Positions 1 to 64,000 of a stretch of DNA of 64,000 nt are shown one piece after another; the stretch's first letter is position 1; every line of letters begins with the position of its first letter. The DNA lies in NCBI GenBank assembly GCA_027493955.1, contig JAOSJT010000001.1:186001-250000 (forward strand), given 5' to 3'. Under the pieces are notes generated by a model. It saw only the letters and a program-made list of their open reading frames with translations. It ran no database searches and was not told the origin of the DNA. A program made the translations under genes and the position numbers. Source of the stretch: Bacteroidia bacterium (lineage in GTDB: Bacteria > Bacteroidota > Ignavibacteria > SZUA-365).

Positions 1-38
1 GAAAGACAAATTCAGTTGGCAATCATGGAGGTTCAGAA

Positions 39-260
39 ATGAAAACCAGCGATACATATCACAAATGGGTTGAATGGAGCGAAGAAGATCAGGCATACCT
101 CGGGAAATGCCCGGATCTGATGACCGGTATTCACGGAGAGGATGCGCTCGAGGTATATCGTGATCTGTGCGCCGTCGTCGAGGATATCATTGCGCATTTC
201 GAGTCCGAAGGCCGACCGCTACCTCCACCGCGCGTGCGTCCAATGCGTGAGGTTGCCTGA
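39..260 (+). CDS. HicB-like antitoxin family protein (copy 1)
   Basis: A 73-residue protein whose opening (MKTSDTYHKWVEWSEEDQAY, then GKCPDLMTG and a GxH motif) matches the HicB-like fold annotated as type II antitoxin HicB or 'pilus assembly HicB'. Family members neutralise HicA, an mRNA-cleaving toxin. Related proteins usually continue into a C-terminal DNA-binding part; this one stops after a proline-rich LPPPRVRP tail, so it is a partner domain without an obvious DNA-binding segment. No intact hicA lies next to it. A near-identical copy sits at 2585-2806, and the duplicated DNA starts a few bases before the ATG and ends just after the stop. The family call is by remembered motif; antitoxin activity is inferred and doubtful without a toxin. 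Confidence 0.7.
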   Translation: MKTSDTYHKWVEWSEEDQAYLGKCPDLMTGIHGEDALEVYRDLCAVVEDIIAHFESEGRPLPPPRVRPMREVA

Positions 261-439
261 AGTTCCGCCCGGTTCGCTGCAACAGGGGCCCGCATCACCG
301 TATAGGGAACTGTGATGTTCACCGGGGTCCCTTCCGCATTCACAACACCGACTATCAGGTCTTCGTTCTCGACGGCGTGTTCCGGAAACCCGTGCATCCG
401 AAAACGCTGCTGTCGATACTGAAAAAGAAACCCGGCTGA
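257..439 (+). other. Unassigned open reading-frame remnant
   Basis: An open frame without a usable start overlaps the stop of the HicB-like gene and runs to a TGA at 437-439. Its end reads YQVFVLDGVFRKPVHPKTLL followed by SILKKKPG. This resembles either the C-terminal end of a response-regulator receiver domain or, less well, a HicA tail. I cannot choose between them. The rest of 261-844 holds a GNRA-loop hairpin at 501-530 and a possible promoter near 743-767; I see no other gene in that interval. Confidence 0.2.
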
Positions 440-500
440 CGTACTCACGCGCGAGGCGCCGCCCCGACAGGGACGCGCCCCGCGCCGCAGACAGAAGTAA

Positions 501-537
501 CGCGCGGCGATCCGAAAGGGTCGCCGCGCGTGTGTTT
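501..537 (+). terminator. Strong hairpin, probable terminator
   Basis: Ten perfectly paired bases (501-510 with 521-530) are extended by a wobble pair and two G-C pairs, and closed by a GAAA tetraloop at 514-517. A short, imperfect T-rich tract (TGTGTTT) follows. The thermodynamics look right for an intrinsic terminator, but the weak U-tract leaves a structural RNA or a repeat element possible. Confidence 0.5.
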
Positions 538-742
538 CTGATGTACTACATCGGTTCGCGGGGGTAACAAGCCCGGGGGAGCGAAGAAATTGAAAAACGA
601 ATATTCCTGAACCGCAAAGGCATGTCGATACAGTATGCACGGGTTCAGCTCCGTCGCGGCACATCGGCTTGTCTTGGCCAGGTGGCAGCGAGATACCGAC
701 TGGCGCGGCTTACCATACGGCGCTCGACACGCGGCGGACCTA

Positions 743-767
743 TTGACAAGAGCGTTTTTTTTATATT
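743..767 (+). promoter_or_regulatory. Candidate promoter with poly-T spacer
   Basis: A perfect TTGACA (743-748) and a TATATT (762-767) lie upstream of the ribosome-binding site at about 834-839. They are separated by only 13 bases, which include seven of a run of eight T. That spacer is too short for a normal sigma-70 promoter. Either the promoter is non-functional or its spacing varies by slippage of the T-run. Confidence 0.3.
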
Positions 768-844
768 GGTCAAAGAGATGCGTTTATTGCCGTTAAGACT
801 CAGCCGTCCATCACGTACGACACCGTCAGCATAGGAGGACTCTT

Positions 845-1950
845 ATGATCCGTACAACCGCCATCGCGATGTTCCGGGCCTTGCTGTAACGCAGTGCATG
901 ATCGGGCAAGTACAGGGAGATTACTTGTATCAAATAGGCGACTCTGTTCGTGTGCTGGAACTTCGGGATGAGAGTGGAACACACCAGGCCCACTATGTCA
1001 GAGCGACGCAGTATTTTCCGCAAGTTGCGGTAGTGACCGATCTGGGTGAGGTGAATATTCGCGGACAGCAGGGCGACACGCTGGAACTTCCCTTCGATTT
1101 TCACGAAACATATATGGCACTTACTCCGGAATATCGGGTGTATGATACCAACACCGTGAATTTCGCCCTTCCGATGTACACGAAGCAATTCCGGTTTGAA
1201 TCGGGAGACACCTTATACTACGTATTCTCCCCGAGCTATCGTTTCCCCCGCTTTAACGCTACAGGTGGTGAACGGACATTCGAAGAGGACTCCGCTAATT
1301 TTTGTGTACCCGACAGTGTTTTGTATTATGTGGATCTCATAGACGCGTATACATTAGAACCTGTTGTATCGATTGATTCCATCCTCTTCGTCCCGGTGTT
1401 TTCGATAGACAGCATGCTTATCGCGATCAAGGGACTTCAGTACGATGCGACAATTATCGAGCGCATGGAGAGGTCCTTTCTTCCCGGGCCGCAGCATACA
1501 GCAGGATCAGACTATCGATTGCGGCTGCGGCCGATTCATATGCCACAACTCGTGGGGAATTACGACAACAGGGTGCTCTATGGAAGATATTTCTGGAGCA
1601 ACAGGTTGTCGGCTGCACTCAGAGATTGGGCCAGGGCCAATCCGAAAAGCACTGACCCAGGGGTGGTCCGCTCATCCAGACAGGAGCGAGCACTGCATAT
1701 CGTTCCAAATCAGCTCACACGCGCAAAGAATGGAATTCTTCAAGTGAGCGGCGACTGGGATATTGCCGCGCCGGTGTACGTTACGGTGCACGACGCGCTC
1801 GGAAAGATCGTGTACGGTACGAGGATGATGAGCGAACCTTCCGGCTCATTTCTCCTGACGCTCGAAACAGAAAAATTGGCGGGAGGAAAGTACTTCGTGA
1901 AAGCATCACAAGGTACTTCGATTTTTGTTGGTTCCGTCACCATATTCTAG
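845..1950 (+). CDS. Secreted T9SS-sorted protein, frameshifted in the signal peptide
   Basis: An ATG at 845, six bases after a strong AGGAGG, opens a signal-peptide-like start (MIRTTAIAMFRALL) that meets a TAA at 887. The neighbouring frame is open across the same point and continues VTQCMIGQVQGDYLYQ to 1950. One missing base near 886 would fuse the two into a normal Sec signal and a ~367-residue protein. The ATG at 898 gives a 350-residue form without a signal peptide or ribosome-binding site and is unlikely to be the true start. The last ~85 residues, from about ALHIVPNQL and containing VYVTVHDALGKIVYG and GGKYFVKA, form a T9SS type A sorting domain. The middle (~270 residues) matches no family I know. 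The gene is either freshly inactivated or carries a sequencing error. Confidence 0.7.
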
Positions 1951-1960
1951 CGGGGGCACA

Positions 1961-2419
1961 ATGAGAGCTGGATACCTCTTGATCGCAATGGTGGCATGTA
2001 CGCAAATCACCATGGCTGAAGGACCGTCTGATCGAAGTGGATTTGATGAAGACATGTGTTACGGTTCCATTTTTGTGAGAGCGGAGAACACGTCGTACCG
2101 ATACGTCACTGGTGCCGTCCCATATTGCGGTGAGCTCGTAAGGAATATCTGGAACTATACGAGAGCGCTGCATTTTTGTTTTTGCACCCGGACACTCATG
2201 TTGGAGATCGTCTACGACCGGATACAAGAAAGGTCGAGGACCTATTATATATTGTGTGGGCACTGTCGGTATTACGCTCAAGGGGCTGCGCCAATGGAGC
2301 AACAGTACGCCCCGTGTGATTATCCTGAAACAACGGCCGTCTGCCATGATGTTATTATTAACGGCTGGGCAGACAACGGCATATGCAGATCCATAACCGA
2401 GTTTTGGGAAATACCCTGA
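1961..2419 (+). CDS. Secreted Cys-rich hypothetical protein
   Basis: A 152-residue protein starting at the ATG at 1961, chosen because the first 20 residues (MRAGYLLIAMVACTQITMAE) form a typical Sec signal peptide; a longer in-frame start at 1925 would bury it. The mature part is rich in cysteine and tyrosine, with C-x-C and C-x2-C pairs (FCFCTR, LCGHCRYY), which suggests disulphides or metal binding in the periplasm or outside. It follows the frameshifted T9SS gene by 10 bases, so the two are probably co-transcribed. It has no sorting domain and I recognise no family. Confidence 0.6.
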   Translation: MRAGYLLIAMVACTQITMAEGPSDRSGFDEDMCYGSIFVRAENTSYRYVTGAVPYCGELVRNIWNYTRALHFCFCTRTLMLEIVYDRIQERSRTYYILCGHCRYYAQGAAPMEQQYAPCDYPETTAVCHDVIINGWADNGICRSITEFWEIP

Positions 2420-2584
2420 GGCGCTGAACATCCAATCCGTGTCGCCTCTCCTGATCTGACAGCAGATTCAGTGCACCCGTAGCAACTCCCTTCCAACAGG
2501 AGCATATTCGTGCGCGAAGGGGAAAAAGGAAGTGCGTTCACGCAGCAGGCGGCGACGAGCCGGAGCAATCGGGTTGCTTCAGAA

Positions 2585-2806
2585 ATGAAAACCAGCGATA
2601 CATATCACAAGTGGGTTGAATGGAGGGAAGAAGATCAGGCATACCTCGGGAAATGCCCGGATCTGATGACCGGTATTCACGGAGATGATCCGCGGGTGGT
2701 ATATCGCGATCTGTGCGCCGTCGTCGAGGATATCATTGCGCATTTCGAGTCAATAGGCCGCCCGCTTCCGCCGCCGCGTGTGCGTCCGATGCAAGAGGTG
2801 GCCTGA
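2585..2806 (+). CDS. HicB-like antitoxin family protein (copy 2)
   Basis: A 73-residue paralogue of the protein at 39-260. The differences are few and clustered: S/R and E/D changes, EDALE versus DDPRV, SEG versus SIG, and R/Q near the end. The start at 2585 is set by alignment with copy 1; a longer in-frame start at 2510 would add unrelated residues. No hicA-type toxin follows. The short stretch 2807-2883 leads into the RhuM remnant. Two solo copies flanking two secreted-protein genes suggest a segmental duplication or mobile-cassette boundary rather than working toxin-antitoxin modules. Confidence 0.7.
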   Translation: MKTSDTYHKWVEWREEDQAYLGKCPDLMTGIHGDDPRVVYRDLCAVVEDIIAHFESIGRPLPPPRVRPMQEVA

Positions 2807-2883
2807 AGTCTGCCTTCGTTGCGTCAGTGTTCTGATACACTGCCGTACAATCCGCTCACCGCACTGTCCGCAGGGGAGAATTG

Positions 2884-3665
2884 AACAACGCTGATTTCAA
2901 CCACGCCGATTTCGAATCCAAAAACTGTTTCGAAGAAGGAGATATCCATCGTCCGCTCCTCGGCGGCAGAATATCTGACCTTCGTTGCGGCAAGCGGGAC
3001 CGGCGGCGTCGAAGCGTTGTACGCCGATGAAAGCATCTGGTTGACGCAAAAGATGATGGGGATGCTGTATGATGTGGCAACAGACACCATCAACTATCAC
3101 CTGAAAAAGGTGTTCTCCGACAATGAGGTGCAGGAGGATTCAGTTATTCGAAATTTTCGAATAACTGCCGCCGACGGCAAGACTTACGACACCAAGCACT
3201 ACAAGCTCCCGACCATCATCGCAGTTGGCTACAAGGTCAACTCTGAACGAGCCGTGCAATTTCGCAAATGGGCCACCACGATCATCGATGAGTACACCAT
3301 CAAAGCCTATGTCATGGATGATGAGCGGATTAAAAGTGGCGGCTCCATCCTTACGGATCAGTACTTCGAAGAGCAACTTCAGCGCATTCGGGAGATCCGC
3401 CTGTCGGAGCGAAAGTTCTATCAGAAAATCACCGACATCTATGCTACATCCATCGACTACTCCCCGTCTCAACCGCTTTATCGCAGCCACCGAGCGCGAA
3501 ATTCTTCAGGATGCGGGCAAAGTTACGGCGGAGATCGCCAAGGCCCATGCCGAAAGCGAGTTCGAGAAATACCGCATCGTGCATGATCGGCTGTTTGAAA
3601 GCGATTTTGACCGCATGCTCACAAAAGTCAAAGCCCTGCGGAAAGAGGAGGGTAACGATGAGTAA
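2884..3665 (+). pseudogene. RhuM family (virulence-associated) pseudogene with internal deletion
   Basis: The frame from about 2884 reads through SSAAEYLTFVAASGTGGVEA, LTQKMMGMLYDVATDTINYH, FRITAADGKTYDTKHYKLP and KITDIYATSIDYSPS, the conserved first half of RhuM proteins. At about 3465 it jumps frame to RLNRFIAATEREILQDAGKV and ESDFDRMLTKVKALRKEEG, the conserved last ~65 residues. The ~100 residues that normally link these (including the FFATVQNKLH region) are missing, so a deletion removed them and shifted the frame. No good start codon is visible. RhuM genes often sit inside type I restriction-modification loci; their role is unclear. This copy is certainly broken. Confidence 0.85.
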
Positions 3666-3687
3666 ACAAAGCGCTCAACTACCGTAA
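3658..3687 (+). pseudogene. Nine-codon stub of a gene once overlapping rhuM
   Basis: ATGAGTAAACAAAGCGC overlaps the end of the RhuM frame in the ATGAGTAA arrangement common in operons, then stops after nine codons (MSKQSAQLP). It is probably the start of the downstream gene of the original cassette, often a restriction subunit in such loci, lost by deletion. It is too short to identify. Confidence 0.35.
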
Positions 3688-3811
3688 GTGCACTTCAACA
3701 GTGGTTTGGGTTCGCAGCGGGTACCGACAGGGTAATCGCAAAATTAATTCGATCCGCTGTCTTTTCTCTGCGCTCCTTGCGTTCTTTGCGGTCAACATCT
3801 CCCTGTGGTTT

Positions 3812-3838
3812 AAAAAAACGCGGACAAGTATATCCGCG
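3812..3838 (-). terminator. Rho-independent terminator of the sorting-domain fragment
   Basis: Read on the minus strand, a six-base stem (CGCGGA/TCCGCG at 3819-3824 and 3833-3838) is followed at once by seven T (3818-3812). It lies 30 bases beyond the stop of the minus-strand gene fragment at 3868. Confidence 0.8.
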
Positions 3839-3867
3839 CTCTGCTAACATTCTATCTCCGCGGTCCG

Positions 3868-4356
3868 TCACTTTGCGATGACGAATCTCCGCGACATTCT
3901 CATCCCATCGCCTTCCAGCAGCAGCATGTAGGCGCTGGACTGCAGGCCGCGGGCGTCGAGAGAAAAGCTCGATTCGTCGCCGGGGAGCTCGCGGCTGGCA
4001 CTACTCTGCACAACCCGGCCGAGTACATCGATGATGTGTATTCGGCACTGCGCGGGCAGAGACAGCGACACACGTACAGTCGCCGTGCTGTTGGCAAGTA
4101 CCGGATGCGGAGAGGGGAGGGCGAGCGAGGTGGCGACAGAGGTGCCCGCCGCGCTTACCTCAATCACCGATGTATACGCAACACTCCCGTCCGTATCGAT
4201 CTGACGAAGACGGTATTGCGAAAATGTTACGGGAGCATTGTTGTGCACCTGTCTGTCGATATGTTCCAAGCCATTGCTCGCCACGGCGGAGAAGAAGGCG
4301 TGGTGCCGCCTGTCGCTGTCGGAGACGAATACGGAAATCTGATCGCGAACATGCAA
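3868..4356 (-). pseudogene. Orphan C-terminal piece of a T9SS-secreted protein
   Basis: 162 residues that contain only the end of a larger protein. YRLRQIDTDGSVAYTSVIEV leads into a type A sorting domain (LPSPHPVLANSTATVRVSLS, then IIDVLGRVVQSS and the closing FVIAK). The last ~115 residues align with the end of the C10 protease at 23762-27010, which has the same YRLRQIDTDGSVAY and LPSPHP motifs. There is no signal peptide, and upstream residues (VASNGLEHIDRQVH) look like a truncated fibronectin-type region. Most likely the 5' part was lost. It keeps its own terminator. Confidence 0.75.
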
Positions 4357-4373
4357 GAGGACGCGCTGTGATT

Positions 4374-4402
4374 TTGACTTTCAGCGACGCGGCTCTTATA
4401 TT
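4374..4402 (+). promoter_or_regulatory. Sigma-70-like promoter of the sensor kinase operon
   Basis: TTGACT at 4374-4379, a spacer of exactly 17 bases, and TATATT at 4397-4402. Transcription would start near 4409 and give a leader of about 200 bases before the kinase. Nothing else is evident in that leader except the short upstream frame at 4610. Confidence 0.65.
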
Positions 4403-4609
4403 GTTGGCAAGGTAAAATAGCAAAAATAGTCCCTTGTTAGGTCTATTGAGCGGTTACGTGGTCACCGGACGTGGCAGAGTTTGTGGGTTGCGTTCAAGAA
4501 TACGTTTCAGGCACGTTGTGCGTTGCATTCTGTTAACCTGACTTCAAGCACGGACACGTACCCGGCGGCAGTTGTCGTAGCAGTCCCGAATCTGATACGG
4601 AGAGGAAAC

Positions 4610-4630
4610 ATGAGAGCGGGTTCCCGTTGA
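4610..4630 (+). other. Six-codon leader ORF overlapping the kinase start
   Basis: ATG at 4610, close behind GGAGAGGAAAC, encodes MRAGSR and stops at TGA 4628-4630. The TTG at 4627 that opens the kinase frame overlaps this stop (TTGA). The best ribosome-binding site in the area thus belongs to the leader, which would couple kinase translation to it. A lost base that once joined the two frames is the alternative. Confidence 0.35.
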
Positions 4631-7600
4631 GCAGCCGCATTCGATTGCGTCTTACCGCAGTTCTACGGATGTCGTTGAGAATCGTCATTTGGCATGGGTT
4701 GGTTTACGCTCTGGGGCTGCTTTGTCCATCGCAGCTTTACGCACAGGATGATGAGCGATATCCACTAGAGGATTCCTGGCGATGGGTGCGCTTCGGGCAA
4801 AGTTCGGGACTGCCGTCGAATCGCGTGTACGATGTTATCGAGGCGCCGGACGGTACGCCGTGGGCCTGGAGCGAAACAGGAATCGCCTGGTATGATGGCT
4901 TCCGCTGGCGTGGCCTGGGTTCCGTCCTTCGGGGCATGGAAATGACCACTTCCCGATTCCACGGCTTTATGCGCGATAAGCTGGTTGTCCGTATCGGTGG
5001 CCGTGTAGGGCTTGTCGATACAAGTGGAATTGAGTTGCTGCCGATGCATGATGTGTCGGATATTATGGTCAATGGTGGTGATTCTCTCTTATTTCGAAAA
5101 GCTGATCGGCTTTTTCTCTACCTGCACTGCGAAGCGGTAGCTCTGAAACCGCCGCCATGGTTCAATTCGCAAGGTAAACCATACGCTGCGTATCCCGACA
5201 GAAGAAGGTATTTCTCCGGACCGGGGGGCTTGTACCGCATCTCTGGCAGGAAGCATGAAAACCTGCTTGAGACAAACATGAGGGGGTTGGGAATCATTGC
5301 AATCAGCGTCAATAGCGGAGGGGAGGGTGTGGTCTTAATCAATTCGCCCGTGGAAATGCAGGGCACATGGGAATGGGACCTGCACAAGGGAGCAAAAATG
5401 ACACCGATCAGGTCTCATCGAATACCCCTGCATACAGCGATTTCTGAGGACGGATATGCCGTAGTCCTCCATGAAGATGGCATGTACTCGACGCGATCTG
5501 ACGGGAGCTGGTGTGCACTGCGGCGGCTGCGGCAGGATTTGAACGATGTTCATAGAATCCGCTTCGCCAAAAACGGGGATCTGTGGGTGGCAACGAACAA
5601 CGGTCTGTTTCTGTGTCGGCTCTCCTCGGTCGCGGTGCGGAGTTTCCAGTGGCCGGAGAACGATAAACGCAATCGCATCAATGATATCATCCGAGATCGT
5701 AATGGGAATGTCTGGTGTGCGACGAGTGGCGGAATTGTGCGCATTTCACCTGATGGGGCTGAACGGAGATGGACCAGGATTCTGGGAACGCGCTTCTCCG
5801 TCGTTACCGGTGTCTGTGAAGACAATGAAGGTGGTATCTGGATATGCAGCGGCGTAGATTTTTCTGGAGCGTTCCGATGGGACGGTCGGCAGTGGTTTAA
5901 ATACGAAACACATGCGAACGGGAGGGCTGCGAACATTCACAGGATATTCCGCGGACGGGGGGACCGTCTTTGGTTTGCCGGAATATCTCCGGATTATACC
6001 CTGGCACCGGAGGACAATCCGGGAGTATTCGTGTGGGAGCGCGCAGTACTGCGTCACTGGGAGCATAGCGATGGATTGCCGCATAGCCGGGTATACGCGG
6101 TCAACGAAACGTCCGATGGGACGCTTTGGTTCGGCACGTACAATGGCGTCGGAAAATTCAGGGATGGTCAGTGGACGATGCTTGCTCAAGGCGCTCGTCC
6201 CGGCTGGCGCTACGTGATGTCCATTACTCCACATTCCGACGGCAATGTGTACTTTGGCATGGCGGCCAGCACCGCCCGCGGTTTGGGAGTGATCGATGCG
6301 CAGGAAAATGTCCGGTATGTCGACGTAGCTGACGGATTGCCGGACAACAAAGTGTGGGAAGTGAAGTCTGACGCAGACGGTCGTCTCTGGGTGGCCTCCG
6401 GCAACGGCTTGGGCTGTATGCAGAATGGGGATTGGACGGTATATCGCGAACAGGCAGGCCTTCCTTCGGCGAGCCTTTGGCCGCTGTATCCTTGCGGTGA
6501 TTCGCTGTATGTGGGTACGAGTTCGAGTGGATGGGTGCGAATCGATATAAGTAAACTACGAACATCTCCTCCTCGTATTGACCTCGATGCGCCCATAGTT
6601 GAAGGGAGGGAAGTCCTGCTTTCGTGGACGCCACTGCTGTATTACGGAGGCCTTGAACCCAATCAGGTATACTGCCGGTATCGTATGGATAGTGGTGAAT
6701 GGAGTAGGTGGCTGCAGGGAAGAACTATCAAGCTGTCCGACGCGGCCTATGGCGCTCATTCTTTCCACATTCAGGCGAGGGGTCTACACGGAGAATATGA
6801 TGTGCTGGGATCCTCACTGGAATTTTACGTCCCGTATCCTCCCATACTTCGTTGGTACATTCTCGGCCCACTGCTCGTCCTGTTGACCGTGCTGATCTAC
6901 CTGAGCGTACGGTACATCAGAGGAAAAATTGCCTACAACAGTGAACTGCGTCGCAGTCTCGAGCGCTATCAAATGCTCAACAACCTCTTAGTGAACAACG
7001 CCTCTCTGAATCGTGAATTACAGCATAGCGAGCAACGATATCGGATGACCACTGAACTTATGTCCGATTTCGCCTTTGGCTTCGATGTTTCGCCCAATGG
7101 TTCATGGAGTGTGCAATGGATGACGGAGTCGTATTCACGCTTGACCGGATATAGTCTGGATGAAAGCCGCTACACGGGATTCATACGGAAATTCATCATA
7201 TACGATGATTTTGCGAAGCTCATCGAAAGCAGGAGGAGCGTAAATCAAGGTCTCCAGGTACATATTGAATATCGTGTGCGCACAAAATCCGGCAGTGTGT
7301 TGTGGCTGGAGAGCGAACTCAGTCCTGTAAAAAATCCGGAAAGCGGTGTGGTAACGCAGGTGTACGGCATAGCCCGCGATATCACGCAGAGGAAGGCAAG
7401 CAGCGAGCGATTGCGATGTCTGGCGGGTGATCTCGTGCAAACGGAGGAAAGGGAACGGCGTCGCATGGCCACCTTTCTGCATGACGTCATCAGTCAGTCG
7501 ATTGCACTCGCATATCTGAAGCTTCACCGCTGGCAGAAGCGTGCCGCACCGGATGACGCGGCTCTTGACGAGGTGCGCGGCATGCTGGATCATGTCATTG

Positions 7601-8175
7601 AGGACGCCCATACCCTGACGTTTGACCTGTGTCCCCCCATCATCCACGAGCTCAATCTCGCCGAAGCAATCACCTGGCAGGTTCGCCAGCTCCAGAGGCA
7701 GCATGGTGTGGAGTTGTTGACATCATACAACGGCATTGACGTTCGGGTAGACCCGGAGCTTCACGTACTCCTGTTCCGCGCTGTGCGGGAATTGATCGTA
7801 AACGCTCTCAAACATGCACAAGCCCTGCATATTCGTGTGGAAGTGCAGCGCGATCTCGACATGGTGATCCTCCGCGTGATCGACGATGGCGTCGGCTTTC
7901 CGACCGGGCAATCCGATGCCGGGGATGAAGAAGATCGCGGAGGATTCGGTTTGCGCAACATACGGAGACGGCTCTCCGACTTCGGCATCGACGTAGTGGT
8001 GGAGAGCACACCAAGAGAGGGAAGCGCGGTATCGTTGTGTGTGCCATTGGGCCTGATTCGCTCCCTGAGTGAAGGCGGCGGAGATGGAATCTTAACGACC
8101 GATAGAGAATCCAAAACGGAAACAGAAAGCAAAACGGCAACGGCGCACGATACCAGCATAGAGGAGACCACATGA
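4627..8175 (+). CDS. Propeller-PAS hybrid sensor histidine kinase (HisKA_3 type)
   Basis: An 1182-residue membrane sensor. A signal peptide ends at QLYAQ (start TTG 4627; ATG 4669 is the alternative). Residues ~45-640 are repeated two-component propeller blades (LWVATNNGLF, VWCATSGGI, LWFGTYNGVG, LWVASGNGLG). A Y_Y_Y-type domain follows, then one membrane helix at ~738-763. A PAS domain covers ~800-930 (MTESYSRLTGYS). The dimerisation helix EERERRRMATFLHDV carries His952, and an HATPase domain spans ~1046-1145 (ELIVNALKH, DDGVGF, GFGLRNIRRRL). The blades should sense something outside the cytoplasmic membrane and drive phosphorylation of the adjacent NarL-type regulator, whose start overlaps this stop (ATGA). 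The last ~30 residues are Thr/Glu-rich. All key motifs look intact. Confidence 0.9.
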   Translation: MSSRIRLRLTAVLRMSLRIVIWHGLVYALGLLCPSQLYAQDDERYPLEDSWRWVRFGQSSGLPSNRVYDVIEAPDGTPWAWSETGIAWYDGFRWRGLGSVLRGMEMTTSRFHGFMRDKLVVRIGGRVGLVDTSGIELLPMHDVSDIMVNGGDSLLFRKADRLFLYLHCEAVALKPPPWFNSQGKPYAAYPDRRRYFSGPGGLYRISGRKHENLLETNMRGLGIIAISVNSGGEGVVLINSPVEMQGTWEWDLHKGAKMTPIRSHRIPLHTAISEDGYAVVLHEDGMYSTRSDGSWCALRRLRQDLNDVHRIRFAKNGDLWVATNNGLFLCRLSSVAVRSFQWPENDKRNRINDIIRDRNGNVWCATSGGIVRISPDGAERRWTRILGTRFSVVTGVCEDNEGGIWICSGVDFSGAFRWDGRQWFKYETHANGRAANIHRIFRGRGDRLWFAGISPDYTLAPEDNPGVFVWERAVLRHWEHSDGLPHSRVYAVNETSDGTLWFGTYNGVGKFRDGQWTMLAQGARPGWRYVMSITPHSDGNVYFGMAASTARGLGVIDAQENVRYVDVADGLPDNKVWEVKSDADGRLWVASGNGLGCMQNGDWTVYREQAGLPSASLWPLYPCGDSLYVGTSSSGWVRIDISKLRTSPPRIDLDAPIVEGREVLLSWTPLLYYGGLEPNQVYCRYRMDSGEWSRWLQGRTIKLSDAAYGAHSFHIQARGLHGEYDVLGSSLEFYVPYPPILRWYILGPLLVLLTVLIYLSVRYIRGKIAYNSELRRSLERYQMLNNLLVNNASLNRELQHSEQRYRMTTELMSDFAFGFDVSPNGSWSVQWMTESYSRLTGYSLDESRYTGFIRKFIIYDDFAKLIESRRSVNQGLQVHIEYRVRTKSGSVLWLESELSPVKNPESGVVTQVYGIARDITQRKASSERLRCLAGDLVQTEERERRRMATFLHDVISQSIALAYLKLHRWQKRAAPDDAALDEVRGMLDHVIEDAHTLTFDLCPPIIHELNLAEAITWQVRQLQRQHGVELLTSYNGIDVRVDPELHVLLFRAVRELIVNALKHAQALHIRVEVQRDLDMVILRVIDDGVGFPTGQSDAGDEEDRGGFGLRNIRRRLSDFGIDVVVESTPREGSAVSLCVPLGLIRSLSEGGGDGILTTDRESKTETESKTATAHDTSIEETT

Positions 8176-8819
8176 GCACACGCATTCTTCTTGCCGACGA
8201 TCATCACCTTATGCGCGAGGGGCTCCGCAGCATCATCGAACAGGATTTGAAGATGCGGGTGGCGGGACAGGCCGCGGACGGCATCGAAGCAGTTGCATTG
8301 GCGGAGACGCTGAAACCCGATCTGGTGATTATGGACGTACACATGCCGCATCTCAACGGCATCGATGCCACGCGCGAGATCAAAGCAAGAGATGCCACCA
8401 TCCGTATTGTCGCGTTGTCCATGCATAGGGAGCAGCAATTCGTATCCGACATGTTCCGCGCCGGCGCCGATGCGTATCTCCTCAAGCATTGCGTCCTGGA
8501 CGAGCTCGAAACCGCTATTCGTACCGTCCTCACAGGCAGAAAGTATCTCAGCGCCGACCTGACCAATCTCGTTATCGACGACTACGTGCGTCACCTCGAC
8601 GCCGATGCCATCGCGCACGACGATGGTCTCACCGCCAGGGAGCGTCAGATCCTCCAGCTCATCGCCGAGGGGCAGTCCACCAAGGACATTGCCGTTCTCC
8701 TCCACCTCTCCGTCTCCACAGTCGAAACCCACCGCCAGCATCTCCTCACCAAGCTCCACGCCCACTCCATCGCCGAGCTCACCAAAGCCGCCATCAGGAT
8801 GGGACTGACGGGGGTGTGA
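8172..8819 (+). CDS. NarL/LuxR-family response regulator
   Basis: 215 residues. The receiver domain (1-~125) has the acidic pair in ILLADDHHLM, the phospho-acceptor Asp55 in VIMDVHMP and the lysine in AYLLKH. A LuxR-type helix-turn-helix covers ~150-210 (LTARERQILQLIAEGQSTKD, then STVETHRQHLLTKL). Its ATG overlaps the TGA of the kinase, so the pair is translationally coupled and is almost certainly a cognate two-component system acting on transcription. The target genes are unknown; the secreted-protein block just downstream is an obvious candidate. The 3' end is also the left edge of a duplicated element. Confidence 0.93.
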   Translation: MSTRILLADDHHLMREGLRSIIEQDLKMRVAGQAADGIEAVALAETLKPDLVIMDVHMPHLNGIDATREIKARDATIRIVALSMHREQQFVSDMFRAGADAYLLKHCVLDELETAIRTVLTGRKYLSADLTNLVIDDYVRHLDADAIAHDDGLTARERQILQLIAEGQSTKDIAVLLHLSVSTVETHRQHLLTKLHAHSIAELTKAAIRMGLTGV

Positions 8820-9061
8820 GAGCAGGCATGGTTGCTTGAGCGCGTTTTCCACGATGCGACATCGTGGAAAACGCTATTACTCGTGTGCAAGCAAACACAT
8901 CGAAGTGCCTCCCGTTGACGATTTGCCGCATTCACTAAAGCGGTGAGCCCGGCTGTGTCCACTCCAAATCCGTTCCCGCTTCTGGCGGATTTCGTGGTAA
9001 ACAATCATGGATAGCGCTATCGCGTTGTTGATTTGATACGAGGCAATTTACTCGTGTCATT
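8797..9061. repeat. Long duplicated element, copy A (with hairpin)
   Basis: About 265 bases, beginning in the last codons of the response regulator, recur with roughly 75-80% identity by eye at 11127-11397. Shared landmarks are AGCAGGCAT, CGAAGTGCCTCCC, GATTTGCCGCA, ATTTCGTGGTAAACAATC and CAATTTACTC. Near the left end a perfect 15-bp stem (8842-8856 with 8860-8874) has a three-base loop. The hairpin may terminate the two-component operon but lacks a T-run. The rest of 8820-9235 holds no gene that I can support. Confidence 0.75.
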
Positions 9062-9235
9062 CTGGAGCTGCCATGGAAATTGATCATCAATCATACGCAT
9101 AGTGCGGAAATGCTCAAATTCCGGGCAACTTCGTACGGGCTCCGCTTAGAGAACATCTGCGGCGGAGGGTAAGGACGGAGCAACCAGCACGCCGCTTCTT
9201 CATTGATGATCGATTAAAAGGCAAAGGAAAGGCAA

Positions 9236-10915
9236 ATGAATAACATCAACAGCGCCTTTAAATGTATTGTACTAATCGCTACAGTATGGATGCTCCTCCC
9301 CGCCGTCCTCGCCGCCCAGGACTGGGCCTGGATGCACGGTACCAGGACAATAAATGAAAGAGGGATCTATGGCACATTGGGACTGCCTGATTCACTTTCG
9401 ACGCCGGGCAGCCGCAGTGGCGCATTCACCTGGAAGGCCAAGGACGGCACCTTCAGGCTGTTCGGTGGAAACACCCGCATAGCGGGACTTGTGATTCACG
9501 TCTATAACGACCTCTGGAAATTCGATGCGAACACCAATTTGTGGACATGGATGCACGGTCCGGACAGCGTCGATGATCCGGGACAATACGGAACCCGTTC
9601 AATGTCATCTGCCGCGAACGTCCCACCGGGGCGCGAAGCAGGCGTGAGTTGGGTAGACAGGAACGGGAATCTCTGGATGTTTGGCGGAAGTAAGGAAACA
9701 ACCTCCGGCCTTGGAACCGATTATTTCAATGATCTCTGGATGTTCGATGCAGAGCGAGGGGAGTGGGTTTGGATGCATGGCTCGAACAAGGTCGACCAGA
9801 ACGGTGTGTACGGCACAAAAGGTCTCCCGAACGGGGCGAACACACCCGGCTCACGCGAAGGTTCCGTCGGATGGACGGACCTGCTCGGTAACCTCTGGCT
9901 CTATGGAGGAAGAGGTGTTCCATTCAGTCAGATCACATTCAACGACTTGTGGAAATTCGACGCTGTTCAAAAAACGTGGACCTGGATGCAGGGTGATGAC
10001 AACACCAACAAACTTCCGGTGTACGGCACGCTGGGAGTACCCGCATCCGGAAACCAGCCCGGTGGACGGTTCTCTGCGACGGCATGGAGCGACAGCGAGG
10101 GAAATTTCTGGCTCTTCGGAGGTATGAGCGTGGAGGGGTCGGTGACATATAAAAACGATCTGTGGAAATTTATGCCGAGTACAGGCCAATGGACATGGGT
10201 ACACGGGCCTAAGGAAACAAATATTGCAGGGGTTTACGGCATGAAAGGTGTGCCCGATCATGCCAATGTTCCCGGCGCCCGCAGGAACTCCGTCGGCTGG
10301 ACTGCCGACGACGGAATGTTCTGGCTTTTCGGTGGGGAACATTACGACAGTAAGTCGGGCAGATTTCACCTGCAGAATGATCTCTGGCGTTATGACCCGC
10401 GAAACAACGAGTGGACCTGGATAGCAGGTGCAAAGGAAATGGACGAAAAGAGTCAATATGGCATCAGAGGCATCCCTTCTACCGGAAATGCGCCGGGTGC
10501 CCGCAAGGCGGCTGCCGCGTGGGCGCACAATAACAGCGAGTTCTGGATGTTTGGTGGCTTGGGCTATACGGAAATGCTCGCAGGTTTTACCAACGATCTC
10601 TGGCGAATAAGCACATTTGTGAACAATGCTGACCGAGTCGACGAGCCGCGGCGTGATGTGTCCCTTTCGCTTATCGGTTCGGAACCGTTTTCAAAGAGGT
10701 TTACAATATCCTGCCGCGCCAGCGGCAATCAGTCGTTCCTGCTTGAGATTCGAGATCTGCATGGTCGGCGTGTACACCTGCTGACTGAAGGCATCGGCGC
10801 GCCCGAAGAACGTATCTTCGTCTGGGACGCGAGCGCGATGCCGCCCGGCGTGTATTTCTGCTGTCTGCACGTAGGTGAAATAATGAAGACGATGAAAATC
10901 CTGCTGCTGCGTTGA
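9236..10915 (+). CDS. Kelch-propeller secreted protein with T9SS sorting domain
   Basis: 559 residues. The signal peptide ends near VLAAQ. Residues ~30-455 are six or more Kelch-type blades of ~70 residues, each with NDLWKFD, W-x-WMHG, YGTLG, PG-x-R and WLFGG elements. Such propellers bind carbohydrate or protein partners outside the cell; no catalytic residues of galactose oxidase are evident. The last ~85 residues (LSLIGSEPFSKRF, LEIRDLHGRRVHLL, MPPGVYFC) are a type A sorting domain, so export by Sec and then T9SS is expected. A purine-rich AGGAAAGG lies just before the ATG. The protein at 21591-23609 is a clear paralogue. It sits between the two copies of the duplicated element. Confidence 0.88.
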   Translation: MNNINSAFKCIVLIATVWMLLPAVLAAQDWAWMHGTRTINERGIYGTLGLPDSLSTPGSRSGAFTWKAKDGTFRLFGGNTRIAGLVIHVYNDLWKFDANTNLWTWMHGPDSVDDPGQYGTRSMSSAANVPPGREAGVSWVDRNGNLWMFGGSKETTSGLGTDYFNDLWMFDAERGEWVWMHGSNKVDQNGVYGTKGLPNGANTPGSREGSVGWTDLLGNLWLYGGRGVPFSQITFNDLWKFDAVQKTWTWMQGDDNTNKLPVYGTLGVPASGNQPGGRFSATAWSDSEGNFWLFGGMSVEGSVTYKNDLWKFMPSTGQWTWVHGPKETNIAGVYGMKGVPDHANVPGARRNSVGWTADDGMFWLFGGEHYDSKSGRFHLQNDLWRYDPRNNEWTWIAGAKEMDEKSQYGIRGIPSTGNAPGARKAAAAWAHNNSEFWMFGGLGYTEMLAGFTNDLWRISTFVNNADRVDEPRRDVSLSLIGSEPFSKRFTISCRASGNQSFLLEIRDLHGRRVHLLTEGIGAPEERIFVWDASAMPPGVYFCCLHVGEIMKTMKILLLR

Positions 10916-11126
10916 GGTTCAGGTCAAGAGATTCGAAAACGTTAGCCGGAAGTACACAAGACAAGCTCTTCATTCGCTATGTCGCATCGCTACGTTTGTA
11001 TCGAGGGCAATGTTCATACCAGCTCCAGGCTTGATCGTACACCTGATACAGGCAGCGGAGCAGAGCGATGGATGTGTGATGGTCAGACAACAGGGCCACC
11101 TGAAGCACCAAAAGCTTTTACCGAAG

Positions 11127-11397
11127 TCACCATCAGCATGGGGTTGATGGGGATGGCAAAGCAGGCATAGCTGTTTGATCGCGTTTCCCACGATGCAATA
11201 TTGTGGATAACGCGATTATTCGTTCGCAACGAAACACGGCGAAGTGCCTCCCATGGATGATTTGCCGCAGTCAATGAAGCGATGAGCCGGGCTGTTTCCA
11301 CTCCAGATCGTTTCTGCTTCTGGCGTATTTCGTGGTAAACAATCATGGATATCGCTATCGCGTGGCTGCATGAAGCAACACAATTTACTCTTGTCAT
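11127..11397. repeat. Long duplicated element, copy B
   Basis: The second copy of the 8797-9061 element. It begins with a decayed echo of the response-regulator tail (VTISMGLMGM against AAIRMGLTGV), so the duplication once included part of that gene. The hairpin at 11180-11214 survives but with mismatches. Apart from this copy, 10916-11439 contains nothing I can assign. Confidence 0.75.
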
Positions 11398-11439
11398 TTT
11401 ATGCGCGTCATGGATCTTTGATCATCAGCCAACGGCGTT

Positions 11440-11712
11440 ATGAATACTGATCCCGTCATCACAAAGCTTATTTACCCCGATCCCTTCGAGCCAGCCGGTT
11501 TGGAGGTGGATTTGCCGGACGACGCTCTGGTCACCGTCACTGTGACGGACGATGCCGGCACCATCATCCATACCGTAGTCAATAGCGTACCCATGCAAAA
11601 GGGCAGACACACAATCTCCCTGATCGGTGGCGTAGACCGGCGCGGTCCGCTGTATTGTCGTCTCACCGCCGTCATCGGAAGCGAGACGGTGCAGGTGGTG
11701 AAGGGGTTGTGA
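11440..11712 (+). CDS. Stand-alone sorting-domain-like small protein
   Basis: 90 residues (MNTDPVITKLIYPDPFEPAG at the start) with the pattern of a T9SS type A domain: a strand-rich VTVTVTDDAGTIIHTV, then a GRHTISL turn and a closing YCRLTAVIGSETVQVVKG. It lacks a signal peptide and any passenger domain. Either it is the leftover end of a lost secreted protein or a small cytoplasmic protein with the same beta-sandwich fold. There is no strong ribosome-binding site. It follows duplicated element copy B by 43 bases. Confidence 0.5.
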   Translation: MNTDPVITKLIYPDPFEPAGLEVDLPDDALVTVTVTDDAGTIIHTVVNSVPMQKGRHTISLIGGVDRRGPLYCRLTAVIGSETVQVVKGL

Positions 11713-11883
11713 TGGAAAATCTCACTAGTGAATGCTGAAGATATCGAGTTGCAGGTGAAGTTCATGAACCCATAAACCAAACATTGCCACAATGAAGCTT
11801 CGGCTACGATTAGAAAATGTGTTTATTGAACAGTGTATAACCGCTTAGCATCTGTGAATTCCGGTATCACAAAGAGGTGAATC

Positions 11884-14800
11884 ATGAAAAGAATGCTTCA
11901 ATACTTGGGGTTCACAGGCTTGAGTGGCCAGTCATCTCCTGCGAAAAAATTGATTCTGATTGGAGTGGCGCTCTGCCTGCACGCACCTCAGGTGATGCTG
12001 GCCCAGCCTGTCTGCGGCACAAATTATGCGCCGAGCACAGCTTTTCCTGTCCAGCAGGGAGAATGCTGTTTCGATCTTGGATTGTACACCGGTTCGCTCA
12101 CTCCGACGGCTGTAACTATACAGGCTGTGGGTAGCACGGGACCACAGATTGGATCTGCAACTACGACGATTACATATTGGACGGCGACGAACGTAACATC
12201 GTCGTACATCCGTTATTCTGGTGTATCGACTCTATTAGACTGTGACGACCACCACAGACAATTTACCTTTTGCGTCACCAATGCATACGGTGATGTCACA
12301 TTGCACTGCCAGGTATGGTCAAATAATACGATGATTAAAACATGTGACACCACCATCCACTGTTGGGACGATCCTTGCAATGACATCGACCTACTGAAGA
12401 CAGGCCCATGCTCGTGGGACCTGACCTTTGTAAATACGAATTATGGAAATTTCGCAGTAGATGGATTTCATATTTCCGCAATATCACCTTCAGGCGCAGG
12501 GATAAGCCTTCTTACACCTCCGTCCGGCTGGAACCTGACTTCTGAAACCCCGCAAGCATTCACTATTGCGCCGGACGATCCGAACGACGCTATCCCGGCG
12601 AATGGTACTTTGCAAGGCCTGACCTTCACGACAGACGTCACCTGTCAGCCAGTGGAATTCATGTGGAAAACGGTCACCAGTGACCCAGCAACGAGTGACA
12701 GCACGCTCTGTAAAGGAACGGGGACTATCACCTGCTGTGATTGTGAACCCGGAGTTTTTACGAAGATTCCGTCTGGATCAACGGGTGATTGCTGTTTCAA
12801 GTTCGAGATACTGAACCAGAATCCCTACCTGAAGGACGTGACCGAAATCCAATTCACGGTAATCGGCGGCGGCGTCATCAGCAATGCCAGCCACACCGGA
12901 GTCCCAACTTTCAACAACAACGCGCCAGGGAATACTGTTACATTCCAAAACGGTACCATCCCTCTTGGAACGACTGGAACCGGATTTACCTTGTGCTTTG
13001 ACAATATCCCATCCATGCCCTTCACGGTGGAATATTCGACATACTGGACGAACGGAAGCGAGAGGCGCTTGCTATGCACATTTCAGAAGGTACTTGAGTG
13101 TTGTGATTGCGAAGGGAGTTTCGTACCGCTGCCAGCGATTCCAGGCTGTGGTTGTTTGTATGAATTGAGCACCATCAATCCAGATCCGATAAATAAGATT
13201 GTCCTGTCGATTCCGTCAGGCACCTTCACCTGCCCGACTGTTGGTAGCTCATTGGCGGGATGGACTGCGAGCGCGCCGGGGGGCAGTACGATAGAATTTA
13301 CCGCGCCTACGAACACCAGCCTTCCCGCATGTACGTTGGGGAAATTATCCTTTGGAATTTCAGAAACAGCATTGGTGAAGTACGAGACGTTCTTTAACTC
13401 GGAGCCAATTTGTGACGGCAAGGAACTGCTGACGTGCACGCCGCCGCCGCCATGCGATATACAGTGGAGCACCTTAACACCTGACGCGAACTGCCCATGC
13501 AGATATAAAGTTTCAATATCCAATCCCGATGATGTCGTAAAGATCGTGCTTGAGTCACTCGATGCTGGAGTGAATATCACTTCAGTCTCTGTCCTTAGCG
13601 GAACGCTAACAACGATTTCAGGGGCGTTGCCGGGGACGCAGGTGGAGTTTATCGGTGGGACTGCGGGAGCAACTCTCCCGGCTGGTAGCACTCAGGAAAT
13701 TGAATTCTGCATGGATGGCTCAGCGGACGTTCAGATTAAGTCATATGAGACGATCGGCATGGTGGTCTGCTGGGATAAGACCACTTTGATCTGCAATCCA
13801 TGCAGCTGCGAATTGGAAGAGCTGCCGGTAATAGTACTGGATGACTGCCCATGCGCAAAACGGATTCGTATAGAGAATCCTGATCCGGTGAATATGATCG
13901 TTCTTACTGCGACTGGTGGACAGATTATGGATGTGAATCTCGGGCCACAGTTCAGCGGCTGGCAGCAAACCATGTTACCTTCATCAACAATCACGCTTGT
14001 GGCTGCAAATCTCACACCGTCCCTCCCGGCTTGCACAGACGGATTCCTTGAGATATGTGTCGACCAGCAGTGCACCGTCGCCATTGAAACATTTTTCAAG
14101 GATCCCGCAATCACAACGCCGATACCCGTTTGCGATTGGGATATAGAGATCAAATGTAAGGTGAAAAACTGCTGCGACCCGGATCATTGGAAACACAGCG
14201 CAATCCCGCATGACGTCAGTTGGGACGCGTTTATTACATCCGGTTCACCGCCGGTGATTTGGCCGCCGACAGCGTACGTTGTGCTGCACTTGACTTCGGA
14301 CAAGCCCGTAACGCGTGTTTCAGTGATTAACGAGCGCACCTGGATTTCGGCGCCGGGCATACCCCCGAACGGAACAAAGGATGTCACAGGCTATTTCTGC
14401 GGCGCTCGGGCCTCTTCCATTCCCATGATACCGCTAGTTCCGGGTACGGGACCATGGTCAACTACACCCATTCTTGGCACAGGCGGCTTCGGGTTGCATG
14501 ATTTGACCGTCGGCTCTTCCGTTGCACTGCCATGGATACTTGGGGGAGGTCCGCGTGTAATCACGTGGAATAACGTTTCCACCACAGGTTCGGACTGCGC
14601 CGGAAGCCCGAGCTGCAATCTTGGGTCGCCCACTCCGATTGTTGTTGCGATCGGCTGGAGACCGGGTGAGATGCCCACGGTTCAGGATCGTCAATTCAAC
14701 TTCAGAATGCGAGTGGAATTCACGAACGAGGATTGCGTCACCTGCTGGGACATCGTTGATGGCAAGCTTGCTATCCCGAATAGCGCCTACAACAGCAATC

Positions 14801-15897
14801 CAACGCTGTGTTCCTCGCAACTTTCGATGACCAACGCAACCGACGGCGTGCTCTCTATATCCGTACCAGACACCGAGCATATACCCGACGATCTCAAGCT
14901 GATCCGCGTATCCATGGCGCCGGATACGTCGGTGAGAATTACCTCCATGCGGAATGAGACGACTGGCAAGGCTGCCATCGTGCGAGATAATTCGGCCGCA
15001 ATATCGGTAGATATCGGGAAGGGGCAAAGCGTGAGATATACTATCCGTTACGACAATCCGCAGCCTGTCCTGCTGATTCCCAACTCGCTCCTTCTGAGCG
15101 GGGTGCGTGGGTCACCGCTGGACAGCACCGTGTACGAAGCATTCGAATTGCCAACGAAGGTCGTCGGAAGAGTCCCTGTGCAAGCATCCGACCCCTTGGA
15201 TTCACTTCTGGTGTCAGAAGCTGATTGTCCGTCCGTGCGGACAGTCAAGATGCACCTTATGAAACCGAGAAATGGAGAGATCCAATGGGTCATATGGAGC
15301 GACGTATACCGAAGCCGGATACTCGCTACTGGTTCGCCGATATTTACAGAGGACGCGGCCAAAGGACAGAGAAGCATCAAGTCGGGGCGGCACCGGATCT
15401 GGGGGCTTCCGGATACGTCTACATGGAAACCGATGCGGGACAAGGCTCCGGATTTCCCGTTGCAAGCCGAGGTTTTTCTGACGCTGTGCAGTCCCCCGAA
15501 TGAGAAAGTGGAAATCAACGTGGTCAAGATTACCGCGAGCGGGGACACGCTGTCCTTTGTTACAGTGCTGGTAGATTCAATTGTGCAAAGCATCGGAAAC
15601 CAGGACCGTGATCCCGTACCGATTGCTCGTACACTCTTAATAGCACCGGTATATCCAAATCCAGCCAAAGAACATGCGAGCGTACAGATACGTGTTCTTA
15701 GAGCGGAACAGCGGGTTACACTTAGCATTAAGGACATGGCGGGACGCGACGTGCTGCGTCTGTTCGAGAACGAGCTTCTGACCATCGGAGATCATCTGGT
15801 CTGTTTAGACCTGGATGGACTTCCCGCCGGAGTTTACCATCTCGTCGCGAACAACGGCGGCAATATTGCGACCAGACCTCTCATCATTGTTCGATGA
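11884..15897 (+). CDS. Giant secreted Cys-rich repeat protein with T9SS sorting domain
   Basis: 1337 residues, with a good AAAGAGGTG before the ATG and an unusually long N-terminal region before the signal core (LILIGVALCLHAPQVMLAQ). Residues ~30-760 hold tandem ~100-residue modules marked by paired cysteines (CCDCEPG, CCDCEG, CSCELEE) and an N-P-D-x-x-x-x-IVL strand (INPDPINKIVL, SNPDDVVKIVL, ENPDPVNMIVL). From ~763 (CCDPDHW) to ~1240 lies a module shared with the next gene (SDKPVTRVSVINERTW). The last ~85 residues are a type A sorting domain (YPNPAKEHASVQIRV, IKDMAGRDVL, LPAGVYHLV). Disulphide-stabilised surface or adhesin function is likely but unproven. It is followed after 84 bases by its partial paralogue. 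Confidence 0.85.
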   Translation: MKRMLQYLGFTGLSGQSSPAKKLILIGVALCLHAPQVMLAQPVCGTNYAPSTAFPVQQGECCFDLGLYTGSLTPTAVTIQAVGSTGPQIGSATTTITYWTATNVTSSYIRYSGVSTLLDCDDHHRQFTFCVTNAYGDVTLHCQVWSNNTMIKTCDTTIHCWDDPCNDIDLLKTGPCSWDLTFVNTNYGNFAVDGFHISAISPSGAGISLLTPPSGWNLTSETPQAFTIAPDDPNDAIPANGTLQGLTFTTDVTCQPVEFMWKTVTSDPATSDSTLCKGTGTITCCDCEPGVFTKIPSGSTGDCCFKFEILNQNPYLKDVTEIQFTVIGGGVISNASHTGVPTFNNNAPGNTVTFQNGTIPLGTTGTGFTLCFDNIPSMPFTVEYSTYWTNGSERRLLCTFQKVLECCDCEGSFVPLPAIPGCGCLYELSTINPDPINKIVLSIPSGTFTCPTVGSSLAGWTASAPGGSTIEFTAPTNTSLPACTLGKLSFGISETALVKYETFFNSEPICDGKELLTCTPPPPCDIQWSTLTPDANCPCRYKVSISNPDDVVKIVLESLDAGVNITSVSVLSGTLTTISGALPGTQVEFIGGTAGATLPAGSTQEIEFCMDGSADVQIKSYETIGMVVCWDKTTLICNPCSCELEELPVIVLDDCPCAKRIRIENPDPVNMIVLTATGGQIMDVNLGPQFSGWQQTMLPSSTITLVAANLTPSLPACTDGFLEICVDQQCTVAIETFFKDPAITTPIPVCDWDIEIKCKVKNCCDPDHWKHSAIPHDVSWDAFITSGSPPVIWPPTAYVVLHLTSDKPVTRVSVINERTWISAPGIPPNGTKDVTGYFCGARASSIPMIPLVPGTGPWSTTPILGTGGFGLHDLTVGSSVALPWILGGGPRVITWNNVSTTGSDCAGSPSCNLGSPTPIVVAIGWRPGEMPTVQDRQFNFRMRVEFTNEDCVTCWDIVDGKLAIPNSAYNSNPTLCSSQLSMTNATDGVLSISVPDTEHIPDDLKLIRVSMAPDTSVRITSMRNETTGKAAIVRDNSAAISVDIGKGQSVRYTIRYDNPQPVLLIPNSLLLSGVRGSPLDSTVYEAFELPTKVVGRVPVQASDPLDSLLVSEADCPSVRTVKMHLMKPRNGEIQWVIWSDVYRSRILATGSPIFTEDAAKGQRSIKSGRHRIWGLPDTSTWKPMRDKAPDFPLQAEVFLTLCSPPNEKVEINVVKITASGDTLSFVTVLVDSIVQSIGNQDRDPVPIARTLLIAPVYPNPAKEHASVQIRVLRAEQRVTLSIKDMAGRDVLRLFENELLTIGDHLVCLDLDGLPAGVYHLVANNGGNIATRPLIIVR

Positions 15898-15981
15898 GCG
15901 CAGGAAATGAATTCCCGGTTCGTACCAACGACAACTGAATTGATGAACTTCCCGGTCAAAGACAGAAATCGGAGATTCGAA

Positions 15982-18900
15982 ATGCAGAAGCATATATTCC
16001 ACGCTATCATAGTATTTGCGGTAGTCTCATTTCTAGCCGCACCCCGTTGCGCTTCGCAGAGCAACACCACGCCCGAAGTGGAGCTCGACGGCTTCCGTCT
16101 GAAACTTTCGGTAAGTGATCTGGAGATTCTGACAGGGGAGCAGTTCTCCTACCACATTGATTTTACAATTCCTGGAGGAGCGTCGGGTGTCAAAATTGCA
16201 TTGCAGATCCCGTCGGGTTTGGAATTCATCGGTCTTACATACGATCAGGCCGCCTCGGGGAATCCGGCTACTGAGCCTCCATCACTGCCTCCGGTCTACC
16301 ACCCTTTCAACGGTGATCTGGGAATTGATTGGGGCTCAGCGGTTTTCGCGCAACCCTTGACAGGCCTCTTCACCGTGAGCGTTCGTTACGCGACAGGCAG
16401 CACATGCCCGGGTCCGAATAACGCGGTGAATTGTTTTGCACATCTTCACGGTGTGATTGACAATCAGGCGACGGATTTAAGTACCGATATATTGGGGACA
16501 GCACCCCTGATCGTTCCCAATCCGTGGAACATCAGTAAAGTCGTACTGGGTGCATCAACCGATGCAGATTTTCCCGGATGTGAGCAAGGTGTGAGCGGAA
16601 AAGTCGTCAGATATAGATGGCGACTTGCGCAAAACGACGGCACGACAGGTCAATTGGACCTGACTAATATAATAGTTACAGACGATCTGGGGCAGTATGC
16701 TGAAAGCGTAGACCTTGTCAACACTTACGACGCATCATCATCAATTGCAAGTGTAACACAAACCAACAATCCTAACCTAACGCTAACCTGGTCGGTTAAC
16801 CCGCTTGCAGCCAACGGCAGCAGTGAAGCATGGGTCATCTACGAAGTTACATATGCACCTGGGGCTACCTCTCCGCAGAAAAACAAGGTCGAATTTGAAG
16901 GCAACCTCGGTTCATCCACGTCAAACTGCGGTCAACTCACTGGCGAAAGTAACGAGACCTGCGTGCGCTTGGAACGACCGGGCGCTGGATTTATTGATAA
17001 GGGCGTATATACGCAGGGGCAACCCGGATGCAGCGGATTTTATCGGATCCTGTTCGTGAATAATACTGGGTACCCCATACCCGCAGATCAATTGGTGATT
17101 CATGATCCGTTCGCAGTTGACCTTGAAAATTTTGGCCCCGTGGATTTAAATTCTTACGCGTTCACAAAGTTTTTAATTACACATTCTCCTACAGATATCG
17201 AGCCATGGCTAACGCTAACAAATTACGTTGAAATACCAGAAATCAATCCATCTGAGGGATATATCATCACGGTCCCTTTCATGATCAAAATTGGCGTTTC
17301 ACCTGGTACGCTAGTGGAGAACAAGGTTACGGCAACAAACGGGGCAGATCAATCCTCCGCGTATGTAAAATTCAAAGTCAAGAGCGACAAGCCAATATTG
17401 TGCCTCAAGAAAGCGGTCTGCGGCGAACAGCCCGAGTATCACCCGGGCGATGTGCTGCGCTTCAGGATTGGAATCCGCAATATCGGATCTACAGTTTTAC
17501 TAGGCGCATCCATCACGGATGTCCTGGATCAGAATCTGGAGTACCTCGGCAACGAATCATTTTACTCTACGACCAACTGGGATGAGGCTTGCTCTCCGAC
17601 AGGGCCTGTTAATTCTTGGGCCCCGCCCTTCAGTGTTGTCGGAAATCAACTCGAAATAGGAGCATTCGACCTGGATGCCTCGTGTCAGGATGTGTTCCTG
17701 AATATGTGCGACGGCTATGGGAGTGATATCACGACTGTCCCATGCCATTTTATGGAATTCGATGCGCAAGTTAAGGAAGACGCGGCCGTCGGGAACATCC
17801 CCAATTTCTTCACGGTCAATGCCACTAATCTAGATCCTGACGAAACATCAAATACCGTGTTGGTCAATGTGGTTGGGACGGCAAGCTTCACTACAGAAAC
17901 CTCATTCAATGTTCAGAATGTGCTTCCCGGGAGCGCTCCCATCAAGACGCTTCGCTTTGAGAAAGGAGCGGGCACAAAAGTCGCTCTCAGGCACCTGACC
18001 ATGGTGGATTTGTTGCCTCGCTCGTCAAGTCCTGATGATTACTTTATTGATGCGCCTTGCACCGCTCCGGGAAGAGGCAGCAGTACCGATCTCAGCTACC
18101 AATCCACAGTTCAGGTGACGCAGGACGGCCAGTCAGCTTTCCCCGAGCCGTGTTACGACGACGCGGCAACAGGTGTGAGTATAATTCCTCTGGCGCCAAA
18201 CTCCGGGAGCTACCCGAATTATCCGTCCCAAATGTTTACGACGGACTGCTTCTCGATGATTTCGCCGAATTGGACATGGGGAAACATTTTGGCTGGTGTT
18301 CGGAATGTAGGTTGGTATTTTCCCGCTCCGCTATTACCCTCGTCTACGAATGTGCAGGTTGATTTCGTTACTGGTGTATCTCCTAATGCAATGGCTGGCG
18401 ATGTAGCGTGCAACACTTTCATCGCAAACGCCGCAGTAAGACGGCTTTACAACAGCACTACGACAGTTGATGAACCCATGTGCCAGCAGGAGTCAGCACC
18501 GGCCTGTGTCACGGTGGAAGGGCCGCCACCGACGAACTGCTGTGATCAGACGACGTTCCCGAGGAGCGCAAGTGTGATGGAAACTGTTTTCGGTGCTGGA
18601 AATATGGTCTTGCCGCCACGGATGCGCATAAAACTCCACGTGCAATCAGACAAACCGGTCACCCGCTTCTCCGTGGTCAACGACAGAACCTGGGTAACCG
18701 ACGGACCGTCAGCAGCGACCGAGCAGGATGTATCGGGTTTCTTCATCTCCGCGCAAGGCAATTCTTCCGGATCGGGAACCTGGCTTTTGTCACAATCCAG
18801 CCAGGCAAATCCGTTGGTCTGCGAGCCGGATGGCGCTAACGCGACCGGGTTGCCCGACCTGCGCGTGTATGCCCCGATGCCGCCTCCTTCGCCGTACAAT

Positions 18901-20304
18901 ATTGGCGGACCGCGCGAGGTTGTATGGAACGGCGAATCCGTATCGGGCTTCGACTGTGCCCAGGATCCGATATGCCTGATGGTCAACGGTCTGGACCTGT
19001 TCGTGATTCTGGCATGGCGCGCCGATGAGTATGCGGGCCTCGCGGATCCCTACCTGCATTTCCGTTTCCGCTGCGAGTTCACCAACTCCGAGTGCGTAAC
19101 CTGCACGGAATTCGTCTATCAAGCCGTTCGGCTTAACGATGTGTTGCCGCAGGGCACGACGAACGGAGGGCCTTCGATCAACGCGTCGATCATTATGACA
19201 AACGCGAATTCGGGCACTCTGAAAATGTCGATACCGAAATTCTCAGCGGCAGGAGACGACGTTCATATCAATCAACTGGAATTCGAGTCCGCTGCGGATG
19301 TCGCGCTTGTCTCAATGAAAGATCTCGGGTCGGGAGCAGTGGCAGTTATAACCGGCGGGAAAGCCACCTTGCCCGTGTCGCTCGGGGAAAATACGACAGC
19401 TTCGTACACAGTGGAATTCGATAACATTCCGGCGAAAACGCCACTACTCAACCATCTTGTCCTTCGGGGATCGGTTGCGAATGTACCACCACTTCCGGCT
19501 GATTTCGTCCTGCACGAACAGGACGTCGTTGCGCACGTCCGGTTGGAGACCAAAATGGATTCGGTAATGGTCACCACCGATACATGCAAACACATCAACA
19601 CGTATGCACTTTCCTTCAAAAACTCCAACCAGCGAGGAGAGGAAGCGGCCACGGTTATTCTTGAGAATCCGGTGGGAGCTAAAATGCTCGCCCTCGGACC
19701 TCCTTCATTCCTGACAGATTCCAGCAGTGTTCTGCTCTACTGGTGGCTGAAGAAGGACGAGAGCGGAGCGGCCTTGTTGAATACGGATCCCAGGAACCTT
19801 TACAGTGATCTGACCAATTACAATCCACCTGCATCCGATACAGCGCACTTCTCTGGTTACGGAGGTCGGATCTACCTGACCGTTTGCGAAAACAGGCCCG
19901 GAGAAAGCAGCGTACGCTTCACATCACTCACAGCCGGAGGCGACACAATCACCCGAGGTCAGTGCAACCTCCTTAATCCTATGCCCGGTTATGCTACCGG
20001 TGGCGGTGGATGGGGTGTTTCGAAGTCGGTGCCGAGCGAGACCCTGCTGATGAAGGTCGCTCCGGCAAATGAGTTTACGGGCGCAATGAATGCACAGCTA
20101 TCATCGTCGACGGGATGTCCTTCTGCCACTCTCACACTTGTAACACATGACGGTAGAGAAATCCTGCGACTGCTGGATCGAAGAAATCTGCCTGCTGGAG
20201 AACACATCATTGCGTTCGATATTCGTGAACTCGACAGAGGAGAATACAAACTGCTTCTGGAAGGTGCTTGCGGCAGTAAGGAAGTACTGATACTTGTACA
20301 GTAG
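15982..20304 (+). CDS. Giant secreted DUF11-type protein with T9SS sorting domain
   Basis: 1440 residues from the ATG at 15982, chosen over an upstream in-frame start at 15907 because GGAGA lies seven bases before it and the protein then opens with a clean signal peptide (HAIIVFAVVSFLAAPRCASQ). Residues ~30-840 contain DUF11/conserved-repeat beta-sandwich domains (EYHPGDVLRFRIGIRNIGS, ASITDVLDQNLEYLG). From ~853 (CCDQTTF) to ~1330 lies the module shared with the upstream gene (SDKPVTRFSVVNDRTW, RFRCEFTNSECVTC). The end (LTLVTHDGREILRLL, DRGEYKLLLEG) is a sorting domain. The two genes probably form an operon and their products may assemble together outside the cell. Confidence 0.85.
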   Translation: MQKHIFHAIIVFAVVSFLAAPRCASQSNTTPEVELDGFRLKLSVSDLEILTGEQFSYHIDFTIPGGASGVKIALQIPSGLEFIGLTYDQAASGNPATEPPSLPPVYHPFNGDLGIDWGSAVFAQPLTGLFTVSVRYATGSTCPGPNNAVNCFAHLHGVIDNQATDLSTDILGTAPLIVPNPWNISKVVLGASTDADFPGCEQGVSGKVVRYRWRLAQNDGTTGQLDLTNIIVTDDLGQYAESVDLVNTYDASSSIASVTQTNNPNLTLTWSVNPLAANGSSEAWVIYEVTYAPGATSPQKNKVEFEGNLGSSTSNCGQLTGESNETCVRLERPGAGFIDKGVYTQGQPGCSGFYRILFVNNTGYPIPADQLVIHDPFAVDLENFGPVDLNSYAFTKFLITHSPTDIEPWLTLTNYVEIPEINPSEGYIITVPFMIKIGVSPGTLVENKVTATNGADQSSAYVKFKVKSDKPILCLKKAVCGEQPEYHPGDVLRFRIGIRNIGSTVLLGASITDVLDQNLEYLGNESFYSTTNWDEACSPTGPVNSWAPPFSVVGNQLEIGAFDLDASCQDVFLNMCDGYGSDITTVPCHFMEFDAQVKEDAAVGNIPNFFTVNATNLDPDETSNTVLVNVVGTASFTTETSFNVQNVLPGSAPIKTLRFEKGAGTKVALRHLTMVDLLPRSSSPDDYFIDAPCTAPGRGSSTDLSYQSTVQVTQDGQSAFPEPCYDDAATGVSIIPLAPNSGSYPNYPSQMFTTDCFSMISPNWTWGNILAGVRNVGWYFPAPLLPSSTNVQVDFVTGVSPNAMAGDVACNTFIANAAVRRLYNSTTTVDEPMCQQESAPACVTVEGPPPTNCCDQTTFPRSASVMETVFGAGNMVLPPRMRIKLHVQSDKPVTRFSVVNDRTWVTDGPSAATEQDVSGFFISAQGNSSGSGTWLLSQSSQANPLVCEPDGANATGLPDLRVYAPMPPPSPYNIGGPREVVWNGESVSGFDCAQDPICLMVNGLDLFVILAWRADEYAGLADPYLHFRFRCEFTNSECVTCTEFVYQAVRLNDVLPQGTTNGGPSINASIIMTNANSGTLKMSIPKFSAAGDDVHINQLEFESAADVALVSMKDLGSGAVAVITGGKATLPVSLGENTTASYTVEFDNIPAKTPLLNHLVLRGSVANVPPLPADFVLHEQDVVAHVRLETKMDSVMVTTDTCKHINTYALSFKNSNQRGEEAATVILENPVGAKMLALGPPSFLTDSSSVLLYWWLKKDESGAALLNTDPRNLYSDLTNYNPPASDTAHFSGYGGRIYLTVCENRPGESSVRFTSLTAGGDTITRGQCNLLNPMPGYATGGGGWGVSKSVPSETLLMKVAPANEFTGAMNAQLSSSTGCPSATLTLVTHDGREILRLLDRRNLPAGEHIIAFDIRELDRGEYKLLLEGACGSKEVLILVQ

Positions 20305-20444
20305 TGGATGATTATATACACGTGTCGATCATGCGACGCACTTCGCGAATAGTGACTCAATGTACTATTTGTATTCGTCTCGTTAGGTACTGTTGTGATC
20401 AGCGATATCTGTGAAAAAATTGAGCGCGTGCACGTGACGAGAAT

Positions 20445-20473
20445 GTGAACTGATTTACGTTTACGTCTATATT
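20445..20473 (+). promoter_or_regulatory. Candidate promoter for the coiled-coil protein
   Basis: GTGAAC (20445-20450), 17 bases, TATATT (20468-20473), about 170 bases before the gene at 20650. The -10 matches those at 4397 and 55665; the -35 is weaker. Otherwise 20305-20649 holds nothing I can assign. Confidence 0.4.
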
Positions 20474-20649
20474 GTCCTTCGATCGCACACAGCCGTCTCA
20501 AGACTCCCAAATACCCTGGGCCGCGACACGTATCTTGGAGTGAGATTGTACGTCATTTGGTCGCCGATGGTGAACTCATCGGGATGCCTTACGGATAACG
20601 AAGATTGCTCATCTACCCACACTCATTCCAACAAATCCGGACTACCCCC

Positions 20650-21375
20650 ATGAAGCACCTAAGCATACTATTACTCCTATTCGCCTTCTCGGTCTCCGCA
20701 CTACTCGCACAGCCGGACAGACGGCCAACTCGCTCCATCGGCAACGATTACAGCATTCGCGCCGGCGGTACGGAACGCGCGGTGCTCACCGCGCAAGGAC
20801 AATTCGGGCTGAATGTCAATCCGCCGACGAAGTATGTTGACCTGCGTTTCATGGACCAAACACGATATCATCAGAATAAATGGGGCATGGAAGGCATGCT
20901 GCTGTACAACAACTGGAACACGACAACGACGGGTCACGGCGCTGCTATTACTCTCGCCGCTATCGGTGGACAAGGAGCGCACATGGCCCGGGCAATGATA
21001 TCCGGTCAGGTCGTAGACGCAGACCGCATGGATATTGTATTCCAGAATGAGTTCGGGGCACCGGACCTCATGCGCGAATCCATGCGCATCACTTCGGAAG
21101 GATTCGTTGGCATCGGTATCACCCAGTCCCGACCAGCCAGAACGCTGCATACGGCGGGCACCATACGCTTCAGTGCGCTTGAATATGGCACCGGCGATGT
21201 GCTGGTTGTCGATGACAATGGCGACGTGTTCAGAAGTCAGGCCGGACAGGCGAGAGAAGGACGAAGAGAACCTCGCGCGAGCAGCAATGAGATTGAGATT
21301 CTCGAAAGAAGGATTCGACTTCTTGAGGCAGATGTCATCGAACTCCAGAAGGCGCTGCAGCGGCAAGAGCGGTAA
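20650..21375 (+). CDS. Secreted tail-fibre-like protein with C-terminal coiled coil
   Basis: 241 residues starting at ATG 20650, which opens a signal peptide (HLSILLLLFAFSVSALLAQ); a longer in-frame start at 20605 would bury it. The mature protein has GIGI/GLNV-type short strands (VLTAQGQFGLNVNPP, MRITSEGFVGIGITQ) typical of phage-tail-like or trimeric surface proteins of this group, and ends in a heptad-rich helix (EIEILERRIRLLEADVIELQ). No sorting domain is present. Trimer formation and surface location are inferred. It stands between the giant secreted proteins and the second Kelch protein. Confidence 0.65.
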   Translation: MKHLSILLLLFAFSVSALLAQPDRRPTRSIGNDYSIRAGGTERAVLTAQGQFGLNVNPPTKYVDLRFMDQTRYHQNKWGMEGMLLYNNWNTTTTGHGAAITLAAIGGQGAHMARAMISGQVVDADRMDIVFQNEFGAPDLMRESMRITSEGFVGIGITQSRPARTLHTAGTIRFSALEYGTGDVLVVDDNGDVFRSQAGQAREGRREPRASSNEIEILERRIRLLEADVIELQKALQRQER

Positions 21376-21420
21376 CGCTATCGCTCTCTACTTCCAACCA
21401 TGCACTCGTATTGCGTTCAT

Positions 21421-21460
21421 GATCGCAATCTGTAGTACATGACCGCAATCTGTAGTACAT
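21421..21460 (+). repeat. 20-bp tandem duplication
   Basis: Two adjacent 20-base units, identical except for one T/C change, built on GCAATCTGTAGTACAT. A third unit starts (GACCG) and decays. It lies between the coiled-coil and Kelch genes. Confidence 0.85.
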
Positions 21461-21590
21461 GACCGTTACGGTATCCATGCCGAAATTTCCGTCCGCACTC
21501 CGGATCACCAACGCGCCGTTCCGCCTCATGGTTTATCGTGGTTTTCGCATCATAAACAGCCCGCACATTCCACTTTCTGGAGATGCATAG

Positions 21591-23609
21591 ATGAACACAA
21601 AACTCTTCAACGTGATGCTGCCGGTCCTGGCGCTGGCGCTTATGGCTGGATTTCCGCTCGCAGAGACGCACGCTCAGGAATGGGCATGGCTGAAAGGATC
21701 CGACGGCGTGGACTCTCCGGGTGTCTCCGGGATCAAGGGGGTAGAGTCGCCGGACAACACCCCCGGGTGCCGGAAACACGCCGCATCCTGGACCGACAAG
21801 GACGGAAATTTCTGGCTGTTCGGAGGCAGCGTGCCCGGAGGATCGCTGAACGACCTGTGGAAATTCAACATCCAGACGCGAAACTGGGTATGGATGAGCG
21901 GTTCTATCGCGATCAACCAGTATGGAACCTACGGAACATTCCGCGTGGAGGATGACGGCAATCAGCCCGGCAGCCGTGCCGCTCCCTCAGCATGGACGGA
22001 CGAAGATGGAAATCTTTGGCTCTTCGGTGGTGTAGGTTACGGGGCAGTCGGGTTAGGGTGGTTGAACGATCTGTGGCGGTACAACATCGCGACCGGAAAA
22101 TGGACGTGGATGAAGGGCGGCTCGCAGGTGTCGGTCCCTGCGGTGTTCGGCACACAGGGCGTCGAAGATCCGTCGAACAGACCTGGTGGAAAAGCCGAGG
22201 CGGCGTGTTGGACGGACCAGAACGGCGACCTGTGGCTGTTCGGAGGCCACGGGCATGTGCCGAACGCTTTCGGACCGATGAACGACCTCTGGAAGTACAG
22301 CATCGCGACTGGGAACTGGACATGGATCAAGGGCTCGGCCTGGGTTTGGCAATACAGCATCTACAACACGATCGGAGTCGAGTCGGCGTCAAGCACGCCC
22401 GGCAGGAGATGGGGATCCGCTTACTGGACTGATCCGGCCGGAAATCTCTGGCTTTTCGGAGGTCACGGTTCGGGGGAAGCGACGGACGGATATCTGAACG
22501 ACCTGTGGAAATTCAACGTCGCGACTGGCAACTGGATCTGGATGCATGGTGCCAAGATAGCTGCTGAATATGGTGCATACGGAGTCAAGGGGATACCTGC
22601 TTCGACGAATTGCCCTGGTGCGAGATACCTCACCGCTTCGTGGAGCGATGGAGATGGAAATCTGTACCTCTTTGGTGGCCAGGGACATGCGGCTACGTTG
22701 ATAGGATATATGAACGACATTTGGAAATATCACGTGGCTACTGGAGAATGGACCTGGATGTATGGATCCGATGGAACCGATCTGTTCGGTGTGTATGGAT
22801 CGAAGGGCGTTGCATCTCCTTCGAACATCCCGGGATCGAGACGCTCCTGCCGGGTGTGGGGTGATGCATACGGACGCCCGTGGTTCTTTGGTGGAGAAGG
22901 ATATTCCGCATCCTCCTTTGGCCAACTGAACGATTTCTGGGGTTACGCGCCTGTCGCGGTTTGTCGCGATGTCACCGTGCTTTCCGATCCGACGGGCTTT
23001 GCCATGGCGTCGGTCGACAACGGTTCCTACGATCCGGAAAACGATCCGATTGTCGTAACGCAACTACCGCCGGGTCCCTATCCGGTGGGTACGACAACGG
23101 TTACACTCGTTGTTACAGATTCGAAGAATGACTTGTCAACATGCGGCGCTTTCGTCACCGTGGTGGATATCCGCTGCGGTCAGAACAATAACAAAGTTCT
23201 TGTATGCCATGACGGCAACTCGCTGTGTATAAGTCCTCACGCTCTGCAGGCCCACCTGGATCACGGCGACACGCCCGGCCACTGTCCCGTTCAGAAGCAT
23301 GGCGACCCAACGGCAGCCATTTCACCAGAAAGGCTATCGGTAAGAAATTATCCCAATCCGTTTGGGCCATCCTCAGCGGGAGGAACAGCCGGTACCGTAA
23401 TCTCCTATGCTCTCGAAACCGGAGACGATGTGCGCCTCACCGTTCTGGATTCCTACGGTCGCGAAGTGGCAACGCTCGTTGAGGAAAAACAGGAAGCCGG
23501 TGTTTACAGCACGGAGTTTCGTCCGGCCAGTCTTCCATCAGGAATGTACAGGTACGCACTTCGCGTAGGCAACGTGCTCCGGACCGGAACCATGGTGTAT
23601 TTGAAATAG
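21591..23609 (+). CDS. Kelch-propeller secreted protein with HYR-like and T9SS domains
   Basis: 672 residues. After a signal peptide (ending ETHAQ), residues ~28-455 are Kelch blades with the same NDLWKFN, W-x-WM, GVYG and LWLFGG grammar as the protein at 9236. Next comes an HYR-like Ig segment (VTVLSDPTGFAMAS, PVGTTTVTLVVTDSKND), then a Cys/His motif (VLVCHDGNSLCISPHALQAH, LDHGDTPGHC) seen in many secreted proteins. The last ~85 residues (YPNPFGPS, VRLTVLDSYGREVATLVEE, LPSGMYRYALRVG) are a textbook type A sorting domain. A cell-surface binding role is likely. The gene converges on the C10 protease, with a hairpin between them. Confidence 0.9.
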   Translation: MNTKLFNVMLPVLALALMAGFPLAETHAQEWAWLKGSDGVDSPGVSGIKGVESPDNTPGCRKHAASWTDKDGNFWLFGGSVPGGSLNDLWKFNIQTRNWVWMSGSIAINQYGTYGTFRVEDDGNQPGSRAAPSAWTDEDGNLWLFGGVGYGAVGLGWLNDLWRYNIATGKWTWMKGGSQVSVPAVFGTQGVEDPSNRPGGKAEAACWTDQNGDLWLFGGHGHVPNAFGPMNDLWKYSIATGNWTWIKGSAWVWQYSIYNTIGVESASSTPGRRWGSAYWTDPAGNLWLFGGHGSGEATDGYLNDLWKFNVATGNWIWMHGAKIAAEYGAYGVKGIPASTNCPGARYLTASWSDGDGNLYLFGGQGHAATLIGYMNDIWKYHVATGEWTWMYGSDGTDLFGVYGSKGVASPSNIPGSRRSCRVWGDAYGRPWFFGGEGYSASSFGQLNDFWGYAPVAVCRDVTVLSDPTGFAMASVDNGSYDPENDPIVVTQLPPGPYPVGTTTVTLVVTDSKNDLSTCGAFVTVVDIRCGQNNNKVLVCHDGNSLCISPHALQAHLDHGDTPGHCPVQKHGDPTAAISPERLSVRNYPNPFGPSSAGGTAGTVISYALETGDDVRLTVLDSYGREVATLVEEKQEAGVYSTEFRPASLPSGMYRYALRVGNVLRTGTMVYLK

Positions 23610-23710
23610 CTGCTTCGACGACATCTCGATACGATACGGTTTGAGTCTTACGACCCGCACCGCAACGCAACTTCTCTCCGAATCCTCTTTTTTCACCGGT
23701 GTCCATAAAT

Positions 23711-23738
23711 AAAGCGCGGGCCGAAACGCCCGCGCTTT
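23711..23738. terminator. Bidirectional hairpin between convergent genes
   Basis: An 11-bp perfect stem (AAAGCGCGGGC at 23711-23721 with its complement at 23728-23738) and a six-base loop lie in the 152-bp gap between the Kelch and protease genes. The stem carries its own A/T ends, so it could stop transcription from both sides. Confidence 0.7.
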
Positions 23739-23761
23739 CGATTTCATATGCGTCGCGAAAA

Positions 23762-26700
23762 TTATTTCGTCACCACCACGCCGCGAGCCGTGCGCTGTCC
23801 GCCGCGATCGAGCACGAGGAGGTACGCGCCGGGACGAAGCCCCTGCGTGTCGAGCATGATCATGCTTTCACCGGCGGGATAATCACGGGCTTCGGTCAAT
23901 ATTGCTTCGCGGCCCAGAACGTCGAAGACCAGGAGGCGGCAGGGCGAGGGGGAGGGAAGGGTGAAGCGCACCGAGGCCGTTTGTCCGCTGACGAGGGGAT
24001 GCGGAGAGGGTAGCGACAGCGAAACAGCGGTGGCTGCACCCTCAGCGCTCACATCAATCATCGCTGAATACGCAACACTCCCGTCCGTGTCGATCTGACG
24101 CAGGCGGTATTGCAGGGCGGCGGTTGAAGGCGCATCGTCGATCCATGAATACGAGTGCTCTGAATTGCTTCCCATCGATGCGGGGACGAATCCGTGTTGA
24201 CGCCATGCGGTGCTGCCGGATTCGCGGCGCTCGACGAAGAAGCCGTGATTGTTCACCTCGTCGGCCGTGCGCCAGTGCAGGACGACCTTTTCATCCATGC
24301 GCGCGGCCGAGAAGGTGAGGAAGCGCACCGGATACAGGCCCTGTCCGCTGCCGATGGCGAGAGGCATGCCGAGTTGCGAAATGGTGGTGAGCCCGCTCAC
24401 GCTGCGTGTGTAGGGTCCGTTGCCCGACGCCGCGCCTGCGGCCTGAAGCGGATCCCAGAACATGCCGATGTCGTTGCGTGAGATGGCACACAGTGCGCGG
24501 TCGAAACCGCTGAGTTCGTCGCCGGCATTCCATTGCAGCGTAAGCGAAACGTTGCTTTGAGAACTGCCGCTGATAATCCAGGTGCGATTCACGGCGGAGT
24601 TGCTGATCGCTGGTCCGCTCAGGCCGTGCTCCTGTACGCCGTCGAGTACGCGCACGGAGAAGTCGCAGGCAGGGGCCGTGTTGCTCATGCTCAGCGGCGT
24701 GTAGCTGCTTCCGCTGCCGACGGGGAATACGATGGTGCCGCTTCGCCCGCCTGCGCCGATGTTCTCGACGAGCAGCGACCCGCTGCCCGTGGTGGCGATA
24801 TGACTGCCCGAACTGCCTCCGGCAATGCTGGCGGTGGCCGACAGTATCAGATCGTGATCTCCAAGTTCGAGCGATCCGGCCTGCAGGATCAATGAGCCGG
24901 TGATGTACAGCGTGCCGCCGAGCGCGGTGCCGGTCGAATTGTTCAGCGTGAGGTTGTGCAGCGTCAGAAATGGCACCGATGCCGGTGGCTGAGTGCCGGC
25001 CGGTATCACGACATCGTCGCCGCTGCCGGGCAATGCGCAGGGATTGTCCCAGTTGCCCAGATCGTTCCACCTCGAGCTGATGGCGCCGGTCCAGACAAGA
25101 AGCGTCGGATCGAGGGGATGCAGTGTGACGCTGGTGGGAGCGGATTCCGTGGCGCAGGTGCCGACCGTCACGGTCACGGTGTACAGACCGGCTTCGGTTG
25201 CCGTCCACATGCTTGTGGTGGCTCCCGGTATGGGTGTACCGTCGCGCTTCCAGAGGTACGACGCTCCGGTGACCTGTTGCGCGGTAAGCAATTCGCCGGC
25301 GCCTTCACATGCTTCGACCACAGGACCGGTGAGAATCACGGCCGCGGGCTGCTGATGCACAGTCACTACCATGGGATCGGATGTGGTGGTGCAACCGCTT
25401 TGCGTCACTCCCACAACATAACTGCCTGACGTACTCACGAGCAGGGTAGCCTGTGAAGCTCCGGAAATTGGCATACCATCGCGCCACCAGGTGTAACTCA
25501 CGCCGCTGCCGCTGGCGGTGCTGAGAGTCACCGAGCCGCCGCTGCACAACACCACCGGTCCGGAAGCGCTGATCGTGACATTTCTTGTGGTAAAGCTTCT
25601 GGCGGATGACCATGCGCTCGTACCGGCTGTGCCGGTTGCGCGCACACGCCAGTAATACGTGACTCCCATGCTCAGCGGTCCCGCCGCATACGACGTGCCC
25701 GTCAGCGAAGGCTGATCCACCACGGTCGTCGCGAAGGATGATGCCGTCGACACCTGCAGATGATAGCTGTCCGCGCCGGAGGAGGCGTTCCAGACCAGGG
25801 TCGGTGTCACACAAATGTTCGTCGCCTGATGCGATGGCGACGACAGCGTGGGGGTGGCAATGGTCTGCGGCTGAATTCCGATGACCGCACCCTGATAATA
25901 GGTGAAAATATTGCTGCCCGGCGTGATGTCGTTCAGGTAGAAATACCCGTCAAGATAGCCGCCCCAACCGTAGTTCATGTGGAAGTAATCCGTGCCCGAG
26001 AAACCGTCCAGCACCCAGGCATGTCCGCCGGAACCGTTGGAGGCGGATCCGCGATATATCATCGGCCTTCCGCTGTTGAGTTCGCTGGTCAGGAGAGACG
26101 TCCAGGCCGACGAGGAGTAGGAATTCTTCCATACATGCGTCGCGCTGCTGCTGTAACGGAAATAATTTACCAATGCCGCGCGAGCATCCTGTGTGGTTGC
26201 GCCTGATCCGGTTGGGGAAAAATCCATGTCCACCGACACGGCGCAGTGGTAGATGAGCTGCGCGATGGCGTCCTTCGCTGTGCTGCTGCTGGAGCCGCTG
26301 ATGCTGTTCGGCATGTTGGCCCATTGGTACGTCGTGGCGCCGAAGTTGGCGCTCTGCAGCCCGTACGTGGGATGCACATAGCTATACGAACCCTGACCGG
26401 TAGTCGGCGCGTTGTAATAGCGCATGACCTGTGCCATGGCGGTGGCCACACAGCCCGCGTACACATAGCCGCCGCTGCCGCCCGTGCTGGTGGGCGGACA
26501 GAATTTGTTGTAAGGTGAATTCTGATTCCAGGTTGTCGTCAACAGAGGAGAGACAGCCATGACGGACGATCCGCTTCCAAGATTGGAGACACCGTTTTCA
26601 TCCAGAAGCTCACGCCATCGCATCTTCGTCTCCACGGGGGCTTCGAGGCCTTTCGCTACGGCCGAGGCGATTTCTTCCGATGCTGTCCGCAACAGCGAAG

Positions 26701-27010
26701 CGAGCCCGTCGGGAAGTGTGCTGCCATCATAGCTGCCGTTTGATGTGTACATCAGCACCGGGACCGCGACGTCATCCGCACTGATGACGACGACGCCTTC
26801 GGGTGCGAGATTCACGATGTAGCAGGTGGTGAGATTGTCCGATACAAGCGGATACACCATGCGCACCGAATAGGCGGGCGCTTCACCACCGCCATGCGTG
26901 AGCATCCAGCGTACGGCGGCTTTGCGTGCGGTGCCTTCGTCCACGGGTTCCGCGAACAGATTGCACGTCAGAAGCAGAAGACAGAACGAAAGGGTAGCGG
27001 CAGCTTTCAT
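23762..27010 (-). CDS. C10-family (streptopain-type) cysteine protease with T9SS sorting domain
   Basis: 1082 residues. A signal peptide (1-20, ending LFAEP) is followed by a Spi-like inhibitory propeptide to ~150. The catalytic domain follows, with nucleophile Cys187 in YAGCVATAMAQVMRY, the histidine at 330 in GSGGHAWVLDGF, and NYGWGG. After ~385 come a fibronectin-type segment (LVWNASSGADSYHLQVS), two Ig/PKD-like domains (YTWWRDGMPISGAS, YLWKRDGTPIPGAT), a beta-helix-like stretch, and finally the YRLRQIDTDG segment with a sorting domain (FDVLGREAIL). It should be a secreted, self-activating protease that degrades protein outside the cell. The catalytic residues look intact. Confidence 0.93.
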   Translation of the reverse strand: MKAAATLSFCLLLLTCNLFAEPVDEGTARKAAVRWMLTHGGGEAPAYSVRMVYPLVSDNLTTCYIVNLAPEGVVVISADDVAVPVLMYTSNGSYDGSTLPDGLASLLRTASEEIASAVAKGLEAPVETKMRWRELLDENGVSNLGSGSSVMAVSPLLTTTWNQNSPYNKFCPPTSTGGSGGYVYAGCVATAMAQVMRYYNAPTTGQGSYSYVHPTYGLQSANFGATTYQWANMPNSISGSSSSTAKDAIAQLIYHCAVSVDMDFSPTGSGATTQDARAALVNYFRYSSSATHVWKNSYSSSAWTSLLTSELNSGRPMIYRGSASNGSGGHAWVLDGFSGTDYFHMNYGWGGYLDGYFYLNDITPGSNIFTYYQGAVIGIQPQTIATPTLSSPSHQATNICVTPTLVWNASSGADSYHLQVSTASSFATTVVDQPSLTGTSYAAGPLSMGVTYYWRVRATGTAGTSAWSSARSFTTRNVTISASGPVVLCSGGSVTLSTASGSGVSYTWWRDGMPISGASQATLLVSTSGSYVVGVTQSGCTTTSDPMVVTVHQQPAAVILTGPVVEACEGAGELLTAQQVTGASYLWKRDGTPIPGATTSMWTATEAGLYTVTVTVGTCATESAPTSVTLHPLDPTLLVWTGAISSRWNDLGNWDNPCALPGSGDDVVIPAGTQPPASVPFLTLHNLTLNNSTGTALGGTLYITGSLILQAGSLELGDHDLILSATASIAGGSSGSHIATTGSGSLLVENIGAGGRSGTIVFPVGSGSSYTPLSMSNTAPACDFSVRVLDGVQEHGLSGPAISNSAVNRTWIISGSSQSNVSLTLQWNAGDELSGFDRALCAISRNDIGMFWDPLQAAGAASGNGPYTRSVSGLTTISQLGMPLAIGSGQGLYPVRFLTFSAARMDEKVVLHWRTADEVNNHGFFVERRESGSTAWRQHGFVPASMGSNSEHSYSWIDDAPSTAALQYRLRQIDTDGSVAYSAMIDVSAEGAATAVSLSLPSPHPLVSGQTASVRFTLPSPSPCRLLVFDVLGREAILTEARDYPAGESMIMLDTQGLRPGAYLLVLDRGGQRTARGVVVTK

Positions 27011-27201
27011 GGCAGGAACCGGTCAGTGAGAGAGAGACAAGTTGGCCATTACGCTCAGCGTAACGGCACAGAATTAATATAGGATGGACAAGACCGGTGA
27101 AACAATGGCCAATGCACGAATTAATGAAAATGTCATGTTTCCCGTGCGGGAGGGGGAGTCGGGGGTAAAACACCGGGCGGGCGTCGCCACACTTCCGCGG
27201 G

Positions 27202-28296
27202 TCAGAAGATTCTCCGTCCGCTTTCGGCGTCAAACAAATGGGCTTTGTCCATATCCAGATACACGGTGATGGCATCGCCGCTCGTCGCAGGCGGGGCCGT
27301 ATTTGCGCGACAGGTGAGACGTGTATCACCGGATCGCAGATACAGGTAGGTTTCGTGACCCAGAAGTTCGGAAAGTTCGAAGCTCGTCGTCAGAGGACGC
27401 ACGTTTTCGCCGTGCCCGGGATTGATCGAGATGTGCTCCGGTCGAATACCCAGAATGACGTCCGTTGCGGAGCGGTCCGCCAATGCCACCCGCTGGGTAT
27501 GTGCGAGCGGGAGAGCTATCCCGTCGGCATTCGACAAGGTGCTTCCGTCCGCGTCCGGTCGCAGAGTGAGCATGTTCATGCCCGGACTGCCGATGAAGCC
27601 CGCGACGAAGGTATCCGCCGGTTTTTCATACAGCGCCATGGGCGCATCCACCTGATGAATTTCGCCGTCCTTCATGACGGTGATACGATCACCCATGGTC
27701 ATGGCTTCCACCTGATCGTGTGTCACGTAAATCATGGTGGTTCCGAGCCGCTTGTGCAGCTTTTTTATTTCCGTGCGCATCTGCACGCGAAGCTTTGCAT
27801 CCAGATTGGAAAGCGGTTCGTCGAAAAGAAACACCGTGGGTTTACGAACGATGGCACGGCCGAGGGCCACACGCTGCCGTTGGCCACCGGAGAGCTCCCG
27901 CGGCTTGCGCTCGAGCAGATCGGGGATCTCCAGCATTTCCGCGGCTTCACGCACGCGCGCGTTGATCTCGGTTTCGGGAAATTTACGCAGCTTGAGACCG
28001 AAGGCCATGTTCTCGCGCACATTCATGTGCGGATACAACGCGTAATTCTGAAACACCATGGCGATGTCGCGGTCTTTCGGCGCCACGTCGTTGACGCGCT
28101 TGTCGCCGATATACACGTCGCCGCTGCTGGCATCCTCCAGGCCGGCGATGATGCGCAGCGTGGTTGATTTTCCGCATCCGGATGGACCGACGAGCACCAT
28201 GAACTCGCCGTCCTCGATGTGCAGGGACAGGTCGCGAATGGTGGGAGCCTGTTTTCCGTACACTTTCACGACCCGGGCCAGATGCACGTCAGCCAT
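27202..28296 (-). CDS. ugpC: ABC transporter ATPase, MalK/UgpC family (sugar import)
   Basis: 364 residues with Walker A GPSGCGKST (37-45), Q-loop Gln83, signature LSGGQRQRVALGRA (from 135), Walker B VFLFDEP (~155-161), and a C-terminal TOBE domain (~240-364, with LGIRPEH). This is the long CUT1-type ATPase that powers import of maltose, trehalose or glycerol phosphate and is often shared by several transporters. No permease or binding protein is nearby. Upstream it overlaps a small membrane protein by 8 bases, and a sugar MFS transporter is divergent beyond that. The symbol reflects the usual annotation; the substrate is not readable from the sequence. Confidence 0.88.
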   Translation of the reverse strand: MADVHLARVVKVYGKQAPTIRDLSLHIEDGEFMVLVGPSGCGKSTTLRIIAGLEDASSGDVYIGDKRVNDVAPKDRDIAMVFQNYALYPHMNVRENMAFGLKLRKFPETEINARVREAAEMLEIPDLLERKPRELSGGQRQRVALGRAIVRKPTVFLFDEPLSNLDAKLRVQMRTEIKKLHKRLGTTMIYVTHDQVEAMTMGDRITVMKDGEIHQVDAPMALYEKPADTFVAGFIGSPGMNMLTLRPDADGSTLSNADGIALPLAHTQRVALADRSATDVILGIRPEHISINPGHGENVRPLTTSFELSELLGHETYLYLRSGDTRLTCRANTAPPATSGDAITVYLDMDKAHLFDAESGRRIF

Positions 28297-28513
28297 GAGT
28301 TTCTCCCCCGCCCCCCCCTGAGCGCTTCAGATACAATTTCCGGAAAATGGAAATCTTCAGGAGGTACAATACGGCGAGCATGACGGCATAGCCGCCGGCC
28401 ATGTAGGCGAACCACGGATGGTCGCCGATGATCAGATACATGACCGCAAGTCCGGCCAGCAGCATGAGTGGTGTGGCCAGATAGACGAGAAAGAAAAGCA
28501 GTGAGTCGCGCAT
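28289..28513 (-). CDS. Small two-helix membrane protein
   Basis: 74 residues with two membrane helices (LLFFLVYLATPLMLLAGLAV and FAYMAGGYAVMLAVLYLL) and a basic, glycine-rich tail (KLYLKRSGGGGGE). Its end overlaps the start of the ABC ATPase by 8 bases, so the two are probably co-translated. I do not recognise the family; a role in the envelope or as a transporter accessory is a guess from position only. Confidence 0.6.
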   Translation of the reverse strand: MRDSLLFFLVYLATPLMLLAGLAVMYLIIGDHPWFAYMAGGYAVMLAVLYLLKISIFRKLYLKRSGGGGGETHG

Positions 28514-28590
28514 ACGCTGAAGGAAATGTTCTGAAAATGAAATAAGTTACTCACGCCGTGCGCAAGTTGAAACTGCTTTAGAGGAATTTC

Positions 28591-29889
28591 ATGGACAAGC
28601 CCCGTCTTGGTTTCTGGCAGATCTGGAACATGAGCTTCGGCTTCCTTGGCATACAGTTCGGCTTCGCCTTACAGAACGCCAACGTGAGCCGTATTTTCGA
28701 AACGCTCGGTGCGAGTATCGAGGACATCCCCATCCTTTGGATCGCGGCGCCGGTTACCGGTCTGCTGGTACAGCCCATCATCGGCCACATGAGCGACCGC
28801 ACCTGGGGTCGTCTCGGGCGACGGCGTCCGTATTTTCTCGTCGGCGCAATTCTTGCGTCACTGGCCTTGCTCATCATGCCGAATTCGCCCACGTTGTGGA
28901 TTGCCGCCGGCATGCTCTGGATCATGGATGCCTCGATCAATATTTCGATGGAGCCCTTCCGGGCGCTGGTAGCGGATGTATTACCCGGGGAGCAGCGTAC
29001 GACGGGCTTCGCCGTGCAAAGTTTTTTCATCGGTACCGGGGCCATCATCGCCTCATCGCTGCCGTGGGTGTTCAGCAATTGGCTCGGCATCGACAACACG
29101 GCTGCACCGGGAGAAATTCCCGATTCCGTACGCTATTCGTTCTACATCGGGGCTGTCGCGTTTTTCGGAGCCGTGTTGTGGACCATTGTACGAACAAAGG
29201 AATACCCGCCGGAGAATCCTGAAGAATTCCGGCGACGCCTCGAGGAGCAGCGCGGTGTGCTGCCGGCATTCATGGACATCATGAAATCCATCGGCGCCAT
29301 GCCGCGCACCATGCTGCAGCTCGCCGTCGTGCAATTTTTCTCCTGGTTCGCACTGTTCGCGATGTGGATATACACGACCCCCGCGGTGACGCAGCACATC
29401 TACGGCAGCAGTGATCCTACATCTGCGCTGTACAACGAGGGCGCGGATTGGGTGGGCGTGTTGATGTCCGTCTATAACGGTTTCGCCGCGGTGATGGCCT
29501 TCGTGCTGATCGCGCTGTCGAAGCACATGTCGAGGAGGTCCGTACACGGGATAGCGCTGATCATCGGCGGTTTGGGACTCGCCTCGTTTTTCGTGATACG
29601 CGATCCCCAACTGCTGCTCGTCAGCGAACTCGGCATCGGTCTGGCCTGGGCTTCGATTCTGTCGATGCCCTACGCCATCCTTGCCGGCTCGCTTCCTGCG
29701 GAAAAGATGGGTGTGTATATGGGAATTTTCAACTTCTTCATCGTGCTTCCGCAAATCGTGGCGGCCGCCATACTCGGCGCCATGGTCAAGCACTTGTTCG
29801 CCGGCGAGGCGATATACGCGCTCCTTCTAGGCGGCGCCTCCATGGTGCTGGCGGGCCTGCTGGTGCAGGTAGTGGAGGATAGGGGGTAG
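28591..29889 (+). CDS. SLC45/GPH-like MFS sugar transporter
   Basis: 432 residues with about 12 membrane helices. The opening (PRLGFWQIWNMSFGFLGIQF) and the loop GHMSDRTWGRLGRRRPY are hallmarks of the sucrose/maltose-proton symporter branch (SLC45-like) of the major facilitator superfamily. It would import a disaccharide or oligosaccharide with protons across the inner membrane. AGAGGA lies just before the ATG. It is divergent from the membrane-protein/ATPase pair with only 77 bases between, so the two units may share control. The end of the gene is followed by low-complexity GA-rich DNA to ~29935. Confidence 0.88.
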   Translation: MDKPRLGFWQIWNMSFGFLGIQFGFALQNANVSRIFETLGASIEDIPILWIAAPVTGLLVQPIIGHMSDRTWGRLGRRRPYFLVGAILASLALLIMPNSPTLWIAAGMLWIMDASINISMEPFRALVADVLPGEQRTTGFAVQSFFIGTGAIIASSLPWVFSNWLGIDNTAAPGEIPDSVRYSFYIGAVAFFGAVLWTIVRTKEYPPENPEEFRRRLEEQRGVLPAFMDIMKSIGAMPRTMLQLAVVQFFSWFALFAMWIYTTPAVTQHIYGSSDPTSALYNEGADWVGVLMSVYNGFAAVMAFVLIALSKHMSRRSVHGIALIIGGLGLASFFVIRDPQLLLVSELGIGLAWASILSMPYAILAGSLPAEKMGVYMGIFNFFIVLPQIVAAAILGAMVKHLFAGEAIYALLLGGASMVLAGLLVQVVEDRG

Positions 29890-30039
29890 AGAGTGGAGGG
29901 CAGTGAGCGGAGTGCGGAGAGCGGAGAGTATGGCCGTACAAATCGGAAGTACGAGATACGCACTATAACCGTCGCTGACATCTTTTACATTTCACAGCGA
30001 TCCGCACAGACGTACCCTCCGCTCTTCGCTCTCTGCTTC

Positions 30040-30696
30040 TTACAGCAGCTCGGTGAGACGAGCGAGGGAGGGACGATCGAGAATGGTCACTGCCCCACGG
30101 TTCAGGGTGAGCCAGCCGCGGGTTTCGAACTCCTTGAGATGACGACTCACGACCTCGCGGGCCGTGCCGGCGTCATAGGCGATGCGCTGATGTGTCGCGG
30201 CGAGCACCGGTTGATCGGCGCTGGTATTCTGCAGCAGCACATCGACAATGCGCGATTCGACGCTGCGAAAGACCATGTGGTCCACCAGCCCGATGAGTTT
30301 GCGTATGGTACCGGACAGGAAGCCGATCACATACTGCCGCCAGAATTCAAAACGGACCATCCAGTCCTTGAACACAGCGGCAGGGACCAGCCACACGACG
30401 CTTGGCTGTTCGGTGTAGGCATTCGCGGGAAAATCCGTGCCATGGAGCAGGCAAGTCATCGTGAGAATACAACCTTCACCTTCCCGGATGCGATACAGTG
30501 TCAGCTCTCCGCCATCCCGGCTGAGCTTGAATACACGAACGACACCCGATGAGACAAGAGGGAAGAAGTGGCATGCCGTGCCCTCCGCGCTCAGTTCGAC
30601 GCCACCGGGAACAGATTTCGCGATCGCGTGGCGCCGGAATTCCTCCCGCAGCGCCTCGGGAGCCGTTTCAAGAATTGTAGGTAACGTTGCATCCAT
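30040..30696 (-). CDS. Crp/Fnr-family transcriptional regulator
   Basis: 218 residues. Residues ~10-125 form a cyclic-nucleotide-binding fold (LSAEGTACHFFPLVSSGVVR, EGEGCILTM), and ~145-210 a Crp-type winged helix (AREVVSRHLKEFETRGWLTL). There is no cluster of four cysteines like that of Fnr's iron-sulphur site, so it is unlikely to be an oxygen sensor of that type. The effector is not deducible. It ends 150 bases from the sugar transporter, convergent with it. Confidence 0.88.
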   Translation of the reverse strand: MDATLPTILETAPEALREEFRRHAIAKSVPGGVELSAEGTACHFFPLVSSGVVRVFKLSRDGGELTLYRIREGEGCILTMTCLLHGTDFPANAYTEQPSVVWLVPAAVFKDWMVRFEFWRQYVIGFLSGTIRKLIGLVDHMVFRSVESRIVDVLLQNTSADQPVLAATHQRIAYDAGTAREVVSRHLKEFETRGWLTLNRGAVTILDRPSLARLTELL

Positions 30697-31242
30697 GAGG
30701 ACCTTCCTGGTTGTATGGATCTGCGAAGCGATGAGACTCTGCTCCTTCGTCTATCGCTCGCGTCGAGGATGGATGTACGGGTGCGGTATTCCGGCTGTTC
30801 CAGTCGTCGCTCGCATTCGGGTTCGGGCTAACGGTATTGACGGTACCTTCGTATACGGGTGCGGAAAGTTCGTGGATGAGGCCAGGCAGAGCAAACCGTC
30901 GGAATCAATGAGAGCCGCTGGCGGCTCGGATTACCGCATAAAGAATTAATAATAGCATCTCCTTGAGTGTCGCGCAAGGAGGTATGCCGATTTGACCCAC
31001 CGCACATCGAAGGAGATGACGCTTCGCTGCCTGCCTTCGCATGTTGAGCGGCCGTGTGCCGGATTTCACACACGCTATTCATGTGCCCGTGCTCGCGCGA
31101 GTGGGCGGAAACAAGCACATCCTACGCGCTTACCGACGCTCCGGCCGGGTTCCCGTATCTGCCGGTTTCTTCGTATTTTACGTGATTGCCCCGCCGCGAC
31201 TGATCACGCGGGCGGATACGGTTGTCATTCATTGGAGAACAC
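30697..31242. other. Intergenic region without a recognisable gene
   Basis: Open frames here look random on both strands. Two small inverted repeats are visible: a 7-bp stem with a two-base loop at 30912-30927 (GAGCCGC/GCGGCTC), and CTCCTTG/CAAGGAG at 30959-30981. The promoters of the divergent regulator and valS must lie here, but none stands out. No tRNA-like cloverleaf or T-box was seen. Confidence 0.5.
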
Positions 31243-33993
31243 ATGTCGGATACATCATCACCCGCATCCCCATCCTCGACGGCGTACGATCCCGCTCAGG
31301 TAGAGGACAGCTGGTATGCGTTCTGGGAGGAACAACGCCTTTTCCACGCGGAACCGGAATCCACGAAAAACCCCTTCACCGTGGTCATCCCGCCGCCGAA
31401 TATTACGGGCATGCTCACAATGGGACACGTGCTCAATAACACGCTGCAGGACATTTTTCTTCGCTGGCGCAGACTGTCCGGCGATCACGCGTGCTGGATA
31501 CCCGGTACGGACCACGCAGGCATCGCGACGCAAACCGTTGTCGAAAAAACCCTCAAACGCGACGAGGGGAAGTCGCGGCATGACCTTGGGCGCGAGGAAT
31601 TCCTCAAGCGGGTCTGGGAATGGCGCGGCACCTACGGCGACATCATCATCCGTCAGCTTCGAAAACTCGGCGTTTCCTGCGACTGGGAACGCACGGTATT
31701 CACCATGGATCCCGGTCTCTCCCATGCCGTCCGGGAAGCTTTCATCCGTCTGTACAAGAAAGGACTCATCTATCGCGGTAAACGCATCATCAACTGGGAT
31801 CCTGCCGCGCATACGGCCTTGTCGGATGAAGAAGTCGTGTACAAGGAACAACAAGGAAAGCTTTGGCATATCCGCTATCCGGTGGTGATCGATGGCGCAC
31901 CGAGCGCAACGGACTTCATCGTCGTCGCCACCACACGTCCTGAAACCATGCTTGGCGACACCGCGGTCGCGGTGCATCCTGAAGACGAGCGCTACACGCA
32001 TCTCATTGGAAAGACCGTGCTGCTTCCCCTGATGCAGCGTGAAATCCCCGTGATCGCGGACGATTATGTGGAGACAGCCTTCGGCACAGGTGTGGTGAAA
32101 ATCACTCCCGCACATGACCCGAACGATTTCGAAGTCGGTGCACGGCACGGACTTCCACAGATCAATGTGATGAACGTCGACGCATCCATCAACGAACTCG
32201 GCGGCGCGTATGCCGGACTCGACCGCTACGAGGCGCGTAAACGCATTGTAGCCGATCTCGAGGAGCTGGGACTGATGGAGAAGATCGAAGACTACACGCA
32301 CAGCGTGGGCTACAGCGACCGCACCGACGTCGCCATCGAGCCGTATCTGTCGGACCAGTGGTTCCTCAGCATGCGCTCACTTGCCGCGCCCGCCCTGCAG
32401 GTGGTGCGCGATGGCACAATACGATTCCATCCGGAGCGCTGGGTGAAAACCTACGAACACTGGATGACCAATATCCGGGACTGGACCATTTCGCGGCAGC
32501 TCTGGTGGGGACACCGCATCCCCGTGTACTACTGCGACACCTGCGGATGGATGGACGCACTGCATGAGACACCCGCATCCTGCCCCTCCTGCAGTGCCGC
32601 AGTGCGTCAGGACGAGGACGTGCTCGATACCTGGTTCTCGTCCTGGCTCTGGCCGTTCAGCGTTCATCACTGGCCGACGGATTCACCCGACCTGCGTTAC
32701 TTCTATCCGACCAGTCTGCTCGTCACGGCGCCCGACATCATTTTCTTCTGGGTAGCGCGCATGATCATGGCCGGACTCGAATTCATGCCGGACATTCCGC
32801 TGCCCGACGGTTCGAAACGCAGCGAAGCCAAGGATCTCGTCCCCTTCCACGACGTGTATTTCACGAGCATCATCCGCGACGAGAAAGGGAGGAAAATGTC
32901 CAAATCCCTCGGGAACTCCCCCGATCCGCTGGACGTGATCGCCGAGTACGGCGCCGACGCCTTGCGCTTCACCGTGGTGTATCTCGCTCCGCTGGGGCAG
33001 GATGTGCTGTTCTCCACCCAGAAATGCGAACTCGGACGCAACTTCGCAAACAAACTGTGGAATGCCGGCCGCTTCCTTCTGCTGTACAAGCAGCGTCTGC
33101 AGGACGCCGGCTCGTGGACCGGATTCGGCGATACGGTGGATACCGAAGCGATGGGTATCGAAGACCGTTGGATATTCAGCCGCTATCACGCCACCATTCG
33201 CGATCTGCGCGACGGCATGGATCGCTTCCGGGTGAACGAGATGGCGAAAATTCTGTACGATTTTATCTGGCACGACTTCTGTGACTGGTACATCGAACTG
33301 ATCAAAGACCGGCTGTATTCCGATGACAGCAGCGTACAGCTCCGCACCTTGCAGCGGGCCTTGCACATTTACGACGGCATTCTTCGGCTGCTGCACCCGA
33401 TCATGCCGTTTATCACCGAAGAGCTCTGGCACAGATTGGACGAACGCCGCGCCGGCGCCAGCATCATGACGCAACAGCACCCTGTACTGCACGAGAGAAT
33501 GATAGATGCTGCCGCGGACGGTGAAATGAATTTCCTGCAAGCCCTGGTGGAAGGGGTGCGAACCATTCTCGGCGAGATGAATGTGCCTGCCGGAAAATCA
33601 TGCGACGTGCACATTGCGTGCAGCAGTGATTGGCAACTCGCGGCGGTCAACGAGAATACGCATTTCCTGCGCCGCCTCGCGCGCATCAACGAGGTCCGTT
33701 CCGGGATGGAGGTGAAACGGCCGCGGCTTTCCGCCTCGGCAGTGGTGGCAGGCGCTGAAGTGTTCGTCCCGCTGGAAGGTCTCATCGATATTGATGTCGA
33801 GCGCAAGCGATTGGAGAAGGAAATCGCCCGCGTCACGGGGCTGGTGAATGGTATTGATTCCAAGCTCGGAAATGCCAAGTTTTTATCCAATGCGCCCGAA
33901 GATGTTGTTGCGCGTGAACGCGACAAGCAGGCGGCATTCCGACTGAACCTGGAGAAACTGCATGCGAACCTTCACAGTCTCGATCTGGACTGA
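31243..33993 (+). CDS. valS: Valine-tRNA ligase
   Basis: 916 residues from ATG 31243, chosen because GGAGA stands just before it (a TTG start at 31222 would add seven residues and contain that site). Class I motifs are clear: the HIGH equivalent in PPNITGMLTMGHVLNN, the WIPGTDHAGIATQ loop typical of ValRS, the editing domain (VATTRPETMLGDTAVAVHPE), KMSKS in EKGRKMSKSLGNSPDP, and a C-terminal coiled coil (VERKRLEKEIARVTGLV). It charges tRNA-Val in the cytoplasm. Its 3' end overlaps the outer-membrane barrel gene by 32 bases. Confidence 0.97.
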   Translation: MSDTSSPASPSSTAYDPAQVEDSWYAFWEEQRLFHAEPESTKNPFTVVIPPPNITGMLTMGHVLNNTLQDIFLRWRRLSGDHACWIPGTDHAGIATQTVVEKTLKRDEGKSRHDLGREEFLKRVWEWRGTYGDIIIRQLRKLGVSCDWERTVFTMDPGLSHAVREAFIRLYKKGLIYRGKRIINWDPAAHTALSDEEVVYKEQQGKLWHIRYPVVIDGAPSATDFIVVATTRPETMLGDTAVAVHPEDERYTHLIGKTVLLPLMQREIPVIADDYVETAFGTGVVKITPAHDPNDFEVGARHGLPQINVMNVDASINELGGAYAGLDRYEARKRIVADLEELGLMEKIEDYTHSVGYSDRTDVAIEPYLSDQWFLSMRSLAAPALQVVRDGTIRFHPERWVKTYEHWMTNIRDWTISRQLWWGHRIPVYYCDTCGWMDALHETPASCPSCSAAVRQDEDVLDTWFSSWLWPFSVHHWPTDSPDLRYFYPTSLLVTAPDIIFFWVARMIMAGLEFMPDIPLPDGSKRSEAKDLVPFHDVYFTSIIRDEKGRKMSKSLGNSPDPLDVIAEYGADALRFTVVYLAPLGQDVLFSTQKCELGRNFANKLWNAGRFLLLYKQRLQDAGSWTGFGDTVDTEAMGIEDRWIFSRYHATIRDLRDGMDRFRVNEMAKILYDFIWHDFCDWYIELIKDRLYSDDSSVQLRTLQRALHIYDGILRLLHPIMPFITEELWHRLDERRAGASIMTQQHPVLHERMIDAAADGEMNFLQALVEGVRTILGEMNVPAGKSCDVHIACSSDWQLAAVNENTHFLRRLARINEVRSGMEVKRPRLSASAVVAGAEVFVPLEGLIDIDVERKRLEKEIARVTGLVNGIDSKLGNAKFLSNAPEDVVARERDKQAAFRLNLEKLHANLHSLDLD

Positions 33994-34738
33994 CGCGGCA
34001 ACACGGATTGCCATTGTACTTGTGCTCGTGTTCTGGGGTGTGGCACCGCTATGGGCACAAACCGAACCTGAGGCGCCCAAGCCGCCGGAGAAGCTCTACA
34101 ACGGCTGGCAGCTCAGTCTGTATGGGGGCGGAAGTCTGTTCTATACGAACGGAGAATATAATGGCGTATGCAATTGCGATTTCGTCGGAGATGTGACGAG
34201 TTTCAACGCCATCTTTGGTTCGTCCGTCAATATCCCCGTGCATCCTGATTTCGCTCTTTATTTGCGCGCCGGCCTCAACAACGCTTCCACCACATGGTCA
34301 ACGGCGCGAACGGATTCGCTGACTTCCACCGGCGGGAGCGGGTACGTTCTGTCTGACATGACCTTCGATTATCACCTGTTGAATGTCGACGTGTTGTTTC
34401 GTCTCATAGGCAGCATGGACGGTGAACGTGTATACATCGGCCCCAGCTTCGGCATCGTTGGCAGAAAGAACGTGCGCGTCACGGATACGGAGCTGTCCTC
34501 GGGCCTGATCCGAGTCGTGGAGGACGGTCCGCTGGATGTGGATCACAGTTTGCGTGTTTCCATGATCATCGGAGCCGAGTACGCCTTCGTTCCCATGAAA
34601 AATCTGTACGTGGTTCCGGCCTTCGAAGTGGATTACGCGTTCGGAAAAATCATCCAGGACAGAAGCTCCCGGCCGAATTTCATTCTCCGTCCTACCTATT
34701 ACAAATTGCTCGTCACCGTCGCGTACCAATTCCTGTGA
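33962..34738 (+). CDS. Outer-membrane beta-barrel protein (PorT/OMP_b-brl type)
   Basis: 258 residues. A signal peptide ends near LWAQT, followed by alternating amphipathic strands (LSLYGGGSLFYTNGEYNG, FALYLRAGLNN, VDVLFRLIGSMDGERVYIGP, LLVTVAYQF). The protein ends in an aromatic-leucine (YQFL) barrel signature. It fits the small eight-strand barrel family common in this group; the function is unknown. It begins inside the end of valS and ends six bases before the next T9SS gene. Confidence 0.75.
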   Translation: MRTFTVSIWTDAATRIAIVLVLVFWGVAPLWAQTEPEAPKPPEKLYNGWQLSLYGGGSLFYTNGEYNGVCNCDFVGDVTSFNAIFGSSVNIPVHPDFALYLRAGLNNASTTWSTARTDSLTSTGGSGYVLSDMTFDYHLLNVDVLFRLIGSMDGERVYIGPSFGIVGRKNVRVTDTELSSGLIRVVEDGPLDVDHSLRVSMIIGAEYAFVPMKNLYVVPAFEVDYAFGKIIQDRSSRPNFILRPTYYKLLVTVAYQFL

Positions 34739-34744
34739 GATCCC

Positions 34745-37267
34745 ATGCGCCTCCGCATTCTGTTGCTGTTTCTGACGGCGGCTGCGGCCTGGCAGTTTGC
34801 TCCACCGCCCGCTCCGCGGGAGATCGCTGAACGCTCGGGAAGGCCTTTCGACCGCCCGGCGGATGCGGCGCGATTTTTCATGGAACAGCGCGCCTGGCCT
34901 CAGGGCATTCCGGAGCGGTGGCACGAAAGGGCCATGACGCACGTGCATACGATGCGCCGGCAAGGGCTGAGCAAAGCCGCGGCGGGCTGGCGGTGGCTCT
35001 CCCTCGGACCAGACAACATTGCCGGACGTATTCGCGCGATGGCCATTGATCCCCGCAACGCCTCGCTTGTCTATGCAGGAAGCGCAGGAGGCGGTGTGTG
35101 GAAGAGCAGTGATCGGGGCAGATCCTGGCGTCTGCTCGACGAGCTCTTACCGAACCTCCGCATCGGCGCCGTCGCGGTGGATCCATTTTTTCCTGATCGC
35201 GTCTTCGCCGGTTGCGGCGAAGGGTACGTCGCCTGGCAGGGAGGAGCGGCCTATGGTCGCGGTATCTATGCAACGGTGGACGGCGGGGATAGCTGGCAGC
35301 TGTTGGGGTCCACCGACAGAAGCGAATTCGCCTATGTCTTTCATCTCGCCTTTGATCCCTTCGCACGAAACGTCGTGTACGCAAGCACCGCCAGCGGGAT
35401 CTATCGCAGTCCGGATGCCGGCAATACATGGACGCGCGTTTTCTCCAGGCCGTTCACACAGTTTTCCGCCATGGTGGAATGCAGCCGAACGCAACCGGGC
35501 GTGTGTTACGCGGGAGTGGAAGGCGTGGGGGTGTTCCGCTCGTCCGATTACGGTGTAACATGGTCGGGCCCGCTTACGAATGGCATCGAGACGCAAAGCT
35601 TTACCCGTGTCGTCGTCGCTGCTGCGCCATCAAACGGCAATGTCGTGTACGCGGCATTGACAGCAACGGACGAACAATGCGCCGGCGTGTTTCGCAGTAC
35701 AGATGGCGGCGCTTCGTGGTCGCGCGTCAGCACACCGCGGAATGAACTGAACGGAAACACCTACATGGGATTTCAAGGGAGGTACAACAGCACTCTCACC
35801 GTGCACCCCACCAATGCGAATGTTGTGTGGGTAGGCGGAATCGATCTCCACCGCAGTACCGACGGTGGCGCAAGTTGGAAGCAGATGAGTAATTGGTATC
35901 GCTTCCAGCGCTACCCGTACGTCCATGCGGACGTGCACGCCATCATTTTCGATCCGTATTTTCCGGAAACGCTGCTAGTCGGCACGGATGGCGGGCTGTT
36001 CGTGACTTCAGATGGCGGAGGAGCTTTCGTGGAATACAGCGCGGGTATGGTCACCGTGCAATTCCACAGCGGCACGCCGCATCCACAGAGCGACATGGTG
36101 ATCGGCGGCACTATAGACAACGGCACCCTCCGCACGATGCAGGGCGACGGATGGAGCGACGTCACCGGCGGAGACGGTGGACACACGGCCATCGATCCCG
36201 TCGAACCGCGCATCATGTATGGCGAGCTCTACTATCTGCATTTCTTGAAATCCACCAATTTCGGACGCAGTTTTTATCTCAGTATGACCGGGATTCCACG
36301 CGCGAGAGATTTCGGGACGTCTGATCGCGTCGCCTTCATCGCGCCCTTTCTGCTCTCGCCTGGAAATCCTCGCACGCTGTATGCCGGCACGTACCGGGTG
36401 TTTCGAAGCAGCAACGCCGCGGAGAGTTGGTCCGCTATCAGCGGCAATCTCGCTGGTGACGGATACATCAGTGCGCTGGGACTCTCTGCCGCGGACGCGA
36501 ACGTGGTGTATACCGGGGCGTCGCGCGGACATATACACGTCACTACCGACGGCGGGGCGGATTGGACCAGAGTCGATGGCACAGTGCCCGATCGCTATGT
36601 GACGGACTTCGCAGTACGCTCTACCGACGCACGCCGGGTATTGGTCGCCCTCAGTGGCTTCTCCGGTGGACATCTTTACTATTCGTCCGATGCCGGCGGG
36701 ACCTGGGCGGATCTGTCCGGCAGCGGTACATCGGGATTACCCGATGTACCCGCGAACACTGTGTTCTGGCATCCGGAAGATGAAAGCACCATCTATGTCG
36801 GAACCGATGTGGGATTATTCGTGACCACGGATTTCGGGCAGAGCTGGATGGTTGACAATAACGGTGTCGGAAACGTGATCATCTCGGATCTTCAACTGCG
36901 GACCGATGGTGTCTTGTTCATGGCCACCCACGGCAGGGGAATGTACCGGAGCAGCCGGTCCATCCTCGCTTCCTCTGAATCTCCACCTCTGCGGGCAGTC
37001 GTGGGACAGAATTACCCCAATCCGGTGTCTCTCTCAACAGGATATGAAACCGTGCTGCCCTACACGCTGACGGAAGAGGCCGACGTGCGCATTACCGTGC
37101 ACGATGCGGCCGGTCGTCGGGTCTTGAACCGTCATTTGGGCCATCAGGCGCCAGGTGACTATCGTCTGCCGTTCGATGTGCGTGGACTGACGTCCGGACT
37201 GGCGGTGTACCGTGTCTATCTGAACAGGATACAAGCCGGAGAGAAGAACATGCTGGTCATCCGGTAA
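34745..37267 (+). CDS. BNR/sortilin-type propeller protein with T9SS sorting domain
   Basis: 840 residues with a signal-peptide-like start. Repeated Asp-box/BNR units (VYAGSAGGGVWKSSDRGRSW, IYRSPDAGNTWTRV, VFRSTDGGASWSRV, DLHRSTDGGASWKQM, LYYSSDAGGTWADL) build one or two beta-propellers of the sortilin/VPS10 or xyloglucanase type. No sialidase catalytic set was recognised. The last ~85 residues (YPNPVSLSTGYETVLPYTLT, VHDAAGRRVLNRH, GLAVYRVYL) are a type A sorting domain. It is probably an extracellular binding protein or carbohydrate-active protein, and possibly co-transcribed with the barrel gene upstream. Confidence 0.85.
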   Translation: MRLRILLLFLTAAAAWQFAPPPAPREIAERSGRPFDRPADAARFFMEQRAWPQGIPERWHERAMTHVHTMRRQGLSKAAAGWRWLSLGPDNIAGRIRAMAIDPRNASLVYAGSAGGGVWKSSDRGRSWRLLDELLPNLRIGAVAVDPFFPDRVFAGCGEGYVAWQGGAAYGRGIYATVDGGDSWQLLGSTDRSEFAYVFHLAFDPFARNVVYASTASGIYRSPDAGNTWTRVFSRPFTQFSAMVECSRTQPGVCYAGVEGVGVFRSSDYGVTWSGPLTNGIETQSFTRVVVAAAPSNGNVVYAALTATDEQCAGVFRSTDGGASWSRVSTPRNELNGNTYMGFQGRYNSTLTVHPTNANVVWVGGIDLHRSTDGGASWKQMSNWYRFQRYPYVHADVHAIIFDPYFPETLLVGTDGGLFVTSDGGGAFVEYSAGMVTVQFHSGTPHPQSDMVIGGTIDNGTLRTMQGDGWSDVTGGDGGHTAIDPVEPRIMYGELYYLHFLKSTNFGRSFYLSMTGIPRARDFGTSDRVAFIAPFLLSPGNPRTLYAGTYRVFRSSNAAESWSAISGNLAGDGYISALGLSAADANVVYTGASRGHIHVTTDGGADWTRVDGTVPDRYVTDFAVRSTDARRVLVALSGFSGGHLYYSSDAGGTWADLSGSGTSGLPDVPANTVFWHPEDESTIYVGTDVGLFVTTDFGQSWMVDNNGVGNVIISDLQLRTDGVLFMATHGRGMYRSSRSILASSESPPLRAVVGQNYPNPVSLSTGYETVLPYTLTEEADVRITVHDAAGRRVLNRHLGHQAPGDYRLPFDVRGLTSGLAVYRVYLNRIQAGEKNMLVIR

Positions 37268-37559
37268 AACATCGTTCCCGTATGTTTTACAGGTCCGCCG
37301 TTTCTCAGGATGATGGAAGAAGTGGATCTATGACGACGGTGATGGCAGGTTTTGGAGCGGCACAGAAAGGGCAATCCCTGAGTAAGGCAGAAAGACCAGT
37401 CGTGGATGAGAGCCGGATGGACATTGAAACTTGAGCTGTATGGGAGTCGCAGCTTTCTTTCTTGTACCGAGTGCGACCACCTACATATCTTAAAGTTCGT
37501 TCTTTTCACTGCTTAGGGAGCATTTTGTGAAATGACTTAAAGAACTCAGTACCCGCCGT

Positions 37560-38339
37560 GTGCGGGAGTACGACTATTCGAAGCTGTCGAAGCATCTCGT
37601 CGTGTTCAAGACCAGGAAGAATGCTGAAATTCTCGGAACGACGAAAGACGGCATCACCACGCTCAGCGACGCCGGACGCGCATTCCTCGATGTGCTCGGT
37701 CAGGCGTTGCAGAATTTCCCGTGCATTCGGCTTCACGAAATGAGCATTCGTCCCTCCGAGGTGGAGATGGCCCTGGAGATCACGGAAGTCCGGAATCCCC
37801 GGAAAGCGCCGCCGGAGGACAGTGACGAATGGATATACTACCGGCGCATCATGACACTGCCGGAGTTCATGGGGTATCTGAAGATGAACAGCGCGCATCG
37901 CATCAACGCGTTGTTCGGCAGGAACGGCGGCGCAGTCTGGGCGCGGCGTTATGCATCCTGCGTTCTGGAGGACGAGGACGTATTGGCCCGTGTTTACGCG
38001 GAGTTGCGGGAGGAGTGGAGCCGTGTGGTGGTGGACCCCGCGCCTCAGACGAAGAAGGGGAAGCAGGCCTCCACCCTGGCCGATGTTCTTGCATCGGAAT
38101 TCGGCGGCACGGGTGCGCTGTCCGTACATGGACGCAAAGGCCGTGCGGTATCGGATCAGCTCGCCGGGGCGATGCTTCTCGGCCGCGTTCTGTTGCTGAC
38201 GGGCGCGCGGAGAGATGAGGCGGTACGCACTGCATCCAAGAAGGGCGTCGCGCGAGGAGGAGGCGCCGGTGGCATGGCGGGCGGGCGAGGCTCAGTGATC
38301 CGGAGCCTGGGTCCTGCCCGGATCTTTCTATCCGAGTAA
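37560..38339 (+). CDS. Divergent RAYT-like (REP-associated tyrosine transposase) protein, HUH motif altered
   Basis: 259 residues from a GTG start. The order of landmarks follows IS200-like/RAYT transposases: LSDAGRAFLDVLGQALQNFP aligns with the LNDAG...FP block, LPEFMGYLKMNSAHRINALF with the substrate helix, and GGAVWARRYASCVLEDEDVL with the VWQR-Y-Y...RDE block. Where active RAYTs have MPNHVH, this protein reads RPSEVE, so both metal-binding histidines are replaced. The C-terminal ~100 residues are low-complexity (Gly/Ala/Arg). Homology is by pattern, not search. It stands 220 bases upstream of a palindrome array, the context expected for a RAYT. It may be a dead or repurposed transposase. 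The preceding 37268-37559 holds no gene that I can support. Confidence 0.6.
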   Translation: MREYDYSKLSKHLVVFKTRKNAEILGTTKDGITTLSDAGRAFLDVLGQALQNFPCIRLHEMSIRPSEVEMALEITEVRNPRKAPPEDSDEWIYYRRIMTLPEFMGYLKMNSAHRINALFGRNGGAVWARRYASCVLEDEDVLARVYAELREEWSRVVVDPAPQTKKGKQASTLADVLASEFGGTGALSVHGRKGRAVSDQLAGAMLLGRVLLLTGARRDEAVRTASKKGVARGGGAGGMAGGRGSVIRSLGPARIFLSE

Positions 38340-39180
38340 GCGGAAGCGAAGAGGACATTTTTTCATCGCAAGGAGAAAGGGACAGCGCTTCGGGACGACG
38401 GACGTCAGACGGGGAGGGAAAGCTCTGTGCATTTGTCTGGATTTGGGTCCGTCTGGTGAGGGATGATGGTCCGAAAGGGAGGAGTGTGGTGGTTTGGGTG
38501 CTGGTTTTGAGGGCTGGGACCTGGTGTGGCGGGGGTGTTTCCGGGTCCTGGAGAGCAAGTGGGCGATACATGAATCGCCCAAATCCGATTCGGGCCTCCA
38601 TCAGATGGCGATACATGAATCGCCCACTTTCGGTTTCGGCCGTACCCTCGTGGCGATACATGAATCACCCAAATCCGATTCGGGCATCCATCAGATGGCG
38701 ATACATGAATCGCCCACTTTCGGTTTCGGCCGTACCCTCGTGGCGATACATGAATCACCCACTTTCGGATTCGGCCGTATCCGGGTGGCGATACATGAAT
38801 CGCCCGAATCGCCTCCGAGACGCTCTCGTATCGCGTACCATCGATCGCACGACCCCAATTTCACTCATTACTCCCCCCAATCCCGTCACTCCGCAAACTG
38901 AAGTATCCGGATTCCCGAATACGAATTGGCTACCTTTCATACAGGAGTACTCTCGGATTTACCTCCTGCGCCACCAAATGGGTATAATCCAGATTTTCGG
39001 AAACCGCTACTGTTCAAACGCCTCTGGGTACGTTTTTTGTGCGAGTCAACACGTCGATCTCCCGATTTCCTCTCGCGTCTTGAATTACATGTTCCGTGGG
39101 ACTATTTTGAAACAAATCAGCGAAGTCCCGTACAACTCCGGGTGTACCGGATCCGTCACGAAATTGAGGACGCAGCAATC
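38340..39180. other. Long non-coding stretch holding a REP-like array
   Basis: Several frames stay open across this region only because the repeat period is a multiple of three; none has a good start or protein-like composition. Apart from the array at 38562-38806 there is GC-rich sequence to its left and AT-richer sequence to its right leading to the gene at 39181. I see no other feature. Confidence 0.6.
38562..38806 (+). repeat. Six-unit array of REP-like palindromes, period 45 bp
   Basis: The palindrome GGCGATACATGAATCGCC (6-7 bp stem, ACATGA loop) starts at 38562, 38607, 38652, 38697, 38742 and 38787, always exactly 45 bases apart. In units 3 and 5 the right arm reads ATCACCC. The DNA between is of two types, one starting AAATCCGATTCGGGC and one starting ACTTTCGG(T/A)TTCGGC. 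They alternate A-B-A-B-B. The core is one base from GGGCGATTCATGAATCGCCC, a REP sequence I recall beside RAYT genes in other bacteria. The RAYT-like gene is just upstream. Confidence 0.88.
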
Positions 39181-39648
39181 ATGAGCTTCGAATTTACACA
39201 AGAGCATATCGAACAGATCGCCGCCATTCTCGGCGTTGAAGCAAAACATTACGGGAATCACTACCGCTTTGAAATCCTTGGGGCCACAGCCGAGCGGCGC
39301 GTGTCTTTGGAAGTGTATCCCCGCATTCCCATCGGCGACAGCGACGGTGCCTTGATCAGCGTGTTCACGCCGAATTCCAATTTACAGATTCAGCATTGCG
39401 CCGGCGTGGTCGTCAGTGAACTGATGGGCGAAGTCACCTTTTTCGCCGAGGGAGGAGGCAAGCTCTCCGGACTTATCATTGAGCGCGAGGGCGGTTGTTC
39501 CATGTACGCAAATGTGGATCGCGAATTACTCTCCGGCGATTTCACCAAGCTCGGTCCCGAGGTCATGCTTTCGGGCATCGCGCTTTCCCTCACGGAAATC
39601 ATGCTTCCCGACGAAGGCAATGGCGACGCGCAACTCCCGGGCGCTTGA
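39181..39648 (+). CDS. Conserved-looking protein of unknown function upstream of ybeY
   Basis: 155 residues from ATG 39181 (GAGG 11 bases before; the in-frame extension back to 38926 runs into non-coding sequence). It is an alpha/beta protein with no signal or membrane helix (MSFEFTQEHIEQIAAILGVE, then VSLEVYPRIPIGDSDGALIS). Its end overlaps the start of ybeY by 29 bases, which implies tight co-translation. I do not recognise the family. Confidence 0.6.
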   Translation: MSFEFTQEHIEQIAAILGVEAKHYGNHYRFEILGATAERRVSLEVYPRIPIGDSDGALISVFTPNSNLQIQHCAGVVVSELMGEVTFFAEGGGKLSGLIIEREGGCSMYANVDRELLSGDFTKLGPEVMLSGIALSLTEIMLPDEGNGDAQLPGA

Positions 39649-40090
39649 CGTTGCCGTCACCTTCCGGACCCGCCTGGGCAGCATTGGCACCGCTTTTTTT
39701 GTCGATGCGGCACTATTCGCGTTGGCCGCGCAGAAGGTGAGGAACGCGTCCATTTCCATTACCTTGCTCTCTGATCGCGAGATGCATGCACTCAACCGCG
39801 AATGGCTCCAACATGATTATCCGACCGATATCATCACTTTTCCGCTCGAAAGTGATCCGCTCGAAGCCGAGATTGTGATCAGCCTTGACACGGCACGGCG
39901 ACAGAGCAGGGAATACCGCGTAGCACTGCGCTCGGAACTGGCCCGACTCGTGCTGCACGGGATACTGCATCTGACAGGCTTCGACGATGACACCGAAGAG
40001 CATCGTGCTGTGATGAAACGGCGTGAAGATTTGCTGCTTAAACAATGTCCGGGAGTACCCGGTTACAGCCCGGACGCGGAGCTGACTTGA
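39620..40090 (+). CDS. ybeY: Endoribonuclease YbeY
   Basis: 156 residues from ATG 39620 (GAAGG just before). The zinc site of the family is present as HGILHLTGFDDDTEEH, with three histidines, and is preceded by LNREWLQHDYPTDIITFPLE, the family's DYPTDVLSFP-type motif. YbeY trims the 3' end of 16S rRNA and takes part in late ribosome quality control. It starts inside the previous gene and is followed by the smg/DUF494 gene. Confidence 0.93.
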   Translation: MATRNSRALDVAVTFRTRLGSIGTAFFVDAALFALAAQKVRNASISITLLSDREMHALNREWLQHDYPTDIITFPLESDPLEAEIVISLDTARRQSREYRVALRSELARLVLHGILHLTGFDDDTEEHRAVMKRREDLLLKQCPGVPGYSPDAELT

Positions 40091-40147
40091 CATTCGGACT
40101 GCGAAAGCCTACATTTTGCAGGACGTAGTAAAAACAGTGGCCTGAAA

Positions 40148-40606
40148 ATGCAGGAAAGAATTGTTGAAATAATAGTCTATTTGATCCACGAAATGCAGAC
40201 CGACAAACGCCTCGGCGAAATCGATCTCCGCATTCTCTCGGACAGGGGCTATACGCAAAATGAAATCAGTACAGCCTTCAGCTGGCTATTTGATAAAATT
40301 CACCTCGGGGATAATATTCTCTCCGAGGGCAACAGGCGTCTGCCGCATTCGCATCGTATCCTGCATGATTCCGAGCGATCAGTGATATCACCCGAAGCCT
40401 ATGGGTATCTCATCGAGCTCCGGGAACTCGGGTTGCTCGACGATATGGACATCGAGGTCACCATCGACCGCATTATGATGGCGGGATTCGGAACCGTCAC
40501 AATCCGGGAGATGAAATCCGTCGTCGCATCCGTGATTTTTGATTACGACGATTCCAATCGTATCGGAAGCAGGCTCATGCTGAACAGCAAAGACACTATA
40601 CATTAA
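40148..40606 (+). CDS. smg: DUF494/Smg family protein
   Basis: 152 residues. The opening (MQERIVEIIVYLIHEMQTDK) and RILSDRGYTQNEISTAFSWL are characteristic of DUF494 (Smg), a small, mostly helical protein found next to topA or dprA in many bacteria. The end carries the FGTVTIREMKSVVASVIFDY block. Its molecular role is unknown; the link with topA, which starts 87 bases on, is the conserved context. Confidence 0.88.
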   Translation: MQERIVEIIVYLIHEMQTDKRLGEIDLRILSDRGYTQNEISTAFSWLFDKIHLGDNILSEGNRRLPHSHRILHDSERSVISPEAYGYLIELRELGLLDDMDIEVTIDRIMMAGFGTVTIREMKSVVASVIFDYDDSNRIGSRLMLNSKDTIH

Positions 40607-40692
40607 AACGCATCCTGGCCCTACGCCGGGAAATCAAGGGAACGTAGCGCGGAACCGTTCATCGGTACTTTTTTCATCCATGTGCGAGAATC

Positions 40693-42945
40693 ATGTCGAA
40701 ATCGTTGATCATCGTTGAGTCGCCTTCCAAGGCGAAGACCATCAATAAATATCTCGGGAAGGACTTCACCGTCGAAGCCTCCGTCGGGCATATCAAAAAT
40801 CTCCCGTCCAAGGAAATCGGTGTGGATGTGGAGAACGGCTTCGAGCCCAAGTATGTCACCATTCGCGGTAAGGCACAGATAATAAAGGACTTGCAGAAAA
40901 AGGCGGCGCTGGCGGAAGCGGTGTACATCGCGACTGACCCTGATCGTGAAGGCGAAGCCATCGCACATCATATCGCCGTGGAACTGGAGAAACAACTCAA
41001 AGGCAAGAAGCTGTACCGCGTGCTTTTCAATGAAATCACGAAGTCCGGTATCGCGGACGCGATGAAGCACCCGCGAAATCTCGATACACGCATGGTGCAG
41101 GCTCAGCAGGCCCGTCGTGTCATGGATCGCCTCGTAGGATATAAAGTCAGTCCCTTCCTCTGGAAGACGATTTACAAAGGATTGTCCGCCGGCCGTGTGC
41201 AATCGGTGGCGTTGCGCCTGATCTGTGAAAGAGAAGAAGAGATCGCTAAATTCGTTGTCGAGGAGTATTGGACCATTACGGGTGAATTCCGTAAGCCGGG
41301 TGACGGCGCCTTTCATGCAAAACTTGCGAAGGTGGATGGGCGGGCCCCATCCATACCCGATCAGGCGACAGCGGAGAATCTCCTTCAACGTCTGCGCGCG
41401 GAGTCCTACGCGATCTCCGACATCCAGTCCCGTGAAGTTCTGCGCTCACCTGCCCCCCCGTTCATCACCAGCTCTCTGCAGCAGGAGGCATCCAATCGCC
41501 TCCGCTTCAGCGCAAAACGGACCATGATGATTGCGCAGCAGCTCTACGAGGGTGTGGACCTGGGGCCGGAGGGTGCCGTGGGTCTCATCACCTACATGCG
41601 CACCGACTCGACGCGCATCAGCAAAGAGGCGCTCACGTCCGTGCGTGCCCACATCCATGACACGTACGGGCCGGACTTCCTCCCGAAGGATGCACGCAGT
41701 TTCAAGGTGAAAGCAAGCGCCCAGGATGCGCACGAAGCGATACGCCCTACGTCTTTGCAGTACGCGCCACAGGCGGTCCGAAAATTCCTCAATCCTGAGC
41801 AATACGCCCTCTACGAGCTGATCTGGAAGCGTTTCGTCGCCAGCCAGATGTCCGCTGCGAAGATGCTGCAAACAACAGTGCTCGTCGATGGCGGCCCGTT
41901 CCAATTCAAGGGTGTTGGCTCCATATACACCTTCCGCGGTTTCTTGCAGGTGTTCGACGACTTCGCCGGCGACAACGGGCAGGAAGTGGACGAGGAAGAA
42001 ACCCTGATCCCGGAAGGGCTTAAGGTCAAAGATACCGTCGAAGCCCAAAGTCTGGATCCCCATCAACATTTTACCAAACCGCCCCCGCGGTACAGCGAAA
42101 GCAGTCTCGTGCGTGAGCTGGAAGCCAACGGTGTTGGACGCCCGAGTACCTATGCACTGATTGTGAGCACGATACAAGATCGGGGGTATGTAGAGCAGAA
42201 GAATCGTCGTTTACACGCCACGACGCTGGGCATGGATGTCAATCGCTTGCTCACCACGCATTTCGACCGTCTGTTCAATGTCACGTTCACCTCACAGATG
42301 GAGGAAGAGCTCGACACCATCGCGAGCGGTGAGGTCCCCTATCTCAAGGTGATGAACGATTTCTACGGTCCCTTCGTGGATTTGCTCAACAGCGTTTCTG
42401 TGGACGACGCACGCCTTCAGGAGGAGACGGACGAGGTATGCGATAAATGCGGCAAGCCTATGATCCGGCGCTGGGGTCGCAACGGCAAGTTCCTCGCGTG
42501 CAGTGGGTATCCTGAATGCAAGAACGCGAAACCTCTGCCCGAGGATGCGGAGAGAATGAAGATCAACGAGGATTGTCCCAGCTGTGGAGGGGGGCTCGTT
42601 CTCAAACAAAGCCGCTATGGGAAATTCATCGGATGTTCGAATTACCCGGAGTGCAAATTCACACGCCCCATCACCCTGGGCTTCAGTTGTCCTAAATGCG
42701 TCAAGGGCGAAGTGGTGGAGCGGACCACGAAAACCAAACGGACGTTCTACGGTTGCACCCGCTATCCCGAGTGTGATTTCACGTCCTGGGATCGCCCTGT
42801 ACCGAGTATTTGCCCTTCATGTAAAAATCCGTATCTTCTGGCAAAGTACACACAGAAGAAAGGCGAATTCCTGAAATGTCCTGCGTGCAAGGAAGAGTTC
42901 ACGAAGGACCTTGACCCATTCGACCCCATGCAAGTAGCAGCATGA
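40693..42945 (+). CDS. topA: DNA topoisomerase I
   Basis: 750 residues. The TOPRIM domain opens SKSLIIVESPSKAKTINKYL and carries DPDREGEAIAHH. The catalytic tyrosine is Tyr301 in LITYMRTDSTR. Four C-terminal zinc ribbons follow (CDKCGKPM...CSGYPEC, CPSCGGGL...CSNYPEC, CPKCVKGE...CTRYPEC, CPSCKNPY...CPAC), the fourth with CPAC instead of CxxYPEC. The enzyme relaxes negative supercoils. All the key residues are intact. The xer gene begins four bases after its stop. Confidence 0.97.
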   Translation: MSKSLIIVESPSKAKTINKYLGKDFTVEASVGHIKNLPSKEIGVDVENGFEPKYVTIRGKAQIIKDLQKKAALAEAVYIATDPDREGEAIAHHIAVELEKQLKGKKLYRVLFNEITKSGIADAMKHPRNLDTRMVQAQQARRVMDRLVGYKVSPFLWKTIYKGLSAGRVQSVALRLICEREEEIAKFVVEEYWTITGEFRKPGDGAFHAKLAKVDGRAPSIPDQATAENLLQRLRAESYAISDIQSREVLRSPAPPFITSSLQQEASNRLRFSAKRTMMIAQQLYEGVDLGPEGAVGLITYMRTDSTRISKEALTSVRAHIHDTYGPDFLPKDARSFKVKASAQDAHEAIRPTSLQYAPQAVRKFLNPEQYALYELIWKRFVASQMSAAKMLQTTVLVDGGPFQFKGVGSIYTFRGFLQVFDDFAGDNGQEVDEEETLIPEGLKVKDTVEAQSLDPHQHFTKPPPRYSESSLVRELEANGVGRPSTYALIVSTIQDRGYVEQKNRRLHATTLGMDVNRLLTTHFDRLFNVTFTSQMEEELDTIASGEVPYLKVMNDFYGPFVDLLNSVSVDDARLQEETDEVCDKCGKPMIRRWGRNGKFLACSGYPECKNAKPLPEDAERMKINEDCPSCGGGLVLKQSRYGKFIGCSNYPECKFTRPITLGFSCPKCVKGEVVERTTKTKRTFYGCTRYPECDFTSWDRPVPSICPSCKNPYLLAKYTQKKGEFLKCPACKEEFTKDLDPFDPMQVAA

Positions 42946-42949
42946 CAGA

Positions 42950-43846
42950 ATGCCGATGCTCACTGCGCTGAAATTGTTCCACGAATATCTGCTTGTGGAG
43001 CGCAACGCTTCACCCCATACGGTCAAGGCGTACATGCGCGACCTGGAGCGTTTTCACGCCTGGGTAGCGGCGCTTGCCGAAACGGAGGCGGTGGACCCTG
43101 ATGCAATTGACCGCAATACGATTCGTGCATACATGGGTGCGCTGGCGGAGCAGGGGCTGACCAAGCGTTCGATCAGCAGAGTGATGACGTCTATCAGAAT
43201 GTTTTTCAAATTTGCTGTTCGCAGAACCATCATCAGTCGCGATCCGACATTGAATCTGAAGTCCATGAAAATCGAAAAGCGGCTCCCCGCCTTTGTCGAG
43301 GAATATGCGGTGGCGGCGATGCTTCGACTTCCGGATACTTCGACTCTTGAAGGAGCCCGCGATGCGGCGATTCTGGAATTGTTCTACAGCACAGGGATAC
43401 GTTTGAGCGAACTGGTTTCGCTCGATCGACGCGATCTTCCGGTGGATACCGGCACTATACGCGTGCTGGGAAAACGCAGGAAGGAACGTGTTCTGCCGGT
43501 GGGCGGGCCGGCAATGGAAGCGGTGCGGCGCTATCTCGCGATGCGCGATGCTCAGCGCGGCGGCGATACGCAACCCGTTTTCACGAACAACCGCGGCACG
43601 CGGCTTTCGGGTCGCAGTGTCTATACCATCGTACACCGCTATATGAGAGCGGTATCGGAGCAGGCCGTCTGTTCACCGCATGTCCTTCGTCACAGTTTCG
43701 CCACGCATCTGCTCAACCGCGGTGCGGATCTCGAAGCAGTACGTGAACTGCTGGGGCATGAGAGCCTCTCCACCACACAGATCTATGCGCATGTCAGCAT
43801 GGATCACCTCAAGCGCGAATACGCGAAAGCGCATCCGCGAGCGTAA
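42950..43846 (+). CDS. xerC: Tyrosine recombinase XerC/XerD
   Basis: 298 residues. A SAM-like N-terminal domain (LFHEYLLVERNASPHTVKAY) precedes the catalytic domain, which has Arg in YSTGIRLSEL, His-x-x-Arg in HVLRHSFATHLL, His in ELLGHESLSTTQIYAH and nucleophile Tyr279. It resolves chromosome dimers at dif with FtsK. XerC and XerD cannot be told apart with confidence; the symbol is the more usual one in this topA context. It lies directly behind topA and before hpf, apparently in one operon. Confidence 0.93.
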   Translation: MPMLTALKLFHEYLLVERNASPHTVKAYMRDLERFHAWVAALAETEAVDPDAIDRNTIRAYMGALAEQGLTKRSISRVMTSIRMFFKFAVRRTIISRDPTLNLKSMKIEKRLPAFVEEYAVAAMLRLPDTSTLEGARDAAILELFYSTGIRLSELVSLDRRDLPVDTGTIRVLGKRRKERVLPVGGPAMEAVRRYLAMRDAQRGGDTQPVFTNNRGTRLSGRSVYTIVHRYMRAVSEQAVCSPHVLRHSFATHLLNRGADLEAVRELLGHESLSTTQIYAHVSMDHLKREYAKAHPRA

Positions 43847-43876
43847 ACCATCCACACCATTCCAAGGAGCGTTGTT

Positions 43877-44173
43877 ATGAACGTCCAATTCACCGCTCGG
43901 CACTTCAAGGCACATGAAGGCCTTAAGCATTATGCCCTGTCGCAGGTGTCTACGCTCAAGAAGTACTACGACGGCATCGTCACGGGGAATGTGGTTCTCC
44001 GTTTCGAGAAAGCCAAGGACTCGGTCAAAATCGCCGAGATCAACCTCTCCGTTCATGGCACGAATCTCGTGGCCATCGAGAAATCTGCCGATTTTTACAA
44101 ATCCATAGACACCGCCGTGGAGAAGCTGGAACGACAGCTCTTAAAATATAAGGACAAAAAGCGCGGCGTCTGA
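43877..44173 (+). CDS. hpf: Ribosome hibernation-promoting factor (short form)
   Basis: 98 residues, with AAGGAG before the ATG. MNVQFTARHFKAHEGLKHYA and YDGIVTGNVVLRFEKAKDSV fit the HPF/YfiA S30AE domain, and a basic tail ends LLKYKDKKRGV. The protein binds the 30S subunit and stabilises inactive ribosomes in stationary phase. It lacks the long-HPF dimerisation tail, so it is the short kind. A terminator follows. Confidence 0.93.
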   Translation: MNVQFTARHFKAHEGLKHYALSQVSTLKKYYDGIVTGNVVLRFEKAKDSVKIAEINLSVHGTNLVAIEKSADFYKSIDTAVEKLERQLLKYKDKKRGV

Positions 44174-44202
44174 TTGACTCCGGGGCTTTGAGAAGGTATT
44201 TT

Positions 44203-44228
44203 ATGGGCGGAATTTCCGCCCATTTTTT
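44203..44228 (+). terminator. Intrinsic terminator after hpf
   Basis: An eight-base stem (ATGGGCGG/CCGCCCAT, 44203-44210 and 44216-44223), a five-base loop and a run of six T. It ends only eight bases before the hprK start codon. Confidence 0.88.
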
Positions 44229-44236
44229 ATACTCCC

Positions 44237-45268
44237 ATGCCGTCACCAAACGAACCCCTCAAAAACCTGAAGACTCTGCAGAAGCAGAGCATCACCGTCA
44301 GCGAATTTTTCGAACTCAATCGCAGCCGCATCAAACTCACATCGGCGAACGGTCTGGAACATTCCGAACGGCTCATTGTCGAGAAAAACCTCCATCGGCC
44401 GGGCCTCGCTCTGGCGGGCTTCGTGGGTCTGTTTACCTACCAGCGTGTCCAGGTGTTCGGGAACACCGAGATCAACTATCTCAAGTCCCTTCCCGACGAC
44501 GAGCGGCAGGCGTCGTTGCACTATCTCCTTGAGTTCGAAATCCCCTGCATCGTTGTCACCAACGGCAGCAATCTTGACCCGGCACTGCTCGACCTGGCGA
44601 CCGAGCACGGCGTCCCGGTCTTCATCTCCCAATATGAAACCACCCGCGCGACGTATTTCATGAGCGACTTTCTCGACGATCAGTTCGCTCCCCACGCAGC
44701 CATTCACGGCGCCTTCGTGGATGTCTACGGCGTCGGGGTGCTGCTCATCGGCAGATCCGGAATCGGAAAAAGCGAAATTGCGCTCGACCTTATCGAACGT
44801 GGACACCGGCTTGTTGCGGACGATGTCGTCATGGTGACGCAAAAGGGCGAGGGGATTCTTATGGGGGCTGGTACCGATATGGTCAAGCATTTCATGGAAA
44901 TACGCGGGCTGGGACTGATCGATATCCGCGCCATGTTCGGTATCAGAGCCATTCGTTTTCAGAAACGCCTCGAAATCGTGGTGCACCTGGAAGAATGGAG
45001 CGACAGATTGGATTATGAGCGAACCGGGCTCGATACGCAGGAAGTGGGCATTCTCAACGTCAATGTACCACACGTGCGCCTTCCCATTTTCCCTGGCAAG
45101 AATGTGACCGTCATCACGGAAGTGATCGCACTCAACTATCTCCTCAAACACTACGGCTACGACGCCGCCAACGAGTTTTCGCGTATGCTGAAGGATCACC
45201 TCGAGCAGAAGGCCAAAGGAGTGACCGAACGCCGCGCGATCGATTATTTCGAGCACGATTTCGAGTGA
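44237..45268 (+). CDS. hprK: HPr kinase/phosphorylase
   Basis: 343 residues, slightly longer than usual because of an N-terminal ~20-residue extension. The P-loop is GRSGIGKS (172-179), followed by LVADDVVMV and the family signature MEIRGLGLIDIRAMFG. It phosphorylates and dephosphorylates HPr (or NPr) on serine in response to energy state. No ptsH is in view. The start lies immediately behind a terminator with no clear ribosome-binding site, so a start further in (near ITVSEFFELN) is possible. Confidence 0.93.
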   Translation: MPSPNEPLKNLKTLQKQSITVSEFFELNRSRIKLTSANGLEHSERLIVEKNLHRPGLALAGFVGLFTYQRVQVFGNTEINYLKSLPDDERQASLHYLLEFEIPCIVVTNGSNLDPALLDLATEHGVPVFISQYETTRATYFMSDFLDDQFAPHAAIHGAFVDVYGVGVLLIGRSGIGKSEIALDLIERGHRLVADDVVMVTQKGEGILMGAGTDMVKHFMEIRGLGLIDIRAMFGIRAIRFQKRLEIVVHLEEWSDRLDYERTGLDTQEVGILNVNVPHVRLPIFPGKNVTVITEVIALNYLLKHYGYDAANEFSRMLKDHLEQKAKGVTERRAIDYFEHDFE

Positions 45269-45463
45269 TCCGCGGAGCCGTGCCATCCCGACAGTGCGTC
45301 AACGACGATGGCGGGGAAGCGAACGGATCCGGTACGTCGTTCATGGAAGAAATATCGTTTGACTTTTACGACACTTTTCTGTTTTTTTCAGAAGAAGAAC
45401 ACGTCTACACGGCCCGTTTAGACCAGCGGTTTGAGCGCAAATTCAAATTGAGACGGAGGTACC

Positions 45464-47143
45464 ATGTCTCCACGTTTTCTCCCTCTATTCGTTCTCTGCT
45501 GCCTTATTCTCGCAGCGTGCGGTAAGAAATCCGGAGATAAAGACCCGATGGGCAGCACAGCCGTCGTGGCTCTCTCCGGCGATGCCGACAATCTTAACCC
45601 TGTTGTATCCAATTCCACCATGGCGTCCGATATCGGAAGCGGCATCTATCCCATGATGTTCGATGTCTCCTTCGACCTTCGTGAGGGGAAGCTGGTGTTT
45701 GAACCCGCGCTGGTTTCATCGTGGGAATCCAAAAACGGAGGTCGTGACGTCGTGCTCAATCTCCGCCCCGGCGTGAAATGGCAGGATGGCATGCCTGTGA
45801 CCACCGCGGATATCAAATTCAGTTACGAACTGTACGGCGACCCCGACGTCGCCAGTCCCCGCAGACATTACGTCGAGAGCATGATATTTACGAATGGGGA
45901 ATTCGATGTGGATAAAAGTATCGAGATCGTGGACGATGTGACGATGATTTTCCACTTCTCCAAGGCTTATCCGCTGCAGCTTTTCCACATGAATCTCTCG
46001 CCCATCCCGAAACATATTTATCAGAACGCGGACAGAAAAACCCTCCGCACCAATCCCGCCAATTCCAATCCGATAGGCGCCGGTCCGTTCAAACTCGAGG
46101 AATGGGTGCGGCAGCAACAGGTGACTCTGGTGAGAAACGGTCGTAGCACGCTTCCGTATCCCTCGAAGCTGGACAGGGTTGTGTTTCGGGTGATCACCGA
46201 ACCGACGACGCGCCTGACCGAGCTGAAAAAGGGGACCGTTGATATGATGTGGCCGGTGTATCCAGAGGACGTCCAGGACATTCAGAAGAACAATCCGAAT
46301 GTCAAACTGGTAACGCTTCCTCCCCGTATGCATGATTACATCGGATGGATGAACATTGACCCGGACGAATACCACAACAAGAAGGTTGTCAAGCCGCATC
46401 CGCTCTTCGGTGATCGTCGCGTGCGTCAGGCGCTCACCTACGCTATAGACCGTCGGAGCATTATTCGGGAAAAATTGCAATCCTATGGCGAACAGGCGGT
46501 CACGGACTTCTCCCCGATTTTTCGCTGGGCTACCAATAAAGGGCTCGTACCCTATCCGTACGATCCGGACAAGGCGCGGCAGCTCCTGCGTTCGGCAGGA
46601 TGGACCGACAGCAACGGTGACGGTATTCTTGACCAAGGCGGTAAGAATTTCGAATTCACGCTCTATTACAATGTCGGCAACAAGCGTCGTGAGTACGTCG
46701 CCACGGTGGTTCAGGAGAATCTGAAACGCGTCGGTATCAAGGTCGCGATTCAGGGTGTGGAAAATACGGTGCTGTTCCAGAACATCGATCAGAAGCGCTA
46801 CGACGCCTTCGTCGGAGGCTTCAACATCGGTCTCGCCATCGATCCTTCGGACCGCTGGGGCGATGTGTCCAGTCCTTTCAATACCGTGGGCTTTCAGAAT
46901 ACGCGCGTAATGGAATTGCTCAAACTGGGCTTGCACGTCGTCAACGAACGCGACGCGGGTCCCTTCTGGATGGAAATTCAGTCCATCCTGCATCAGGAAC
47001 AGCCCGTGACCTTCCTGTACTGGATTAAAGATATCGTCGGTGTGAACCGTCGACTCAAAGGAACCAACATCAATACCCTGGGCGTGACGGACAATATCTG
47101 GGATTGGCAAATCGGTGATCCCAATGCAGCGATGACTCCGTGA
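45464..47143 (+). CDS. Peptide-type ABC transporter substrate-binding lipoprotein (SBP_bac_5)
   Basis: 559 residues, with GGAGG before the ATG. A lipoprotein signal ends at Cys19 (LILAACG). The mature part is a family-5 binding protein: DADNLNPVVSNSTMASDIGS, VVLNLRPGVKWQDGMPVTTA, NPIGAGPFKLEEW and VRQALTYAIDRRSIIREKLQ are the usual landmarks. It should be anchored in the envelope and deliver oligopeptides or similar solutes to the two permeases just downstream. The 195-bp gap before it holds no obvious gene. Confidence 0.92.
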   Translation: MSPRFLPLFVLCCLILAACGKKSGDKDPMGSTAVVALSGDADNLNPVVSNSTMASDIGSGIYPMMFDVSFDLREGKLVFEPALVSSWESKNGGRDVVLNLRPGVKWQDGMPVTTADIKFSYELYGDPDVASPRRHYVESMIFTNGEFDVDKSIEIVDDVTMIFHFSKAYPLQLFHMNLSPIPKHIYQNADRKTLRTNPANSNPIGAGPFKLEEWVRQQQVTLVRNGRSTLPYPSKLDRVVFRVITEPTTRLTELKKGTVDMMWPVYPEDVQDIQKNNPNVKLVTLPPRMHDYIGWMNIDPDEYHNKKVVKPHPLFGDRRVRQALTYAIDRRSIIREKLQSYGEQAVTDFSPIFRWATNKGLVPYPYDPDKARQLLRSAGWTDSNGDGILDQGGKNFEFTLYYNVGNKRREYVATVVQENLKRVGIKVAIQGVENTVLFQNIDQKRYDAFVGGFNIGLAIDPSDRWGDVSSPFNTVGFQNTRVMELLKLGLHVVNERDAGPFWMEIQSILHQEQPVTFLYWIKDIVGVNRRLKGTNINTLGVTDNIWDWQIGDPNAAMTP

Positions 47144-47175
47144 CGCTTTCGCAACGCTTCTGCGTCAGGTAGAAC

Positions 47176-48141
47176 GTGCTACGTTTCATTCTTCGTCGTA
47201 TTGTGTCAGCAGTCCCGCTGCTATTCGGGCTGCTGACCTTTACGTTTTTTATCATCCGCCTCGCACCGGGCGATCCTGTCGCGCTCTATGTGAGTGCGGA
47301 CATCGATCCGCACTACGCCGACAATCTTCGGCAGTCCCTGGGACTGAACGATCCCTTACCGGTGCAATATGTGAAGTGGCTCAAGGGTATGCTCAGTGGC
47401 GAGTTGGGTGTCTCCCTCAGCATGCACGATGAAGTTGTGCATATTCTTGCCCGCACCATCCCCAACACGCTTCTTCTGACCTCGCTCGCTCTCGTTCTGA
47501 ATTTTCTTCTCGGTATCGCGCTGGGAATCGCATCGGCGCTGAGGCGAGGGCGTCCCCTCGATCACTTCATCAATGTCAATGCGTTGTTCCTGTACTCCAT
47601 CCCGGAATTCTGGCTCGGCCTGATGCTCATTCTCGGCATATCGTTGAACCTGAATCTGTTGCCGGCATCCGGCATGCATGCGCCTCTGGCGTTCATGCTT
47701 CCGTTCTGGGAAAGGCTTCTGGATTTGCTTGAACACATGATCCTTCCGGTATTCGTTCTTGGCGTGGCAAGCGCCGCGGCCACGGGGAGGTACATGCGAA
47801 GCAGTTTACTTGAGGTCATTCATCAGGATTATATTCGGACAGCACGGGCGAAAGGCTTGAGCGAAGTGCTTGTCATCGGCAAACACGCGTTGCGTAATGC
47901 GCTCATTCCGATTATCACCTTGCTGGGACTGTCGCTCCCGTTTTTGCTCGGGGGAGCCGTCATTGTGGAATCGGTGTTTGCCTGGCCGGGCATGGGGAAG
48001 CTCACCATTGACGCAATCTTCGCGCGGGACTATCCGCTGATCATCGCATGCACGCTTGTTTCAGGCGTCATGGTCATTGTGGGCAATCTGCTCGCGGACA
48101 TTCTCTACGCGTTCGTCGATCCGAGGATTCGCTATGACTGA
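47176..48141 (+). CDS. Peptide ABC transporter permease (DppB/OppB family)
   Basis: 321 residues from a GTG start. The N-terminal RFILRRIVSAVPLLFGLLTF and FIIRLAPGDPVALYV are typical of DppB, with about six membrane helices and the EAA-type loop (YIRTARAKGLSEVLVIGKHA, LRNALIPIITLLGLSL). It forms the inner-membrane channel with the next gene, whose ATG overlaps its stop. It belongs to the operon with the binding protein 32 bases upstream. Confidence 0.93.
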   Translation: MLRFILRRIVSAVPLLFGLLTFTFFIIRLAPGDPVALYVSADIDPHYADNLRQSLGLNDPLPVQYVKWLKGMLSGELGVSLSMHDEVVHILARTIPNTLLLTSLALVLNFLLGIALGIASALRRGRPLDHFINVNALFLYSIPEFWLGLMLILGISLNLNLLPASGMHAPLAFMLPFWERLLDLLEHMILPVFVLGVASAAATGRYMRSSLLEVIHQDYIRTARAKGLSEVLVIGKHALRNALIPIITLLGLSLPFLLGGAVIVESVFAWPGMGKLTIDAIFARDYPLIIACTLVSGVMVIVGNLLADILYAFVDPRIRYD

Positions 48142-49624
48142 ACGACGCGGCTTCGGAAAGTTGTTGCACATTCTCGGACAGCACGTCCCCGGGATCACGC
48201 AAATCCGCAGAGGACGGCGCCTTACCGGCTGGCTGTTGCTGTCCTACCTGGCACTTTTCCCGGTTATCATCATCGGCCGCTTCGGGTACTTCATCGACAG
48301 TCTGATCTCTCTTGCCCTCACTGCGTTTCTCCTGGTCTTCGACAGCATAGATTCGTCCCTGCTGCTGCGCGAGGATACGATCGAGCATTGGATCGCCGCG
48401 GTATTCCTGCTTGTCATGCCTGTGCTGCTCTGGTATCTCCACAGGCGCTATCTCCGGCGGAGCGAAACCACGGACAGCGATACCGAGGTCAGTCAGTGGA
48501 CCATCGCGCGAAGAGAATTCGCGAAAAACAGACTGGCAATCGCCGCATTGCTTCTCGTGGGAATGATGTACACCGTGGCTTTCCTGTGTCCGTTTATCGC
48601 TCCGTTTGATCCGAATGTTTTTCAGGATGGCGTCGTGACGCAATTCCGTCCGCCGTTTTCCGTGGTACCGGTCCTGTATCTGGCCGAGGACAGAGATCCC
48701 GAGCCGCATTGGACGATGGCGGGGATACAGACGAATTACCCGGAAATCACGTCTACGGTATTGAGTATCAACAGGGAACTTGAGGACCATGGTCTCAAGC
48801 GCGAGCGTGCTGTGGAGGCGTTTCGCGTCGAGGAATCCAACGTCATGGCAACCGAGGGGGATGATCTTCTCGTCATTCCCATCGCATCGCTCATCAGTCC
48901 GCATGAAAGCGAGTTTGCCGGTACGCGTACATACGTTCTCGGAACGGACAGTTACGGCCGTGATCTGTTGAGCCGCATCATTTACGGATCGCGTATTTCT
49001 CTGTCGTTGGGCTTTCTCGCTGTACTCATATCCGTGACCTTCGGTACGCTGATTGGTCTCCTCGCCGGATACTTCGGTCGCTGGACCGAAACGGTGCTCA
49101 TGCGCACAGTGGACATATTACTCGCCTTTCCGACATTGTTTCTCATTCTGATGATCATCGCCGCGTTCGAGAGCGTGGCGGTGCCGCGAAGTTTACTCAT
49201 CGTCGTAATACTCGGACTTACCTCATGGATGGGTATAGCGCGTCTCGTACGCGGTGAAGTACTTTCCCTGAAGGAGCGTGAGTTCGTACTGGCGGGGAAG
49301 GCACTCGGTCTGGGCCATGTGCGCATCATGATTCGGCACATTCTTCCCAACACACTGTCGCCGATCATCGTAAACGCCACTCTGCGCATCGGTGGCATCA
49401 TCCTCGTCGAGGCCGCACTCAGCTATCTCAATGTCGGTGTGCAGCCGCCGACAGCGAGTTGGGGGAACATCATTTTCGAGGGTAAGGACTTCATGTCGCA
49501 CTCCTGGTGGATCAGCACCATCCCCGGATTCGCGATCGTGATCGTCGTTGTGTGCTTCAATCTCATCGGGGACGGCCTCCGCGATGCCTTCGATCCCATG
49601 CTCGCGAACGAGAGGCAGGGGTGA
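48134..49624 (+). CDS. Peptide ABC transporter permease (DppC/OppC family) with extra N-terminal membrane domain
   Basis: 496 residues from ATG 48134, which overlaps the stop of the first permease. Residues ~1-115 are an added domain of three membrane helices, opening HVPGITQIRRGRRLTGWLLL, which resembles the 'PGxGQ..xG..xKG' start of TM2/DUF5683-like proteins. The OppC N-terminal segment (REFAKNRLAIAALLLVGMMY) follows at ~118, then a ~100-residue periplasmic insertion, then the permease core (LGTDSYGRDLLSRIIYGSRI, VLAGKALGLGHVRIMIRHIL). Typical DppC is ~300 residues. No OppD/OppF ATPases follow, so the transporter must borrow ATPases encoded elsewhere. Confidence 0.88.
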   Translation: MTERRGFGKLLHILGQHVPGITQIRRGRRLTGWLLLSYLALFPVIIIGRFGYFIDSLISLALTAFLLVFDSIDSSLLLREDTIEHWIAAVFLLVMPVLLWYLHRRYLRRSETTDSDTEVSQWTIARREFAKNRLAIAALLLVGMMYTVAFLCPFIAPFDPNVFQDGVVTQFRPPFSVVPVLYLAEDRDPEPHWTMAGIQTNYPEITSTVLSINRELEDHGLKRERAVEAFRVEESNVMATEGDDLLVIPIASLISPHESEFAGTRTYVLGTDSYGRDLLSRIIYGSRISLSLGFLAVLISVTFGTLIGLLAGYFGRWTETVLMRTVDILLAFPTLFLILMIIAAFESVAVPRSLLIVVILGLTSWMGIARLVRGEVLSLKEREFVLAGKALGLGHVRIMIRHILPNTLSPIIVNATLRIGGIILVEAALSYLNVGVQPPTASWGNIIFEGKDFMSHSWWISTIPGFAIVIVVVCFNLIGDGLRDAFDPMLANERQG

Positions 49625-49643
49625 GGGGAAGGTGAAAAGGTAA

Positions 49644-49769
49644 AGAGTGAAGAGTGAAGCGTGAAGCGTGAAGAGTGAAGAGTGAAGAGTGAAGAGTGAA
49701 GAGTGAAGAGTGAAGAATGAAGAGTGAAGAGTGAAAAGTGAAGAGTGAAGAGTGAAGAGTGAAGAGTGA
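49644..49769 (+). repeat. 18-copy heptanucleotide repeat (AGAGTGA)
   Basis: Eighteen head-to-tail seven-base units fill 126 bases without interruption. Fourteen read AGAGTGA; the variants are AGCGTGA (twice), AGAATGA and AAAGTGA. It begins about 20 bases after the second permease. The rest of 49625-49927 has no gene that I can support. Such arrays slip easily and are often strain-variable. Confidence 0.95.
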
Positions 49770-49927
49770 AGGTAAACCTCTCACCGGTCAGTATTGACAT
49801 GAGAACTCCCGCACAACGCTTGCGTGACATCCCGCTTCGGTTTACGATGAACGTTTTACGTTTATCGTGTTCCTCCTCCTTTCGCTTTTCGCCGAAACAA
49901 GACACACGAACGAATCCAGGAGCAATA

Positions 49928-50155
49928 ATGACACATGCCGAACAGCACAAGCTCGTCGTGGAGCTGCGCGACCATGAAAACAAGATGACCCGTCAGGAAT
50001 TGGAGATGTTCGATATGTTCCGCAAACGGGACAAGGATGATGAGGATCTCGACGCGATTTCGAGGAAGAAACTGGTCGCGTTGCATGAAAAGTACGTGGT
50101 TGCCTCACGACCGAAAGGGAATCCGCTCGACGCCCTGTTCGGTAAAAAGCCCTGA
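49928..50155 (+). CDS. Small helical protein of unknown function
   Basis: 75 residues from ATG 49928, with AGGAG just before (the longer frame from 49766 begins in repeat-derived sequence). Highly charged and helical (KLVVELRDHENKMTRQELEM, then FRKRDKDDEDLDAISRKKL), without signal or membrane helix. It is probably a cytosolic or DNA/RNA-associated accessory protein, but I do not recognise it. It precedes the MCE gene by 88 bases. Confidence 0.6.
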   Translation: MTHAEQHKLVVELRDHENKMTRQELEMFDMFRKRDKDDEDLDAISRKKLVALHEKYVVASRPKGNPLDALFGKKP

Positions 50156-50243
50156 CGCGTTGTTCGTGGCGGTGCTCTTCCGTACATTCCGGTATGCAAC
50201 AGCATCGAGATTCACGTAAAATAACAGATGAGAGGGGATTGAG

Positions 50244-51140
50244 GTGAAAGATCACAGCAAAAACGAGGTGAAAGTAGGGCTCACCGTAATTGCGGGCCTG
50301 CTCATCCTGCTGCTTGGTTTTTCCGTATTCAAAAACTGGAGCGTGGGCAAGGCACAGTACGAGATTCGTATGCATTTCCCGACCTCCTCCGGATTGCAGG
50401 CGGGCGACCAGGTGTCCGTGAATGGCGTGCGCGCGGGCGCGGTATCGGCGGTGGAACTGCAGAACGGGGGTGTGCTTGTTACCGCTCTCATCGATCAGAG
50501 TATCGAAGTGTACCGCGAAGCGACTCCCGTCATCCAGATGCTGGAACTGATGGGAGGAAAGAAAATTGAAATCCGTCAGGGCGGAAGCGGATCGCCGGCT
50601 GACGCATCCTTCGTCATTCAGGGAACGGTGGACCCCGATATAGCCGGGGCTCTGGGTGCATTGGGTGCTGTACAAGGCAACATACAGAACATCAGTGTGC
50701 AGGCGGATTCCCTGCTTCGCTCCATCAACAGCGTGATGGGAGACAAGGAGTTCATCGCCTCGCTGAAGGAGACCGTGACGAATCTCCATGCACTCTCCGG
50801 AGAACTCCGCAGCTACGCGACGCGCAACGGCGCCAATCTCGACCGCCTGACCGGTAATCTGACCACGCTTACCTCCCGCGCGGATACGTTACTGGCCGAA
50901 TTGCCGCCGCGCCTCGGTCGGACGCTGGACAACACGGATCGGCTTCTCGGTCAGGGCGATACTCTGCTCGGAGACGTGCGGTCCCTTCTGACAGACATTC
51001 GCGACAGCAGGGGCCTGCTGCACAGTGTCGTTTTTGACACGGCGCTGGTCCGTCGCTTCGACGGTATGCTCATAAAACTCGACAGTCTGAGCAACATCAT
51101 CATCAACGGCGAGTTTACGACGAATATATCCTTGTTCTGA
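50244..51140 (+). CDS. MCE/MlaD family lipid-transport protein
   Basis: 298 residues from a GTG start behind GAGGGG. One N-terminal membrane helix (VGLTVIAGLLILLLGFSVF) is followed by a single MCE domain at ~38-115 (SSGLQAGDQVSVNGVRAGAV, MLELMGGKKIEIRQGG), then a long helical region with repeated DT/LL motifs. This matches the MlaD-type subunit that shuttles lipids across the periplasm. The usual permease (MlaE) and ATPase (MlaF) are not adjacent; they may be elsewhere. Confidence 0.9.
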   Translation: MKDHSKNEVKVGLTVIAGLLILLLGFSVFKNWSVGKAQYEIRMHFPTSSGLQAGDQVSVNGVRAGAVSAVELQNGGVLVTALIDQSIEVYREATPVIQMLELMGGKKIEIRQGGSGSPADASFVIQGTVDPDIAGALGALGAVQGNIQNISVQADSLLRSINSVMGDKEFIASLKETVTNLHALSGELRSYATRNGANLDRLTGNLTTLTSRADTLLAELPPRLGRTLDNTDRLLGQGDTLLGDVRSLLTDIRDSRGLLHSVVFDTALVRRFDGMLIKLDSLSNIIINGEFTTNISLF

Positions 51141-51287
51141 CCTCCACCGTATCCGCCTGGGGAGGGTGTCGCATTCGGCCGTCCTGCGCCGTTGTATGCG
51201 GTTTCTCTGTGCGTCTGCTTGAATGCGTCGTACAGAGTGAGGCGAATTTCCGGACATACTCATTTTTTTGCGAAGGGAAACAACAAA

Positions 51288-51305
51288 AAAAAAGTTGTTT
51301 TTGAG
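51288..51305 (+). terminator. Weak terminator-like hairpin
   Basis: AAACAAC (51288-51294) pairs with GTTGTTT (51304-51310) around an A-only loop and runs into further T. The low-GC stem makes this a doubtful terminator for the MCE gene. Confidence 0.3.
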
Positions 51306-51407
51306 CACATTTAATCGGAGATTGCTCAATCAATCAGAAGATCCCTGACAGTCTGTTCCATCGGAAACATAGGTTCAGAATATCCGTCAAAATATTCAGG
51401 AGGTTCC

Positions 51408-51989
51408 ATGAGTCTTGTTGATCGTGCAAAAAACATCATCGTCACACCGAAAACCGAGTGGGAGGTAATCGAAAACGAAACGCCGGATACCGGTGCGATT
51501 TTCACCGGGTATGTGCTGCCGATGGCGATTCTGCCGGCTGTGGCCAGCTTCATTGGCTATGGTTTCATCGGTCTCGGTTTCATGAGCGGTGTCACCGTGG
51601 GTATCGCCTACGCGTTGATCAATCTGCTGACGACACTGATTTCCGTATTCGTCACCGCTTTCGTCGTCAACCTGCTCGCTGGGAGCTTCGACTCTCAGAA
51701 GGACATGGGTCGTGCAATGCAGTTAGTGGCCTACGGCTACACGCCGGCGTGGGTGGGCGGAATATTGAACATCATTCCCGTCATCGGCTGGTTGGGTGCG
51801 CTCTTCGGTTTGTACGGCATCTACCTCATGTATCTCGGCTTTCCGCACACTATGAAAACGCCGAAGGATAAGGTGATCATTTATATGGTCGTGACCTTCA
51901 TCATTCTCATGGTCGTGTACTTTGTGCTGATGGGGATACTTACCACCATTATCTTCAGCATTCTGGGCGTAACGCTGTTCGGTCTGTAA
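51408..51989 (+). CDS. YIP1-family membrane protein
   Basis: 193 residues with AGGAGG before the ATG. A short cytoplasmic start (SLVDRAKNIIVTPKTEWEVI) leads into about five membrane helices, as in the YIP1 domain of bacteria. The consensus 'P..w..i..e.....' lead is clear. Function in bacteria is unknown. A strong terminator follows. Confidence 0.85.
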   Translation: MSLVDRAKNIIVTPKTEWEVIENETPDTGAIFTGYVLPMAILPAVASFIGYGFIGLGFMSGVTVGIAYALINLLTTLISVFVTAFVVNLLAGSFDSQKDMGRAMQLVAYGYTPAWVGGILNIIPVIGWLGALFGLYGIYLMYLGFPHTMKTPKDKVIIYMVVTFIILMVVYFVLMGILTTIIFSILGVTLFGL

Positions 51990-52015
51990 CCGTCCCGCCT
52001 TTCGCATCTTTGCAG

Positions 52016-52043
52016 CGTCCCGGGCATCCGGGACGTTTTTTTT
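52016..52043 (+). terminator. Rho-independent terminator after the YIP1 gene
   Basis: A perfect eight-base stem (CGTCCCGG/CCGGGACG) with a four-base GCAT loop is followed by eight T. Confidence 0.93.
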
Positions 52044-52104
52044 GGGGTGACTTTGGGCATGCGTATCCGTCACTCGTCTATCGCTGAGTAACCGGATGAA
52101 GCAT

Positions 52105-52137
52105 AAAAAAAACGCCCCGGAAACCGGGGCGTTTTTT
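52105..52137. terminator. Bidirectional terminator, mainly for the rhodanese gene
   Basis: A nine-base stem (ACGCCCCGG/CCGGGGCGT) with an AAA loop is flanked by a run of A on the left and of T on the right, so it works on both strands. It is 20 bases beyond the stop of the minus-strand rhodanese gene. Confidence 0.93.
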
Positions 52138-52156
52138 ATTGGGGAGGAACCGCGGA

Positions 52157-53173
52157 TTACTTCACGTAATCGAAGTTCTTGCAGTCGACGGCGTTCTGAT
52201 ACACTGTTTTACCGGCGGTTTTCATTTTGTCGGCGATCATGCCCTGTGTCCCGAAGGCGAGACTCTTGGCGTCGTAACCCATCACGCGAAGGATGGCGGC
52301 GACGTTGGCGCTGGTCTGGCCGGTGTAGCAATACACAACGATGGTCTTGTCGGTCGGCAGGGTCTTCAGATTGCTCGCGAGCTTCAGGTCGGCCTTCGGA
52401 GTATACTGAAGGGAACCGGGGATGTGACCGATACCAGTGTAATCAGTGACGGACCAGTAATTGATGATGTAGTACTGGCTCAGGTTCGTGAACACTGTTG
52501 CGGCATCGATGGCGGATTTGGAATAGCCCTCGGCGTGAATAGCGGCGATACGATCCTTGAGGATCTCGGCACCGGTGGCTTTCCCGGTGTTGACTGTGGG
52601 GAGATTACCCGCGGCGGGCTTGGCCGGAGATGCCGTCGTGACGAACTGGCTTTCCTTGTCGCTGTTCAGTTTGGAGGTGATGTTATCGAAATCGCTGTGC
52701 CACGACGACATGCCGAATTTCATCGAGAAGGCCTTGGTGTAGCCGGACATGCGGAGGATGGCGGTGGTCCACGCGGCGCTCTGGCCGGTGTAGCAGATCA
52801 CGGCGATCTTGTCGTAATTGGCCATGTTGACGCCGGCCATGTGCGTCAGCACATTTGCGATCGGGACGTTGACTGCCCCGGCAATGTGACCTTTTGCATA
52901 GTCGGCGGCCGCGCGGATATCAAGGATGTACCACTTCTTCGCACCATTGACGTCTTCGTACACTTCCTGAGCGGAGACAATGGCCGGAGCGGCGGTATTC
53001 ATGTAATCACCGTTTGCGCCTTCGAGTTCGGCTACCAGCAGGGCGGCTTCGTCGACGGACGGAATGATGGGATCGTCGTCGTCATCCGAGCAGGCATTGG
53101 TGAATACGAGGAGAGGCAGGGCGACCAGTACGGTCACCGCGTAGCGACGGAGAAAAAGAGCGAGGTGCGACAT
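52157..53173 (-). CDS. Double-rhodanese lipoprotein
   Basis: 338 residues with an N-terminal hydrophobic segment and a probable lipidation cysteine at 28, followed by five aspartates (CSDDDDD). Two rhodanese domains follow. The first has YILDIRAAADYAKGHIAGAV and active-site ICYTGQSAA; the second has HIPGSLQYTP and YCYTGQTSA. Both catalytic cysteines are present. Rhodaneses transfer sulphur, but secreted lipoprotein forms occur in extracellular-electron-transfer gene clusters (for example ExtA and ExtH of Geobacter) next to multihaem cytochromes, as here. It is expected to be lipid-anchored in the envelope. The upstream neighbour ends 37 bases away, on the same strand. Confidence 0.88.
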   Translation of the reverse strand: MSHLALFLRRYAVTVLVALPLLVFTNACSDDDDDPIIPSVDEAALLVAELEGANGDYMNTAAPAIVSAQEVYEDVNGAKKWYILDIRAAADYAKGHIAGAVNVPIANVLTHMAGVNMANYDKIAVICYTGQSAAWTTAILRMSGYTKAFSMKFGMSSWHSDFDNITSKLNSDKESQFVTTASPAKPAAGNLPTVNTGKATGAEILKDRIAAIHAEGYSKSAIDAATVFTNLSQYYIINYWSVTDYTGIGHIPGSLQYTPKADLKLASNLKTLPTDKTIVVYCYTGQTSANVAAILRVMGYDAKSLAFGTQGMIADKMKTAGKTVYQNAVDCKNFDYVK

Positions 53174-53210
53174 AGAGTATCCTTTCCGAAAAGGTTATGA
53201 GGGTGCTTTG

Positions 53211-54548
53211 TTATTTCCAGCTTGCGGGGAGTGCGCCGTCCACCACGACGGATGTATTGGCGTCCTTCTCCCACTGCTCTTTGAGATCAGCTTCGAAGAG
53301 GAACCATTCTTTGTTCTTGCCATCCTTGATATGGCATGCTTCGTAGCAGGCCTGTCCCTGCGCAACTTCGGTACGAGGGGTCCAACGCTTGATGTTGTGC
53401 GGTGTGGCCATGCGCCAGGTCGGATGGGAATTGAAATTGTTGAGGTTCGGCACTCCGTAATTGCTCCAGGTGTCCGGCGCGTGCGGTGCGTTGCGCAGTA
53501 CGACCCATTTGAAGCGTTTGGTGTTGGGAAGAGGATTCTTCCCGATTTTGAAGGCCATGTACGGACCGTTGCGGACGCCGGTATCCACGTGACAGCTGCC
53601 GCAGTTCTGATAATCCTGCGAATGGCAACCCTGGCAGGAGACGTTGTTCCAGTGCACGTTGTGGAAGGTGTTGGCGGTTGCCTTGTTGCCGTGACAGTGC
53701 TCGCACTTCGGCTGGTTCGACACGGAGTAGCGCTGCTCGAACTTTTGTCCCGTACCGTGCATCTCGTCGGCGGTGTGGCAGTTGGTGCACTGGCCGCCGG
53801 GCATCTTCAGATAATGCACGTCCGGACGCAACCCGAAGCCTTCGCCGAAGTAGGCGTGTGCCACACGGGCGGAATGGCAGGCGGTGCAGTTGAGGCGCAT
53901 GTCGGGCTTTTTCTGGAAGTCGTGCGAGGCCAGGAAACCGCCACCGGCCTGACGGGGACGCATGACGTGGCACTCGCCGCAGGAGGCGTGACACTTGCCG
54001 CAATTCTTGTCGTAGCCCTTCTTGAGCTGTTCGGGGTAGTTTTCATAGCTGGGCAGGCCGGCGCGATCGGCGACCATGCGTTTTTGACCGAAGCCCTGCG
54101 TGTGGAGGCTGTTTTTATCCCGCGCGGCGATGGAGGGATGGCAGCTACCGCAGTATTTGTCGGCATCGTGCGAGGGACTCGCAACGAAATCCGTTGCATG
54201 CGCTTCGATTTTGTCCTTGGCGGGTTCCTTTCCTCCATGGCAGCTCACACAGGAGAGCTTGCCGTGGGCGGAATTCAGAAACTTCGCGCCGTTCTCTCCG
54301 CCGACGTACACCTTGGCCCAGGCTTCCATTTCCGGCAGAGTGCCGCCGCAGCCGCCTTCGCCTGGTCCGGCTGGGGGATTGGGATCGGCGACTTTCTTGA
54401 GCGTCGCTTCGTCACTGTGGCATCCTACGCAGGTTGTGATGTCGGCCGTCGGCTGAAGCGTGTTCGGCGGGATGGTCTCTTCGTCGTCGCAGGCCGAAAA
54501 CACGAGTATCGGCGCGAGGACGAGCAGGAGTTGTGCGAATCGTTTCAT
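53211..54548 (-). CDS. Multihaem cytochrome c lipoprotein
   Basis: 445 residues from the start at 54548, chosen because it opens a lipoprotein signal (QLLLVLAPILVFSAC, Cys20); a longer in-frame start would bury it. I count ten CxxCH haem sites (CVGCH, CVSCH, CGSCH, CGKCH, CGECH, CTACH, CTNCH, CEHCH, CQGCH, CGSCH) and one CYEACH, a CX3CH variant, near the end. CGKCH and CGECH sit together in one cluster. Such a protein would carry electrons at the outer membrane or in the periplasm. It pairs with the rhodanese lipoprotein downstream. Confidence 0.92.
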   Translation of the reverse strand: MKRFAQLLLVLAPILVFSACDDEETIPPNTLQPTADITTCVGCHSDEATLKKVADPNPPAGPGEGGCGGTLPEMEAWAKVYVGGENGAKFLNSAHGKLSCVSCHGGKEPAKDKIEAHATDFVASPSHDADKYCGSCHPSIAARDKNSLHTQGFGQKRMVADRAGLPSYENYPEQLKKGYDKNCGKCHASCGECHVMRPRQAGGGFLASHDFQKKPDMRLNCTACHSARVAHAYFGEGFGLRPDVHYLKMPGGQCTNCHTADEMHGTGQKFEQRYSVSNQPKCEHCHGNKATANTFHNVHWNNVSCQGCHSQDYQNCGSCHVDTGVRNGPYMAFKIGKNPLPNTKRFKWVVLRNAPHAPDTWSNYGVPNLNNFNSHPTWRMATPHNIKRWTPRTEVAQGQACYEACHIKDGKNKEWFLFEADLKEQWEKDANTSVVVDGALPASWK

Positions 54549-54602
54549 AGGTGCTGTATTCTGTTGTGAATGGTGCTGCGCGGATCGGAGGTTCATGTAG
54601 AA

Positions 54603-54633
54603 AATATAGAGGTACGGTTGTCCTGTATACCAA
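54603..54633 (-). promoter_or_regulatory. Candidate promoter of the cytochrome-rhodanese operon
   Basis: On the minus strand, TTGGTA and TATATT are separated by 19 bases and lie ~55 bases upstream of the cytochrome start. The rest of 54549-54847 is AT-rich and holds nothing else I can assign. Confidence 0.35.
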
Positions 54634-54847
54634 TGCAAAATACGAGCATTAGTTGATAGGCGCAAGTATATTTTATAAAATCTTAAAAACGTAATAACGT
54701 CCGAATACTATACAGTTGGAGCGTTCAAATGAAGCGAATGTTTTTCCGGCCTCGCCGATGCAGCGCAGAGCTTGCGGGCGCGCTTCCGATCCGGTGATTG
54801 TACCAAGCCTCGCCGGGTGCTAACTTGCTAGCTTCTCTACATCAGGA

Positions 54848-55615
54848 ATGACTATGCAAACATATACCTTCGACGATTTGCTGACAGTAATGAAACGCCT
54901 GCGGGCGGAATGCCCGTGGGACAGAGAGCAGACCAACGACTCCATCAAGGCGCACACCATCGAGGAGGCCTATGAAGTGGTGGAGGCCATTGACCATGGA
55001 AACGACGAAGATTTGCGCGGGGAGTTGGGCGATTTGCTGCTGCATGTCGTCTTTCACGCGCAAATCGCCGCCGACGGCGGGCGTTTTACCATAGACGATG
55101 TGCTGCGCGCCATTATTGACAAGCTCGTCCGGCGTCATCCGCACATTTTCGGTGATGTCCTCGTGAGCGGCTCCGCCGATGTGATGAAAAACTGGGAGCA
55201 GATCAAAATGGAGGAGGGCAGGGAATCGGTGATAGACGGTGTTCCCGCTACGCTTCCGGCGCTCTTGCGCGCCTGGCGCATGCAGGACAAGGCATCGAAA
55301 ATCGGTTTCGACTGGGAAAAACCCGACGATGTCATGGACAAAGTACGGGAGGAATTGGAAGAACTCCACGCCGCCACGGAAAAACACGACCTCGACGCTA
55401 TGGAAAGCGAAGTCGGTGACGTTCTCTTCTCCATAGTCAATTACTGCCGTTTCATCGGTGTCAATCCGGAGAACGCTCTCCGCCGCACCATTCAGAAATT
55501 CGACCGGCGCTTCCGCCATGTTGAGCGTCGGCTGCGGGAGGAAGGACGGCTTCCGTCCGATGCGACGCTCGACGAAATGGATGTGTATTGGGACGAAGCG
55601 AAACGTCGCGAGTGA
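54848..55615 (+). CDS. mazG: Nucleoside triphosphate pyrophosphohydrolase MazG
   Basis: 255 residues. Two MazG-type four-helix domains are seen. The first has CPWDREQTNDSIKAHTIEEA and ELGDLLLHVVFHAQIA; the second has EELEELHAATEKHDLDAMES and EVGDVLFSIVNYCRFIG. The paired acidic EExxE/ExxD residues for magnesium are present in both. MazG hydrolyses non-canonical or excess NTPs and lowers ppGpp-related stress. It is a house-cleaning gene and stands divergent from the cytochrome gene. Confidence 0.95.
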   Translation: MTMQTYTFDDLLTVMKRLRAECPWDREQTNDSIKAHTIEEAYEVVEAIDHGNDEDLRGELGDLLLHVVFHAQIAADGGRFTIDDVLRAIIDKLVRRHPHIFGDVLVSGSADVMKNWEQIKMEEGRESVIDGVPATLPALLRAWRMQDKASKIGFDWEKPDDVMDKVREELEELHAATEKHDLDAMESEVGDVLFSIVNYCRFIGVNPENALRRTIQKFDRRFRHVERRLREEGRLPSDATLDEMDVYWDEAKRRE

Positions 55616-55641
55616 GCGCTGGAAATATTATCCGGATGATA

Positions 55642-55670
55642 TTGCGTTTTGAATTGTATCCGGGTATATT
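55642..55670 (+). promoter_or_regulatory. Sigma-70-like promoter of the DUF2239 gene
   Basis: TTGCGT (55642-55647), exactly 17 bases, TATATT (55665-55670). The start codon of the gene is 32 bases after the -10, with GTGGAGAA before it. Confidence 0.6.
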
Positions 55671-55701
55671 GTGTACATGAATTTCACACAGTGGAGAACA
55701 C

Positions 55702-56325
55702 ATGTACACGGAAACTGCGGAACGATGCATTGCCTTTGATGGCCATCGCTGCATAGCGAAGGGAAATATTCTCACCACGGCGGCTGCCGTGAAATCCTAT
55801 ATTGATGAGCGGCCGGAATCGTCCGTCTTGATTTTTGACGCAGGGGATTCCCGCATCGTCGAAATTGACTTTCGGGGCACCCGGGAGGAAGTCATTGACC
55901 GGCTGAAGACTCGCCTGGGCCAAAGCGGCGCACCACTTCCGGAATACCCGGAACCACCACGCCGCGCCGGTCGCCCGAAACTCGGCGTCATTCCGCGCGA
56001 GGTCACCCTGCTGCCGCGGCATTGGGGCTGGCTCGAGGCACAGCCCGGTGGGGCCTCCGTGGCACTGCGGCGGCTTGTGGACGAAGCACGGAAAGACAAT
56101 GCCGGACGCGAGCGCATGCGCTTGGCTCAGGAAGCCGCGTATCGCTTTATGAATGCGGTGGCGGGAGATCTCCCGGGCTTCCAGGAAGCACTGCGCGCCC
56201 TCTATGCCGGTAACGCCGGGCGCTTCGCAGAGGAAACCGCCGCCTGGCCGCGCGACGTGCGAGAGCATGCACGCGCGCTCGCCACGACGGCTCTCGACGC
56301 CGCGACTCCGCCGACAGCCGGATGA
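55702..56325 (+). CDS. DUF2239 family protein
   Basis: 207 residues. The opening CIAFDGHRCIAKGNI, FDAGDSRIVEIDFRGT and, later, GVIPREVTLLPRHWGWLEAQ and ASVALRRLVDEAR are the conserved blocks of DUF2239 (YedK-independent, function unknown). The ATG follows GTGGAGAAC. It has its own promoter and a GC-rich hairpin after it. It seems cytosolic. Confidence 0.85.
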   Translation: MYTETAERCIAFDGHRCIAKGNILTTAAAVKSYIDERPESSVLIFDAGDSRIVEIDFRGTREEVIDRLKTRLGQSGAPLPEYPEPPRRAGRPKLGVIPREVTLLPRHWGWLEAQPGGASVALRRLVDEARKDNAGRERMRLAQEAAYRFMNAVAGDLPGFQEALRALYAGNAGRFAEETAAWPRDVREHARALATTALDAATPPTAG

Positions 56326-56357
56326 TACACACTCTCTTGTATCGCCACCTTCCGGTC

Positions 56358-56382
56358 GGGGCCGCTGCGTGAAAGCGGCCCC
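56358..56382 (+). terminator. GC-rich hairpin after DUF2239
   Basis: GGGGCCGCT (56358-56366) pairs with AGCGGCCCC (56374-56382) around a seven-base loop; no T-run follows. The rest of 56326-56662 shows no gene. Confidence 0.4.
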
Positions 56383-56662
56383 GGCCGTCTCAGCCCCTGC
56401 GGAAGCGACGCGCCTATAGTTCCCGACCCCCAGCCCTGAGTGCGGCGTCAGCCCCGGCTCCCAATTCTTCATCACTATCCCACGCACTCCGGCGTCGGTG
56501 TCCCGTACGTGGTCGTTCGAGGTTCAGCCGAAGAAAAACGGGTTCATCGGAGAAAAAAGCTTGATTTTTTAAGAATATTTCGATATATACAGACGATAAA
56601 AGCCTACTCGGCAATTGTTGCCTGCCCTGCCGACGTCTGACCATACCATCATCGGAGCCGCC

Positions 56663-59600
56663 ATGAAGCCTGTAACAGTACTATCTGTGTTGTTCGGTTT
56701 TCTATTCATCTTTCTCAAAGGGCCGGACGTCACAGCCCAGGGCGTGATCATTCCAACGGACGAGCAGCAAACAGACATGCTCCGGGCGTACAGATTCGTC
56801 CTGACCCAGGCCTCGGCCGATTATCGTTTCACCAATACCACGATGGATACGCTGCTCTTCCCGCGCTGGGGCGAGTACTCGATCTACTGGGCCGCATCGG
56901 GACAAAACAGGGGCAGCTTCGTCTTTCCCGATGTGCTTCCTTCCGCGTATTCGACGGTGCAGGCAACCCGCTACACCGGGTACGATTTTGCGCAAGCCGA
57001 CCACTACGCGCTGACGTTCAAAGCCTACGCGAAGACGATCGCCATTTTCAAAAGCGCTTTGCAACGGAACAACGGAAGTGTGTCGTGGGAGGCGGTATAC
57101 TTCCAGAATCTCGTCGAGTCGCATTTGCTCGGTGGCGTCTCCTATCCCATCAACGAAAGAGAGATCGACTCGGCGGGCATCATCTGGACGACGCAGGTGC
57201 TGGTAATTCCGGCCTTCGCCATGCATGGCGGTGACTGGAAATTCTATGTGGACAGCATGTTCACCGCGGCTCCGCGGCTTCGCGAAAGGCTGCTTACCTT
57301 CCTGTCGCGCGGAGGAACGATATACACCGAGGGCAACGCCGTCTACGTGATAGAAAAACTGGGTCTGCTGTCCGATGGGGCGGTGGACTACACGGACGCC
57401 GTGCAGCCTGATACAACAAACAGCAGCATACTTCTCGATATCGCCGCATCCAACCATCCGGTCGCTTTTGCGCATGCGGCGGCGGGAAATCGCATTTACT
57501 CCGGCAGCATACCGAGGGTGCACTGCGGCGGAGCGGAAGTCCTCGCCAGGGCACAGGGTACGAGTACGCCTGTGATTTTCGTCCTGCAGGGTCCGAAGGC
57601 GAACAACGGACGGGTGATCTGCAATACCGCGCTTCCGACGGTCGGCGGCTCGAATGCCATACAGCCCGGGGAGACTTCGCACGAGAGCCGGCAGCTACAA
57701 TGGGCGATCAATGCCATCCTCTCGGCATTCGCCACGCGCATAGACGTCACGCGCTCGATTGACAACGCTATCCCGGATTCCATTACGGCCGGGCGCAATG
57801 CGGCCTCGTTCGACCGCTGCGACACTCTCGAGGTGCGGGTACGTCTGCGCAACCTCTCTTCTTCGCCCGTCAGTGGCATCGAAGTGCAGGAAGCGCTGCG
57901 GGATTTCTTCACGTTTGTGGACGTCGTGACGCCCGATGTGACGGCAGAGTACAGCAAACCGAATCTGACGTTTCGCGGGATTTCCCTGCAGCCGCACGAG
58001 GAAAAGGTAATCGTCTATCGTATCGCCACGCCGGCGCCCTCCGATCCCGTCCACGAAAAGGTAAACAGTTACATTTCCTGGGCTTCCTATATCTACGCGT
58101 CCTACGCCACCATTTCGTACACGGACGTTGACGGCGCCGCATCCTATCGCAAGTACAGGAATTACGTGGACCTGCTGTTCTCCGCGCGTATTGTAGCGGA
58201 TACCGATCTGAATTGGAAGAATTTCCTGGGACTGTACTATCAGCCGTTCAAAGTGTTCATGCTGATGGAGAACAAGGAGCGCACGGCGGCCAGGAGCACG
58301 AAATATGTGCAGTATATCCCCAAAGACGTTCCGTTTTACTGGACCGACACCGGGCTCGATATTCCCATTCTGAAAACTCCGGGCGGTAAATACGTGGACG
58401 TGCTCCGCGGCAGCAACAGCGACAGCTCTCCCGAGTTCGACATGGACAGCGACGGGCATCCCGACGTCTGGCTCGATACCGCGTCCATCAGCCCGAAAAA
58501 CTACCGCCTCGAAGAAACGGAAGTGTACTGGATCAATCCGTGGGAGCATCTGCGGAGCGGCAACACCGCATTGTACGAAGACATAGATCATGACGGACTG
58601 CGCGCGCAGGATGTGGACGGCGATGGAATCGTGGACATCGAAGAGCCAGGTGATAAAATCCGCGTCTGGAAAGTGACCTGGGATATCGGCACCATGGCCG
58701 GGTATCAGTTCTTCGATCCCTATTGTTACTTCGAAATCTGGGTCGATCCGCCGGATCTCGTTCCCATGTCCGCAGGTGTAGCGAGCGCGCTCGGGCGGCT
58801 TGATGGCGGCGTCGAAAATATGTTCTATCCCTACTCTCCCGATGTGCACGCGCCGAATCTCAGGGACACCTGCTGGACACATTGGATGGAGCGTGACGAA
58901 AAGGGGGACGTGGTGTGGAAGCAGCTCATCTTCCAGCAGATCGGGAACTATGAAGGATTCACCTTCATCGACACGCTGAAATCGGGCTACAAGCTGAAGG
59001 CGACGGACCGCTGCGCCGGCACCGTACCGCAGCCGCACAGGGAATTCATCGCCGTACTCTCCCTCGGTGGCGAGGAAATCGACATGAATAATTTCACACC
59101 CTCGAAATCGCAGTACTCCAACATCGAGTATGAAACGATATTCGGCGAGCAGCGAAACACGCCAATCCGCACCACATACACGTACTATGCGCCGCTGCCG
59201 AACCCGCTGCAGTTCGAATATCTAACCAACAATTTTACCATTACCAGTCCGAAGGACGGATCGCTGCTGCGAGAGCTCCCGGCCTATGGTAAAGCGAATC
59301 TCACCTTCGACATCGATGCGTCTACGGAGTACTCCTACTACTGGATACGCAACGCCGGACATGACGTCGATTTCAACGATCCGTCCGAGGCTCTTGACAG
59401 CGTCGAAGCGTTGGGCGATGGAGTGTTTGGTTACATGCTGTACGACATCCCGAAGGGTATGGGCGGTTACAAGATCACACTCCCGAAAAAATCCGACGGA
59501 AGCTACGACATCGACAGAATCCTGAAGGTCGACGGGAAGCCGTATCAATCGTGGTTGTCCAACGCGCACACCAGCGACTCGGTGCGGATATTCGAGGACC

Positions 59601-62263
59601 AGTTTACCTACCACCTTCATATCCCGCAACTGCTGATTCCGCCGGCTCTCGACGACGACAACTACGACGGCGTAGACGACTGGATAGACGACCGCGGTGA
59701 CCGCTTCCAATCCTCGACGGGCTTTTTGCACGACGGCTTCATGAAAGGAAACGGAGAATTGTATCCGGAATATCCGCCCACACCCTTCAGGGACGATATC
59801 TACGGTTGGGTGACGTCGGGCTGGTATCCGGGCGCGGACAACACCTACGGCGACGATTTTTTCGAGACGCTGGGTAAGACGCATTTCACCATCAGTGCGC
59901 AGTACGAGGGCCTGGGGAGGGAGGGCTCTGTTGACATCAGCAAGGGCGGCTGGCTCGTCGTGGAGGAAATCTTCGGCGGCTCACCCTGGGTGCTGTTCTC
60001 GCATGCACTCAGCGCCTATGCCGAGGGCGTCAATTACACGCTCACGTCCGCCGTTAATCCTTCCGTTGCGCGCTTCGGTGTGGACACCGTGTACGTCAGG
60101 CATGTGATCGAGGACAAAGGTGAGCCGCATTCCTTCGACGCGAATTTCGATCCCTTCCAGGTTTCCTACGGCTACGGACAAACGACGATCAGCACGTACT
60201 CGGGCGGCAAGGATCCCTGCGGTCTGATCGAGCCGTCGCCGAATCTCTCGACCATCATCGATCCCGGTCGCGACACGCGGCAGCTCACACTCGTTCCAAA
60301 CGCCGATCCGGCGAATCCGGATCTCGCAGACTACCCGAAGCAGGTGAACGGCACCTTTCTCTCCGTGCGCATCGAGGTGTCCAATGGTACGGACTACAAC
60401 TGGATCGGGACGAACATCACGCCGCACATCCCTGCGAAAAGCGGCAGCACCCGTCTCGTTATGAGTTATGTGTCATATCCACGGCCGCTGGTGCCCGCGC
60501 AGGTGGATCCCGCCACCGGAACTGTGATCCGGGGGGGTGATGATCCTCGTGCGTTCCGGGCCGGCTGGCGATTCAATCAGCCGGAGGGAGAAGTGCTCGT
60601 GAAAATGGGAAACGAACTGCCCCTCCTGCAGCCGTCGCGGCGCGCGTATTTCGTGTTCCTGTTCGAAGTGGATGCCTCCCTGGATGATGGCGTGTACGGC
60701 ATTGATTTTACGATGAAAGGCGAGATGCGGCATTACGACGGCAGCCCGGCAGGGTCGGCGGCGTTTGACGTGCCGTCGTCCATGTTCAGCATTGCTCCGC
60801 GCGATGCGCGTGGCAATGTGCGCGAGTACCAGAAGCTCGTCATAGGACAGGGCGCCCTCGGCGACATCGGCACGACCATGCTCTCGCCGCAATTTCGCGG
60901 ACTGGAGAATGTGCGCTGGTCCACGAAGGATGTGCAGGCAACGGACTTCGACACGCTCACCGCGACGCTCCCGGCAACATACCTTCCTGCCTCCGGCGTG
61001 GAAACCATCGATCTCTCGCGCTTTACCGCGTTTCCCACGGTTGATGCCACGAAGCTTTACGTGCTCGAAGAGGCCGAAGTGCGCAGCGGCACATCCATCG
61101 AAACGCTCAACATCACAAGCGGTGAAGCGCTGCATTATTCCTACGATCCTTTCGGCAGCTATACCGCCACCAGCAAGGCCTTGACCCTTTCCACCGTCGG
61201 TCCCAAGGTCGTGATCGGGAAAACGGTGTCCGATATCAACGGACGGCGGTACAGCGAGAAGTGCATTCCGGAATTCCTGCCCGGCGAAGAAAAGGTAATA
61301 AATGTCCTATATACGGTCACCAATCAAGGTTCGACGATGGCGGAGAACGTGGCGTTGCGCTGCGATTCCGGACCGCTGTTCGAAGCGGATCCCGACCACC
61401 TGCCCGCGGGCTGCAGAAGCGTGAGCGGCGGCATCGAGATCGGGTGTTCCTCGCTGATTCCCGGCGAAACCCGCGAGATCCTGCTGCGCTACCGCGCGAC
61501 GGAGCGCGCTTGCGCCACAGTGTACGATTCCATCGCGCTTGTGCGCGGCATGACCGCCACCTACGACGGCAAATACGTGTTGTCCGGCACGGTCAGGAAG
61601 GAAGTGTTCACCGTGCCCGATGCCGCTGTGCTCGATCTCCCGGCCTATGATTTCCGGGCGGACCGCCTTGTGTGTTCGCAACTGGACGCTGCGCCGGGCG
61701 AGCACGTGTCGCTGTATGTCAAAGTCGTCAACGGCGCACTTGCCGCAAAGGATGTAACGGTCGGATTTTACGCCGTGGTCAACAATGCGGACACTGTGTT
61801 GCTCGCTTCACGACCGCTCGACGCGATAGCGGGACAGACGTATCAGATCGTCTCTTCTGGCGTGACCATACCGGATTCCGCGATATGCATCGAGGTGTTT
61901 GCCCGCGTGGATGACGCGGACGGATTTGGCGAATTTTGCGAGGGCAACAACATCACATCGCTCAAGCTCCCTTTGCGCGGTCTGGACTGGATACTCGAGG
62001 TCGGCAATTTCCCGAATCCGATGCGCGGCGAGACTGTGATCTCCTATGTGCTTCCCCGCGAAGTACGCGAGCTCACGCTTTCACTGTACGCCCTGGACGG
62101 CAGGGAAGTCGGCAGGATAGAGCATCCCCCATCGGAAATTGGAAGACATAATATTCCCTGGCAGGAGGCGCAGCTTTCCGCCGGCACCTACCTGTACACC
62201 TTCAGGGGCATCGACGACCGCGGCGAACTGAAAACATTTACCGGACGCCTCGTCAAACTCTGA
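56663..62263 (+). CDS. Giant (1866 aa) T9SS-sorted surface protein with CARDB-like domain
   Basis: The start at ATG 56663 (CGGAG before it) opens a signal peptide (PVTVLSVLFGFLFIFLKGPD); an in-frame start at 56615 would bury it. Residues ~25-900 match no family I know. Calcium-loop-like Asp-rich stretches occur at ~593 (DMDSDGHPDVWLD), ~648 (DIDHDGLRAQDVDGDGIVDI) and ~1000 (LDDDNYDGVDDWIDD). A DUF11-like segment (YTVTNQGSTMAENVALRCDS) and a CARDB-like segment (GEHVSLYVKVVNGALAAKDV) follow at ~1550-1770. The last ~85 residues (NFPNPMRGETVISYVLPREV, LYALDGREVGRIEHP) form a sorting domain. It is probably a calcium-stabilised surface protein. Confidence 0.85.
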   Translation: MKPVTVLSVLFGFLFIFLKGPDVTAQGVIIPTDEQQTDMLRAYRFVLTQASADYRFTNTTMDTLLFPRWGEYSIYWAASGQNRGSFVFPDVLPSAYSTVQATRYTGYDFAQADHYALTFKAYAKTIAIFKSALQRNNGSVSWEAVYFQNLVESHLLGGVSYPINEREIDSAGIIWTTQVLVIPAFAMHGGDWKFYVDSMFTAAPRLRERLLTFLSRGGTIYTEGNAVYVIEKLGLLSDGAVDYTDAVQPDTTNSSILLDIAASNHPVAFAHAAAGNRIYSGSIPRVHCGGAEVLARAQGTSTPVIFVLQGPKANNGRVICNTALPTVGGSNAIQPGETSHESRQLQWAINAILSAFATRIDVTRSIDNAIPDSITAGRNAASFDRCDTLEVRVRLRNLSSSPVSGIEVQEALRDFFTFVDVVTPDVTAEYSKPNLTFRGISLQPHEEKVIVYRIATPAPSDPVHEKVNSYISWASYIYASYATISYTDVDGAASYRKYRNYVDLLFSARIVADTDLNWKNFLGLYYQPFKVFMLMENKERTAARSTKYVQYIPKDVPFYWTDTGLDIPILKTPGGKYVDVLRGSNSDSSPEFDMDSDGHPDVWLDTASISPKNYRLEETEVYWINPWEHLRSGNTALYEDIDHDGLRAQDVDGDGIVDIEEPGDKIRVWKVTWDIGTMAGYQFFDPYCYFEIWVDPPDLVPMSAGVASALGRLDGGVENMFYPYSPDVHAPNLRDTCWTHWMERDEKGDVVWKQLIFQQIGNYEGFTFIDTLKSGYKLKATDRCAGTVPQPHREFIAVLSLGGEEIDMNNFTPSKSQYSNIEYETIFGEQRNTPIRTTYTYYAPLPNPLQFEYLTNNFTITSPKDGSLLRELPAYGKANLTFDIDASTEYSYYWIRNAGHDVDFNDPSEALDSVEALGDGVFGYMLYDIPKGMGGYKITLPKKSDGSYDIDRILKVDGKPYQSWLSNAHTSDSVRIFEDQFTYHLHIPQLLIPPALDDDNYDGVDDWIDDRGDRFQSSTGFLHDGFMKGNGELYPEYPPTPFRDDIYGWVTSGWYPGADNTYGDDFFETLGKTHFTISAQYEGLGREGSVDISKGGWLVVEEIFGGSPWVLFSHALSAYAEGVNYTLTSAVNPSVARFGVDTVYVRHVIEDKGEPHSFDANFDPFQVSYGYGQTTISTYSGGKDPCGLIEPSPNLSTIIDPGRDTRQLTLVPNADPANPDLADYPKQVNGTFLSVRIEVSNGTDYNWIGTNITPHIPAKSGSTRLVMSYVSYPRPLVPAQVDPATGTVIRGGDDPRAFRAGWRFNQPEGEVLVKMGNELPLLQPSRRAYFVFLFEVDASLDDGVYGIDFTMKGEMRHYDGSPAGSAAFDVPSSMFSIAPRDARGNVREYQKLVIGQGALGDIGTTMLSPQFRGLENVRWSTKDVQATDFDTLTATLPATYLPASGVETIDLSRFTAFPTVDATKLYVLEEAEVRSGTSIETLNITSGEALHYSYDPFGSYTATSKALTLSTVGPKVVIGKTVSDINGRRYSEKCIPEFLPGEEKVINVLYTVTNQGSTMAENVALRCDSGPLFEADPDHLPAGCRSVSGGIEIGCSSLIPGETREILLRYRATERACATVYDSIALVRGMTATYDGKYVLSGTVRKEVFTVPDAAVLDLPAYDFRADRLVCSQLDAAPGEHVSLYVKVVNGALAAKDVTVGFYAVVNNADTVLLASRPLDAIAGQTYQIVSSGVTIPDSAICIEVFARVDDADGFGEFCEGNNITSLKLPLRGLDWILEVGNFPNPMRGETVISYVLPREVRELTLSLYALDGREVGRIEHPPSEIGRHNIPWQEAQLSAGTYLYTFRGIDDRGELKTFTGRLVKL

Positions 62264-62290
62264 CGTCCGAACGACAGGCGACGGATCAAG

Positions 62291-62326
62291 ACCCGCTTCG
62301 ACACATTACCGTCGGAGCGGGTTTTC
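62291..62326 (+). terminator. Terminator after the giant surface protein
   Basis: ACCCGCT (62291-62297) with AGCGGGT (62316-62322), an inner CGAC/GTCG helix, and a four-T tract. Confidence 0.75.
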
Positions 62327-62439
62327 CCGTATTGCGGTGGCTCGATGTCACACACGATATAAACCTGAGCGCAGCTAAGTTTACCCGACTGCTCATGACA
62401 TGTTGGACGATATGGGTCGACTCTGAGTATACCAAACCT

Positions 62440-62501
62440 CGTCACCCTGAGTGTGCCCACCAGTCCGCCCAGGTGGACTGGTGGGCACACTCAGGGTGAC
62501 G
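62440..62501. repeat. Perfect 27-bp inverted repeat
   Basis: Bases 62440-62466 are the exact reverse complement of 62475-62501, separated by eight bases. The stem contains GTCACCCTGAGTGTGCCCAC. Half-copies follow: GTCCGTCCAGGCGGACTG near 62550 and CACACTC after it. It is probably a mobile palindromic repeat (MITE or REP type). Otherwise 62264-62749 shows no gene. Confidence 0.9.
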
Positions 62502-62749
62502 GTGTTAGTTGAGTCGCTAATGCCAAATGTCATGAACGAAATGGACCGTCGTCCGTCCAGGCGGACTGACGCGCACACTCAAGTCGAAGACTCGCCGCGG
62601 CGGGATGATGAATATGACGTACACCTCAGAAGCTTGAACACCGACGTTGTAGGAATGTGCAGGCAAATACAGTTTTCAATAATCGAACATTTTTCGTAGA
62701 CGTACATGACGTTATAACGTTGTTACGCTACGACATCCGGAGGTGTTTG

Positions 62750-62983
62750 ATGATTTCAGCGAACCGTCGTGTGACGATTTACATCGATACGGATCTGCAC
62801 AAAGCGCTGCAATTGAAATCCGTTGAAACATCGAGATCCGTATCCGACCTCGTGAGTCAGGCAGTGCGTGAATCTCTTGCGGAGGATGCCGAGGATCTGG
62901 CCCTCTTCGAAACGCGTGCGCATGAGCCATCGCTCAGCTACGAAGACATGGTGAAAAAGCTGAAGCGCGATGGGAGAATTTAG
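62750..62983 (+). CDS. Ribbon-helix-helix (CopG-like) antitoxin
   Basis: 77 residues from ATG 62750 behind CCGGAGG. NRRVTIYIDTDLHKALQLKS and SVSDLVSQAVRESLAEDAED form a ribbon-helix-helix DNA-binding fold, and the tail LSYEDMVKKLKRDGRI is a typical toxin-binding extension. The partner toxin overlaps its end but is broken. It probably now acts alone or represses only itself. Confidence 0.8.
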   Translation: MISANRRVTIYIDTDLHKALQLKSVETSRSVSDLVSQAVRESLAEDAEDLALFETRAHEPSLSYEDMVKKLKRDGRI

Positions 62984-63086
62984 CGTCCGCTTCAGGCAGT
63001 CCGTATGGTGGAAACCCCGTCATCCTGAGTCATGTGACCAGCGCTGCGCGACGTTTTATATCGAGTGTGACATCGATTTGGGATGA
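62970..63086 (+). pseudogene. RelE/ParE-type toxin truncated by repeat sequence
   Basis: An ATG inside the last codons of the antitoxin starts MGEFSVRFRQSVWWKPR, of which the first ~13 residues match the start of RelE/ParE toxins. At about 63008 the coding sense is lost: the DNA changes to CCCCGTCATCCTGAGTC, a dispersed-repeat sequence, and the frame ends at 63084. The rest of the toxin is not found downstream, so insertion plus deletion is likely. Confidence 0.55.
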
Positions 63087-63170
63087 AAGATCTATCAAAT
63101 ATCGTCACGCTGAGCGCAGCGACCGCAGCACGGAGTGAGGTTGATAGATGATCGTCCCCGGTCGCGGAGT
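63013..63170. repeat. Dispersed repeat remnants
   Basis: Stretches such as CCGTCATCCTGAGTCATG and CGTCACGCTGAGCGCAGCGA resemble the CGTCACCCTGAG element of the 62440 palindrome. They are degenerate copies filling the space between the two toxin-antitoxin loci. Confidence 0.45.
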
Positions 63171-63292
63171 CGAAGCGCTCATGTCCGTCCTCTACGGTGT
63201 TCACAGGTCCCGATACAACCATGTCATGAGCAGCGCAGAGCACACCGCGGATTTATCGACTTGCTCTCGATAAGCACAAACCTTAACTTTAA

Positions 63293-63891
<599 letters not shown>

Positions 63892-64000
63892 TGTGTGAGA
63901 GATCGAACGTGCAAGAGTCGTGTCTATATTGTGCCCAAATGAATCGTGGACACATATCAAGATATCCCGAAACCCGGCCCAATGTTATCAGAATTCCTGC

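Follow-up and report, generated by a model that had tools for sequence, protein, structure and literature searches.

There is so far no known reason why rhodanese-like proteins should be encoded beside extracellular electron conduits, and the locus described here raises the question of whether a rhodanese lipoprotein and the multihaem cytochrome encoded next to it make up a plain electron wire or an enzyme. The locus belongs to a Bacteroidia bacterium of the class Ignavibacteria (assembly GCA_027493955.1; genome G000, 5.24 Mb in a single contig), and lies in a stretch of 64,000 nucleotides, hereafter the window, covering positions 186001-250000 of contig C1.

The features of the gene pair are collected in Table 1. 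As a first-pass annotation of the sequence had recorded, both proteins carry lipoprotein signals, the rhodanese has two intact active sites, and the cytochrome sequence contains ten CxxCH motifs and one CX3CH; all of these counts hold. In the cytochrome, the Pfam families Cytochrome_C7 and Cytochrom_c3_2 (PF14522, PF14537) score over their cut-offs, which places it among the multihaem cytochromes of the c3/c7 type, and the second protein scores 97.7 bits with PF00581 (cut-off 22.2), which places it in the rhodanese superfamily. Judged by strand, spacing, terminator and conservation, the two genes probably form an operon; by number, the terminator-like sites in the region (two, against a shuffle mean of 3.8) are not significant. 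Profile searches of the PDB gave weak matches of the cytochrome to other multihaem cytochromes, the best at E 0.001, and matched the rhodanese to eight sequences, 6mxv and 1yt8 among them, while a tblastn search of plasmids gave no match. A haem pattern run over the DNA of the same genome returned 468 matches, near the control rate (429), and was not used for counts.

Table 1. Parts of the cytochrome-rhodanese gene pair, in window coordinates.
Feature	Position	Strand	Basis
11-haem lipoprotein c-type cytochrome, 445 aa, ATG start	53211..54548	-	ORF; Pfam c7/c3; kept in 75/391 class genomes
Cytochrome lipobox Cys20 codon, followed by DDEE	54489..54491	-	Sequence; Cys in 73/76 aligned rows, gaps in 3
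Haem site 1, CVGCH, before Cys67	54417..54431	-	Sequence and alignment
Non-haem Cys67 codon, GGCGG loop	54348..54350	-	Cys in 74/74 covering rows; TGA in 13/13 Chloroflexota loci
CX3CH (CYEACH), eleventh haem site	53331..53348	-	CX3CH in 75/76 aligned rows; CxxCH in Chloroflexota homologues
Intergenic gap, 37 nt, with AAAGGA-type ribosome site	53174..53210	-	Sequence
Tandem rhodanese lipoprotein, 338 aa	52157..53173	-	ORF; PF00581 in two stretches; directly 3' of cytochrome in 75/75 genomes
Rhodanese domain 1	52694..52972	-	Pfam best stretch, residues 68-160
Rhodanese active-site Cys127 codon, CYTGQS loop	52793..52795	-	Cys in 75/75 covering rows
Rhodanese domain 2	52250..52447	-	Own-genome PF00581 match G000:C1:238250-238447, 42.7 bits
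Rhodanese active-site Cys282 codon, CYTGQT loop	52328..52330	-	Cys in 75/75 covering rows
Intrinsic-terminator-like hairpin, 14 pairs and T tail, after rhodanese gene	52107..52137	-	Terminator scan

Whether the two genes belong together was addressed with a profile of 15 sequences searched against 391 genomes of the class (cytochrome threshold E 1e-40), which found the cytochrome in 75 of them, with one match each. When the surroundings of all 75 were inspected, window included, the rhodanese gene lay directly downstream on the same strand every time, so that the conservation of the pair as neighbours in related genomes, proposed earlier as a check, is borne out. These 75 genomes are kin and hence not independent, and they are spread over ten families. 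In a phylum-wide sample of 395 genomes, the cytochrome matched in 27 at E 1e-25, all within the class of the window, and in the first alignment 13 class orthologues were 45-78% identical to the window cytochrome. The count of ten plus one haem motifs is kept in 74/76 aligned homologues, the exceptions being one sequence truncated by a contig end and one split by a TGA (L030), and the lipobox cysteine of the rhodanese (Cys28) is kept in 75/76. It is almost certain that cytochrome and rhodanese function as one unit.

Within the cytochrome, one cysteine, not recorded in the first-pass annotation, stands apart. Cys67, situated between the first and second haem sites, is the sole cysteine besides the lipid-bearing one and the 22 of the haem sites, and in the 76-row alignment its column holds cysteine in every readable Bacteroidota row, the remaining two rows being gaps. 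The window encodes it by TGC, and the window gene is thus the cysteine homologue of a family in which another form occurs. In L030, a locus of the Chloroflexota genome G688 (Anaerolineaceae), the gene is split by a TGA at the Cys67 site (GEG-TGA-GGSVPPLEGWEKV, compared with GEGGCGGTLPEMEAWAKV in the window). A search of 400 Chloroflexota genomes at a threshold of E 1e-30 matched 13 genomes, 12 of which contain 13 strong loci with exactly one in-frame TGA each. At each of these loci the TGA falls on the column of Cys67, and the matched domain contains no other TGA. No in-frame TGA is present in the other two Chloroflexota matches, of which the one in G688 is a 21-haem paralogue and the one in G707 is weak.

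Bacterial SECIS elements are stem-loops close behind the UGA with a G in a short apical loop, a pattern that the sequence behind these TGA codons fits. A SECIS-like hairpin with a GUU loop starts at position 14 (the TGA being 1-3) and forms 5-7 of 7 stem pairs at 13/13 loci, compared with 0-5 pairs over the same stretch in 74 cysteine forms. Two of the stem pairs have changes on both sides, and when the stem is displaced by 1-3 columns the pairing falls from 94.5% to 35-48%. Taken by itself the hairpin of L030 is no stabler than shuffles (z -0.56 to -1.19), so the case for the hairpin rests on its conservation across the 13 loci. SelB scores over its cut-off in all 13 matching Chloroflexota genomes (the 12 with the TGA form and G707) and in 0/13 sampled genomes with the cysteine form, that of the window included; since SelB is common across the Chloroflexota (253/321 genomes at E 1e-60), its presence in all 13 is weak evidence alone. 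In G688, the one SelB-bearing contig stretch that was scanned contained no tRNA gene. An in-frame TGA at a conserved cysteine column and a hairpin are thus found together at 13/13 Chloroflexota loci, with SelB as selenocysteine machinery in their genomes, and we infer that the TGA is read as selenocysteine.

A residue that is always cysteine in one phylum and selenocysteine in another is usually catalytic, and since Cys67 is always cysteine in the Bacteroidota and TGA, putatively selenocysteine, in the Chloroflexota, it is likely a catalytic residue. This exchange likely shifts the picture from a wire to an enzyme. The earlier description of the locus as an electron-transfer or sulphur/selenium redox pair is affected accordingly in its two halves, as the sulphur/selenium half has become more likely and a plain wire less so. 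It is very unlikely that Cys67 is instead structural or a ligand of haem iron, with the rhodanese domains serving as scaffolds and the Chloroflexota selenocysteine present without catalytic need. Ligation of haem by cysteine does occur in some multihaem enzymes, and the predicted structure of the cytochrome (5 sequences, mean pLDDT 34.6) is unusable and too poor to exclude it, but we know of no selenocysteine that serves as a permanent haem ligand. The rhodanese domains, moreover, do not look like scaffolds, as both active-site cysteines are retained in each of the 75 homologues covering the sites and all four in each of eight four-domain rhodaneses of the Chloroflexota. The predicted rhodanese structure (mean pLDDT 53.9) alternates helix and strand as expected and is too weak to interpret.

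The Chloroflexota homologues also settle the reading of the CX3CH motif. The single aligned row that departs from it is that of L030, with CDSCH, and the 13 Chloroflexota TGA forms have cysteines at the CX3CH columns and no CX3CH anywhere. Because these homologues have a CxxCH there, the CX3CH is a real haem site and the cytochrome has eleven haems.

The rhodanese accompanies the cytochrome in the Chloroflexota as well. At the 13 TGA loci it is encoded downstream in ten, upstream in one (L167), fused in one (L168), and absent in one (L173, scored within 16 kb around the locus). In the fusion (G699:C164), two rhodanese stretches are followed by the cytochrome in one open reading frame, which is strong evidence, at the level of sequence, that rhodanese and cytochrome work jointly. 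Eight of the partner rhodaneses were read out; they are 570-579 aa in length, and seven begin with a clear lipoprotein signal. In the one four-domain partner tested, Pfam confirmed four rhodanese stretches. The rhodanese of L030 is not a lipoprotein; its C-terminus, with LPSTGG followed by a hydrophobic stretch and KR, resembles a sortase anchor.

In Bacteroidota, an acidic run after the lipid-bearing cysteine is a signal for export to the cell surface, and the window proteins continue as CDDEE in the cytochrome and CSDDDDD in the rhodanese. Such a run (at least two acidic residues of five) is present in 50/61 cytochromes and 45/52 rhodaneses, compared with 16/45 other lipoproteins of the same loci, in counts that rest on a home-made lipobox filter and on related sequences and that leave out the 15 cytochromes and 24 rhodaneses, of 76 each, in which the filter found no lipobox. 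If the signal also acts in this class, this would support a putative outward-facing place of the pair at the outer membrane.

Candidate electron partners of the pair are found beside it in part of the class. In the retrieved surroundings, a porin gene lies upstream of the pair on the same strand at 18/75 loci, where the porin-side cytochromes have 12-14 and 5-10 haems (28 in one case). At L044, L046, L047 and L048, the pair is preceded by a barrel-like protein of 423-438 aa and two cytochromes, one with 12-14 haems and one with 5-10; at L046 the rhodanese gene is cut by the contig end. The window locus itself has no porin gene and so does not form a cluster of the extHIJKL type known from Geobacter. 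Porin or inner-membrane quinol partners elsewhere had been suggested as a check by the first-pass annotation, and they were found. At 1.197 Mb (G000:C1:1197562-1198818) the genome of the window encodes a porin of 36% identity beside an 11-haem and a 5-haem lipoprotein, and a 13-haem protein encoded at another place contains a cytochrome b561 domain. The porin and the two lipoproteins make up a conduit trio at a locus of its own, with predicted cellular locations, and may be the partner of the cytochrome-rhodanese pair.

Over the 391 genomes, pair and porin occur together in 58, the pair alone in 17, the porin alone in 173 and neither in 143. The 17 genomes with the pair and no porin match all belong to one family (f21), and the pair genomes outside it have a porin in 58/58 cases, so that the odds ratio of 2.8 for co-occurrence is confounded by kinship and is not taken as proof. 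A paired-haem pattern applied to three genomes of f21 proved too strict to be of use. Because 17/75 pair genomes lack a porin match and 173 porin genomes lack the cytochrome, the link is a loose one, and the conduit is likely a partner of the pair without being obligate.

These data bear directly on the explanation of the locus as a plain extracellular conduit, in which the 11-haem lipoprotein would serve as a wire at the surface or as a terminal metal reductase, with the rhodanese as an accessory that binds metal sulfides or forms a structural cap, as in the ext conduits of Geobacter. According to the available text of PMC6148476, the Geobacter cluster extHIJKL comprises genes for the rhodanese lipoprotein ExtH, the porin ExtI and ExtKL, a pentahaem cytochrome split by a TGA, and this ExtH-containing cluster affects Fe(III)/Mn(IV) reduction. 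Both that effect and the conduit genes, adjoining at 18 loci and separate in the genome of the window, would suit a wire. However, a wire needs neither an invariant free cysteine nor an exchange of cysteine with selenocysteine, the pair occurs in the 17 genomes without a porin, and the 21-haem paralogue of G688 has neither cysteine nor TGA at the Cys67 position. An explanation as a plain conduit is thus unlikely.

The reading preferred here is that of an enzyme that handles sulfur or selenium. With both lipoproteins in the outer membrane, probably facing outward, the rhodanese would take up sulfane sulfur from polysulfide, S0 or thiosulfate, or possibly selenium, as a cysteine persulfide and would hand it to Cys67 or its selenocysteine counterpart, placed in the sequence between the first two haem sites. 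The haem chain would then reduce the persulfide with release of HS-, or, in the reverse direction, sulfide would be oxidised, and electrons would pass to or from the quinone pool through a conduit of porin and multihaem cytochromes. That the tandem rhodanese is a sulfane-sulfur carrier forming one unit with an 11-haem cytochrome that has a catalytic Cys67 (selenocysteine in the Chloroflexota) has about an even chance of being correct. The sulfur chemistry as proposed, with transfer from rhodanese to Cys67 or selenocysteine and redox by the haems, may equally well prove right or wrong. Somewhat more tentatively, the pair may represent an undescribed, cross-phylum enzyme family in which an 11-haem cytochrome outside the cell, equipped with a catalytic cysteine or selenocysteine, receives sulfane sulfur from a sometimes fused rhodanese, acting as a surface redox enzyme for polysulfide or S0 that is wired to extracellular electron transfer.

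Another explanation keeps the enzyme and changes the substrate. The pair could be a reductase of selenite, tellurite or another oxyanion, resembling ExtKL, ExtH and ExtI of Geobacter, in which the porin lets the chalcogen in, the rhodanese carries it and the cysteine or selenocysteine is responsible for its reduction. The same trio of a rhodanese-like protein, a proposed selenocysteine multihaem cytochrome and a porin is described there (PMC5877670, PMC6148476), and loss of extI impairs the reduction of selenite and tellurite, as far as the accessible text of PMC5877670 reports. A LysR gene, as found beside extHIJKL in the published description, also adjoins one of the Chloroflexota loci. Comparison with the NCBIfam models argues against close kinship, as the window rhodanese did not match ExtH (NF040901) at E 10, and the model of ExtKL (NF040886, identified as such in the available part of PMC13188914) found no match at the same threshold in the window cytochrome or in the TGA forms P0002 and P0003. 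The sole match of the window proteins to an ext model was to ExtM, at 28 bits compared with a cut-off of 800. Membership in the Geobacter ExtH and ExtKL families was dropped for this reason, and the analogy with ext clusters drawn in the first-pass annotation fails if it is read as such a membership. In addition, in ExtKL, as published, the TGA lies between the five-haem portion and a small protein encoded downstream, while here the TGA comes after haem 1 of 11, and the broad, class-wide spread of the pair would fit a common sulfur substrate better. An oxyanion reductase is therefore improbable.

If, as its sequence features suggest, the pair is no plain wire and instead handles sulfur or selenium as an enzyme, the fixed cysteine or selenocysteine, the 75/75 pairing and the natural fusion provide a testable answer to the question of why rhodaneses accompany extracellular conduits, in that a thiol or selenol wired to haems would receive the sulfur (or selenium). 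Such an enzyme would suggest a role in sulfur metabolism for Ignavibacteria-type bacteria and Chloroflexota, until now mainly discussed as possible metal reducers. The TGA forms are probably annotated as truncated genes today. A search of the open-access literature found no paper that joins rhodanese and multihaem cytochromes in Ignavibacteria, or a selenoprotein cytochrome with a rhodanese in Chloroflexota, and no such family appeared in the titles and abstract openings of open-access papers on selenocysteine multihaem cytochromes. Under 'cytochrome', the available portion of PMC13188914 has only ExtKL and the octahaem tetrathionate-reductase family, and the probable selenoprotein branch described here is absent from its list.

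Among known systems, the octahaem tetrathionate-reductase-family selenoprotein (TIGR04315) resembles the TGA forms in having a selenocysteine in a multihaem cytochrome, as listed in the accessible part of PMC13188914; its model found no match at E 10 in the window cytochrome, P0002 or P0003. The porin-cytochrome conduits of Ignavibacteria have been published (PMC4245776, PMC7399161), with no occurrence of the word rhodanese in the available text of either paper. Like these Pcc/Mtr conduits, as described there, the pair adjoins a porin and further multihaem cytochromes in 18 genomes, and unlike them it usually lies away from the porin. In Dethiobacter, clusters 5-T and 4 (SirA/MccA-like) likewise encode a multihaem cytochrome with rhodanese proteins and are linked to sulfur reduction, although their cytochrome is of the octahaem class, in a comparison made by description, not homology, from the available part of PMC10376724. 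The Geobacter ext operon, extHIJKL(MNOPQS) in the published account, shares with the pair a rhodanese lipoprotein, a multihaem cytochrome with selenocysteine or cysteine, an outer-membrane porin and a LysR gene near some loci. However, by that account the cytochrome of the pair has eleven haems compared with five in ExtKL, and its selenocysteine or cysteine follows the first haem, whereas that of ExtKL follows the last. In contrast to the Geobacter operon, the pair is mostly a two-gene unit, and it occurs in Chloroflexota and in Bacteroidota of the Ignavibacteria type.

Two genomes with the pair of the multihaem cytochrome and the rhodanese lipoprotein (loci L122 and L142) have a second rhodanese gene downstream of the first. 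Genomes of the single family f21 (e.g., G220, G101 and G228) retain the pair, while no porin homologue was found in them, and an alternative electron route must exist there if the pair is wired to the outside. Another multihaem protein of the window's own genome carries a Cytochrome_cB domain (PF11783) and may belong with the octahaem nitrite/tetrathionate reductases. Within the window, a large protein gave no match in a Pfam search at E 0.001; by eye, its C-terminus resembles a secretion sorting domain. The window also holds tandem repeats.

In the Anaerolineaceae locus L030, the genes preceding the cytochrome with an in-frame TGA include a 21-haem paralogue that lacks Cys67, and this group may represent a quinone-side module.

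Coordinates of features in the window and in fetched loci
Feature	Location	Details
Large protein	window 56615-62263	1882 aa
Tandem repeat	window 49643-49771	AAGAGTG, 7-bp unit, 18 copies
Tandem repeat	window 38562-38805	90-bp period (2 x 45), 2.7 copies, 91% matches
8-haem protein	L032:6410-8314	own genome, ~2.087 Mb
Genes upstream of TGA cytochrome	L030:917-5629	21-haem paralogue, HmcB-like FeS protein, HmcC-like membrane protein
MarR-type regulator	L044:12031-12486	PF01047
MarR-type regulator	L104:8663-9118	PF01047
LysR-type regulator	L176:7274-8215	upstream, opposite strand

MarR-type regulators adjoin the pair in L044 and L104 and, by eye, in L048 and L105. A LysR-type regulator accompanies the Chloroflexota TGA locus L176, and likewise, by eye, L172 and L175. 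A regulator of this type is also described for regions of the Geobacter extHIJKL selenite/tellurite cluster (PMC6148476).
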